A model generated the notes under the pieces. That model worked only from the letters and a program-made list of their open reading frames with translations, searched no databases and had not been told where the DNA came from. Of a stretch of DNA of 64,000 bases, positions 1 to 64,000 are shown piece by piece. The stretch is from Patagioenas fasciata (lineage: Eukaryota; Chordata; Aves; Columbiformes; Columbidae). The DNA is taken from the NCBI RefSeq assembly GCF_037038585.1, contig NC_092525.1, forward strand, positions 20,108,867 through 20,172,866, given 5' to 3'. A program made the translations under genes and the position numbers. Each line of letters starts with the position of its first letter. Within the stretch, counting starts at the first letter, position 1.

Positions 1-1209
1 TACAGTGTGTTTCTGTGGCTTATTTAGAAATAGCTCTAGCTGTGAAGATTATGCCCTTCTCTGGCAGTAGAGAGTATTGACACGTGGAGCTCTAGTTGTA
101 AATGTGTACGGCGGTATAAATGCTCACTGGCAGCCAGGGTAATTGTTCTATCTCTAGAAGTAGCTGCCATGGCTTTGAAGCAGGGCAGGTAAAAGGAGCT
201 GACGGCAAGGCTGGGTGCAAGTTGTGTGGATGGGAAAATGGCTCATATATTGTTCTGTGGTCATTACTGGTCCTAAAATAATGATTTATGAAGTGCCTGA
301 CAGTGTTTGACAAAACAGATGAATGGGACTTGCTTAATGCAAACTGGAAAAGATATTTCAGTGGCTGCCAAAACACATGGAACAGTAACTTGTGCTTTTG
401 TAGATTCTTAGGGCACTTGGGAGCTACTGCAGGGTACTGCCAGAGGCATTACTCAAAGCTTAGTTTGAAAAATTTCTGCAGAAACAGGTAACAACTTTGT
501 AAGGGTAATGCAGGCATGAAAATCATCATTCCTAGTGCTGCCTTGGGATGAGTATGTGCCAAAGGACAAGCTGAGACTGCGCTCCTGTGCTCTATGTAGG
601 GGAGCAGCCACTGAACTGAGCAACAGTTATTCCTCCTGAACTGGCAGCTGCTCCAGGCAGTTTACATTAAACTCCAAAAGACTTTACTTTATAAATGTAT
701 GGCAGTAGAAAGGAGGAAGACAATAACCAGTAAGAATCTATACAGTGGAATGATACAGTTCTGTGATGGAAGATGGAGGAAACCCATGATGGAACCAGAG
801 GAGTAGGATTTCTTCTAACAGAAATGGAAGAAATGCCTTAAATGTGTTTGCATAGTGCATCAAAAGGCGAAAGAAGGAAAAGGGCAAGTGGCTTGGGCTT
901 TGATCCATAAAGGAAGCCCAGGATAGGAGCTTCAGGTCGGCTTTTGTCTGTTCCTGTTGTTTTCTCATCAAGTAAGAGGGGTGGGAGGCAGCTGGAGGCA
1001 GCATCGGTGCCACTCCCTGTGAAGTAAGAGATCAAAACGCAGCTCTTCACTAGGATTCGGATAGGAGATGCAACTTGTTTCAGAAGGAAAACCTGTTTGG
1101 TGGGATTTGGATCTGGATAAAGGGAGCAGCACACCAGTGTGTAGGAACAGAGTAGCTCTGTGAATGGGTTCAAGCCTCAGATCTTGCCTGCTATCCCTCG
1201 GGACCATCC
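1..1209. other. intergenic DNA upstream of the TACSTD2-like pseudogene
   Basis: I see no convincing coding frame, RNA gene or repeat here. The short open frames on both strands have no recognisable motif and no splice context. Any ancestral promoter of the pseudogene would lie in the last few hundred bases, but I could not identify a TATA box or CpG island. Confidence 0.5.
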
Positions 1210-1227
1210 ATGCTTCTCACCTGCAAC

Positions 1228-2122
1228 ATGGAGCTGCTGCTGGGGGTTTTGCTGGGTCTGATACTGGCGGCAGCTTCGTCAGCACAGAACAACTGCACCT
1301 ACGCGACCAAGTGGATGGTGTGTGCCCAGACCTGAGAACTGCACCTGCACGCTGGGGGGTTCCAATCACAAGGTAGAATGTTCAATGTTGACGCCAAAAT
1401 GCTTGCTGATGAAGGCAGAAATGATGCTCCTGAAGGAGAAATGCTTCCAGGGCCATCCCCATGGGCTGCTAGACGTCAATGGCATTTACAGTCCAGACTG
1501 CGAGGATAGTGGCATCTTCAAAGCCAGGCAGTGCAATCAAGCTGATGCTTGCTGGTGTGTGAACACTCCTGGCATAAGAATCACCGAAAAGGTTGACAAA
1601 AGCCTGAGGTGCGATGCACTGGTTAGAACAAGCAGGATCTACATTCAGCTGAAGCACAAAAAATTCTGGGGCCTGGGATGCTGCCCATGTAGCAAACACT
1701 CTGAAACAGCTGTTTGAGAGTCGATACAAAGTACATTGCAGCCATTAAGTATAATTCTCCACTTACCCAAATCGACCTGAAGCAGCATGACTCTGGGAAA
1801 TTTAAGTGTGATGTAGATATAGCAAATGTAGCCTGTTACTTTGAGAAAGATAGAAAAGATGACTCCACATTTCATTCTAACAGTACATTAACTGTCTCTG
1901 TCAATGGAAATGCTCTGGATATTGAAAGGATTTACTACATGGATGAAAAGCCATCACTGTTTTCCATGAATCAACAGGCTGGTGAAGTTATTGCTGTGGT
2001 GATAGTGGTGGTGCTGGCTGCTGGCTTGGGCATCACTGTGCTGGTGATTCTCAGGTTGTAGTGCACAATAAGAGAAAGATGAGATTGAAGAAATGGATGA
2101 AGTAAGAACACCAAGCTTATAG
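1228..2122 (+). pseudogene. TACSTD2: TACSTD2 (TROP2)-like intronless gene broken by several frameshifts
   Basis: TACSTD2 encodes a single-pass membrane glycoprotein related to EPCAM and is an intronless gene near OMA1 in other vertebrates. Here its parts appear in order, but in changing frames. A signal peptide (MELLLGVLLGLILAAASSA) starts at 1228 and hits TGA at 1333. The cysteine-rich and thyroglobulin type-1 part continues in the next frame, with CLLMKAEM, FKARQCNQ and CWCV (1550-1561). A short stretch (LKQLFESRY, from about 1701) is in the third frame. From about 1717 the first frame resumes through a transmembrane segment (about 1984-2058) and stops at 2059-2061. The conserved acidic tail (EIEEMDEVRTPSL) is found out of frame and ends with TAG at 2120-2122. 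An in-frame ATG at 1210 is an alternative start. At least four indels make a functional product unlikely; consensus errors in the assembly are the main alternative. Confidence 0.85.
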
Positions 2123-5100
2123 CTGCCCAGATGGGGAAAAAGAAAGGATCTGAAAAAAGGAAAGCAACAACAGGAACAAAATGTTTTTAAAAAGACATAA
2201 AATTCAAATAGCAAACAGATTCGGTGTAAGTAGATGGATTTGGAGATGTTATTTTCTTTTTATAGGAATTTGTACAGTGACTGCTCTAAATTATTCTAGT
2301 TTACTAAGAATTACTTTTTTTGGTTTGGGGTATAAACTAATTTGGGAGTCAGTTACCTAAATATTGTAAATTAGTCCCAATTTAAGGGCTAAGAAAACTG
2401 TTACATCATTTGTTTAGTGTAACGTGGAATGCTCTCACCAGCCCTGCAGCCCTGCCTCAGCTTGCTGAAATACTCCTGAGTGCTTCTTGAGATATCTGCT
2501 TACTGAAACTCAAATACTTCTTTGGCGTAATTGGGTTATAAAGCTGCTTTTCTGCTGGTGGACTTTTTATTTTAATGTGGGTAGTTTTTTCGTTTGTTTT
2601 TTAAGTTGCTGGAACCTTTTTCATCAACAAGTAATTTCAGAAATATGATACACTATAGCACCAGAGGCTTTTATACAGAGTAATTTATTAGGAAACATTC
2701 CTGTGGGCATTACCAGTTATGGAGATCCCACATTTCCAACTTTGTACACAGGCAGCGTAGGGCGCTGTTCCCACCTGTGCTCCGTAACGAGGCTCTGACG
2801 CTCGTCAGCAAAGATCCCCCGATCCCAGTGCAAGTGCAAGTTAATCTGGGTGTTCTGCCCAAATCCAAACTCTGGTCATAGTTTTCTGTCTACCTAAACT
2901 CCCCTTGCAATTTTAATGGGAAGGGATATTTTTCAGTGTTGTACAGCTTCGCAGGAATACTACACAATGCTTCAGAACAAGCTGGAAATGAGCTTTATTG
3001 TAGTAGAAGTGCAGGGGGAATTTAAGAGCAGAGTGTCATTAATGAAGGTGGAATTGAACTGAACTTCTTTGCTACCTACTCATCTGCTGCACTTGTTTGG
3101 GAGGTCACATCCACCATGAAGGACACTTCAAAGAAAACAATGCTAGTAGTTAAATGTTGAAATACTGGCAGTTATATTCTCCATGCTGTGTATGGATGTC
3201 TGGAAGGTCTGTCAGTCTAATCTGCATGTCTTCAAAATGAGACCTCTACACACATGCACTGCAGGGTCAGCTCTTTTAATTAGTTTCAACATTATTTGTT
3301 CGTAATTACAATAATAGTCAGTAATGCACTACTTTTATGGTAAACTGCTAAATATGCGTCTCTGATTTGACTGAATAGGATACCAGGAAAACACTGAAGA
3401 TGCTTTGATTCTGTTTCTGCCTTTGTTTATATAAAGGAGGAAAAGATTGTCTGTTTTGGGTGGAATGGGAGAGTGTTTAATATTTTTTGGCTCAACATAC
3501 ACCATTGCCATTTAAAATCATTCTTGTTCACTCACCTGTTGGGAAAACTTGGGCTTTGGATACATAGGGTGAGGTGGATGCATCATGTTTCCCCAAAATC
3601 AGATTTTTTTGCAATTGCATCAGCAGTATTAATATACCCAAAAACCTCTGGAGCAGGGTCTACGATTTCTTGTACGTTGTACAGCAAAGCCTCCAAGCTG
3701 GTTGGTTTTCAGTCACATTAGTACTGATAGAAGATGAAGCGAGAATATCTAGGCCGAATTTTCCCGAGCCACTGGAAAACTCAGAACTTGGCCTAACTCC
3801 ACACGATTTTGCAAGTAGGATTTTATAAAATGGATTTGAATAAAAATCTGGAGCTGAGTACTTCTCAGTGCTGAAGAAATGTAGGATCAGAATGAAAATT
3901 GCCCAAGTACGTTGCCTAACCACTTTCTCAACTTATGCAGAGGTGATAAAAGCTAGGTGTTAGGGCTATGAGAACATGAGATGTGCCCTCTTTTCTGGGG
4001 ATCTACTGTAGTTTTCAACATTCTTTTAAAATTACTGCATTTTTCTCACATCTGTTGTAAGAAAAAAAAAATTTAAGGTGAATGATGAGCTTTTGTATTA
4101 AAGTAGAATATAAACATATGGGCATAATTTTGACTAATTGTTGAAAAAAAATCTTACCACGTAACAGTTTCAGCATATTTCTTTGCTTCCTGCTTTTTCT
4201 TCTAGAAGCTGAGATTGAAAAAAGAGGCTGTTGTGGTGCCATTCATATTTTTATTAATCATTAAAGGACTGCCCCATGAAAATCACGTGTTGTGGTCAGT
4301 TATTTCCTCGCTAGTCATCAGGCACCAGCAGCGTGCATGCTGCTGAGGAACTGGGAAGACGCTAGGGTCATTCAATAGGAGTGATAAGGTGTGTGTCTGC
4401 AATTAATCAAAAGAAGGGAAAGACTAATTGCAGTGCAGAGCTCAGAAAACCTCACTTTGGACTAGATCATCATTCTACTTGAATAAGGCTGTGTAAAGCT
4501 ACTGTAAGGTCTCGGCTTTAATAAACTGAACATACCCGTTGCTCCTGCTAAGTACTCACTCCTCTCCTGCTCCTCCAGCCACACCACCTCTTGGGCTGTA
4601 TCTTAATAGTAGATCAAGTATTTTATTGTAACAGCTTACGATGTTTAGCTTCTTTGTCCACTGCTAATGTTCTCACTGAAAATGAGAAAATGAACTCCTT
4701 GTCAGCTTTAAATTTTGCAAAATTGAAATGCTTTTTATTATTAATTTGAATTTGGAAATTTCTAACCCTGAAATTTCTAGTTATCCGTTTCCTGATTACA
4801 TCATCCTGTTCTAATGGGGTGTTTGTCGTATTTAAGCGATTAGGCTTTACACCATCTGCAGTGGGTGCTGCAGGTATGGTGGTAGTGACAGTGGGTGCCC
4901 TCAACAAGTGATTAACATCACTCTTGTATCCGTTTCTGTGGAGTCTGCTCAGGCATAAAAGTAGTCAGGGATTGTTTTGTTTTGGAATGCTGTGTTAATA
5001 CTCTGTAGGTATAAATACACATACATTTATGCACCTGTCTGTGGGTAAATAGAGAAACAAACCCCTGGCTGATATGAAAGAGTGCCTGCCTGGATTATAA

Positions 5101-8100
5101 AACAGAGGGTATGTTTGCTTTAACAAGGGTAGAGCCGTCTGTTGTTTAAATTATGTTCTGCAATTCCAACTGGTGAAGTGCTGTCTGAGAAAGCTCAAGT
5201 AACACCGGCAGAGAAGAAATTCCTGCCTCTATGTTAGGGCTCCAAAGAGCCTAGTGCTGCCCTTTCTGTACAGTGCTACTACCAGTGCAACTGCACAAAG
5301 CGCGTTTGGGCCTTCGCATTTAACTCTTAGTTTAAAACTTTTTTTACCTCTCAAGATCAGAGGACAATGCAAGAAGCAAAACCAGCACTACAGCAAGGGA
5401 ATTAAGGATTCACCGAAGGCTTTAAACCCTCTTGAACTCTGTTCCATCTATTCCCCCGGTAAAATCCGTGCCTGTTTATTTACACAAGTACGTATTCTCC
5501 AAGGCACTGACACAAAATCCCTGTGTTCATTTACATATGACAGGTGTGTGAACACAAATGCATGTTCCCACACTTAAAGACGCACACCTCGCGGTTTCTG
5601 TGAGAGTGGGCAAGCCCCAGGGAAAGCTTTGGGGCAGCAGATCCTATGCGGCATTCAGCCTGCAGCCTGCTTTTTGCTCTTATCAGGGTAAAATAGCCCA
5701 AACCTGCTGCTGTTCTGGAACAACAGAGAGGATCCTCTTCTTGTCCCATCTTTCCCCATTTTAGAATAATCTCTTTATGGATGCTTGGACTGGGATTATG
5801 GCCAGATTAGGTTAACGATGTTGAACAAAACACCTGCTGCATAAACGCACCCCCACCCTTTTGTTTAGATGGTAAAACACCAGCATGTCTGTGATGTTAA
5901 GTGCATGATGACAACTAGATACAAGATCCCCACAACAGTCCTGAAAATGTTGAAAACTTGAGGAATCACTTTAGAAAAAAACCCACACTTTTTCAGAGAA
6001 CAGTTAAATGACAAATTGGCCTTTCCTCCACTTCTCCTTAATTAGAACAGATAATGCTATTAAACAAATATTCTTCCTCATGCAGGTATAATTATCCTTC
6101 GCAAAGCATTTCCACTGATGTACCTCAGGGTTTTAAGTACTGCAATCACCTCTCTTAATGCTAAAATTAATCTTGAGTCATTACAATTGCTATCAGAGCA
6201 GGAAAAATCAACTTCTAGAACTTTTGCCATTATTCTTCAGCAGTTCTAACAAAATTCCTTGTATCAGGGCTTACCTGGTTACAATTCCGTGCACAGTAGC
6301 AGCCTGACAAGATTCACATCGCATTTTCATGACGATCCTTGTTCCCCCAGGAATAACAATCTTGCATTCCTACTCCAGCACAAATCAAGCACCACAGAAA
6401 CAATTAGGGAGACTTCGTAATATCTAAATGAATGACTGAATGAAAATGCATTTCTAATTTTCCCCTGAGATTTTTACATGTGGGCCAAACAGTACTGGTG
6501 GCATAGGCACCCAACCCTTTTCAGCTAAGTTTTGTTTGAAATATAATAAAGGTCTGTCCTTGTAAGGCTTGAAATGAGAAATCTCAACATTTTTGCTACT
6601 CTGGTTGCACCCAGAAAGGTAAGTGAAACAACTAGAAAATTGGATGTGGCTATGCTGTAGCTGCTGTGCAGTGCACGTGTGCTAATTTTTAGCACAGGTC
6701 TGTTGAGTTCTCCTTTTTTCTTTCTATCTTCATGTGCTCTTTTCTGTTGTCAGAAATAAGATAGCTTTACAATTGTCTCAATTTTGCTGAAGGAGATAAT
6801 TGTTTACCAGATTCTCACGCAGACTGTGTTGGTATCTGATAGAGAGATCCTGTAATTACCTGTGCTGTATTTGCTGCTTGTCTGCTCTGAAGTTTTAATT
6901 ATAAATGCTGCCACTTGGGAAGACATTAGAACCTGCAGAGTGTGCAACACAATTTTTAGCCTCGTCCTTGCAGACTCAAAGCATCCATTGACTTTAACAG
7001 GAATTCAGGTGAGTCAGGATTGCAGAAATAGCTCCATTAATGCTGGGCTTAGGCATGGAGAATTCTAGATAAAGAAGACAAGAAAAGCAAGCAAATACAA
7101 AGTACAAGAAATAAAGACATTAAGCATCAGGAGACTTTCATGGGACTTACCATCTCAGTTCTGCATTTTTTGCAGCTGGGACAGACACAGGCCTTAGGTT
7201 GGACAAAGCGCTTTTCTGCTGCTACAGCTCAGCTGGTTTTGTGACTGGAGCTGACAGTCACCGAAATTAAAGGCATGCTAATTGACTGACAGATTTTATT
7301 CTTCATGCCTCTTACGATAATGGAGGTTGGGCAGGTCTTAAAGGAGTTGTGTCTCATGAAAACAGACTTTCTACTGATCACTACATAAGCCCCGTCTTGG
7401 CCTGTACTCCCAAGAACTGGTCACTGTGTATTTTTCTTGCCAGTGGACATCAATGCTTAAGAACTGTCATGAAAGTGCCTAATAAAAAGGGATAGACTAA
7501 TGAATATCTCAGCAAACACTGAATGATACTTGACTACTGAAGGCAAAAATCTGTGTTTCCTTACCTTTCGCAATGAGGGCCTTTGTTTACATGCAAAGCC
7601 GCAGGGTTTGTATGAAGCCTGTGCTGCCCTGTCATTACCACACATGTCCATGCTTCACCCTTTGTTTCAGTAAATAACGTGGTTTTCACAACACATCATT
7701 TACGATGTACTGTCAGCTAGACAAGTAGGCCAAAAGTTACGTTAGGTTTGCAGCTAATAAACTAATAAACTCTTAAAACGATGTTTTAGGGTTTTAAAAG
7801 TAGCATTTCTCTATCCAGAGCTAGGGCCGGACCAGGGGTGTCCCTCCATAGGTCTGCTGCCAACCAGTTGGTCATACATGGCTTATATTGACAAAAAAAA
7901 ATTACATATTCATTACAGGTCTTGACAACCATTAACATATTCCACACCTATTCTAACACAAGCTGTTTAAGCAATGCTAAGTAACAGTCTCATGTTTCTC
8001 AGTTACTTCTCATTACCTGTTTTAAAAGAATACATTGTGAATCTATTCTATGTCAATTTTAAGAATAGGGTACGTTTCCTAAGTACAAAGATTCTATGGT

Positions 8101-8239
8101 TACAGGGTCTGCTTATATGAAGATTCTGTGGCTACAAGGCTGGTTAATCTTTAACGGATACTACCTTAATAGTGTCCTAAACTATGAGTTCTAGAATTCC
8201 TTAAAACACGGTCTAATAACTAGAAATACCGTTATCACT
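2123..8239. other. intergenic DNA between the TACSTD2-like pseudogene and the OMA1 promoter
   Basis: AT-rich sequence without a frame, RNA gene or repeat that I recognise. Short frames such as the one on the minus strand at 4623-4907 have no known motif, no CpG island and no splice context. Old, decayed retroelements could be present but are not identifiable by eye. Confidence 0.5.
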
Positions 8240-8559
8240 CAGGACCTCTCAACAGCCAAGCCCAGGGACAGAGGGGTCAGGGCCGACCCCAGTTGTGAGG
8301 TGAGGCAACACAAGGCAGCACACAGGCCTCACAGCAACACCGTAGGTAAAGTTAGGGGCAACGCAGCACGTTCTGCAGGGAGCCCCTGCTCGCCTCGCAC
8401 CACAACTGGGGCCGCTCAGGCTGTCACAAAATGGCGGCTCCGGCCGCCTCAGCGCTCCGCGCAGCTCGCGCGCTCGGGCTCGAGCTGGGGGGCGGGGCTT
8501 CCGCAACGGCCGCTCTGAGGGGGCGCGAGGGCCAGCAGCGCCTGAGGGACGGGGCTCAC

Positions 8560-8676
8560 AGCCGGGGCTGCCGCTAGGGCGGCGCCGGGCCAGTCCCGTC
8601 CCGGCCTCTCGCCTCAGCATCGACGGTGTCTCCGCGTCGGCCAGGTCTGACCCCTCCTCTTCCGCCTCCCGCGGCG
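8560..8676 (+). other. OMA1: probable non-coding exon 1 of OMA1 (5' UTR)
   Basis: The 3' boundary is inferred from a consensus donor (GCG followed by GTGAGT) at 8677. The 5' boundary is a guess within the CpG island. Vertebrate OMA1 has a non-coding first exon and its start codon in exon 2, and the acceptor before the start codon here (TTTTAG ending at 10,063) agrees with that layout. Confidence 0.4.
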
Positions 8677-10063
8677 GTGAGTAGGGGAGCCCGCTGGAGG
8701 AGGCCTTTCCCGGGGCAGATCGCAGGGACGTCCAGCTGTGACGGCGAACGCACCTCCCCCCCCCCCTTCCCCCCCCCTTCCCCCCCTTCCCCCCCTTCCC
8801 CTCCCCCTCCCCTCTCTTTCCCCCCTCTTCCCCCCCCCCTTCCCCCCTCCCCCGCCTCGGGAGCGACACGTCTCTTTTTCCTTCTCTTCCTCCGCCTCAT
8901 GTCTGCCCATATCACGATAGTCGCGGCAACCGTGGGCAGCACCCGGGGCGGTTCGGGGTCCGGTCGTTCCCTGAGGGGGAGAGTGGCGGGAGAGGCGGAA
9001 GCCGAGGCCGCCGTTAGAGCCAGCGGGTGCAGGGGTCGCCGCCGGGTCCTGCCCGGCCCGGCCCGTTTTCGCCCATGTGTAAGAGGCCACCGGCTGCGGG
9101 AGGCTTGGTTTGGCCGCGTTGAGTTGTTCTGTTTCTAGGCCGGGTTCAGCAGACCAGCACCCTGCGTTCCTGAGCAAAGTATTAGCAAAGTAATACATCC
9201 TGGTTTTCCTCAGTATGTGGGAGAAAATCACCTTGCCAATATAATAGGCCCTGTCAGGATCTCTCAGCAAAGCGTGTTTTATTAAAAATTTTGCAGGGCT
9301 GGGTGCTCTACCTAAAGGTTGGCACACAAACTAGGGCAAAAAGTGCCTGCTCATATCTCCCCCAAAACCCAGATGCAGATTCCCTGCCCTGTTCCCCATT
9401 GGTTGGTACTGCAGGGTTTACAGACTACCCAACACCTGTCTCAGTTTACATGTCTCATTCATCTAAATCTAACAACTCCCTCCCCTTATTGATTTATTTA
9501 AAATATGGATTCCTTGCTCTTTGGTTACCCTTCTGCCTAGATTAACTTTTTAAATACAGTAATCAGTTTGCATTCTGGGATTAGTTTGGAGAGATTTTGT
9601 TTTACATTAAGGATTCATAGTCTGATGTCTCTCAGTCCTTCTCCCACGCTGGGGTCAGGTACCAGGTCCCCAGTTTTGTAAAAACAACATTCCACCCCCA
9701 GTGTCTCCTTAGAAGTACGTATTAGTGTCACACGTTGCAAGGAGCCCAGCACAGAGGGGTGACGTTTCACACGTCTTCCACAGGGACACCTGTAGTCATT
9801 CTGATCTGGCAGTAATAAAAGCGAAAGAAAAAAATTCAGACTTTGTTTTATTCTCAGTGATATAAGACATTGACCTTTTCACAGTCAATAGCAGATTGGT
9901 ACCTTGAAACTGCAAGAGGATACAGTTGTAACTGACATTTTTTGTGCAGTGCAACTGCTGGCAAACAAACACATGGTATCTGTTCAGATTAAATGAAGTA
10001 ATGTTTCAGAGTTTTGTGTTTGGGTGGTTTTCTTAATATCTCTCTGCTGTTTTTTTGTTTTAG
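8677..10063 (+). other. OMA1 intron 1
   Basis: Contains the C/T tract and the downstream half of the CpG island, then about 900 bases of ordinary AT-rich DNA. On the minus strand at about 9140-9480 there is an AATAAA (9278-9283 on +) in a context that vaguely resembles an LTR, but I found no clear ends. See the rejected list. Confidence 0.4.
8750..8853. repeat. C/T mirror-like tract, units of CCCCCCTT
   Basis: About 100 bases almost purely C and T on the + strand, made of runs of 4-9 C separated by TT or TTT. The complementary strand is G/A only, with many runs of four or more G. Such tracts can form triplex or G-quadruplex DNA and are prone to length error in assemblies. It lies just inside the predicted first intron of OMA1. 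Confidence 0.85.
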
Positions 10064-10083
10064 GGTAACCAACCAAAGAAGTT

Positions 10084-10592
10084 ATGAATATCATCTGTGG
10101 CCTGAAGTTGCCGGGCAGGAACTGTATTTTCTTTCATTTGTCTTCTTTAACCAAGCAGGGAAAATGCAATAATCTCTCTAGGCCTTACGCTGCATATTGC
10201 CGAACTCAAGTCAGTTGTACACAAGATAGATGCCAAAGGCTGGATTGGAAAGGAAATACTAAAAACTGTTTTTTGACTGGAAGCCCTGAGCACTATAGAA
10301 ACTTCCTCAATAAAGGACAGAGGTGTCTTTTGAATTTTTCAAATACAGAAGTTTACAAGAATGCAGAGCACAGTTGGGGAAGGTTTTGCTTCCAGTCTTC
10401 TTGGCCATTGGGGGAGAAGACCACATCCCTCCAGATTGGTTCTGTAGAGCAACTTCCACATCATTGTTCTGCTTGGAACATTCAGATCGTCAGGTCTTTT
10501 CATGCATCACCATCCTTTCAGGCTGCACCAGTGCCTATTTTCTGGATTATTGTTAAGCCAGCTCAGAAATTATTTGCTATCATTCTCGGCAG
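10084..10592 (+). CDS. OMA1: OMA1 exon 2, coding part (residues 1-170)
   Basis: The acceptor TTTTAG ends at 10,063, leaving 20 bases of 5' UTR before ATG. The exon encodes the mitochondrial targeting region and the conserved stretch [13 protein letters not shown] and KLFAIILGR. The donor GTAAAA at 10,593 splits the arginine-170 codon (AG|G). Confidence 0.93.
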
Positions 10593-13500
10593 GTAAAATA
10601 CTATCTTACTTCCTCTCTTAGTGTAGAATCATAAAATGTTCTGAGTTGGAAGGGGCCCACAAGGATCAAGTCCAACTCCTGTCCCTGCACAGGACAACTC
10701 CACAGTTCATACCACGTGTCTGAGTGCATTGTCCAGTCTCTTCTTGAACACTGTCAGGCTTGAGGCCATGATACCTCCTTGAGGAGCCTGTTCCAGTGCT
10801 CCAGCACCCTCTGGGTGAAGAACTTTTTCCTAATGTCCAACCTAAACCTCTCCTGGCCCATCTTCCTGCCATTCCCTTGGGTTCTGTCATCGGTCGCTAA
10901 AGAGTAGAGTTCAGCACCTGCCCTAAGACCCTGTCATACCAATATGTGTGCATGAGTTTGGAGAATGGTAAGTATATTTGTAGTGTTTTCATTTTTGTAT
11001 CTCTGCAAAATTTGTAGGACTGAGGCATTGACTGAGAGTTTGCTCAACTAGAAGTTTCAATTTTCAGAGGTGTTAGATGCATCTTTCACTTTTCTCATTC
11101 TCACCTACACGTGGTAGAGGGAGATGAACCAAGACACTGAGGACATTCCTCCTTTTGCTGCGCGAGGGAAAAAATGGAGGGGAGAAGATGCCAATTAGAC
11201 TATAACCTTCCATAAGCTCTTCCATGAGGTGGGAATACAGTAAGCGCACACAAGAACAAACCCTTTTTTAACCATGTCCTAAGTTGACACTATTTATATC
11301 TTACAGGAGCATAAGAAATTGGTGGAAGGCACTTCCTCCTAATAAACGGGAACTTTTTAAAGAAAGTGCAAGAAAAAATAAATGGAAGATACTGCTGGGT
11401 GTCAGTAGCTTAGGAGTCTTATTTGTCATGTTTTATTTTACTCACTTGGAGGAGACACCCATCACCGGGCGTGCTCGACTGTTGGTGTTTGGAAAAGAGC
11501 ATTTTAGAGAACTGTCACAGATGGAATACGATATGGTAAGGTTTTAAAGAAAAATTTAAAATATTCTAAAACTGTTAATTTTTTTTTGTTTTGTTTTTTG
11601 TGTTTTTTTTTTTCCTTTTTTTTTGGTAGCAATGAAGTAGTCCAATTAATGAGATGGGAAAACAAAACTTCTGGTGTCCTTGATCAGTTTTGAACTTCAG
11701 GCTCAGAGCCCTGCAGAGCAGCCCCATCAGTTACCTCCCACTCTTGTCCCTGTCCTTTTTAGGAGTTCCATTTCTGTTAGAAAATCACTCAGGGGCACAT
11801 GATAGTTAGAGAGTGCGTTACAAGTATGTAGGAAACATTTTTAACTGTATTATTGTAACATAACAAGAAATATAGAAATCTGGTGGAAGCAGTAAAAGCA
11901 TAGATAATAGGTATATGCTGAGATCTGTCTCATTTTCTGTGCTGTTTTGAGCATTTTTGGCACTTAAGGTCCTCTCTTCTAAGCTGTCACTTTGTAAGGT
12001 AATACTCTACCTGCATTCAATTTTATTTCTTTTTTTTTTTTTTGTTGGATCGTCTCATTTTTCTTTAATTGCTCTATTTTAAACTGTCCGTCGCACTCAT
12101 TTCTGTAACTTTGAGTTCTGTGACTTTCTTCTAAGCCAGTGAAACTTTGTAACCCATGTGAAAATGTCCCTATATTCCTGTCTGACAGATGTGAGATAAG
12201 AACAGAACAGGAGTAGTACAAGGGTATATTAAAATTACCTTTTGTATAAATGTGTCCGCCTTACAAATTACAAGAGAACCACACGGATAAATTATAAATT
12301 CAGATGGATATTCAGGAAGGTATGGAAAGGTTTGCCAAATTGTGGTGCCAAGCTTAACTGTACCAGGAAGATGCCGGATACAGGAGGCTTGAGGACAAAG
12401 TTTTTCTACCCTATTTTTGATCTGTGGTTGGTTTACTTCCTTTTAAGTTTATTAATCATTAACTTGTAGGTCTGAAAGCCTGAACTCTTAATATATTTGC
12501 TTTGTCTATGTATTAAAACTTAGATTTAACCAACTTGTGTGTAGCCACTAGATCTGTAATTGACTCTGTATTTGTTCTGCGTGACCATCAATTAATTTTT
12601 TTTTCAGTGGATGGAGAAATTCGAAAGTAAAATGTTACCTGAGACGGATGCACGTTATCAGGTCGTGGAGAGAGTTGTTGGTCATTTATCTGAAAGCAAT
12701 AAGGACATCCCACAGGTCTCGATGCTCAAGTGGCTTATCCATGTGGTAGATGAACCAGATATAAATGCTTTTGTGCTTCCAGTAAGTTGAGCCCAATATA
12801 AAAACTCTTAGTAGTCTTGAAAGTAGTAATCTTCTACCTAATTTTCATCCTCCTTTTGTTTACAGAATGGTCAAGTGTTTGTTTTCACCGGATTGCTAAA
12901 TGCAGTTTCTGATATTCATCAGCTGTCTTTCATTTTGGGACATGAAATAGCTCACGCTGTGCTGGAACATGCAGTAAGTATTTAAAGAAAGCTGTCTAAA
13001 ATTCTGAAATTAATTCTAATCACTTTAATTAAGGTTCTTCTTGTCACTACCAACCCAAGTTTCAGTGTGACTATTTCTAGTTAATGAAAAATGGAATTTG
13101 AAATGAGAGTGTTCTGATACAGTATATCCTCATTACTCATGTAATATTCAATAACTGTCAGAATCCCTGTAGTAGCCAGTGTTAGCACAACGTCTGCCAG
13201 TGCTTTGTTCAGAGCTGTATGGATGGATTATGGCTCACTATTGACAATCATTTCAAACTTGGTCTGGAAGTCCCTTTCCTCCTACACCACATCCATAAGG
13301 AACTAGAGGTACTTAGCAACTTGGTTTATTACTCCTTCACTTCTTAGTGGACGTGGATATACTTTAATAAATTATTTAAAAATACATGATATTTTTTCTT
13401 ATAGTAGCACACACTTCTAGAATGCCAAACTCCAGAATGTCTGGAGCTTCATTCTGCATTGACAGGTGACTTTAATTTTTCCCTATCCTGACATAGATGT

Positions 13501-16500
13501 GTTGAAATGAGTATTTCTTTGCCATTTGAACAGAATGGATGTAATAGTTTTGTTGTGCTTTGGAGGTAAAACTATGAAAAAAGAGGATGGCATAGAAATG
13601 TGGCTCATACTCTTCTAGATTGGCACAATTTGCTGGAAGGTGCTTCTTTGTTTTTAAATCGGTTTCTTTCTGTGCTTGTCATTTTAGAAAATTGTATTTA
13701 TTAGCTATCCATCAGTTTGAGAAGACATACCAAGAAGCTTATAAGCGTAAAGATCCTGCTGAAATTGCAAAACTAATCTGGAAATGAGTAAAAACATTTT
13801 AAAGGCAGTGGAAATACAGGAGAATTTCTGCTTCTTGTATGATTTTGGATGACAAGCAGTTGACATCATAATTGCTTGGGCTCAGTTGAGCCAACTAACT
13901 TGTTAAACATCTAAAAAGATATTTCTAATAATAAAGAGAACTTACCTTGCTTGTATGGAGCCTGTGTCACCCCACTGGCATAGATAAAAGTATTGGATGA
14001 TCCAGCTTGTAAGTGCTCAGGTCAATTTGTTGCATATGTCAAACAGAGTTGTAAAAAACAGAAGCATTTCAGCTTCTTTCTTCAGGATCTCGCAGTTTCT
14101 GGAATTAAAGGACTGTAACAGAAAATAAAAAATATATTATGCCTACTGTCCACTTATCCCGTTAGTATTCCTGTCTAAATTATGTCTATCTCTTCTCAAG
14201 TTAATGTAAAGAACAGACTTCTAGATCTTTTTCTAGATTTTTCCTTCCAGCTGAGGTGTTTCTTGGCCTTTGTACTGAAGAACACTGACTGCGCACTCGC
14301 ATCATGTTATCTCCAGCTGTGAAACTCAAATTGGGAGAGACCCAAAATGTCTTTATTGCAGCTGTATTTACGCAGTTCGTGTGGATTCTGGACTGAAAGT
14401 ATCTTGTATCCAACTGGATTTTTTTTGGTGCAAGAAGGGGAGCTTGTGTTTGCCCTGTTTCTGTGGCTGCTCAGAAAAAAATGTAGCTGTTTATACAATG
14501 TTTTCAAATTTATTATGTTTTTTAAAAAAAAAAGCCAGACAGCGAGGAATGAAGATGGGACCATTTCTTTTTGCAGGCAGAGAAAGCCAGCCTGGTTCAC
14601 TTCTTGGATTTTTTGTCACTCATCTTTCTCACCATGATCTGGGCCATCTGTCCTCGTGATAGTTTGGCAGTTGTTGGCCAGTGGATTCAGGGCAAGTTGC
14701 AGGAGGTAAGACTGACATTTTGGATTATCCTTCTGGAGTTCCATGGCAAAACATTTTTAACCTTGGGGAGATGGAACCACTAAATAGTATGTTTGAGGAA
14801 AAAGGCAAGAGGAGAAATATTATATGGAAAAGTTAATGTTTGAGTATGTTTTTGAATGAAAAATGTTTTTATGAATCTGCATCTGTTTTAGCTGATGCAA
14901 ATTGTCATTTGTCATCTTGAAGAATCTTAGGTCTTCCTAAATGATTTGATTTAGCTGAACAGGCTCTGAGTACCTGCTCGCCAATTAAGTCAGATGATTG
15001 TCTTTTTGAAATGTAGTTCACCCTTTAAAGTTGTATATATTGAAATGCCATGTTTTAATTTTGAGTAATTGTTGAATTGTTTCTAAACCAAATAAAATAT
15101 ATGGAATTCTTTAAATACATTGTTAGTGGTAAGAATGGATTCCAACATAAGAAAATTGAGAGTCTAAACACTCTTTTATAGTATAAACCAGGCTATAATA
15201 AAACTTACTGAAATAATCTTTTCAGACAGCATATATTCCAATAAAGGAAATTCAGAGGCTTTCTGGTGCCATTTTTCTTCAGCAGTCTAGTTTACTTTCT
15301 GCATCTTGACAGTTATTGATCCATTTCTTTTTAAAACGTGGATCTTTTTAAAAGAAATTTTGCTTGCATTGTAACACTCGATTCTGCATTTAAGTGAAAG
15401 AGCTCTCTGGTTTCCTCAGTTTCTCTTGATACTTTTCCTGAGATTTCCCCTGGTTCCTCAAAAACATAAAATTAAACATAACCAATCTGGTTTTGTAGTT
15501 CTTATGCTAATGAGTAGATGTGTGGATTCTGAACATAAATTATCTCTAAAGAGCTTGGATTTTGTACAAGTAGCTAAGAAACCAGTACGTTGATGAATGC
15601 TAGCCAGCATTTTGAAGAGCTGAATTTGGAAAAAGCAAAGTGTGAATCAATCCTGAGACGGCTCATAATTTAGACAGCGAGATTTAACTCCCTGTCAGTA
15701 TCTTTTCTCCTGCAAGCTAACTGCAACTGATGTTTTGGCATCGGGGACTGGAGTTGTGCTTTAGATTGGAAACGGAATCTGGGTTTAAGCTCATAGTCCG
15801 CTGTTGCTATAGGACAGATACGTTGCATATGAGATACTGTACAGTAATGTGCTGGTTTAAAACTGATCAAACTACTGATCAAAAGTTTTCAGTAACATTA
15901 TACATACCCATAGGTAATACAGAATAAATGACTAATACTGGCAAAGCTTTCATCCCATATACAAAAGATGCTGGGTAGAAATCTTTGTTTCTATTAGTCA
16001 CCCAGGGGTGCAATGCCTGTTTGTTTCCTCCATTCAACGTTTGCCTATTGTGCTTACCTGAAAATTAACCTTTCGGCATGTTTTCTCAGGATGTTTCTTC
16101 CATAATTCTGTTTTACTTTTTAAAGTTTTAACATCCCACTCTATGAAAGGTTTATTTAAGCCACATTGCAGTACTTGCTTCTATTTCAGTATTTGTTTTT
16201 CTTTTCTGTCCTCAGAGGCTTAACTTTTTTACTTACTGACTATTTGTTATTACTGACTGTAAGTAGTTACCAGTGACTCTTGGTTGGCATTTTGGCATGT
16301 TAGCTTTAGTTCTGCTTTTTTCTCCAAAGCCAGTGGGTTTGCTTGCCTTAAGAAATTGTAAAGTTCTCATATGGGATTTGTTCATGGTTGTTCTTTAGTC
16401 ATGTTTTTCTGAACTGAAACATATTGGCTTCGGTTTTATAGTAGCAATTATTTTATGTGGGAACTAAAGCCTAAAAATTATTCTTGGAATAGCAGAAAGC

Positions 16501-19500
16501 ATGACTCTGAGTTTTACATGTGTCCTGCACACTAGTACGTACAGTTACAGTACTTCATATTCTCTTTCTTGTCCGCCTTACACCATCAGGTTTGTTTTTC
16601 GTGTGGCAACTGTTGGTTTTGGATAGTCGAGTTACCCGGAACTACCTTTTCTTTAACATACACAGACAGGTCTGATAATTGATTTGAAAAATCAAATCCA
16701 TCTTCTTTATTGTGTCCGATTCCTGACAAGGATTTTAGATCAGAATTTGAAGATCTAATTTTTTGTTTCAGCACATTCACAAATATTTTTTTAACTCATT
16801 TTTCAGCAGCAGGTGAATAGTTTTATATGTTGGATGACTCGGGACCCTTTTATGTGAGCACTGCTGAGACTTCATTGGCTAGAAGCACACTGTGACAGAG
16901 AGCTCAAGTTTTCTCAAGAGATTCAGAGTATCTTATAGTTTTAATTTTAGATCTGAAGAAGGAACACATAGAAAGCTCAAAAATTGCCAAGGATGCGTTT
17001 AGGTCTCTTTTATGCTAATGAAATTTGGCTAATGATCAGAACATAAGGAAGTAACCACAATTATAGGGTGGTAGTTTCCTCAGATGCAATCTGCAGCATG
17101 GGTAGGTCCTGAACTAGAGATTGCATTAGTGTTGTGTTTATTTTAAAAATACAGCCCTATTTTTTCGGCAGTATTGGGATAGACGTACAGGCAAGTAGTC
17201 ATACCCTTGTGCTTAACCATAAATGCAAATAAAACTAAGGAGTAAGAGTTTAAATACTGACGATTTTATTACTATCTTCTTACTGTCCCATCTCTCTCTT
17301 TCTAGATGGTCTGCTAAGACATGTGCATTCAGACCATTAATTTCCTAGTTTTAAACTTCTCCAAATATTTTTTGAGATGGATGCTGCCTCTGCTGCCTCT
17401 GTTCCAGTTAGTGCTTTGGGTAGTCTTGTTGACTTCCCAGTTTCATTTCTCTGTTCAATCAATGTTTAATAACTAAACTGATAGTTTATCTGGCTAACTG
17501 GGAAATGGTGCATCAGGAATATATGACAGACTACCCAGGGATATTTTTATTGTTTAGTGAAAATATGCACTGCAGTAGACCCAGAGCACTTGTTAAGGCA
17601 ATAGAAAAAATACATTCCACTTCAAATAATGACTTTATCTTCAGAGAATTATGAAAATGGCTTTACCAAGGGTAAGTCATGCTTGACCAACCTCATAGCC
17701 TTTTATGAGAATGTAACAAGGTGGATAGATGATGGCAGAGCGGTGGATGTGGTCTACCTTGACTTCAGTAAAGCCTTTGACACAGTCCCTCACAGCATCC
17801 TCACAGCTAAATTGAGGAGGTGTGGTCTCGACAATAGAGTAGTGAGGTGGGTTGCAAACTGGCTTAAAGAGAGAAGCCAGAGAGTGGTGGTCAATGGTGC
17901 GGAGTCCAGTTGGAGGCCAGTATCTAGTGGAGTGCCTCAGGGGTCAGTACTGGGGCCAATATTATTCAATATATTCATTAATGATTTAGACGAGGGAATT
18001 GAGTGTACTATCAGCAAGTTTGCTGATGACACTAAGCTGGGAGGAGTGGCTGACACGCCAGAAGGCTGTGCCGCCATCCAGCGGGACCTGGACAGGCTGG
18101 AGAGTTGGGCGGGGGATAATCTGATGGAATTTAACAAGGGAAAGTGTAGAGTCCTGCATCTGGGCAGGAACAATCCCAAGTTCCAGTATAGGTTGGGGCA
18201 TGACCTATTAGAGAGCAGTGTAGGGGAAAGGGACCTGGGGGTCCTGGTGGACAACAGGATGACCATGAGCCAGCACTGTGCCCTTGTGGCCAGGAAGGCT
18301 AATGGCATCCTTGGGTGTATTACAAGGGGGGTGGTCAGTAGATCGAGAGAGGTCCTCCTTCCCCTCTACTCCGCCCTGGTGAGACCCCATCTGGAATATT
18401 GTGTCCAGTTCTGGGCCCCTCAGTTCAAGAAGGACAGGGAACTGCTGGAGAGGGTCCAGCGTAGGGCAACAAAGATGATTAAGGGAGTGGAGCATCTCCC
18501 TTATGAAGAAAGGCTGAGGGAGCTGGGGCTCTTTAGTTTGGAGAAGAGGAGACTGAGGGGTGACCTTATTAATGTTTATAAATATATAAAGGGTGAGTGC
18601 CATGAGGATGGAGTCAGGCTCTTCTCAGTGGCAAACAATGATAGGACAAGGGGCAATGGGATCAAGCTGGAACACAAGAGGTTCCACTTAAATTTGAGAA
18701 AGAACTTCTTCTCAGTGAGGGTAACAGAGCACTGGAACAGGCTACCCAGGGAGGTTGTGGAGTCTCCTTCCCTGGAGACATTCAAAGCCCGCCTGGACAC
18801 ATTCCTGTGCGACCTCACCTAGGCGTTCCTGCTCCAGCAGGGGGATTGGACTAGATGATCTTTTGAGGTCCCTTCCAATCCCAAACATACTGTGATACTG
18901 TGATACTGTGAAAATATATTTATACTTTAAATGTTTAAGGTCTACAAGGAATTTAGAAAGTGACCTTGTCTGTGCTTACTTACTAACTAGTATATTTGGC
19001 TTGAAAAAGCCTCTAGAGGTTTCTTTTTTTCTTCAGTAGCCTCGTTAAACTTTCAAATCCCCATTCTTCAATTGATATTTCCTAATTGATACCCAGAGCA
19101 GAATGTTGTGCCACGTTCCTTATTTCTGTAGGAGACGGCTGTTTTAAGAAGTCCTGATTTGCATTTACTATACCCTGATTTACTAGGGCAGGGCTTCCCA
19201 AATCTGCATGAATTACATACGACGAAAGGTGGTATTTATGACTAAATAACTGCTTGAGAAAACTACCTCTGTCGCTTAGTGTGTATTAATAGAGTCTCAT
19301 GCCCTAGAAAAAAGGGAGAGGAGTTGCCCAGGTTGACGTCTTCTATTTTGATTTCTGAAGGGCAATTTGCACCTTGTGTTGGGGGATAATAATGACAAAG
19401 GAGTGATTTCTGCATGAAAATACTTATGGCTACGTTCCATGCTCTGGACTGTTTACCATACCAAATAGATCATACCAGGTTTATAGACAATTGTTGTAGA

Positions 19501-22500
19501 AGCTTAAGGGAGACACTGGAATTTTTTACTTAGAGTTGCTACAAAAAAAAAAAAATCTTAATGGAAGTAAAAGAGTGAAATGAAGTGAAAAAATCTGGTT
19601 TAAAGTTGGCATTGACCCTTCGGTTGCTGCGAGACTGATTGATGAGAGAGGCCGTGAAAATATGTATAATCTGAATTAATTTCCACTGAATACAGGATCA
19701 ATGAACTACTTACAATGGAATTAAATATTACATTAAGAAAATTAATACTGGTCAGATGTGATGTGAACATGATGAATAAACACTATTTCTTATAAGAAGG
19801 TTGAAAAACAGCTGCAATGCTCTAGCTTTGTACATGTTCAAAACCAAGAAATAGAGTTTGGATGTGCTTCTTTGCAGTTTATGTTTGACAGACCGTACAG
19901 CAGAACTTTGGAGGCTGAAGCTGATAAAGTGGGACTTCAGTTCGCAGCAAAGGTAACTACAAGTGGTTTGTTAAGTTAGCAATTTACCTGACATTTTTCA
20001 GTTTCCTTTATAATCAGAGGGAGTTTCACATCACATACAGAGATAGACTGTGTGTGGGAGGGTTCCAAATTTGTAAAGGTACATAGATTAGTGAAGTAAT
20101 GGGAAATAAAAGAGTTTGTAGGGAAGACAAAATCATTCTTGCTAAATTGTTTGTAATAAAATTGAAGTGTAAAGTTGTGCCTCAATAACTGCACAGTATA
20201 CTTTCTGTGTAGCTTATTACTTTTAGAAGAAAAAGTTACATATTTATTGAGAGGTCAATGCCAAACAGTAAGCATGTAAAGATACAAATTGCCCTTTAGA
20301 TTTTTGTGTTTCATGCAGTTTCCATCTATTGTGAGTTCTGAGGAATGCTTTCCTATGTTTTACTGCACTTAAAATATTCTAATCTGTAACATCTATTTTT
20401 GTAACAATAAAGTAAAATTTAAGAACTTCTTGATATTGTGATTATATTTTCTGTGTTTGCTGATAAATACAAAGTATGTCCATACTTTTCTGATATTTAA
20501 AGATTTCATCTATATACAGTGATAAAGACAATGCAGCTTTGCTAAAGTAAGACAAAATTTCATCAGAAACTACACATTGTTTGGTTTTTTTTGTCACTTT
20601 TTTTCTTTTTGGTCCCTGTGGATTTTAGTTCTAAATTAAAGAAACCAAAATAACTCTTCCGTTTCTAGCTAAGGGCAATAGAGCTAGATAACTGTTCAAT
20701 AACTATGAGAGCAGCACCACCTAGTGTTAATATTTCAAAAGGAAAATTTCCTTTATTTAATATTTCTTCAAGGAAGAGGTTTTAAAGTTAACTTTGATTC
20801 TGGGATTGAAACTGCATTTGTACTTTGAAGTCATCTAAGGGAATAATACAAACCATGAAAAAAGTGTAATTGTTGTGTGTACTCACTGCTTTGTAAGACC
20901 TAAGATGTAGGGCCATACCAGAAAGAAAAAGCAAAGTGGTATCTCGGCATTTCTCTGCTTCTGCAGATAATCTGCAGATAAGCACTTCTATCTTTCTGAG
21001 GGACAAAAAAAAGTACTTTCCTTGCCTTCTGAGAATTTGTCTCTCTTAAATAAATGAAAATTAATGTAAGAAATCTTGTTCTTTTTTTCCTCCTCAACTT
21101 AAATGCAAATATAAAGGAGGGTGTTGTTTATATACAAATGCCATTCTTAAAGTTAGTATTCCATGACTTTCCATTGTTCAATATGTACTTCTGTGGAGAG
21201 GGATAGGAGAGTCCTAGTTCTGCAGAATTTACTATTTTAACCTGCTGTGGATTGCAAAGATCACCCTTGAAAAGGGCAGTGTAATCACTTGCAGTTTATT
21301 TTTAGAGATATTTGAGTACGTATCATTATCCCTTTATATTTTTCAGGCTAAACTTCTTCCTGTAAATTTGCCTAAATCTATGGAGATGATTAATTTGTTC
21401 TTCTGCGGTACCTGTGTCTAGCAAATAGAATAAGCAGCTGAGTTTTTTAAAGAACAGTTACATGCCAGAAATTGTGAATCTGTTTTCCTCCTGAATTGTC
21501 TAATTCAGATATAAGGATTTTAAGATTGGTGGAATTACATAGATGTTAGAAGGAATAAATCCAGTGATTATCAGGATGAGGTTTTTTTACTGTATTAGAT
21601 ATTTTAGAGCATATTTTTTCCTGTCGGGTATGAGGGGTGACCATCTAAACAGGCCTTTAAATTTAAAAATTAAAGATGTCTTTTGTAATTTCTTATCCGT
21701 TAGAATGCATGTTGTATTACTTAAGAAGTCTAGTGCTGTATACGTTTCCTTTCTCTTTCCAGGCTTGTGTGGATGTAAGAGCAAGCAGCGTATTTTGGCA
21801 ACAAATGGAATTAGCAGAAACCATTCAAGGGCAGCCCAAGTTACCAGAGTGGCTCTCCACACACCCTTCTCATGAAAATAGAGCTGAGCACTTAGACCGG
21901 CTTATCCCAGAGGTAAGCAGAGTCCAGAGATGTGTCTTTTTCTTTTAGGAAGGTTGCCAGAATTAGTTTGGTATTGATTCACAAGCTACTTTGGTATTGA
22001 TTTACAATCTACTCTTTTAGCATCATACTTATCTTTCTCTTTATCCTTCCATAAAATTTCCGTTACAAAGTTCTCAACCTTAAAGGTTCTATTAAATGAG
22101 GAAAAATTAAGATAGCACAGGTAAAATGTAATTATGTTGTTTTGTTTGTTTGTTTCTGGTTGAAGTGTAGTATTTTTGCTTTTGAATAGCCTCCCTAATG
22201 TAGATGTGACAGTGTCACAGATCTCATCCATTCTTTTCTCTTTTTTTGCCACTTTGGAAGCCGGTTTTTAAGTAGGATCCCTAAAGTGTCTCAACTACTC
22301 TTGCTTTGATAGCTCGCCCTAAGCTTTCAAATCAAGAGCGCCCCAGCCTGTCCTGTCTCTCTCGCTGATGTGTGATTGAATACACCTCCATTATCTGCGC
22401 CTCAAAAGAAGGTCAGATTCCCTGTAGAAGATTTCCTGATAACCCTACTTATGATAGGTCTGTCTAGATTTTGCAGCCTGCTTTTTTCTTCACATCTCTG

Positions 22501-25500
22501 TTCTGTCACATTAGGGAGCAGATTTTACCCCATGCCAAGGAAATTGAGCTAATTCACACAATTGCCCATGAATCTTCAGTCGTTTCTCTGTTCTTTCAGA
22601 ATTCCTCTCAGAGGAATGCCAAGTGGGTACCCACTTGGGGATTCTCTTAATTTGCTATGCTACTCCCTGGTAGAACAGACAACTGTTCCAAGTTTAGTAA
22701 TCTGAGGTTTTTTACTGTTTCTTTAGATAGTGGGGTTTTTAACTACAGCAAAATAGCATGCATTGGTTTTTGCCTATTCTTTTCTTTTTGAAAGATAGTG
22801 CTAAAGCACTTCGTAACAGCACTGGTTTTCAGCAAGCTAAGCTGTGTTTGGAAATTCCCTTTCCTATAACCAACTGGTACTTTCTTCTTTTTTCTTTTTT
22901 TTTTCCTTTTAAAAACTCTCAAGTCACTTTAAATCTTTCTCAGTTCCAAACTGTAAAGACAGCTGAGGATTTATTGGCAGAGGGAGTACTAAAATGTTGA
23001 GGTGTTTGCTGATTTCAAAGGAGGAAAAAAGATTTTAATTAATCCTTTGATGAGAATGAATGCAGTGAATATTCTAAACAGTGGCATAAATCAGAATCAA
23101 CATCAGGGGTAGGAGAGTGGAGACTGGTTAGACTGAATGTTTTAAATTCATATACACAAATTCTGTACTTTGCATAAACAGGTTGTGAGACTATTGATGG
23201 ATTTTCTAACACTTTGGAGCAGCTGAATGGAAAACTATACTTGTTGCGGAGCCTTAATTTTAGTTAGATTGAGCATGAAGAGTTCAGGATCCTTTATTTT
23301 CATACAGTTACTGACTGGCTTATAAAGTGGTAATGAAATAAATTACTGCTTATGTTCTACCCCCAGACTGAGCAAATCAGTTAAATAACTGAGCAATTGT
23401 ATAGAACTGGCAGTTAGGTTATTTGTCTTATCTCTTCTAGTTTAGCAGGCAGAGCAACTTTCACCATTCTCACCTCCAAGAGTGGTGGAGGTTAGGAAGT
23501 TTTCTTCCAAAAGATAGTTGAGTGGGAGGTGTTTTCATTTGCCTTTTACCGTAAACATTCTTTGGACTAAGATGAGAAAGCTGGGGCCTAAGGCTTCCTG
23601 TTTTTAACAGTCAGTAGATAAGTGAAGTTCATAGTACACAAGTGGAATAAACATGAAAGAAGGTATGTAGAGGTGTTGTTGGAGGCTTCTTGTCTGAAGC
23701 CCTGGAATCCCAGCGCTTGGTTGTTGTTCAGTATCAGTGCCTTTTTGTTTCATTGTTCACATACTTAAAGCCTTTTAGAACAGTATATTTACCATATATT
23801 AATGGCCATTAGACATTCAGAGCCCAGGGAGTTATCTCAAGTCATCTCTCTAGTACCTCTCTGAAGAAACTGGACTTCTTAGACTCAGTATCAAATCCAT
23901 TGTGAGCAAGAAACAAGAGTTTAAATCCTAAAATATAACCCCTGTGCTGGGTTTTGCCTTTGTACTTGACTCAATAGACTGGTTTATATTAAAGATAATG
24001 ATACAGATATTGTTGTGTTTCATATGCTGATGGTTTTGAAGCTGAAGTGGTTTTCAGGACAATATAGTATCTATTATAAGACAAACTACTATAGCTGGGG
24101 GAAATAAGAGATAAGATTTTTGAGTTCTCAGGCCACATGGATGTTTCTCTGCAGACTTCTTAGCAAGTTCACAATAAGATGTGAACATATAAAGTGAGAA
24201 TTTTCCTTCAGGTAATGAAATGGCATGTCTCAATAAGATGACTTAACAGTGTCAGGAAATGTAAATTAAAGCAGGAATATCACAGGGATTATTTTTTCAC
24301 ATAATTAAAACTAATTTGATTTGCTCCCTGTCTTTTAAAGATCTTGCATCTGGTTTTCTGAACAAGGTTGAAGCTACAGCCAAGCTGAGGAATTAGTTAA
24401 TAAGGGACCTATAAGCAGTTACAAAGTGTTGCTGTCCTGCAAAGGAAATAAAATTAAAAAGATCTAAATGATTTTCCTTTCAGACTGGGAGAGATTTGAA
24501 TTGTAAATTAGGAAAACAGAATATACTGTTAAATAAGAAACTGAAATTTCATAGAATTCCTACATGGAAGGTGGTGAGATGCTCGATGAAGACCTATGCA
24601 TTTTCTTTTCAGAAAAATGAATCTTAAAATAACTTTGTAGTAGCAGGAAGGATACTTAGCATTGCCCTGGAGAGAAAAAATTTGGAAGTGTAGTGCCAGA
24701 GAGAAGTCATATGATCTTTTTGTTCACCTCTGAACCTTTTATTTTAATGTTCTCTGACTTGCTACAGTTTTTCTACCTTTTCCTAATATGCTGTTCAAAT
24801 AGAGCACTCTACGTCAGCTGAAGCCTCAGCTATACTGAATAAAGCAGAAGGTTGTCTACTGAGCCCTGCCTGTGACACAAAAATTCATCTTGACATGACA
24901 TTTGCTTTTTTGGCATCATGTTGTTGGCTTAGATTCCGTTTTTGATTCACTGTAATTCCTATTTCCCACACTCTCTTGTGGAAATGCCATGTTGAGAACA
25001 TTGAGAGAGTAATACTAAGTTGGAATATGTCACCTCTACTGCTTCTCTGTCATTTGCTAGATCAATTAACTTGTCAAATAAAAATTACTTTGACAAGACC
25101 TGTTCTTGTCAAATCCACGTTTGCTGTTTATTATTTTTATTATTGCTTGGGTAGTTATTGCTTATTCCTCAGTCCACTGCCTTTTAGATGAAGATACATT
25201 TATTTCACTTACTTTTCAAAATAGGTTGCTATATTTGTCCTTTGCTTATGATTTGAAGATTATTTCAGATAGTATTTTTTATTCTTATTTCCCGTTTTCA
25301 CATTGATAGGGCTTAATTAATACACTCTAGTACTAGAACTGAGTTGTGTTTCTATCTTTGCTGTAAAGTTGTTAAATATTATGTTACAATTTTTCTTTTC
25401 TATGCCAACAGAAGGAGTGAAAGATTTGAAGTATTAACATTATATATAAGTTGCTTTTCTTCTCCATGAAGTAACAAAGCTACCCATTCTATTAATCATC

Positions 25501-28500
25501 TTTTTACTACTACTTCATTTGTAGAACCTGTTGTCTTCCCTATGCATGCTAATTGTAATTCATTTTGCACCTCAGTGTTTCTGTTTGTTTTGGTTTTTTT
25601 TCCCTTCATGCTTGCACTATTTCTTAGTTTTTGTCAGAATTGCAAGGTCAGAGCCTAAGTCAGCCCTGCCAGGTAATCGCAGGTTGGACACAAGCGACTC
25701 TAACCCTTAGCCTGGTTTGTGGACAAGAGAATGTGACTTTTATACTGAGAGAGCTGACAGCTTGGGAGATGGGATGCACTCCAAAGTCCTGCAGGGGGTC
25801 AAGATGCAGCAGTTAGCCTGAAGGATTAAGACTGCGACCTAAAAATTGCTTGTTTCTGTGTTCTTCTCTGCTGGTTGGCTTTATATGAAAGCAGTAGGAT
25901 GAGGCTGTCCTCTCTAGTTCTTACTCCTTTCCCCCTTCCAGCACATTGCAGTCACCTCCTGCAATTGTATTGGTAAGAAAAACAGTTTTGCCTTTGTTAC
26001 TATACTTACAAGCAGTATATTTGATATCTTATTTGAGATCTTCTGAACCAGTAAGTATGCAGGTGGTCTTTGTTCTGAACAGCAGTACTTCTCTCTTAAG
26101 GTTAACCTGAAAAGAACGGCGTTAAAGTTCTCCCAGGTGAATCTACGTACTCACTCTAGCTAGTTAACCGTGTCTCAGTTCTATCCATCTTTATTGAGAA
26201 TACTCTTCAGTATAAGCAGTCAATGAGACATGTTTTTACTATAATATCAATGCTTTTACTTGTCCTATTACCCAAATTGTCAAAAAACAGTTTACTTGAG
26301 CAGTATTAAATTACCAGATTGGAAGTTGGTGGTGATTTTGGAAGTACAGTATGGCTGATCATGTTGGGCTGGCTCATCTTGCAGGAAAAATTGAATGGTA
26401 AGCTCACCAGCCTGTTACTGGCGCTTCAATGATGTTAGAGGGCTACTGGCACAAAACAAAATAGCACCACGGAAAGAGCACTTTGTGACTAGGACTGATT
26501 GTTGCATGTCACAAACGTAAGTACAAAGACCACTCTCACTGGAGTGTGTGGCCATAGTTGTCTTTAACAGTGAGATGACATGTTAGCTTAATTTCCATTC
26601 TCGTTGCCATAGTCTTTTTAATGGTGTATGAGTTGATGATGGTGTATAGAAGCATTCTACCCCCTCGGACAACTTTACCTCTAGCAAGAACACAAAGTTA
26701 TCCACAGGGTAAAAATGTTAACTCTGAATTATTGTTTTGTACCTTTTCTGTAAATTCTAAAATACTCCAGTATTTTAGATAAGTGAAACCATGGAAATAG
26801 GCCAGGCATTTTATAGCCATGAAAACCAGAGATGTAAAATTGCTAAATTAGTTTAAAAGAGGATTATGTTGCCTTTTCCAGGATACAGCCTAAATCTTTA
26901 TATTTCCATTTACCTTGAATAATGCTGCTTGACATTAATGCAGTCTTGCAGCAGCTTATGTTCTGGAAGAGAACAAGACAAAACTCTTGGTTTGTCATAA
27001 ATGTCAGTTTAGAAATTAATTGGTCACTGAAGCAGAAGAGTGTTCAGCAGAACAGTTGCATTTGGTGACTACATGGACAATCATGCTATAAAAAACCAAA
27101 CACCCTAACAAACAAAAACCCAAACAAACAAAACCAAGCAAACAAACCCCACAAAATAAACAAAACCACAGACAAGCAAAAAAACCCACTAATACTGAAA
27201 GCTTTATTTATATTTTTTAAAAGTTGGACAAGAGAAATATTTGCATGTCTAATTCAGACTTGTGTATTCAGTAATTTGAATGTTATATTTCAGCAAGAAA
27301 GAGTGGAGAAACTCTTGCTACATTCCTGGAATGGACCTTTTTCCAAAACCAGTTGTTAAATTTAAATTCTTCTCATTTCTAGGCATTTACAGCAAACTCT
27401 TTATCAGTTCACTGTAGAAAAGTTAGGGAGAAATATGTTTTGATACCTCCTTGTACAAAGAAATGTGTTAAGAAACTCTGCTTTTCTCTTAAAATCTGCT
27501 GTAGTAAGATTTTCCCAGTGTCTCCTGTGAAACAATACCAGATTGTTTCAAAATGATGGGCAAATTCTTATGCATAGGCATACTGAAATATTTGATTTGC
27601 CATTTCAGCCAAATGTAGTATATATAAAGCAAATTACAATTTCTGGACTGGTTTTTAAGTGCAGTGGTAGGACTGCTATGAAAACTGTGTTGCTTTCTTC
27701 TTCCTGTTTAATCATCTTGAAAAAATGAATCAGCCCACATGTTCCACCAACAATCCCAACTGGACCAGTCACCAACTGGTCGGGAGGCACCTGGCTACAG
27801 TGCAGGACATGTGTGGCCGTTACTTTGCAGGAATCCAGGGTTATGATGAGGTCTGGGACAAAATAAACATTTGAACTGAATGTTAATCTGCCCATAGTTT
27901 TATGCTAATTGAGGTCAAGGTACAGATAATATTGTGTAAAAGTGACAGTACCACAGTGACCATTGATAAATGCTGAATATCAGGCTAGTTTTTGACTTGA
28001 TATTTTCTTGGTGTTTCATTTTGCAATCCTGAAAAAATAGTTCTCAGTGGAGATGTAGAACCCTCTGAAATTCTACATATAATATTCTGCTATATGATAA
28101 TAGGAACTTTTATTGATTAATTTAAATGGATCTTTTAGGAAAATCCGTGGATACTAGATCTGTGTACAGCCACTTGCAAAGTACTGCATCGGACTTAGTT
28201 GTGTGGTATCTATTGTTAGCTCTAAAACGATCTGCCTGTTTTCATGAACTAATTAAAGTATGTTCAGCTTTGTTACAATGAACACCAATATAAGCATCCT
28301 TTAAAACAGCTGAATTCATTCTGGTTTGTATCAATTTCTCCATGGTGCCTTTGAGAAATGAAATCCATCCATTGTTGTTCCTTTCAGATCGCCCACAAGG
28401 CAGAATGGTCGGGGCGGGGCATGCCTGCCCTGTGGGATTTTAATTCTCTGGGAAATTCTTTGGCTCCTTTGTGCCTCAGTGGCACTTACTCAATGACCAG

Positions 28501-29391
28501 GAGTAATTTAAAGTTCGGTATCCTACTACTAATCTTTTTATCCAGATAATTTTCTACCTTGGTTTCTCAGAGCACTGGGAAGCTCTGTATTCAAATGCTT
28601 CTTGGATATGAGATCACTTGTGTAACTGGACCTTAACTATACTGATCAACCATCTGGATCTCTGTGCGAAGCAGTGAAATGTCCATTATGTTACTGGAGA
28701 TTTTTTTCCTGCTTTTTTGAGTCAGGCATCTATATAGAATTACTTCAACATAGAATATGTCAGATAAATTAAATTATTCACAGCCCTTTTTATCTTGATG
28801 CAGTCATTTTCATTTACATGTGAATGCAAATTAAAAGGTAAAAGGTACCAATGTGAACAAGAATCACATAAAATAGTTGAAGAACTTCCTATTCATTTAT
28901 GCTGTACCTTTTAGAGTATCCATTCTTTGAGAGACTGTAAGAAAATTGTTTTCATTCTTCATTTTTTCCCATTGTTTTACCATATTGCTGCATTTCTTCT
29001 CAGGAATTCTTGTTTTCTATTGAAAAGTTGTTCAGCAACAACTCAGACTTCGTACTATACTCACTAAGCTTTATGTGCAAATGCAGACCTTACTGGAAAG
29101 TGAAATCACTGACTGAAACCTTTTGTTTTTCTTATTCAAATGGGCTTCATTTGTTTTCTTATGTATTCACAGGCTCTTAAAATAAGAGAGAGCTGCAATT
29201 GCCCATCTCTTTCTGGACCAGATCCTCGCCTCATTTTCAGACTTAACATGCAACATCTCCTGGAATCATCTAAAGATCGAGCAACTCAAAATTCTACAAA
29301 GCGAGATCTCTCAAAACCAAAACTGGATTTTCCTCACACTCAAAAAGTGGAAGATATGCCAGTAACTTTTGCAGCTAAACCTACAAACTAG
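10084..29391 (+). CDS. OMA1: OMA1 zinc metallopeptidase, eight coding exons, 530 residues
   Basis: OMA1 is the stress-activated metallopeptidase (family M48) of the mitochondrial inner membrane that cleaves OPA1 and DELE1. Eight exons with GT-AG borders join in phase to 1593 nt: 10084-10592, 11307-11535, 12608-12781, 12866-12973, 14577-14705, 19878-19952, 21763-21912 and 29173-29391. The N-terminal 140 or so residues are a weakly conserved, basic targeting region. A hydrophobic segment spans about 197-214 before FYFTHLE. The zinc-binding HEIAH is at residues 330-334, a second hydrophobic region ([13 protein letters not shown]) follows, and LEAEADK (about 394-400) supplies the third ligand. 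WLSTHPSH and DRLIP are also typical. The start ATG is chosen because MNIICGL aligns with the vertebrate N-terminus. Length is close to the human protein (524). No lesion was seen, so the gene looks intact. Confidence 0.95.
10625..10913 (-). mobile_element. CR1 LINE 3' fragment in OMA1 intron 2
   Basis: On the minus strand this reads as the 3' end of a chicken-repeat-1 element: a diverged relic of the end of ORF2, the conserved 3' UTR block (reverse of GAGTTGGAAGGGGCCCACAA) and the terminal TTATGATTCTA. It is diverged and 5'-truncated, so it is an old insertion, and it is antisense to OMA1. Confidence 0.85.
11307..11535 (+). CDS. OMA1: OMA1 exon 3 (residues 170-246)
   Basis: The acceptor is TTACAG and the donor ATG|GTAAGG. 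The exon encodes the [14 protein letters not shown] motif, the membrane segment at about 197-214 and [15 protein letters not shown], all close to vertebrate OMA1. An open frame runs a few bases into the intron, but the donor and the next exon (TGG ATG GAG) fix the border. Confidence 0.95.
11536..12607 (+). other. OMA1 intron 3
   Basis: About 1.1 kb with T-rich runs at 11,578-11,628 and 12,028-12,045. No gene or repeat family recognised. Confidence 0.5.
12608..12781 (+). CDS. OMA1: OMA1 exon 4 (residues 247-304)
   Basis: Acceptor TTTTTTCAG; donor CCA|GTAAGT. Encodes 58 codons in phase 0, starting WMEKFES and ending INAFVLP, the latter a conserved run leading into the catalytic domain. Confidence 0.95.
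12866..12973 (+). CDS. OMA1: OMA1 exon 5 with HEXXH (residues 305-340)
   Basis: Acceptor TTTACAG; donor GCA|GTAAGT. The 36 codons run from [11 protein letters not shown] to [13 protein letters not shown]. The zinc-binding, catalytic HEIAH is at 12,941-12,955. It is separated from exon 4 by an intron of only 84 bases. Confidence 0.97.
12974..14576 (+). other. OMA1 intron 5
   Basis: About 1.6 kb. Apart from the exon-like frame listed separately (13,688-13,787) I see no gene. Several short open frames at 14,347-14,659 run through the exon 6 border and are not separate genes. Confidence 0.5.
13688..13787 (+). other. orphan exon-like reading frame within OMA1 intron 5
   Basis: A strong pyrimidine tract ending in CATTTTAG (to 13,687) is followed by one base and then 32 codons with an amphipathic, charged composition (including [19 protein letters not shown]) and a TGA at 13,785-13,787. 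AATAAA-like sequence follows at about 13,929. The frame does not match the phase-0 end of OMA1 exon 5: joined to it, the frame read would be a different one and stop after ten codons. I do not recognise the family. It may be a terminal exon of an unannotated transcript, a retropseudogene scrap, or chance. Confidence 0.3.
14577..14705 (+). CDS. OMA1: OMA1 exon 6 (residues 341-383)
   Basis: Acceptor TTTTTGCAG; donor GAG|GTAAGA. Encodes 43 codons in phase 0, starting [12 protein letters not shown] and including [13 protein letters not shown], a hydrophobic conserved block of OMA1 peptidases. Confidence 0.95.
17659..18822 (+). CDS. CR1 ORF2 fragment: reverse transcriptase and C-terminal part
   Basis: Open for 387 codons to the natural stop TAG at 18,820-18,822. 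The first codon is at the 5' truncation point, so no true start is present; an ATG at 17,629 in the same frame belongs to flanking intron DNA. Reverse-transcriptase blocks are visible in order: [14 protein letters not shown] (palm motif A with catalytic Asp), [21 protein letters not shown] (motif B region), and FADDTKL, the catalytic motif C (FADD type as in CR1/L2). The rest is the typical C-terminal region with [13 protein letters not shown] and [21 protein letters not shown]. It lacks the endonuclease and N-terminal RT part, so it cannot retrotranspose by itself. Confidence 0.93.
17659..18910 (+). mobile_element. young CR1 LINE fragment, 5'-truncated, in OMA1 intron 6
   Basis: The right end of a CR1 non-LTR retrotransposon: the 3' part of ORF2, a short 3' UTR (CTTCCAATCCCAAACATACT) and a terminal array of TGTGATAC units. 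The 7-base TGAAAAT occurs at both borders (17,652-17,658 and 18,909-18,915), consistent with a short target-site duplication, the right copy overlapping the terminal repeat. The frame is undamaged over the whole fragment and it closely resembles the copy at 62,940-63,505, so both come from one recently active subfamily. Confidence 0.93.
19878..19952 (+). CDS. OMA1: OMA1 exon 7 with third zinc ligand (residues 384-408)
   Basis: Acceptor TTTGCAG; donor AAG|GTAACT. The 25 codons read [17 protein letters not shown] onward. The glutamate of LEAEAD is the expected third zinc ligand of M48 peptidases. Confidence 0.95.
19953..21762 (+). other. OMA1 intron 7
   Basis: About 1.8 kb of AT-rich DNA; no gene, RNA or recognisable repeat. 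Confidence 0.5.
21763..21912 (+). CDS. OMA1: OMA1 exon 8 (residues 409-458)
   Basis: Acceptor CTTTCCAG; donor GAG|GTAAGC. The 50 codons include [24 protein letters not shown] and LDRLIPE, which are close to other vertebrate OMA1 proteins. The histidine of STHPSH is a conserved active-site neighbour in the family. Confidence 0.95.
21913..29172 (+). other. OMA1 intron 8
   Basis: About 7.3 kb of AT-rich DNA with one A/C-rich simple repeat (27,094-27,185). Open frames here, such as minus 27,605-27,895 and plus 25,631-25,816, have no known motif or conservation signal that I can see. Confidence 0.5.
27094..27185. repeat. CAAA-rich simple repeat
   Basis: Nearly pure A and C on the + strand, built of CAAA, CAAAA and CCAA units, with the look of a degenerate tetranucleotide microsatellite. 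Confidence 0.75.
29173..29391 (+). CDS. OMA1: OMA1 exon 9, terminal coding exon (residues 459-530)
   Basis: Acceptor ATTCACAG. Encodes [19 protein letters not shown], which is well conserved, and then a variable, charged C-terminal tail that ends at TAG 29,389-29,391. The preceding intron is the largest in the gene (about 7.3 kb). Confidence 0.94.
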   Translation, partial: ALKIRESCNCPSLSGPDPRLIFRLNMQHLLESSKDRATQNSTKRDLSKPKLDFPHTQKVEDMPVTFAAKPTN

Positions 29392-29625
29392 TGATAATAG
29401 TTTTCACTCTCTGTGAAACTTGTGGTCCCTGAAGGTCTATCTTATAACACAAATTTGTCTTTGAACCATAAAGAAGACATGGCCACTCATACTCTATGTT
29501 TCTTTTATATGATCTCTCATTCAAAGCAATAAGGAACTGTGCCTACACTAGAAGAGCAGCAGTGTTAAGCAGAAAGTTTCTTATTCATCAAGAGTTATTA
29601 AAATAAATCACTTCTCAGGGGAAAG
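29392..29625 (+). terminator. OMA1: OMA1 3' UTR with likely poly(A) signal
   Basis: The first AATAAA after the OMA1 stop codon is at 29,602-29,607, which would give a 3' UTR of about 235 bases. The end of the region is an estimate of the cleavage site; later signals may also be used. Confidence 0.5.
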
Positions 29626-32600
29626 ATAATCTCATACAATCCAGTCACACTGTAATTTTCAGCTTTATCAGGCTCACCTTGATCAGAGGACGGATGAGCC
29701 AGAAGCGTCCCTAAAGCACAGGAAAAAAGTACAATTTTCATCGCTTAAGTTGTGTGGTTTATCTTGCTGGAATTTGGGTTAGATCTGTTCGGCTTCATTT
29801 AAGAAATAATGAGGAGAGCTTACTGCCTGTTCCACGTATAGTATGGTTAAAAATATTAAGTGTAGATGCAGTAATAGCTGATGGGCTAGATACACCCCAC
29901 TTAATTAGGTGGATTTACTGCTGGGATTTTTCTTCTTTCTAAGCCATTTTGGAATAAGGATTCATTCAACATTTTTCTTCAAAGTGACCTGAGTGGGTTA
30001 CACAAAGTTGAATTTAAAAAAAAGGAGCTAAATAATTTTCAAGCGAGTCGTTCTTCTGAAGAAAACACTGTATAAGACCCACAGTTGGTAGCACGCTTCA
30101 CAAGGTTGGCTGTTGGCTTTTTAAAATAGATCAGGGTGCCTCATCAGAGGGCAGTGACATTTGATTTGGGTATATCTGTTTGGATAGAAGTGATTGCTGA
30201 TGTGGAAATATATCATGTAGCAGACAAATACAAAAAAGTTTCTTGACTACACAGCTTTCTCAGCTGTACCTTATCGTAAAAGATTACTTTTCTTCAGGAA
30301 ACTGGCATCTAATGCTCAGCATCCCCCCAACCTCCCTAAGCGACAGATTTTATACTGTGAAGACCAATATGCACAGCAGAAGTAAAGCTCTGCCTTTTGT
30401 GCTGGACTGGCCAGTACAGCAGTTGATGAAAATATTGACATGTTGATCTTCCAGAAAGACACAGAAAGAGGCAGCAGTGAATTAAAATAAAAAAGGGAAA
30501 TCCCATTCCTTTATCTGTTAAGAAGTACATTAGGTTTTTTTGCTGCTGGTGTTAAAACAAAAATCTGTTTCGTGTATGGGAGGATTTTATGTGAAGAGGA
30601 CATTCAAAATATTTTACAGTGCACTGTATTTCGAAACATTTTTATATATGGAGAGGGGCAAACATAATTTCTTCAATTAAAGCAGAATTCAAGCTTTTAA
30701 AAAGGAAAAAAAATAAGCTATTCAGTGGTGTTAGTGAACATACTTGGAAAAAGAGATTGTGAAACAAATAATTCCTTGACAGACTTCATTTGACGAACCA
30801 GGGTCCTTTGAGAAACACCAGCAACTATCTAACTTGTCTTTATTCAGAGGTAAGTTGATGTATCTGCAATGTTGAAGATTCTACGTCTGATCATATAGGT
30901 CTAGATTGGCTGCATATTGCAAGCTGGTTTTAAATCTCTACTCACTACTCCTGGCAAAGAGGCAGAAGGTCCAGCCTGACCATTATTCATCCATCCATTC
31001 TTATTCCTAGTGACAAGAGTTTTTCTAACAGACATTCAGTGATGTGTTGAAGCATTTGGACATTGTCACCTGAAGGTAAACAGAAAAATACACCATTTAG
31101 ATTTCCCTGCGGACATCGTAGTTTATACTGAAACACCCAGACCCCAGCACTGCCGCCTCTCTTTTGCTCCAGTGTCAAAGCTTGTTTTGTTACCCAGGGC
31201 TCCCGCTTGACATGCAGCATGATGCTTGTGTCTGTTAGGACTAAGGAGAACATAGAATGGGTTTTATAACATTCAAGATGAAGTATGAAACTACGCAAGT
31301 TTCAGATTTCTACTGCCTGTTTTAAGTGGTTTAAATACTGCAGTGCAATGCTGGAAATACAATTTCTAAGTTCACCAAGGGAGATTGTTTCCGATTTGTA
31401 CGTATATGGTCTTGTAACCGTCATCATGGTGATGTGAGAGAGAAGGTTTCAAGGAGGAGGTGGTAACTTACATTGGAGTGACAAAGGGCTTAAGTACTTT
31501 TTCCATCTATACTGATCTAACATCTCTCTCCTTAAAAACCTTGCATATGCATATACGTATGTGTATATGTTTGTATGTATACAAAGAACATGCACAAACA
31601 CAGGAGTTAGGCCTCTATACTAAAAAACTTTAAAGTCCAAAATGGGACATTGAAAATTTCAGTTTTTACATCTAGAATTATCCCTAATATTTTTCTCAAG
31701 TGCTTTGGGTGGGTTTTCTTCTTTCTGCTTCTCTTGATTGTCCAACACTGCAAATGCCTTGTGCTCATCTGCTTCTTCGAGGGCACTTTTTTCTTACATT
31801 GTTACTGAATACATTACATCTGGCTATATTTTTAAAGTATTTTTTTCTTTCTTGAACAGAAGACTTTAAAAAATGATGCTTTCCAAAGGTTTAGCAAGTC
31901 ATAGTAAAAATAGCACTTTTAAAATTAAATAACATATAATAATTTCAAGTTGTGTGTGCATATAATAATGTATGATTATGTATAATTAATTTATAAAAAC
32001 TCTAATAATATAATTTTTAAAATATATCCCTTAGGAAATACTATGATTGCAAGCTTTTCGTTGCAGAAACTTTCACTGTAGATAGCAGTTGTGTAACTTA
32101 GTATGTCACAGGAAAATTATATTGAGAAGTGTTGTTGAAGGGATTCAGTTCTTGAAAGGCACGTGTTGTGCGAGGGGGAGAATGGTGGCTGAAGTGGAAA
32201 AAGGTAAGAGATGGATAAAAATGCATCTGCATTTTAACCACCAATACTGTATGTTGTACTTCACAGCTTCCCAGTGAAGGACTAAATATATCGCGCAAAT
32301 ATTACTTTAATCTCGTAATGCATTCATTGCTGTGGGAGTGTTGAGAGATTTGAGAAGCAGGGGACATTCATTCAAGGCAGTCCTGGAATAAAAATGACTC
32401 ATTATAACTTTGGGGTTGTCATGCTTACTCTTTATTTTGTTTTGGTTTCTTAACACAGAAGTGCCAGGAAGACAAAGCAAACAGCAGTTAGAATGCTCTT
32501 TGTTCTTGAATTCCTTTTGTAGTCAATAAAAGAGAACAATCCTGCAAGCTTGATGCTTTTTTCATATCTTGTGTAGGCTGCCACAGGGTTTTTTTTTTCA

Positions 32601-35600
32601 GTGTGGTGTTTGTATCACAATACTCCTGGTTGAAAATTATTTTCTCTATAGTAGTCTGTTTTAAGCTATTTCACTGCCATCAAAATTCTCTGTGCTGAAA
32701 ATCCATGTTGTTTTCCCAGATCTTGGGAGCATTTGAAGGGGATGATCACAACGTGTGGTTGGTAGTAGAGGCAGCAGGACAAGACTTCCCTGTCAGCAAT
32801 ACGCTGCGGCTTCTTTATGTTTCCAATCCATATTGCAGAGCAGGGTTTAGTCACCCCCGGTAAGGACTGATATTAATAATTTGCATTTCCAGATCCCTTG
32901 AAGTACCTCATAAATAATGAACTTTTTCCATAGTACCTCCATAGGTGGACTCTAACAGTTTTATTTGAGATAGTGAAGCTTGGTAGGACAGTGATTTTAG
33001 CAAAGCTTCAGAGAAGATCAGTGGAAAAACTCTGGGGTTGAACTTTGGCGTTGGGAATCGTTCCTTAGCTTCCCACAGCACAATGGGTAATGTCTGCGTG
33101 TCTGAAACCAGACACTGCGGAGCACATGCAAGTGATAGGCTTTGGGTGATTGTTTTTCACATTTTGATGTGTATCTTCAGAGGTTGGATGTACCTCTATG
33201 CATACTTGACTAAGATATCTATTCTTGATGTAGTTATTTCTTAACTACTTTCTTGTATGTGCAAACTGGTTATTGTTTGTTTGCTGTCCATCATCACTAA
33301 GGAGCTAATGCCTAAATCTGTTAACATGGTGGTGGTTTAATCTCAGAAATCGTTTAATCTCAAATTTGTGATTCTACCACAGAATCAGGGTTTGTTGTGT
33401 ATTTATGGTCACATTAACTGTAAAATAATGCTGCATAAAAATTGGCTACAATTCTTCCTTTCTCGTGGCCCCACTCCATCTTTTTCTTATGCTGAATGCG
33501 TCTCTGCTAGAAGTAGCAAGAGTCGCAGGGAGAGGAATTAGGATAAGCAGAATGTGCTCTTAAATAAGTGAAGTAAAAGATGGACTTGGATGTTCTGCCA
33601 GTGATAACTTTATTGCTGGGGCTGGCAATTGTTGGCAGATGTGTAAAGAGAGCTGGGTGTCTCTGCTGTCCCTTGTTGCTGCCTACACAAATTGCAGGCA
33701 TGGAGTAAATGTGCTGTTTGATCTCCTGGAGCCTGAGGCTACGTGCCAAAGCCAGGCCTAGCTCATTCCTGCCTGCCTTCTTGTGGCTGTGCTGCTTAAA
33801 GGCTGCTTTTCTTGGTACAAACCAGGGGCTCTTACCCTGCTTTATGAATGGATGCAGAGAATTGTTATCTCCAGTACATAAATTCATTATAACTATTAAA
33901 CTAAGCTGAAATTGAACCTGTTGACCTGGAAGTGAATGGCTCCATAACATTTCATTAATCCTTTGAGATGTTTAATTCTTGCTAATTTGATATTTCAGAT
34001 ATGATCTTCTCTACAGATATAATGGCTTAATTAGTATACATTACATGATGTCGCTTCACACTACAGCGTGTACAGTATTTATCCACTAGAAAAGTAATTC
34101 AGTAGAGCTCAATTATAATACATTGACTAGAGCATTGAAGTTAAAAAGGATATGTGCAGTCATATTTTAAGCATAAACATTTTTCAAGCTGTTGATATCA
34201 ATCACCTACTAAAATTGATCCTAAACCTTTTGTTACAGCTTACTAAAATATTTCCATTTAAAATGGGATTCTGACAATACTGGATTAATTAGCAAATCGT
34301 AACCAACATTTGGTGGGAAAACAGTTCATAGAAACCTGATGTGTAACTTAGTCACCTATATAATATCCTTAACACAGTCTCGTTTTGTTGACCAGCAAAA
34401 CATGTGAAAATACAAGTTTGAAGGAGAACTTTGTGATATGGTTGTCCTCTATGTCTTAATCTGATAAAAACACTGCTAACTGGCAGCACTTTTTGATGAT
34501 AGACACCAAAATATGTGCTAAACACATTTATTTTGTAGCATTCAGCTTGCAAAGCTTGTAGCTGAAGCCACCTGGTTGAGAACACACAGCTCCAGGTAAC
34601 TGTCCAGGACAGTGGTTCCAGTTGGAAGTGCAGGGAACAGGCAAAGCAAAAGGTAATAATTCTTTGGGATCTGGTCATTTTGCTGCTACCTTCCTGCGAA
34701 AGTCAGGGGAGGTACAGGTACACAGAAGCTCATCTTAGAAACTGTTCACTTAACAAGTGGAAGTAAAACTTGCGCTTGTGGCATGTGCTGTATGATCTGA
34801 CCTGCCTACTTTTTGCTTCAGCTTTCACTGGCATGTGGATTTGCATGGCGAAGATGTGTTTATTATAAGTGTATTTGGAATACTGTGGTCAGCCTTATGG
34901 TCGTTCTGTCTTTTGTTTGTAATGGCAAGTAGAAACTGTTTCCCAAGGTGAAAAGGCTGTTTTCCAAAGTGAGTTCCATCAAAATGATACAAGTTGTTTT
35001 TTTCCTGTTTGTGAGTGACCTGGTCAAGTCCCTCCAGCTTCTCTCAGGTTCTTACCACGCCTTTGCTACACAATCCAATGTAGAAAATACATCAAGTGCC
35101 ACAGAAGTAGGGTGAGCAAACCAACATTTCAACATTGAGTCAACGTAAAAAAGGCTGTAAGGTGATCCATGCGTGAGCAACAGAAGCTCCTGAAAGTGCT
35201 AAATGGTCTGAAAACTTGATACACCTTGTAGGAAGCTCTAAAGTTCCTATGCAAGTTTAATTGCAGGTTCTTCTTAGACCTTTTCAAATGGCTGTTGAGG
35301 TCAACCTGAGGCTACAAAAGATGCAAGGATCTGCTGGAAACGTGATATTTCTTAACTCCCTCACTGCCTAATTTCCATAATTGCCTAGAGGACTGGGTAT
35401 TTGACCCAATGGTCAAATGGAATATTTTCCCCCAACTTTTAATGAATGTTTTTCATGTAGGTATTGAAGTTGGTGTGTACAGAATAGTACCCAAATTTAG
35501 ATGACTCCTGCCCCAACCCAGATGCTTCCCCTCCTCCCATTCTCTGCAATCTTAATCTGCAAATTACACTTGATGTAATTAAATTTATCTCTTTTTCCTT

Positions 35601-36664
35601 TCTGGTGACATTGATCTGTATTGTATATTTGGACTCTAGTGAATCTGAGTTCCTTATTCCTACCTGGGATGTGTTGTCGTCAGATTTATTCCATACGTGT
35701 GTGGGATAAATAATGAAAGAGTAAATGAGGAAGGAATACTGTAGCAAAGTTGCTGCAGTGTGATTTTTAGCCACAAGATGGCAGCTGGGCTGCCTGAGCT
35801 GGTCTGGAATCTGATGCGTTGTAACACCTTCATTTTTAGTCTGGCTTCAGTAAATTATCAAGGTGATTTTCGCTTTCATTCAGTGTTAACTGCAATAACT
35901 CTTCCCTAGAGTTAACTTGAAACATCATCCTTGTGAACCAGTGAATCTCAGGTGATTCTGTTGGAGGTTTTTGGTTGTTCTTTATCTGGGTAGCAGGTAA
36001 CTTTACCAAAAGCTGCTGTCTGGCAAGCCTTACTTTCCCATAATAGAAATTATCAGAAAGGAGTGACTGAGTGAAAAGTTGTACATGCAAAAATTAAGTA
36101 TGCACCATTGGATTTACACTTGTAGTAGCCAGTTTTGAGCCCTTACTGCAAATGTGGTCTGCTTTCCTCCTATGGTAGGATAACAAATGAAGTCAGAACA
36201 TTTTATTTTGGTGCTGATGGCATGCTTGTCTCTGTCTAATGACCAAAGCAGGATCTGTGCTCTAAGGAGATGAGAGATGTGCTTCCACCTGTGTTTCTGA
36301 TGTCCTGGGACTTGCTTTTTTCCTTCCTCTCCAACCTGTCAGTAAGCAGTGAGCAGCTGCTGCATGAGGGAAATGAGCCGGGAGCTGAGGGTGACCGCAG
36401 CACCAGCTGTGGATGTATAGGATGGCTATATATCTGAGGTGAGGAGAAAATGAAAATATTAGGATAGGCTGCTTGTATTTTCTTCTCTACAATTGTGCTT
36501 TTAGAGTATGAGGGATAATGGACAGAGGAAGAGAGAGCGGTTCCTTCACATCAGCCAGCCTTACTTGTTCAGGAGATGGTGAAATGAGAGGATTCTGGTT
36601 TTGTTCTGTGGTCTCAGTGCTTGGTGTTCTTTCCCCACTCCATGTGAGGTAATTCATGAACTAC
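29626..36664. other. non-coding DNA downstream of OMA1
   Basis: AT-rich sequence without recognisable exons. It includes a TATG/CATA-rich patch at 31,543-31,584 and AT-rich DNA at 31,920-32,030. DAB1 usually follows OMA1 in amniotes, so this may be intergenic or far-upstream intron of that gene; no DAB1 coding exon was seen. Confidence 0.45.
31543..31584. repeat. short CATA/TATG simple repeat
   Basis: Alternating purine-pyrimidine sequence (GCATATGCATATACGTATGT and continuing) resembling an impure tetranucleotide microsatellite. Confidence 0.6.
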
Positions 36665-36949
36665 AAGGGTGTGGCAGAATGCAAATCCCCTTTCTCCCCC
36701 TCCCTCCTTCATCATGGAAGGAGTAGGCACATCCCCCTCTCTCTCTATGTGAGGCTAACAGCTTCTTTTGTTTGGCCCCAGAGCACCCTGGCCAGGGCCA
36801 TTAGAAGAAGGGATTGCCAAGGCACCAGTGAGCCGCTGGGCACCTCTGACCAGTGTGGGGGATGTTTGGAGGCTTCAGGGGCACCCCACACACGGTGTGA
36901 GGGTGCAGAGAAGCTTCTAGAATGCCTACAGTCAGGTCTGATCAGCCAG

Positions 36950-36956
36950 TATAAAA
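36950..36956 (+). promoter_or_regulatory. LTR TATA box
   Basis: TATAAAA in the context CCAGTATAAAAACGGG, with GC-rich DNA after it. It predicts a start site near 36,980. Confidence 0.7.
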
Positions 36957-37017
36957 ACGGGACTCTCTCGTCGAGACTTGGCCCATTGTCGCCGGTCTCT
37001 CGGAGCGCGAGCTGAAG

Positions 37018-37093
37018 ATGCTGCCGCCGAGAGCCCCCCCTCCCCGGGATGGAGACTCTGCTTGCCTTGCCGCCACGCCACGTGTGTGAGTAA
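37018..37093 (+). other. two overlapping short upstream frames in the retroviral leader
   Basis: ATG at 37,018 opens 23 codons to TGA at 37,087-37,089, and ATG at 37,049 opens 14 codons to TAA at 37,091-37,093. Both end just before the first hairpin (37,099). They could reduce scanning ribosomes from the 5' end or be chance; no homology is recognised. Confidence 0.3.
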
Positions 37094-37098
37094 AACTT

Positions 37099-37576
37099 CT
37101 CGCAAGATTGCGAGTATATTTATCCTTTCCGTGCACATATGCACGTGTAACTTCCCTTGCTTAATACAAGCACGTATAACTTTATTTCCTCGCACAATCG
37201 CGAGTGTATTTATATTCCGTGCACATTTGCACGCGTACTTTAAATTATTTCCTCGCACAATCGCGAGTGTAACTTTATTTCCTCACACAATTGTGAGTGT
37301 ATTTTCCTCCCATGCTTCCATATAAGCACGTGTAGTATTTTCCGTGCACATTCGCACGTGTAAGTAAATTAACCCTCGCACAATTGTGAGTGTATTATAA
37401 ATTTATCCTCGCACAATCGCAAGTGTATTTTCCTCCCGTGCTTCCATATAAGCACGTGTAGTATTCTGTGCATATTTGCACGTATAAGTAAATTAACCCT
37501 CGCAGGATTGCGAGTGTATCATAAATTTACCCTCGCACAATCGCGAGGGTACACTTTCCGTACTCACTACGAGTAC
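37099..37576 (+). repeat. array of sixteen short hairpins in the LTR R region
   Basis: Inverted repeats with 5-7 base stems and 4-7 base loops occur at 37099-37114, 37130-37145, 37158-37172, 37189-37204, 37218-37233, 37252-37267, 37282-37297, 37313-37328, 37343-37358, 37375-37390, 37408-37423, 37437-37456, 37467-37482, 37499-37514, 37530-37549 and 37560-37576. There are three main stem families: CTCGCA/TGCGAG (variant CTCACA/TGTGAG), CGTGCA/TGCACG, and GTGCTT/AAGCAC; the last hairpin is GTACTC/GAGTAC. Most are followed by TGTA and a U-rich spacer. Stem arms often change together, which points to selection on pairing. The function is unknown; packaging, dimerisation, RNA export, translation and protein-binding operator roles are all possible. 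Confidence 0.9.
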
Positions 37577-37797
37577 CTATATCTCTTTAAGAATAATCCC
37601 GCACCGTGTTCAGCCAAGTGTGTACTCCTTTGGGACTCAGGGGCGGTTCCGGCATTGTTTTGGGTGAAGCCACGTGCATGCACACTGTGGACCTCCTATT
37701 GTACTAGTTGCTGCCCCTTAATAATTTTCCTCAACTGATACCCGAACCTATATTTAAGTCACTTTTGGAGTGCTAAAACCCTGTTTCTCACCGGTTT

Positions 37798-37803
37798 AAT
37801 AAA
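37798..37803 (+). terminator. LTR poly(A) signal
   Basis: AATAAA followed about 20 bases later by GT-rich sequence (AAGTTGTTTTGGACCCTGTT), placed about 55 bases before the end of the LTR as expected for the R/U5 border. Confidence 0.7.
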
Positions 37804-37862
37804 AGTTGTTTTGGACCCTGTTGTCCCTTAAACTAATCTCGGGGTGCATTCCGTGACAATTT

Positions 37863-37880
37863 TGGCGCAGCGAGCAGGGT
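37863..37880 (+). other. putative retroviral primer-binding site
   Basis: TGGCGCAGCGAGCAGGGT begins four bases after the LTR end. A leading TGG (complement of tRNA 3' CCA) and the position are those of a primer-binding site. I could not assign the tRNA with confidence by eye. Confidence 0.65.
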
Positions 37881-37887
37881 ATCAGAG

Positions 37888-38559
37888 ATGGAGGAATTAT
37901 TTAGAGGGTTGAGTAATATTTCTGCAGCAACTTGGCATCTCGTGGTGTGTTTCCTTCTGGCCGTTTGCTTTAACTTAGCGCGGGATGTGCGTAAACTTGA
38001 CTTCCAAATAGAGGAAGAAGTTTTGCGGCAAAACAAACGCGCGGGCTTTTTGAGTGAACGCTCCTTCGCCCCCCCGCGTATCGACACTGAAAACAGTGTT
38101 GATGAAGAAGAAATAGAAAGAGAGGATGTGCGCTCTCTCATTGAAATGGAGACGTGTGCCGAGGGTGATCGGATATTGTTGAGTGGTAGTTCGGACGCTT
38201 CCCCACCCTCTACCGAGGGATCCGGTACTGGTGGCGCTGCGACCGGTCCGTGGGAGCCTCGGTGGGTTCGCTATAGCTGGCCGCTCCCTTCCCGACCGGC
38301 CGGTCCCGATTGCCCATCGCAGTCGAGACCGCGATCTGTCCCTAGCCGCGGTGCCCAGACGGTCCCTCCCCCGTACCGGCAACTCGGAGGGTCCGACCTC
38401 GGGAGTGCCGGCGACCGCCCCGGGACTGGCGGCGCGAAACGGGGCAGCCTGAAAGAGCCGCTAGAAATACATGTCCAGTACGGGCGTGACCCAAAAAACG
38501 GAGGCAAACTTCCCCCCGTAAAGCTTCTACCGCCAGTCCGCGCACCTCCTCCCGGCTGA
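37888..38559 (+). CDS. gag-like N-terminal frame of the endogenous retrovirus
   Basis: An open frame of 223 codons starts at an ATG in good context (GAGATGG) only 29 bases after the LTR. Residues 16-31 are hydrophobic and could be a membrane anchor, followed by a charged segment (about 32-90, rich in Glu) and a long Pro/Ser/Gly/Arg-rich part with PPPY at about residue 161, the classic late-domain motif of retroviral Gag. There is no Gly at position 2, so N-terminal myristoylation is not expected. No major homology region or zinc knuckle is present, because the frame stops at 38,557-38,559 before a capsid. Position and PPPY argue for Gag; the family is not recognised, and it could be a lineage-specific leader protein instead. 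Confidence 0.55.
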   Translation: MEELFRGLSNISAATWHLVVCFLLAVCFNLARDVRKLDFQIEEEVLRQNKRAGFLSERSFAPPRIDTENSVDEEEIEREDVRSLIEMETCAEGDRILLSGSSDASPPSTEGSGTGGAATGPWEPRWVRYSWPLPSRPAGPDCPSQSRPRSVPSRGAQTVPPPYRQLGGSDLGSAGDRPGTGGAKRGSLKEPLEIHVQYGRDPKNGGKLPPVKLLPPVRAPPPG

Positions 38560-39678
38560 CCCCCCCGCACCGTTCCTGGCATCCAAGTCCTGGTGGTGTG
38601 GGGCGGGGCAGCCCGACCTCGCGGGCGCTGGCAGGCAACCACCTTCCTCGGGTTGGCCGCCTCCCCCTCCTCGCTGCGAGCGGGTGCGGCCCCCCCCACT
38701 CTTTCAAACTAAAGAAAAAAAGCCGCGGCTTGGCACCAGCAACCCCGCCCTGGCTCAGTGCTCTCTCTGAGGTTCAGAGGCAGCTCGCATTAGGACCCGG
38801 CAATATGCCTCAGCACTGCTGCTTACTAAAAGTAGCTGCTAACATTACTTGCTATCAAAAAATTAACCGGCACTCCACTGCAGCTAAATGGGGCATGATG
38901 GAGGCCATTAATGATTTTGATAAAGAGTCAATAACAGGCAACGACTCGATAAAGACCTGCCCCCAAACAAAAGGTCCAAGAGATATTTTCTGCTCAGAAC
39001 CTTCTGAGCTAGTTCAACATGTTATTCCACAGAGGTAGTTTTAAGCACACACAGTGCAGGCTTGTGAATGAAACATTTTGACCCTAGATGAAAACAAAGG
39101 GGAAATGCAGGAAAGTGTTTGGGGACAGTCACTCTGGGTTTTGATCAGCTGTAGTATTGAATTGAACATCCTAGTCTGGTGTGTTTTCAGTCAGTGGATT
39201 TTGTTGGCTTCTTTACATGTTCTGTGCATGTTTTATCTGAAAATGTACTTTGCAGAGATCCTAGCTTCTTTTGGTCTCTCAAGTCTAGCAAAAAATTCAA
39301 ACTACTGTGAGGCTGTCATGTGTAACCAGATATTCTTCCTTGCTTATTGTCTCTATTGTGATTAAGGTCATGACAGCTTTGCATAATGGAGCATCCTCCA
39401 AATACCTGTCAACCAGCTAGCTATATCCATGAAACAGTATAGGTTTTTTGGACTGAGCTGTGGAAAATTAATTGAATAGCTGACCTACCCTATCACCCCA
39501 AAGAGAACTATTCCCTGTCTCCCTGCTTTGAACTGAGCACAGTTTCAAGAGTCACAAAACTATATTTAATCCAATCGCCAAAATTGGAGTCCTGGCTCAT
39601 GTTTGGTGGTAGATTTAACGATAAGACACATTGCGAGTGTCTTCAATAAGCTGTCAGGAGCAGGAAACCCTAAGCACA
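38560..39678. other. unassigned DNA between the gag-like frame and the 3' LTR remnant
   Basis: The first 150-200 bases are still GC- and CpG-rich like the gag region. After about 38,800 composition drops to host-like values. An open frame at 38,598-39,038 spans this change and has no recognisable retroviral motif. A 7-base perfect stem (AAGACAC/GTGTCTT, 39,623-39,643) with loop ATTGCGA precedes an AATAAG and the terminal remnant, reminiscent of the LTR hairpins. Rearranged provirus, captured host DNA and a second insertion are all possible. Confidence 0.4.
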
Positions 39679-39698
39679 GGGTGTGACATTCCGTGACA
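39679..39698 (+). repeat. terminal remnant of the 3' LTR
   Basis: GGGTG, three extra bases, then CATTCCGTGACA, which matches the right end of the 5' LTR, followed directly by the AAGGG duplication. Only about 20 bases are clearly homologous. Confidence 0.6.
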
Positions 39699-40985
39699 AA
39701 GGGTGAAGGGAAATAACTGAGGTTTGGAGGAGCTGAACATGTGTCAACTGGATTTCAGACTGCCAGGTATTTGAAGAGCGTCTTCAGATTCTGAGCCTGG
39801 AGAAAGTTACTATGTTTTCTTTAAGCGCTTTAACAGAATGGCAAATGATTCTTGAAGCAATCAGAACCTCATCTAGCACTGTGTTTGGTGGAGTTTTCCC
39901 CACTTCATTGCTATATCCCCAGCCGTATCACCCTCCCATTACTTTGGTAATAGAGATGAGGCTCTACTGGTCTGCATTTCACAATTTTTTCAGCCAACAA
40001 GCTAGAAGGAAACAAAACCCTTGAGAAGCAGCAGGGTCCAATTTTCGCTGTCGACAATGAGGCCTCTATTCTGTTCTCACTGAAATCTCTGGCAAAAGTC
40101 CCAGTGGTTAGATCTGGATTTCTCCCTCCTTAAAAAAATATTCTTCCTTTTGTGCTTTATCCTCTGCTTGTCAGCATCAGCTGATTATGAGCTCCTGCAC
40201 AGATGACATTTTATCTTCAGTAAGCAGGAAGGAGGCATGAATTAGGGCTTAGAAATAATGTTCAATAATTAGCCACAGAGGAAGGAAAACATCCAAAAGA
40301 AGTACACAGAAAGAATTGACTTACTTCATTTGACTGGGCTGGAAAGTTCAGCTGTAATGATAGTAGTTGAATTAATTATGATGATTTGGTGACAAGCTTG
40401 CTTGTCCCCAGATGAAGTATATTTTTTTTTAACCAAGATGAAGTAACTGCTGCTGTGTCAGAATCACAGATATCAGGTATTCCTTGCATACTGCACACTC
40501 ATAAAGGATGTCATGTGTGGTGGCCCAATTTGATCACAGGTTAACCCTTAAGCCAGGGTTTGGATAAGTCTGTGGAAAGCTTTGGTGTTTTCTTTAAACC
40601 CTTCTTTATTGTGATTAACTATGATGGACACAGTCTTAGACAATATGGTGGGTTGTGAACTCTGGCATTAAAAGGACAAATTCTTATATTGTAGCTGAAG
40701 CTGGGGGGTGTCCTGGGGCTGTGCCAAGAGTGGGACCCTGTCTCTAGTAGCGACTGCTGCCATGAATGCTGCTGATCTGGCATCATCATCTATCCCCACA
40801 CCTCTGTTACCTCAATTGCCTCTGCCCTGGCTGCAGCTTTAATGGCTGGCGGTGTTTGTGGGCATAGCTAATATGACACACATATTACACAGGATATGTA
40901 CCCTGTATGGCATTGAAGAACTTCTCGTGGCTGTTTCAGGGTGTAGTATTTAGATGGGCTCCAGCTTCAATTCTTCATGTCTCTC

Positions 40986-41045
40986 TTTTGTCATTCTATT
41001 ATTATTTTGTCATTCTATTTCTATTATTTTGTCATTCTGTTATTA
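40986..41045. repeat. three tandem copies of a TTTTGTCATTCTATTATTA unit
   Basis: Units of 19, 22 and 19 bases at 40,986-41,004, 41,005-41,026 and 41,027-41,045. The middle copy has a three-base insertion and the last one a T-to-G/A-type change in the ATTCTGTT part. Confidence 0.8.
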
Positions 41046-42774
41046 ATACTAACTTATTTTTGACATGCTGACCTTTCCTTATCTTTGTTGTCAGTGTTGC
41101 AAGAGAGAGGATCCACTGAAATTACTTTCCTGTGTGGTTATGAAAGCCATTGAGATCTATGAACATCATGATTTTTCTCTGGGAGCAGGTCTCAGTCTAT
41201 CAGGCTATCCCTGAAGAAATCTCCATCTCTTAACTTGGGACTTTGAGTTTTATCACTTCAGTGTTTGATAGTGCCTGTGGGACATATATGTCAAGAGGCA
41301 TCACATCTTGGAGGATGTTTCTTAATGACTATCATGAGCTGATGCATATAGGACTTTAGGAAGGAGGATCTTGAATTTGATGGGGATAACAAGGGCAGCT
41401 AATAAAATGAGCACAGCATTATCAAAGAGAAGTGTTCAGAAGGTACTTGTGCACTCATATCTGATACACTGAGCAGTTTCCCGAGCAATCGCAGATTTGG
41501 GGGGCTTTAAACTTCTCATTTTATTGCCACTGATATGCTGTAACTCAGTGCCAGCAGCTGCCAGCATAGCTGTCAGGCATAGATGTGAAGGCACGTGGCT
41601 GCTGATGGTCACAGGTGTCACATGAAGATACCATAATAAGAGCATGACTACTTTAGAGACACCTGCCTGCACCCAACATTTCTACTACTTTTCCTTAATT
41701 TTAGTTACTAATAAAAATGCATTTTTGCCATGTATCACTTTCTCTGCATATAAACCCTTTGTTATAATATTTTCCAAGTTTCCCTAATCAGTAAAATGCT
41801 CCTTATAGTTATTTAAACTTGGTGTCAGTTTTACAGACTGTGTACACAGTTCTGGTTCCTGGGACAAGGGAGCAAATCCTGTGCTGAGGCCTCTCCTGGA
41901 GAAGCCACACACAGCCTCTCTCTGACATGAGGCAGAGCTGCTTTGTGACCTCCATCTTCCTCTCACGCTTCTTCCATCTCACCTTTTTTTCCTAATCCGT
42001 ATTTTTCTTCTTTAACTTGGTTGCTTGCTTGGGAAATGTAAGGGTAAATCCAGATAGCTACTCTTTTCTGCCTCTGTTTTAAAATAACAAGAAGAGCTTT
42101 GACAGCTAAGAGCCTCAGTTGAGATGAAGTGGCTTAACCCATGGAGTGTGCAGTGGCTGCAAGTGACTCAACGGCATCTTGAACTCTTCCTATAGAGACT
42201 GTCACCCTAGGTGCTGATACATCAATGCCTCTTAATGTGCAATCTATTAGCATGTTTCACTGTAACAGTCTAATGAGTTGCAGTAATCCAGCCTGGAGGT
42301 CAGAGATGAAAGGCTTGCTGTTGAAGCTGCTTATTGAACTTGATTCCCCCATCTTTAGAAGGTCAGAAAACTCATCCACCAAGAGAACGACCTTTGCCAG
42401 GTCACAAAGACTGATGGGCAGGTTGGCCCGTGCAAGTCTGAATTCTGAAACTAGTCTTGGAAGCAGATAGGAATAGTTTCATATTTTCAATGAGACAAGG
42501 TTACTCTATCTTTGTTAGTTTAAAAGGCTAACATAGGAAATCCTGTGTCTTTTATGAGAAAATTGAATATAGAACATTTTCAGTTTAATATGCTGATAGA
42601 TTTGGACTGCAGTGCCTCATGGGACTCAATGGGATCATGTTTTTACATGTCTGCTCCAGTCCATGAGGCTGGCCTAGTGAAAAGGTGATAGAAAAAATGC
42701 AACAAAGAAAATGTCAATACTGAGACAATCTAATTAGCATTTTTTGCTTCTAAAAAAATTGCCGAAACAGAGAA

Positions 42775-42836
42775 TACAAAAAACGCCACAAACAAACAAA
42801 AAGCCCACAAACCAACCAACCAACACACCCCAAAAA
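42775..42836. repeat. A/C-rich simple repeat (CAAA and CCAA units)
   Basis: Degenerate CAAA and ACCA units, nearly free of G and T on the + strand. Confidence 0.65.
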
Positions 42837-45800
42837 GTTCTGGCAAAACTACAGCTTGCTCAGGCTTCCTGAGGCTTCAGAGATTCTGCTGCGAAGGTGC
42901 CTCATAAAGCTGTATGTGATTTGTAGAAAGGAAAGAGTTTATAAAAAGAAAAAAAAAGGGAATCTCTCTCTCTTATCCCCCCACAGGCGGGCTTCAAAGA
43001 TCCAAAACTAGCCATCTAGGAAACTTAAAGATCTTGCAGAATTCTCTCTTTTAGCATAAAGAATTTTTAAAAACCTTAGTATTGTGATATATTTTGACAG
43101 TAAAACATGGATTTGCACACTCTTCGTGGAACACAAAGGTGAAATGTCTGAGGTCCCTACAGGTGGCAGGTTTGAGCTTTTTACTCTTTCAAAGCCGATT
43201 AGATTTTGGCCGAAGAAGAAACAGAACCAACCTCTCCACCCCTCCTCATTTCATACATGCCATATAGCTGGGGGCTTGTTCCCTCTACCTCCTTTGATTT
43301 ACACTGTCACATGAACAAATCAAAGCCTACAATTTATTTATTGCAGTTAGCAGGAGTGTGCTACAGACTTAATTCAGGGTATGGACTCACATCCCTCCCT
43401 GGAGCAAAGCATAGTACTTAGTCATTTGCAAGCACTTGGAAGCACAGTGCTTCAGAGTTCCTGTAAACAAGAATAAATTCAAGGAAAATTTTGAATTACA
43501 TATGTAGTTTGAGTGAATACTTTGGAATCAGAGTAGCACACAGCAAGATGGATCTATCCATCATGGGCAGTTAGTGTAAAGCCTGTATTTGCTTTTCTTT
43601 ACTATCCACATAGATTCAATCAACATAGCAGTTCTGTCGTTTGCTAAATACATGGGCTCTGCTCTCTGGGACACCAGCTCATCAGTTACCAAGTGAGCAG
43701 CCTGTCAAAGGGCCTGCACAGATCATTTGTAACTGTCATGTACCCGGAGATCAGAATCTTCCCGGAGTCCGAACCTTTGATGGCTTGGAAACAGGCTCCC
43801 AGTACCTGGTACGGGCCTTGCTGGCTCTGAGGGAGGCTGCTGGACCTGGAAGCTAAGCGTGGAATTGGAGAGTTTGGGTCTTTTGAAGTTAGATGGTGGA
43901 CCCCAGCCTGAAGCACAGTAGTTTTAAATGTTTATATTAGTTTTCCATTGATATCTGAGGACACAGGCAATCACTTCAACTCACTGGTTTTGGAATTCTC
44001 TCTCTTGGATCTTGGTCTGCTGTGTTACTTTAGAAGAGCTGTGGGCAAGGCATGGAAATCATGTCACAAACTCGGGCTAAGGTCTAGGCAAACAAGTGCT
44101 AAGCAAGCTGCACGACCCAAACTGACCTGCTGCTCCAACTCCAGAGTGTTTTATCAAGCTCTTTCAGATGCCAGACAACTGCATCTGTTACAGGATGCAT
44201 TTTTCCATTGCTGGTTGGCTTTGTCAGTGTGTTTTTTTCCTTCCGTATTCCTGCTCTCTGGAAACCTGAGAACTTACATGTTTTCCTGAGTCTCTTTATG
44301 CCTTCAGTTGATTTGTTTTCTAGCCCTTAGTAAGTTCCTTAAGTATGGTCAGCATGATAATTTGTAATCATAATTGTTTTGGATCTTAAAAGGCTGCTTT
44401 GTGGGTGTCATGTGGTTTTTTGCTTCTGTTTCTTTGTTTTTTCCACAGTTTGGTGCTTTTAGCTCCTGCTGTGTTTCCTTGTATACTTGTACTTTTTTTT
44501 TAGTTCTCTGCAGTCAGGAGTTTCATAACGATGATGCTGCACAACAAACAGTTTTAATGTTATTTTACTCTCCTATATCCTAAAACCTGCTCTAGCATGT
44601 AGCATGTCTTTGATCCCTAATCTAGACTAATTGAGTTCTGTTTGATTTTCTGTCTTTTTAAGATTATTCTTTTTATTAAATGGGTAACTGATACAATTCC
44701 TGCTCCAGTGGAGTTAAATGTATAGTGGCTGCATATAGTCCTAAACCAGAATTTCCCTGGGACTTTATAGTAAGGCCAATAGCTATAGATTAAGTGCTTT
44801 TTAAGGACATGTTGAAATACTCCTGGTTATTTGGAGTACAGATTACCTGAATATTGTTGACACTATAGGGTTTATGAACTATAGTACTTCTTTGAGAACA
44901 TCTGTATTCTGTCACTGCAGTAATGCATGTCAATAAAAGAACTAGGGTGATCCAGGTAATTTCAGTCAGGTCTCTCTCTGTCTCCAAGTAGAGGGGAAAT
45001 TTTAGTGTCCCTTCTCGCTCCTGTGAGACTTCTGATAAACTTCACGTTCTTCTTCAAAAAATGATAATAAAATCTTTTTGTGTCTTGTAGATCTGTTGCT
45101 CATTAATTCATTTAAGGTTTGGGAAGTTGGTATCTAATTGCATTCTTCTGATTATTAAATATATGGAAAAGGTGATCTATGGCTGTGCTGCAGTAGGAAA
45201 ACGACCTTGTCTCTTGGTCCACCTGCTTACGTCCCTTTTCCAACTGAAAATTTTGCCTGGGCAGACCTTGAGACCTCAAGGTGTCTTGTGAACATAACAC
45301 AGCATCACCTCCAGCACAGTGGTCAAAAAGCCAAGTTTTTAATATATTTCTGTTGCTAGTGCTTAGGACAGCTGCAGCTTCATGAGTACGTCACTGCTGT
45401 CATGCTAAGCAGCAAATGAACTTACATAGCTGTACCAAGAATCCCAGCACACCCAGTACAGATGAGCTGAAAGCTCCTGTTTCCAAGGGAGACCCTGTCA
45501 CAGCCCAGCAGATCTCACTAATGCAAGACTGTTTCTGGCAATCAGATGGATAGTTCTTATCCTCACTTGTGCATCATTACATCTCAATAACTCTCCTAAG
45601 GACGAGAACTAGGTTTTTTCTATTTCACACCCTTGAAAGGCTTGGTGATGACTCTACATTTTTGCTTGCCCCTCGCTACCCTGATCACCTCAATTCAGAC
45701 TGAATTCCCCACATTCCTTTATAATTTATATTTCCCCATTTTAGTTTCCAATGAATTTGTCAACATCGTTCTTTGACTATGCTAGAATACTCATAATTGT

Positions 45801-48800
45801 GTGATTCTGTATCACTGAGTTGTTGCAGTGACATTTCCCACTTAGGAATGAAATGTCAGACTTCCAGTGTCTTTGCTTTTCATGGCTTAGGTCAAACCCT
45901 GCCTGAACGTTAACATACTTTCATGCATGTTAATTTTAGTTAATAGCTGTTCAGTAAAACAATGCATCCAGCTCAAGATATATGGCACAAATTAAGCTGA
46001 ACGCCCAAACAAATTCAGCAACAGACCCTGGCCTCGGTGGGCTCTTTAAGTCCAGTGTAACATGCATTTACATTGTTTTATTTCTCTCTCAAACTGTAAC
46101 TTGCTCCCTGTGGGGTTACATTGAGTTAGTTTCATTTTCACATTGTACTAGGACCACAATAGTCTTGCATTTAAATAGTCTCATTTCATTTTGATATCAT
46201 GATGTCATCTCCACAGAGGCGCATTGAGCCTGTCTGGAGAATTTAGTGATAACGCCAAGGCAGAGTCAAGCAGCTCTGCCCAAGCTAGCCAGTTGGTTAG
46301 ACACATTGCTGTGCTGCACAGTAAGCTCAGCTTCCATTTCTGAGCCCAGTCCTGTTCTCTGGACTGATAATGCAATGTATTTTTATATCCTTCAAGCCTT
46401 GTGCAGGAAGCATATGTGTATAGGAAATAAGGTCCTTGGGAAAGCTCATAGTTTTAGTCATGTGCAAGTCAGCAGGAGCTGAGGAAGGGCACAGGCAGGG
46501 CTGGTTCTCTTCTGTCACTGTTTCTGTGTGGCTATAGCCAGTGGAGAATTTTCTGTGATGTCTATTGATGACTAAAGGTGCAGGCTGGAAAATCCCATGG
46601 CGGGCAAGGAAGGGCGAGTCCATCCCCCAGGTGCCATGGAATGTGGGGACTCTGACCTACCACCTGGCTGTTCTGAAGCCAAGAGCAACTCGACATTAGT
46701 GAGCAGATGCCCAGAGTCCTCTGAGGAACACATACACACAGCTACAGCAGTGCCCTGGCTACTCCAAATACCATGGTAACACAAAGCACTTCCAGCTGTA
46801 AATGTCAACATCCTAATGGCGATCTCTGTACATCTGTCTGCAGTCTGCATTTCATAAACAACTCGCTATGTCCTGCCACTTGAGAATTTGTCCTAGACCA
46901 CCATGTCCTAGCTCAACATGAGCCACTTGGCGTAGGAGAGATCCAAGTTTCAACTGTTCATAGTGTCTCCGAGGCCCAGACACAGCTCTGGGACTTCACC
47001 CCACATCCTCAGCTCCAACAAGCATCTGCACTTCATGGCAGCAGCAGAACTGCTACTTTAGGTCAAGAGGGATTTTATTGATAGAGCTGCCATTAAGTCA
47101 GTCTAACACAGTCATGCAGTATTTGTGGCAAGATTAGACACATGGCAAATAAAGAGATTCTTGCTTCTTGGTGGAACATTCACTCAGAAGGGAAGCCTTA
47201 GTTTTAATGTGTAAGATTTCCAGGGACAAATTCAATTAGACTGTTTGACTCTTAAGGTGAATTCTTTATGGTTAGTGTTTTCTTCTTTTAATTATTTTGT
47301 TTCAAAATAAATGAGTTTTGCAGCTTTTGAGCTTGAGGGTTAGTTGTTTGGTTTTAATTCTCCCCAAAAGCAGTGAGACTACTTAGTGTGAACCTACAAA
47401 AGCAATTCTGTGAAGCTGCTGGATTTAGGCATTTCTATAATAGAATGGTGCAAGAATAAAACCATTTGTTAGAGCTACCTCTGGGATCTAGTGCCTATAT
47501 ACATTTGTCAAAGGGCACAATATTGAATGCTTCATTTTCCAAACACTAGGCTAAGATAAATTATATCTGGGTGTTGAGGCTTCCTTATATAAATCAGTGG
47601 CATATCAATAATAGGATTCAGCTTCCCTCTGAAAGTTTAAAGGAAATATGCTGGGATCCTTGTGGGAAATAGCAGGTTTCATTTCATGGACTTCTGGAAG
47701 GAGTATTGTCAGTGGAGCCGGCTTTTTAATCTGGCCAACAGACTAATGGGAAAACAAGCATAAGAAGACAAACTAGAAGGGGTTGGAACGATGTTTTGGA
47801 ACAAGTCTTTCTGACAAAGTGTTCAGGGCATTTGGAAGCCCACGCAGAACTGCTGGAAGTTCTTTAAGGTTACAGATGAAGAAATGAATGCCTTTTAAAG
47901 GTCAGATGAGACTTGGAAGTTAAACTGAATGGAGAAGGAAGACGAACAATATATGGAAGAGAATATTTGTTGCACTAGTCTTTGACTTGAGAGGCCTGGG
48001 GCCAAATCTTCTCCTAAGTGTTAAATCACCATTAGTTTGGTGGTTTGATTCCAAACTTCACTTTTCATGTCAGGCACAAGTGGAGTTCTGAAATCTGTTT
48101 GTTATGATTGACATTTTATATTGATTTTAAAGCACTTTTGCTCACTAACAAGGTCCTCAGTAACACTTTCATGGACTGTCTTTCAAGGTTGACTTTTCAC
48201 TTACGCTCTCCAAGGACTATCTGCAAATTTGCTGTGACATTCATATTCATCACAACCTGGAAACAGTTAAGGCTTGAGCTTTATGCCCCATGGCTTTGAG
48301 ATCATCATTCTGAGTCTGCTTTTTCCCCACTTTGAATTTAAAAGCCAATTTTGCAGTGGCTATTGTTCTCCCAGGACTTGCAACCCCCATACACAAGTAC
48401 CAGGTAGTGACCTATGAGAGCCGGGGATCACCAGAATCCTTGTTTATTCCTTACTCAGATACCTCAGACACAAAGATGAGTTGCATTCATTCTCTGTCTA
48501 CACTACACATCAGCAGTGGGTGCACAGTTCCTCCACTGGCTTTTGCTGCAGTGAGACGTCATACAAAGGTGTGATGAAAATGCTAAAAGGGAGAAATAAG
48601 CAAGTGGAAACGAAGAATTTCAATGAAGACTGAAAACACTTGACAGATTAACACATGTGCTGAAGTGTACAAACCATCCAGTAACACTAACGACAAAGCT
48701 TCATGAGCCCGTGTATTGGGTTCCCTTTTACTCCTTTAGGGACTATCAAAGAAGCAGATCTGCTTTCATACCCTTTAACCCCAGAGTGGAAGAATAAATA

Positions 48801-51185
48801 GTTCAGAGGCCAGGTACTATACCCAAGAGTCCTGGGTTAATGTCATTGCTTTGTCACAGGCTTCCTGTATAACCCAGGAAAATCGGTTCCTTTAGTTGTG
48901 TTCCAGTCCAGAGTAGAGAAGTGAAATAATTGCCTCTTTACCTCCAAAGAATATGAAAATACATGTGTCACAAACTGCAGAACTGATTGATGTTGACAAG
49001 AACCAAAGTGTGTTTGGTGGTATCATCATATTAGTCTCTTGCTATTTGCTTGCAACTTTTTGTTCTTGTTGATCAAAACAAGAGAAGGTAAAAATATTTT
49101 GGAAGGAAGATTCTGGGGCATTTAATCTTGAAATACTGCCATAGTCACTCCAGGAACCTCCTCTCTTAACTCATACTTGAAAAGGCTTTTCCCCCAGCAG
49201 CTCCATGCAGATATTCGGGCTGGACTCAGATTCCTCAAGGCTGTGTTTCATTGTAAATTAATTTTTTACCTGTAGCTGTCTGCCATGTAATGTGAATTAA
49301 TGCTACCCTTCAGTGACTCTACTTTTCTTTATACTCTCCGGGGTTTAGTGGCTTATAGGATTATAGAGTCGAATTCAGCTAAGAAAATGAGAGTGAGAAA
49401 GCACACTTTTGCTAATACTGAGAAATGTTTATACATCTACATATTTCTGCTTCTTTTACAGTAAACATTGTTTTATTCATGCTTAGTATAATATTTTCCT
49501 GGGTAATAATTCATACAATATGAGGCATCTCCCTTTTGTATTTAATTATATTTATATTATTTGTTTACTGATAGCAAATACTTTCACAGATGAAAGCAGA
49601 TAAGAGGAATAGATGAATCAGTCATGGATGATAGGAAAAACGTGTGTTAGCAACAATCTGCTGTTTTTTAACAACTGCGGCAAGCAAGAACTTAATTTCT
49701 CATTACACTTACTACTGTTACTGTACAAGAATACAGTATAGCAAACAGGACTTACCTTTGCCTCCAGAAAGGTTCAGAAAGACCAGAGCTATGAGAGCAG
49801 CTGGAAGGTCAGACATGGAGAGGAAAGGTTGTATTATCCTCTGCAAGACTCACCAGTGCCCAGAAATGCAACCTGCAGTCCCAGGGTGGGCAAATATGCC
49901 TGAAGACATCTGTAGAGTCAGACTTCCGAACAAATGTTGTTGTGAAATATAGTGTTCACACCATAAGAAAGCTGATCTTTTTACAGATTTTTAAAATCTT
50001 GGCCATTGCAGCTTCTCTTTAATACGTTAACCTATCAAATCTGTAGGCTTCATGGAAATTACATGGGGATCAATCTCTCTGCTCAGGCCCATCTCCATTT
50101 TTGAATCCTTAATATTAATTCCTGTTGTGTTTTTATACGTGTTACCTTTGCAGCTATAAAAGCTTAAGTACCCTTCTTTTTTTATATGATGCTAAATTAG
50201 GGAGAAATGTATTGCATCAGTTAGGAACCATTGGCCTAGAATCTTAGCTATTATTCCAAATATTTTAAAGAGTTGCAGGAAAAGCACAGGATACAGAAGT
50301 ACCACTGATAGCTATCAAAGTTAATTTACTAGTCAGATTTATAAATCAATCTAAGGGACCAGATGTAGCATTTGTGTAATCGGGTACAAGATGCTGCAGT
50401 TACAAAGCAACATAAAGAAATTTGGTGACAAATAAAACCAGAAAGTTTGCTGTGCAGATCGCTAGTCCATACCACATCTGGTACATGTCACTAGCTATCA
50501 ATAAATACTTTGTTGTGAAGGTTCCCGCAGTCAGCCCCTGGCAGAGCCGTATTCACATGCAGGAGGTAGCACATGAACTACTTTCAGATAATTTGTACTG
50601 ATTTTCTGTCCCTGTTTTACATTTACTTTTCAAAATTGTGATTTCCATTCATTTTCAAAATTTTTACACTTGAAATATCTAAGTATATAAGTATATCTAG
50701 TCATGTAAGCATCATTGTTATAGCATATTTGACTTTAATGGACATGTTATAGCCTGTAAAGCCCTTACACACCTGTAATTTGCTGTATAAATCCATCATG
50801 TACAATTGTTTAATATAAATCTCGTAAGGAAAGATTCCTGCTTCACTAAAGCCAGTGGCAAACTGTCACCAAATGTACATTTCCTCCAACTTAAAGGCCA
50901 CAATTCAGAAAACATTTGAGAGATTTTTCTAAGACTGACTGTTGTGCCGAAGGGGTTTTACTGTGGTAGGCAACAGTTCAGGAGTCTCTTATTCATCCCA
51001 GAACACGTTCCAACTGTTGGTGAACTGCTTGCTGGTTACTATTATTTTAAAAGGGGAGCCCTAGAAATTGGCCAGCTTCTGTTTCTGTGTCTGTCATCCA
51101 CATGTGCATCAGCATCTAGGCTGCAAAGCAGTCTTGAAATATGTTCTTATTTTACACATCCTAGGCTATAGTTTGTATTTCAATA

Positions 51186-51298
51186 GACAGAATCATTTTG
51201 GTTGGAAGAGACCCTCAAGCTCATCGAGCCCAACCATTAACCCAACACTGTCACTAAACTACGTCCCTAAGAACCTCATCTAGACATCTTTTAAACAC
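51186..51298 (-). mobile_element. CR1 LINE 3' end, short and diverged
   Basis: On the minus strand this is the conserved CR1 3' UTR: reverse complement of TTGGTTGGAAGAGACCCTCAA, then the tract equivalent to CTCGATGAGCTTGAGGGTCT, ending near an ATTCTG tail. Only about 110 bases remain. Confidence 0.8.
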
Positions 51299-52400
51299 TG
51301 TATTATGTTCTTAATTATCCATAGGGAGAAGAGAAAAAAAAAAGTCCCTTTGATTCCTCCTACCTCCCAGTATTACTGTTACTGATTGGTCCTTACTGGT
51401 GAATAATTACTTTCTTGAAGTGGAAACATTACTAAGTCACATCCAAGAGCATTTAGGCCAAATTCTGCTTTCACTGACACCAATATGGATCACCAGAGAC
51501 ACTCAAATGGATTACAGATTTACGCTGGTGTAACTGAAAGCAGAATTTTGCCCTTAGTCTTTAAGAACTCATTAGGAATAAATAGCCTTTTAGCTAATGA
51601 AAATGTAGCATTTTTGTTAACAGCTTCATAATGATATACATCAAGTGTTACATTGCCTTGATAATTGGAAAATTTACTTGCCTTTTTTTTTGCTAAAACA
51701 CAGACACTGTTGTAGCTGCTCCATAGTAAAATAATTAAGCCATAAAATCCAGACACCCAGAACATGCTCATAGCATTTAAGGATAAGCAAAATGCAACTC
51801 TAAGCAACTAAGCCCTACTCAACTGGCTGAAAACAGAACTGCAGAAAAATTTGTTAGTGTTGAGTTGTCCAGTGCCAAACGGGGACATATGATTTTGCAG
51901 GTAATTTTTCAAAAACTCTTCTTCCACCCCCAACTGGAATTTTGTTCTGTGAACCCTGAAAAGTGAACAACCACATCAAGACTGTGAATGTCACATTGGA
52001 GGCAGGCTTTTGACTTTCTCAGAATCCTAGCCCCTTTTTTTGCTCCTGATCAGTTTGATTCAGCCTCGACAGGTTTGACAGAGAAACAACCTTTCCCATC
52101 CCACATACAATATGAAGTTTTCCAGGTTTGCTCTCAAACACCCCCTACTTGGCTCAGCAGCTCTGAATAACTGTCCTATAAGGTTTCTAAATAGCAATGC
52201 CAACATTGGAGGCAGTGTGTTTTATTTCCTTGGCTCTGGGGTTGAAATTTTCCATTTTTCAAACTCCTCTTCCTGGTGATGATATTAACAAAACCCTTTT
52301 ATCTCTAGTGTCAGCCAATCTGCTACCAGAAAATACTTCAGTTTAAACATACATCATTATTACTCTCATGAATGTTTTATTACAGCATCTTTACCTGCTC

Positions 52401-53036
52401 TGTCAGGTAACAGCAAAAGCCATCAGCTACTTGAGGGAGGAGGAGCCAAGAGCAGTAACAACCAGCAGGGCAGAGGCTTCACCAGCCCAAGCCACATCCC
52501 ACCACACCTATGCCAGAAAATAGGACAGACAGCAGATCCAATGAGGGGCCCAGATCATGAGACATCATGGTTACAAACCCGGTCTGAGATCAAGCCAGAA
52601 AGTCAATCTACAGGTCAGGATCAGATCTTCCTACCTGGATCCATAGTGACAAGGCAGGGCCAAGGTCAAAATCAAGCCAGGAAGGTGGTCTGCAGGTTGA
52701 TGGTTGGATCAAGAAGCACCAAGGCCAGAAACAACTGCAGCCACACTAGAAACCATTGCTCCTCCAACAGGAGGAGTTACCAATCTCAGGTAGGAGCTTA
52801 AATAGTTTGTGGTCTCATGGGTGTGGGTGGAAACTCCAGGTGAGGCTGTCAGGGCCATTAAGGATTTTAGTGCCCTGAGAGCCATGACATTTTGGCGGAT
52901 ATCTTGATATGGTCTTTGGCAGGTAGTGGTAAATTCCACTAGGAAACTGTAAACCTGGATGTTGTGTCATACCATGCTTCAATAAATTGGATGTGATTCA
53001 GAAGTTGTACTTTGACTCCCCAGGTTGTTACGGACA
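52401..53036 (+). mobile_element. probable solo LTR, about 636 bases
   Basis: The left end TGTCAGGTAACA and the reverse of the right end TGTCCGTAACA form an imperfect inverted repeat with TG...CA termini. Inside, a TATA-like TTAAATA lies at about 52,798-52,804 and AATAAA at 52,981-52,986, some 50 bases before the right end, which is the order of a retroviral LTR on the + strand. Flanks GCTC and GCAC could be a mutated four-base duplication. No PBS or internal region follows, so it would be a solo LTR. It is not similar to the LTR at 36,670. Confidence 0.5.
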
Positions 53037-54888
53037 GCACAGAACTGGTACATGGGTCTGTTCCTGGGTAGAGCGAATCACATCCCTTTTGTGTTGCTTT
53101 GATTGCCCCACTTTGTCTTTTTTGCTTGAAAGTTCTTTGCTTTGGTGATTAATTATTTCTGTGTATTTGGAGTGTTTAGTAAAAAAAATTACCTGAAAAT
53201 GCTAGGTGTTTCGGTACTATAAACCATAGTTTGATAATATTTTGGAGAAAACATGACTGATACATTTCTACAAGGAGAAGGAGTTTGTGTTAGCTTTGAT
53301 TTATTCCCTATTCCAATTAACTTCATCTTTATGTTTGTTTAGGTCCGATTAATTGAGTTACAGTATTTGCGGTGGAGGCAAACCCTGTGTTTGGCCTTCA
53401 GACCAAGTACCATTCACAGATCATGCCAGTGTGGAACGCTTCTTCCAAGTATTTAAGGAATGTAGCAGCTGAATGAAATATATTCATTTGTCTATATGTC
53501 CATAGGACTAGATGGGTGCATGTTACATTAATTACCTTAAAAGCAGTTTTTAACCAACTATTTCCTACTCACCTGTGGCAGTAGAAGTGTTGTTAAAACA
53601 TGAAGGATGATTTGCACATATTTCCACGGGTTTTCAGTTTTCATGCATTTTGCTTTCCTTTTTTTACTTTATTATTAAGTATGAAGACTGGTAACTTGAA
53701 AAGCAGAAAAGTGACTTTGCTGTCCTTTTCTCGAAATCTGCTCATTACATTAAAGTCAAACATTTCTACTTTCTATTGTATTTACAAAAGCAGTAGTAAT
53801 AAATATTGACAAAGCTAAACAGCCTCTGGGAAGGAGCAGCCTAGAATTGCTATGCAAACATGCTTTAAATATTACCTACAGACAATACTGCTGTATTAAA
53901 ATAATCATCCAAATCAGAGTACTTGCTTGAATACTACTTGTTTTGCTTTCCTTTACATCGAGGAATAGTGATGGATCTTGTGCTAGTTTTGAATGAAAAT
54001 ATCAACTGGGGAGTGGATTTACATAATAAAATTAATAGAGCATGGGAAGCTTTCAGCATCGCTTTCTGATTTTCCTCTGTGTGTCACAGAAGTTATATTT
54101 AAAAAGACAGATGATTGCAAGTTTATTTAGGAGAACAAATTCTCTGGGCTGTAGGAGATCTTTACTTATGACAGGTGGCCCAGCTCACAAAACATTCAGG
54201 TTCCTCCTTTTCTGTTCCTATAAAGGAGTCAGTAATTGTGCAGAGTGCCCCATGTGCGGCAAAATGTCATAATTTGCCCACTTTTTCATATTCACTGGCC
54301 TGATTCTCTCCATGTAGAGATGCCCTTCTTAGTTATGCTCTCTGGAATGAACCCACCAGAGAGATGGTATCAGACATCTGTTTTCCAGTCCAGCACAAAG
54401 TTTTATTTCTTTATGCTTACAAAGGGATGATTTTGCAGGAGCATAACTTGCCATCTTTACACCATAATTAACCACTGGTTAATGATATCATGGCTATCTG
54501 TGTCTGGCCCTTCTGTTAGAGTAGATAAAACCTAGCAGTGTCTTCTTCCAGTGGTGCAAGCCGAGAGATTTTCTTCTGGACTCTAATGGGAAGGGTACTG
54601 TTGGTAGAGTTGCAGGACCCAGGTCTGGGAAGCTGTGTTGTCATGGCTCATAAGGGGTATGTGACTGAGCTCCAGATTCATTACTTACCCTCAGAGCTGC
54701 ATCCATCCATCTTTACAGTGAGCAATAATGGTTGATTTGCTTTGCTACCTTTGAAACTCTTCATACTCAGGAATCTCTGCCTCTCGATAAAATGGGAAGG
54801 AGGTCTGGTTTGTTGAGCCCACTGGCTGAACAGTGAACTGGCTCAGGAGGGAAAGACCAAGGGAAAAGGTAAAAGAGTGGTTTAACAT
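53037..54888. other. non-coding DNA
   Basis: AT-rich, no gene or repeat recognised. Confidence 0.45.
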
Positions 54889-55203
54889 AGAATGATAGAA
54901 TCATAGACTAGTTTGGATTGGAAGGAACCTTCCAAGCTCATCCAGTCCAACCCCTTGCCATGAGCAGGAACATCCAACCCAAATCAGGCTGCTCAGAACT
55001 CCGTCCAGCCTGGCCTGGGATGTCTCCAGGGATGGGGCATCCACCACCTCTCTGGCCAACCTGGGCCAGGGTTTTACTACCCTAATTGTAAAAAAATTCT
55101 TCCTCATGCCCAGCCTGAGTCTCCCCTCCTTTAGTTTAAAACCATCACCCCTTGTCCCATTGCAACAGGCCCTGCTAAAACGTCTGTTCCGATCTTTCTT
55201 ATC
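54889..55203 (-). mobile_element. CR1 LINE 3' fragment
   Basis: The minus strand shows the end of CR1 ORF2 (relics such as RKNFFTIRVVKPWPRLAREV, ending near 54,990) and the 3' UTR with the conserved TTGGAAGGTTCCTTCCAATC-like block. The terminal ATTCTATCATTCTAT direct repeats of classic CR1 are at 54,889-54,905. It belongs to a different subfamily from the copies at 17.7 and 63 kb, whose tails are TGTGATAC. Confidence 0.88.
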
Positions 55204-58200
55204 AGCCCCTCTGAGCTACTGGTTTGTCACATGCAGACCCTTCATTTATTCACCCCTGCATCTCAGTCCTTTTTCTGGAGAAAGCTGTAAAAGTGATGTC
55301 CAGTCCTGTAGCCAAAATCTGTCTTATATTGATGCCTGATGCCTGTTTTACACTCTTCTTTTGGTGTCTTATAATGCTGCCATGTTTGGTTTGGTGTGGA
55401 GTTGCTGTCTGTGACCCGCTTCTGACTCTCCAGATGAAGATACCGGGTGAGCTTTCTGCACTCCTTTGAGACTGAGCCCCTCGAGTTGTCAGTCAATTCT
55501 CTGCTTTATGAACCCTATTTTAAGGCTTCTAAGAATTCAGTTTGAACTAAGACCAAAGAGGGATTCACTAATTTTGAGGTAGGGAAAAGTTTGCAAACAG
55601 CTCCTAATGGAAACTTCATGGTGCCCTATGGATGATGAATCAAGGAACATTCAAGTTTAGAAAAAAAAAAAAAAGTTTCAGGGTCTGTAGACAAGTGAAA
55701 AAGTGGTTTCCTAGATCCCACTCTCTCTTGTGATAAATCAGACAGGCAATTTTTAGTCGGCTTCCATTGTTTCCAGTCCTGTCAATAAGGATCTACTTAA
55801 TACTCAAATCCAGTTTGTTACTTTTACATATAAATTCAATTTCATAACAACAGTAATACTTTCCAGGCAGCTCATTTGAGGATGATTACTGTGCTTCATA
55901 GGTAGTAAAACTCACTTGGTCTCATTATACAATTCAAGGTGTGTGCAGCAGACAATTGCCTATAAACATCCTGCCTGAGGGGTGTTAATGTTTCGTTATA
56001 TTTACTGTTTTCTTTTCATGGCTTCAGGTAGCATGACAAACTTTCTCCCGAGGAATAAAACTTGGAAAATCTTTCACTTTTTCTTGGCAGAGCATTCTTC
56101 CTAGGCTGGCAGTTAATGTGCCTCAGATATTCTCTAAAAAAATGAAGAGAATATCCTCATCTTCATGCCTGAACTAGAGGTTTTACACTGTAAGAAAAAT
56201 GTCTGATGTGTTGTTTGTGTGAGAGTATCTTCACAGAAATGCATAATTTATGCCAAACTGTTTTAACTTGTATGCTTAAATTAGGCACTTAACTCTGCCT
56301 AATTTCCCAAATAATGTCCCAGTTTACATCAGCACTTAAGCATGTCCTGAAGTGTTTTCTTGCAAAGACAAGTCATTTTGCAGTTGTTCATAAAAGAGGT
56401 GATTATCAAAGTTCTGGAGTAGATCAGCCCCTTAGAAGCCAGAGGTGGTCAGCTAAAAAAGAGCCCCCTGCTTATCTGGCTGGATTTGAATTTAGATGGC
56501 TGGATTAAGATATGCATAGCTGAACATTTTGGCCATCATGTTTTTAGTGCTTACCAGTGACAGTTTTAATTATTATCATTATTAATACAAAAATGGAATA
56601 CTTGACTGCTTCCTCCCCACTCCACAGTCATTATCAAGAGGTTTAGTTGTCTGGACTTATTTGAAAATGGAAATGTTACCCTATTAAATGAATATCAAAA
56701 ACCTCATATATTTTATTCCTATTCAGAAGGTCCACTTCATCCGGTCTGGCTATTGTGAAAATATCAGTATTGCTAAGAATGCAAATGTTGCTGGCCAGCT
56801 GTTTTGACCTTCTCCAACACAGAGCATTTACAAGGAGGGTTTAAGCAAACTGAGACAGACAGTTATGTGAGAGGTTCATACAATGATAGACTCTCCGTGG
56901 TTTTGACATTTTCTGGTCAGGACCTTCCGTCCAGGATGCAGGTCCCACAGAACATTGTGTAACCCTCAGATATCCTCTGCTATTTTCTATGAGCAGGAAT
57001 CTTAGGCTTTTATATCACTTATATCTAACACATTTATATCTTACACTTTTGTAATAGTAATATGCTGACTGGTTTTAATGGAGTGCTGTGTTCCTTGGGA
57101 AAACAGGGCGAGCAAAGGTTTCCTGAGTCCTGCCTGTTGCTGGCTTTGGCAAGCGTGTGCCATAAGCCCATTCACAAATAGGTTGTCTACCCTGCGCTGG
57201 AAGTCGTCCAGAATCTTTGTCTTCTCCTGATTAGAAACCACCTAACTAGCTTACTAATTTTGCTGGTGGTTGATATACACCAATAGGTTTTTGGCTGATA
57301 ACACCCTTGCATTTCTTGCTTGCTGCTAATGCCCTTTTGTTTCACGCTCCCTCCTTGAGGTATTTTGTCTTCCTGAGGTATTCAGAAAATACATTTGTAT
57401 CACTTTGACTGTTTTATAAAGCGCTTTTGGATCTATCTCCCTAGCAAATCCATCCAACTTGTCTACCTCTTCTCCTCAGCTATGATCTATAGTCATCTGA
57501 ACCACCCGTTACCTCTTCTTTTCATCTGCTCCTTTCCAACAGAACTTTTTTGTGAGGCGGATCATATAATCTAAACCTCATCTGGTCACTTTCTACCAAA
57601 GCTTAAATAATTGAAATGTCAATAACATACCATTTAAAATCTATTCTACTTAATCTCCCAGAGTGGTGTGTTGGCAGATTGTGAATGTCACGCTACTGAT
57701 GAGCAAAGGACTTGGATAACTATGAGCTTCTAATCAAGAAATTCATCTAAAATTGTATATCTGCGTAAGAAATACTGGCACAGAAGGGTGAAGTACTCAC
57801 TAAAGTGATTACTAAAGCAATTCAGGGCATCAGGGACTCTACAGAATAAAGGTTTCTGCAATGATTCAGCCCTCATATGTCTGTCTGATTCTTCCCTGCC
57901 ACTGTGCCCCCTCCAGCATCCTCCAGCTCATGGTCGCCAAACTGGTTCAGGAGCAGCAGGGAGAGCCAGGACTTAACCCCACCAGCTGAAAGTTGTTTGT
58001 TCAGATGTCAGTGTGCTCTCACATGCATATGCTAGTCCTCTTGATGAACCTTCAAAGTAACAAGTCTTGAAGCTGTGGATATTCACATCTCTCAGAATTA
58101 TTGTCTCAAGGCATCTGCAAATTCAGATGGACACAACTGTATCAGTTGCATTTAGAATGTATTATCAGGATTTTATTTTCAGTTGTAAATGACATTAGAT

Positions 58201-61200
58201 TCCAGCCAGGCACTCAGTAATGCTGCTTCAGGATTTTACAGTTTATCCCGGTGATTTGAATAATGACTAGAATAACAGTTTATTCTAACCATTTGAACTG
58301 CACATCAGCATGGTAACTGAGAATTTATTAATAATGCTTGGAGGTTACACATTGCATTTCAAAGAAGCTTACAGACAGTAGGTAATTAATAGTCTGATGC
58401 CACTGATCTGTCTATAAACTTCAGTTCCTGTCACAGACCTGATTTCTTGTGAAGCACAGTTGTGAGGGCTGAGATCCAAAGCACAACTTTGCAGAAGATC
58501 TCTGTGGGTAAATACAAGACTTTGTGGCCTTAAGAGAGCTGCACCGGGGCACCCGAGCTTCAATTCATTATCCTCCCTCTGGCCAGGAAGCCAAGAAAAT
58601 GCTTCTTAGTAGTTTTTCTGTCTTTGAGTGATACCTGTCGTAAGTGATTTATTCCCCATTGCCTGAAGAGGGACAAGGTCCTACTGCAAGAGCCTACGAA
58701 ACTCAGCATGAGGCAGTGGAGGTTGCCGTCAGCACAGTTTTGCGACCCTGAAGGGTGTCCTAAAACCAGGCTGCTGCCTTTTCTAGCACAAACTAAATTT
58801 TGGACTCTTATGCCCACAATCAGAATCTTTCCAGGGTTTATCAGCAAAGTGAGAATAGGCTCAGTCAATATGTGGATGAGAGACCTCTCCTGAGTCACTG
58901 GCATCAGTAGTTTGCAGTCAAAGGAATAGAGATGCAGGCCTAGTATTTTAATGCAGTTTATTATTTTCCCAATTGTTTCAGGATCTACCTGCCAGATGTT
59001 AAATTTGGCCAGTGTAGTTCATAAGCTTTCTGATGACCTTGACATCGGAATGTGGGTTATTCTTTCCATGCTTAAAAATTTACTTTGGTGATCTGGTCAT
59101 TCTCTTTATTGAAGACTCTGTACAGTTACTTGGTATAAATTTTCACATTTAAAGGTAAGGTAAGTAATCTACCAAAGATCACCAGGAGTAGTAACCTGGA
59201 GTCTTTGCTTAGCAGGAAGATTCACTTTATCCTGTTCCCTAAAACATTGTAAATAAGTAAACCAAGTCGACTTACTAGCTGTTAATGGAAAAACATTCTA
59301 AGCCATATGTTAAATTCGTAGTTTGCAGTTACCTTTGGCTGTGATAGATGGGTTAAAAAATATTTTTTAAAATGCTGGAAAATAGCTTTGTACACTTGAT
59401 TTCTTAAGTGCAGAAGGAAATGTTAATCTTGAAGGCTCGTGCTTTTTCATCTGATTATTGCTAATGCAAATTGCCAGTAGGGAATATATAAATCTGCGCT
59501 GCAGTTCTTGAAATTGGTGCAAACAGTAAATTTTTTTGCAAATACATCTATCCACTTCAGTCCTGTAGTGCGGAATGCTGCTTTTTTACTGAAAGACTTC
59601 ATAGACATTGGTTTGTCACAGATGGAAGATCAAAGTGTTATTTCTTAAAAACTCTGCAACCATTTTTCATTTTGCTAGGTTCTCACTGAGTGTGTAGAAC
59701 AGGAGAATTTAATCTCTGTACATGGTATGGGAAGATGGGAGTTGTACTTGGGGGGACAGTTTCACTCCTGATCAGAGAGGGTAAAGACAAAGCACTCAGC
59801 AAAAACATTTAATAATGGATCATTTTGCCAATCTCCTGTAGCAGGAGACAATTAGAAGAGAACATAATGTGGGGGAAGGGAAAAGAGAACAACCCTATAT
59901 AATTATTGAGCTGAACAATGTCCCTTCTTGCATTTCAGAGGGAGGATTGGAGAGAAGTTGACATTTTAATATTTTCTAAATTACTCTGCAACATGTTTTC
60001 TGATGAATCTAATCTGGCGCCTCTTCCAAATTGATATTTCATCCAAGAATATTTGGGCAAATATGTTATTAAGCCAGTAATTTAGATTTAGCACATTTTA
60101 TATTTCAGTACCTTTAATAAAAGACAACCTAATTTCCAGAGTTAAAGGAATAGGGCTTATTATTTTCCATGCACAGAGGTAAATTGTCTTACTAGCAAAA
60201 CTCTATATTGATTTTAATCCTACATCTCAATACTCAAGGTTGTTTACACTAAAAGATGCAAGAGGGAGAGTGGGCGTTCAGGACGCAGGAGATGTATGAA
60301 AAGAGCTTTTTGATGGTGGGACTAACATTCCGACACTGCTGATATCTCTGATAGTGACCCACGGTTGTTGTGGTCACTGTTTGAAAGCCAATAACAAACT
60401 AAGTAAAATGGTTCATCTCAGCTGTTCTTGGTAATTCTCAGTAACTGATGAAACCATCAGCTCTTCAGATGTCATGAGCCTTGTTTTCTGGGCCACTTTG
60501 AGAATACTCCTGATTGAACAAAAGTGAATTGCATAAATCCTTCTCATCTCTACACTTCCAATTCCATTGATGAAGAGAAGAAATCTCCTCTCAAAAGCAA
60601 CTTAACTATCAATATTCATCCCCTCATTCATTACAATAAACTATCAGGTGACCTACACAGATCACCCGTCTTGTCACCTCTTGGCCAGTAGCGTTCTGCA
60701 AGATTTCTGGTATTTTGTAATCGTGAGGAACCTATTCAAACCTGTGAGCAAGCTGTATGGCTGCTGGAAAGCATAAGGAAATGGGTGAATACTTCTCTTC
60801 GTCCTGGTAGTTTAGAAGTGTTTATGAGTAATACTTCAAGTCATAATGAATGTTGGAGTCTGTTGCTTTTGATTGAAATTTAAAATAAGCTATGTCTGCT
60901 GGAATATATACTGCCTTACTTCTTTATAAATCACAAGTTTAATATTCATGTATAAACATCCCTTTGCATATGCTGAGAAAATTTACTTGTAAACAACAGA
61001 CATAATTCATCGCCATTACAATCTCACCAGCTTTATTCAAAATTAAGTTTTGAATCTGGGCTTAAAACTCATTCAGATAATTTCTCAGCAGAAACAATCT
61101 TGGCCTCTGCTACTTGCAGTCAGCACACAACACTGCCTTTCAATGTTGGTGGTGATGTAAGGAATAGAAACATTCAATTTTCTTCACTTCATCTTCCAAC

Positions 61201-62841
61201 ATGTTAAGTTACTTGGCACTTGGCAAACTCGGGTGGTTTGGTTCTCCGGGACAGCTGAGATGCTCGGGTCAGAAGGCAAGTGGGTGTTGTGTTTTGGACA
61301 GTGGATTTTTTTTAGACGATGCCTCAGTGTTTTTTGTGTATCCCTGGCTGGTAGCTGAATCTAGAGCTGTAAAACTGATAGGCTGTATAATATCTGATTT
61401 AGCATTACCAACATGCTGGCTGTGTAGAACCTTTCATGGCATTTGCTCCATCAAGATGAATTTGAAACCCATCAGCTGAAAAGAGGGGAAACATATTAAA
61501 AAATTGCTGAAAGACTTAAAATCAATCTGCTTTGCACCAACTTTACTTGTTGCTAGAAAAACTGTCAGTGTTTAATTACAGAGAAGGGTATATTTTCTAA
61601 AGGCCTGCCCATTCAGTGTTTACTTGCCTTGTCTAGATTTGATGGAAGAGAACTAGGAATTTATTAGGCATCGACAACCAGAGTGGGCTGAAGAATTTTC
61701 TCCAACAGAGGACTGAGCTTAGTTCCGCATAACATCAGGTTTTGTGTATCCAGTCAAATACATTTACTATTAGAAAGCAATCAGTCATTTAATTACTGAT
61801 GAAACAAAACAGAAAGCTCTTAAATGTATCCATGGTGTATTAATCTTTTCTTCTGTCTGTTGACTCTTTTGTCTTTGAGCCAGACACACAGTATGTCTTC
61901 CATGTCTGGTACATACCCTTTATTTATATTGTAGTCCTAACACTGTTAATCTGCTCAATAATTTATAAGACAGCTGACCTCAACATTAGGTGAGCTATTG
62001 AACAAACATCAGGGAGTGTTAAATTCAGGTTAGGCGCTGTACTCTGAAAACCCCGCTGAGTCCACAGAGCCTGCTAAGCGCACAAAAGGCACGGAGGGAA
62101 GAGACATCCCTGGGTTCCGCACATCCTTGTCTCCTGGCCTTACCCAGCGGAGAAATATTGAAACTGAAGCCTTAGGTGGGTGGGTGGACTACTTTTTGTC
62201 CTATTGTCTCCTCTTTCACTTCTGTGGCTAAAGGTATAATCTTGGCACACAAACCCTGTTTAAGTACTCTGTTACTAAGGAAACAAAGTTGTCAAGCAGG
62301 GACCATGTGGGAATAATGGTGATTTATTTAGAAAAGGAAAGGTTTGTCATTTTAAGCTCACTACTACAAAATTGCTTTTTGATTACCTCCAAGCTTATTG
62401 CATTGTCTTGTCACAATAAACTATGGGAACAAGTGGAAAGGTTAATAATTGTGGGCTTTGTTCTTGTCAGTTATTCTGCAAAAGATCATACAGGAGACCT
62501 GCACCCATAGCTCCAAAGGAACAAATTTCAGTAGGGCTGGAGCAGGATCCTGGACTCCATTTGTTGTTGTTGTTATTATCTATTTATTTCCAACTGCATC
62601 CAACGGCAGCATGGCTGAGATGCCCAGATTTGCCGACCGACTACAAGCATGGACTCTGTGATACACGGGTAAGAGTAGGCAAGGTTGTGTACACATATTT
62701 TTCAGAGTGGGGAAAGGAGAAGAATCTGAGCAGGAAGGAGAAAGATAAGGAGATTTGAGAGTGCTTTGTAAGGTCTGAACTGTAATACATATTCTGAGTT
62801 CCATCACCAAAGGTTCCTTGTTTGTTAGGAAACAGCAGGGG
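55204..62841. other. non-coding DNA
   Basis: About 7.6 kb of AT-rich DNA with no exon, RNA gene or transposon that I can support. A poly(A) run is present at about 55,660-55,675. Confidence 0.45.
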
Positions 62842-62939
62842 TTTATTTTATTTTATTTTATTTTATTTTATTTTATTTTATTTTATTTTATTTTATTTTA
62901 TTTTATTTTATTTTATTTTATTTTATTTTATTTTATTTT
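62842..62939. repeat. (TTTTA)n pentanucleotide microsatellite, left part
   Basis: Nearly perfect TTTTA repeats, about 19 units, ending at the 3' tail of a minus-strand CR1. A long frame across it is repeat-derived and not a gene. Confidence 0.97.
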
Positions 62940-63505
62940 CACAGTAACACAGTATCACAGTATCACAGTATCACAGTACATTTGGGATTGGAAGGGACCT
63001 TGAAAAATCATCCAGTCCAATCCCCTGCTGGAGCAGGAACGCGTAGGTGAGGTTCCACAGGAATGTGTCCAGGCGGGCTTTGAATGTCTCCAGGGAAGGA
63101 GACTCCACAGCCTCCCTGGGTAGCCTGTTCCAGTGCTCTGTTACCCTCACTGAGAAGAAGTTTTTTCTCAAATTTAAGTGGAACCTCTTGTGTTCCAGCT
63201 TGATCCCATTACTCCTTGTCCTATCATTGTTTGCCACTGAGAAGAGCCTGACTCCATCCTCATGGCACTCACCCTTTATATATTTATAAACATTAATAAG
63301 GTCACCCCTCAGTCTCCTCTTCTCCAAACTAAAGAGCCCCAGCTCCCTCAGCCTTTCTTCATAAGGGAGATGCTCCACTCCCTTAATCATCTTTGTTGCC
63401 CTGCGCTGGACCCTCTCCAGCAGTTCCCTGTCCTTCTGGAACTGAGGGGCCCAGAACTGGACACAATATTCCAGATGTGGTCTCACCAGGGCGGAGCAGA
63501 GGGGA
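62940..63505 (-). mobile_element. young CR1 LINE fragment inside the TTTTA array
   Basis: On the minus strand it contains the last 150 or so codons of ORF2, the CR1 3' UTR and four or five TGTGATAC units, then runs into the pentanucleotide array. The 5' truncation is at about 63,505, again next to the array. Over the shared part it differs from the copy at 17,659-18,910 at only a few per cent of positions by eye. Confidence 0.93.
62971..63486 (-). CDS. CR1 ORF2 C-terminal fragment with lost stop codon
   Basis: An open frame from the truncation point, including [15 protein letters not shown] and [13 protein letters not shown]. At the position of the stop codon in the other copy (TAG) this one has TAC, so the frame continues for about 22 further codons into the 3' UTR. 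It lacks all reverse-transcriptase catalytic motifs and is a relic. Confidence 0.88.
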
Positions 63506-63507
63506 AT

Positions 63508-63587
63508 ATTTTATTTTATTTTATTTTATTTTATTTTATTTTATTTTATTTTATTTTATTTTATTTTATTTTATTTTAATTTTATTT
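63508..63587. repeat. (TTTTA)n pentanucleotide microsatellite, right part
   Basis: About 15 units of the same TTTTA repeat in the same register type as the left part, so the CR1 splits one array or the array expanded from both target-site copies. Confidence 0.96.
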
Positions 63588-64000
63588 TTTCAGGGAGCCC
63601 ATTTAGATCCCAATAATCAGATATAAAAAAATTCTAAATAACTTCAGTGTGCTTTGAACTAGGTCTCACGTGCTTTTTGTCAGGATAATTTAATACTAAG
63701 GCAAGAACTTCCTCATGAAAAAAATGGATCACTTTCTTGCCCAGGGGTGTGTTCACCAGCAAGTTCTGTTCCCTGTGAGCTGCTTCAAGATTAAAGAGTT
63801 AATTTATTTGAAGAAGAATAGAATGAAAGGTTCAAATTGTTGTTGAGTTTGGGGTTACTTTAAAGAACAATTGGCATTAAGAAATCACTATAAAGGCTTC
63901 TGTATTTTCACAATATGACAAAAATTTAACATCTTGGAAAGTTTTCGAAGTGGCAGTTTACTAGAACATAGTTATTTTTATGGTAAAGTTTTGAGGAGAA
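63588..64000. other. non-coding DNA at the window end
   Basis: No gene or repeat recognised in the last 400 bases. Confidence 0.5.

Follow-up and report, generated by a model that had tools for sequence, protein, structure and literature searches.

A sixteen-unit hairpin array in the predicted R region of a probable class III-like retroviral relic in Patagioenas fasciata, and its possible role as an RNA element

Why should a retroviral long terminal repeat (LTR) carry sixteen inverted repeats at nearly regular intervals, and did they act as RNA, as DNA or not at all? The question is raised by a 64,000-base stretch of the Patagioenas fasciata genome, the whole of which is called the window below. 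An earlier note, made from the sequence of the window, had described the array and suggested a role for it as RNA structure.

Architecture of the array and its retroviral setting

The array runs from 37099 to 37577 on the plus strand and was delineated from the sequence, hairpin counts, shuffle tests and an alignment of the units. The sixteen inverted repeats and the spacing near 30 bases that had been described are both confirmed: there are sixteen units, with centre-to-centre distances of 27.5–34 bases (mean, 30.8 bases; s.d., 1.9). They belong to four stem types, A (CTCGC/GCGAG), B (CGTGC/GCACG), C (CGTGC(TT)/(AA)GCACG) and D (GTACTC/GAGTAC), which follow one another in the order A B C A B A A C B A A C B A A D. 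GC content is 54% in the hairpins (270 bases), compared with 25% in the linkers (209 bases). The base directly 5′ of the unit is C in 15 of the 16 cases, and the four bases 3′ of the stem are TGTA in ten units, TATA in four, and CGTA and GGTA in one each. The loops of types C and D are unlike those of types A and B.

The statement that nearly all units can pair fully was too generous, as only eight of the sixteen have at least six contiguous Watson-Crick pairs. The stem family given as CTCGCA/TGCGAG does exist, but only units 1 and 14 have it complete; pair 6 is A-C in units 4, 6, 9, 11 and 15. Units 3, 8, 11 and 16 are mismatched further out.

The array contains a higher-order repeat of four units, made up of units 5–8, 9–12 and 13–16, whose period is about 124 bases. 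Tandem Repeats Finder reports it at 37215–37551 (period, 124; 2.7 copies; 83% matches), with two full periods at 37304–37551, and two 88-base copies inside the array are 88% identical. Read from order and flanks, the D unit occupies the C slot in the last of these repeats. A covariance search of the 64 kb against Rfam gave no match at the gathering threshold. The three sub-threshold matches in 36600–39800 (E = 1.3–3.8) are not convincing; SprX, for example, covers part of the array with E = 1.3 and 17.5 bits, where the gathering score is 80.

The LTR context that had been proposed for the array holds up, with TATA box, AATAAA, terminal ACA and primer binding site all present. The 5′ LTR (TGTGGCAG...GTGACA) spans 1,189 bases (36670–37858, plus strand) and has the terminal TG and CA, the TATA box, the polyadenylation signal and the primer site in the expected order. 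The array was also correctly placed in the predicted R region: it sits between TATAAAA (36950–36956, plus strand) and AATAAA (37798–37803, plus strand), from which R would start near 36980 and end near 37820. If the start and poly(A) sites do lie there, R is about 840 bases long. The primer binding site TGGCGCAGCGAGCAGGGT (37863–37880, plus strand) starts four bases past the LTR end and matches, at 18 of 18 positions, what we take to be the 3′ end of vertebrate tRNA-Ser(UGA).

The probable right terminus is CATTCCGTGACA (39687–39698, plus strand), an exact match to the last 12 bases of the 5′ LTR; this sequence occurs just twice in the window and not at all on the other strand. The five bases AAGGG follow the right terminus (39699–39703) and also precede the 5′ LTR (36665–36669), and may be a target site duplication. 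AAGGGTG occurs once in 34000–37000. The left LTR end at 36670 was chosen with the AAGGG match in view, and both the left end and the target duplication rest on it. A second full copy of the LTR is absent from the window, and the sequence at 39687 shows only the last 12–13 bases and weak similarity. The best local alignment for a 3′ LTR scores 35, above the shuffle maxima for 39500–39710 (29 for U5 and 34 for the LTR; n = 100), but not above those for 38560–39710 (37 and 47); a fuller 3′ LTR was therefore rejected and only the exact terminal match was kept. An 11-mer at 39630 that matches unit 14 was also rejected as a remnant of the array, because 11-mers of the array recur in the window 11 times on the plus strand, this instance included, and seven times on the minus strand.

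With one readable LTR, the element is a defective relic. The primer site and the LTR ends make it a probable class III-like retrovirus, an assignment that is likely rather than proven since the scans brought up neither gag nor pol. A retroviral Pfam domain is absent from the seven overlapping plus-strand stretches scanned within 37888–39362, three stretches scanned for coding use downstream gave no Pfam match, and a structure search by sequence returned a single match with E = 0.28. XtERV-S, a class III endogenous retrovirus (ERV) of African frogs, resembles the element in its TGT...ACA ends and in having a TATA box followed by a polyadenylation signal, according to the accessible text of the paper (PMC8278194). 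Its primer site is given there as Ser(AGA/TGA), and the serine tRNA matched here would be tRNA-Ser(UGA). The two differ in that the XtERV-S LTR measures 705 bp, with fewer than 290 bases from TATA box to poly(A) signal compared with about 840 here, and in that XtERV-S has gag, pol and env, of which we recognised no trace (PMC8278194). The main text of that paper contains neither 'R region' nor 'tandem', and 'hairpin' appears only in its reference list.

Pairing, covariation and rates of change

The array is real and pairs well beyond chance. At least five contiguous Watson-Crick pairs are found in 14 of the 16 units, whereas 300 dinucleotide shuffles averaged 2.2 such hairpins and never exceeded 7, and 262 other 478-base tiles of the window averaged 3.3 with a maximum of 8. 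For at least six pairs the array count is 8 (shuffle maximum, 3; tile maximum, 6). When G-U pairs are allowed, the array has 15 units with at least five pairs (shuffle maximum, 13; tile maximum, 18) and 11 with at least six (shuffle maximum, 8; tile maximum, 10). The excess thus shrinks or disappears once G-U counts, and it lies in the Watson-Crick stems, as tiles reach 18 against 15 in the array when at least five pairs may include G-U. A fold-versus-shuffle comparison had been named as a check, and its outcome is clear: the predicted RNA fold of 37090–37585 is more stable than that of shuffled sequence on the plus strand (z = −8.78) and on the minus strand (z = −7.86), with none of 100 shuffles as good in either case.

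Predicted folding of the whole R region (36980–37820) gives no support to sixteen independent hairpins. On the plus strand, a unit's own hairpin has a probability above 0.5 in nine of the 16 units at unlimited span, seven at a span of 150 and 11 at a span of 60; these modest numbers reflect arms that are able to pair across units. The corresponding minus-strand numbers are 8, 10 and 13.

That pairing is about equal on both strands would suit a DNA element, in which a dimeric protein would bind each unit as a dyad, with units phased at close to three helical turns, and the array would be an EBNA1-like enhancer, insulator or anchor. The unit spacing (30.8 bases; s.d., 1.9) and the location of 30 of the 31 CpGs inside hairpins are in keeping with this idea. 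There is also a precedent in the family of repeats of EBV oriP, described in the accessible text of PMC3218044 as 29 to 32 copies of a 30-bp unit with a palindromic core; these repeats share with our array the unit length, the single palindrome per unit and the long array. However, they belong to a DNA virus, are bound as DNA and share one core consensus with some mismatches, whereas here the stem types covary (see below): half-sites change together and no A/B hybrid occurs among the 16 units. Phase coherence is weak as well (0.34 for centres at 10.5 bases and 0.50 for spacings). We consider a DNA role unlikely.

Covariation and rates were assessed by comparing the sixteen units of this one locus. 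As the units are related by duplication, similarity alone is no proof. Type A has T-A at pair 2 and C-G at pair 3, where types B and C have G-C and T-A, respectively; type D, compared with C, keeps pairs 4 and 7 through double changes and loses pair 1. Watson-Crick pairs fill 59 of 72 cells in the 12 arm pairs that are distinct, and 81 of 96 in all sixteen units; none of 20,000 arm shuffles did as well in either test, even though unit 3 was set one base off, which understates the observed pairing. In the unit alignment, 90.6% of the 96 cells pair (73.6% when shuffled) and the covariation score is 0.479 (0.211 when shuffled); none of 500 shuffles was as good in either measure, and none reached the observed number of cells changed on both sides. 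Sliding the partner by 1–3 columns lowers the paired fraction to 14.6–54.2%, and RNAalifold on the alignment returns the same six-pair stem. The stem types therefore covary, but they record few independent stem-change events. Pairs changed on both sides number 4, with 2.9 expected from shuffling (122 of 500 shuffles), and further pair types number 6, with 6.0 expected (386 of 500), so that neither shows an excess. Random 3′ arms with an equal number of changes match as well with a probability of 0.012 from A to B or B to A, 0.052 from C to D and 0.002 from D to C.

The arms of types A and B change more slowly than their flanks. In the eight type A units, differences occur at 26 of 280 compared sites in the arms (5′ arm, 7/140; 3′ arm, 19/140), at 72 of 140 (51%) in the 5′ flank, at 41 of 168 in pair 6 and the loop and at 27 of 140 in the 3′ flank; the 3′ arms are thus little below the 3′ flank. 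For type B the figures are 3 of 60 sites in the arms and 16 of 60 in the flanks. For type C they are 3 of 30 and 6 of 30, and the type C 5′ arm (3/15) is on a par with its flanks (2/15 and 4/15). Across the array, then, arms mostly vary less than flanks between copies, and the hairpins look selected for pairing.

Much of the remaining variation can be traced to CpG decay. In pairs 1–5 of units 1–15, seven of 150 stem bases are off type, and six of these are C>T or G>A changes at CpG. Two variants had been cited as keeping the pairing, CTCACA with TGTGAG at 37282 and a unit with a G-U pair at 37375. Both exist, but they are weak evidence: a C>T or G>A change at CpG yields either of them, and every type A arm contains a CpG. 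Pair 6 is A-T in seven units and A-C in five, which suggests that A-T in some A and B units is TCGC decayed to TTGC. The ancestral stem would then have had five pairs and a six-base loop, ACAAUC or ACAUUC. Wobbles in pairs 1–6 do not favour the plus (RNA) strand: units 10 and 13 carry a plus-strand G-T, and units 4, 6, 8, 9, 11 and 15 an A-C, which reads as G-T on the minus strand. Of the earlier RNA-structure reading, folding beyond chance and covarying stem types stand; the cited variants, the strand of the wobbles and the nine of 16 hairpins in the whole-R fold do not help it.

These data also bear on the idea that the array had no function, being a palindromic seed multiplied in tandem, with arms perfected by quasi-palindrome template switching during replication or reverse transcription. 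The clear tandem and 124-base higher-order duplication would be expected from such a history; so would the small number of independent stem changes, and the sixth pair (A-T in seven units, A-C in five) may partly be CpG decay. Harder to accommodate are the regular spacing, the four stem types, every one of them with at least one perfect unit, and arms that were kept despite mutable CpGs next to type A 5′ flanks differing at half of their sites. An array without function is possible, but on balance rather unlikely.

The CpG content of the element (36670–39698) shifts abruptly. The observed/expected ratio is 0.09 in U3, 1.01 in 36950–37098, 1.6 in the array, 0.63 in 37577–37858, 0.99 in 37859–38720 and 0.26 beyond. 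This pattern could mean either a CpG-rich viral R region and leader, or an escape from germline methylation like that of a CpG island.

A candidate RNA element and its precedents

The explanation we favour, with a probability of roughly 45%, is that the array was a cis-acting RNA element of an extinct class III-like retrovirus, a series of hairpins on which a protein could dock at either end of the RNA. It would have grown from a short stem-loop by duplication, both in tandem and in blocks of four units, with the pairing of every unit under selection while the virus replicated. As part of R, the array would occur twice in a full-length transcript, once at each end. The AT-rich linkers may have spaced many small hairpins apart, so that one RNA-binding protein, either Gag or a host factor, met similar loops (ACAAUC or ACAUUC in A and B units not yet changed by CpG decay). 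Multivalent binding could then have marked unspliced RNA for export or packaging. We put the chance that the array acted at the RNA level, by whatever route, at about even.

Structured R regions are known. Stem-loops have been described in long R regions, with class III ERVs and spumaviruses among the long ones, whereas R measures 11 bases in MMTV, 21 in RSV, 70 in gammaretroviral ERVs and 150 in lentiviruses (accessible text of PMC3601003). Those R regions are long, as ours would be, and their residual conservation is tied to stem-loops; unlike here, no tandem array of like hairpins is described in that text. The earlier note knew of no LTR with such an array. This claim survives in that the open-access matches listed, judged by their titles and abstract beginnings, include no hairpin array in an LTR, but it needs qualifying, since stem-loops in long R regions, class III included, are already on record (PMC3601003). 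What appears to be new, among those matches, is a tandem array of this size.

Foamy viruses offer a different precedent. There, a structured R region controls RNA processing, with a splice donor upstream of the poly(A) signal acting together with RNA structure (accessible text of PMC3694450). A similar arrangement here would let the R structure and a donor-like site direct splicing and hold the 5′ poly(A) site in check. The sequence GTGAGT (37086–37091, plus strand; U1 duplex energy, −7.1) does start 13 bases 5′ of the array and 712 bases upstream of AATAAA. However, it has T instead of G at position −1, and sites inside the array match or beat it (37293 and 37386 at −7.4, and 37360 at −7.1). 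The resemblance is one of description, and the foamy virus structure surrounds the donor with a few stem-loops where our array has sixteen (PMC3694450). We regard an RNA-processing role of this kind as very unlikely.

Relatives of the array and its LTR were sought in viral and prokaryotic DNA collections. The unit pattern retrieved no viral contig. A shorter version retrieved three, which were dropped as their likeness to the LTR extends over 12–20 bases with E = 0.031 or worse. The primer-site pattern also retrieved no viral contig; four contigs from bacterial metagenome-assembled genomes were dropped, three being alike over the 19 bases searched and one being 87.5% identical over 32 columns.

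That this is an undescribed kind of retroviral element, in which sixteen covarying R hairpins form a multivalent docking tract at both RNA ends and whose carrier may hold a piece of SPATA9 (see below), is a tentative proposal that we hold with little confidence. If true, the fossil would preserve a tethering array of natural design, with sixteen units. A pattern for annotating LTRs follows from the units: C..GC, 6 to 10 bases, GC..G and, mostly, then TGTA, repeated every 30 bases or so.

Other features of the element and the window

The octamer ATGCAAAT lies near the start of U3 (36679–36686). We take it to be a POU-factor site, which could bear on germline expression.

An open frame of 223 residues (37888–38559, plus strand) begins seven bases 3′ of the primer site. 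Its first 95 residues match the C-terminal part of the SPATA9 profile in Pfam with E = 1.7 × 10⁻⁵ and 24.8 bits, below the cut-off of 27, and the weak similarity is located in the first 87 residues. The frame is possibly a captured piece of this host gene. A search for homologues of the frame gave 695 candidates, none with E ≤ 0.01, and two pattern matches among viral contigs, neither of which was confirmed. Capture of host genes by ERVs is known from crocodilians, where KIT-ligand and nectin3 are reported examples (accessible text of PMC4299795).

A purine-rich stretch, AAAACAAAGGGGAAA (39091–39105), followed by TG, lies downstream of the open frame and ahead of the right terminus. It resembles a polypurine tract save for one C, and might mark the former start of the 3′ LTR.

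Elsewhere in the window, 17629–18911 and 62955–63506 contain a reverse transcriptase frame (RVT_1, E = 6.1 × 10⁻²⁵). The segment 18359–18911 has an inverted copy 44 kb away that is 96.7% identical over 553 columns, and eight-base tandem repeats adjoin. These are presumably young CR1-like elements. Finally, 1322–1717 matches the thyroglobulin type-1 and EpCAM N-terminal domains, pointing to an EpCAM-like exon or gene.
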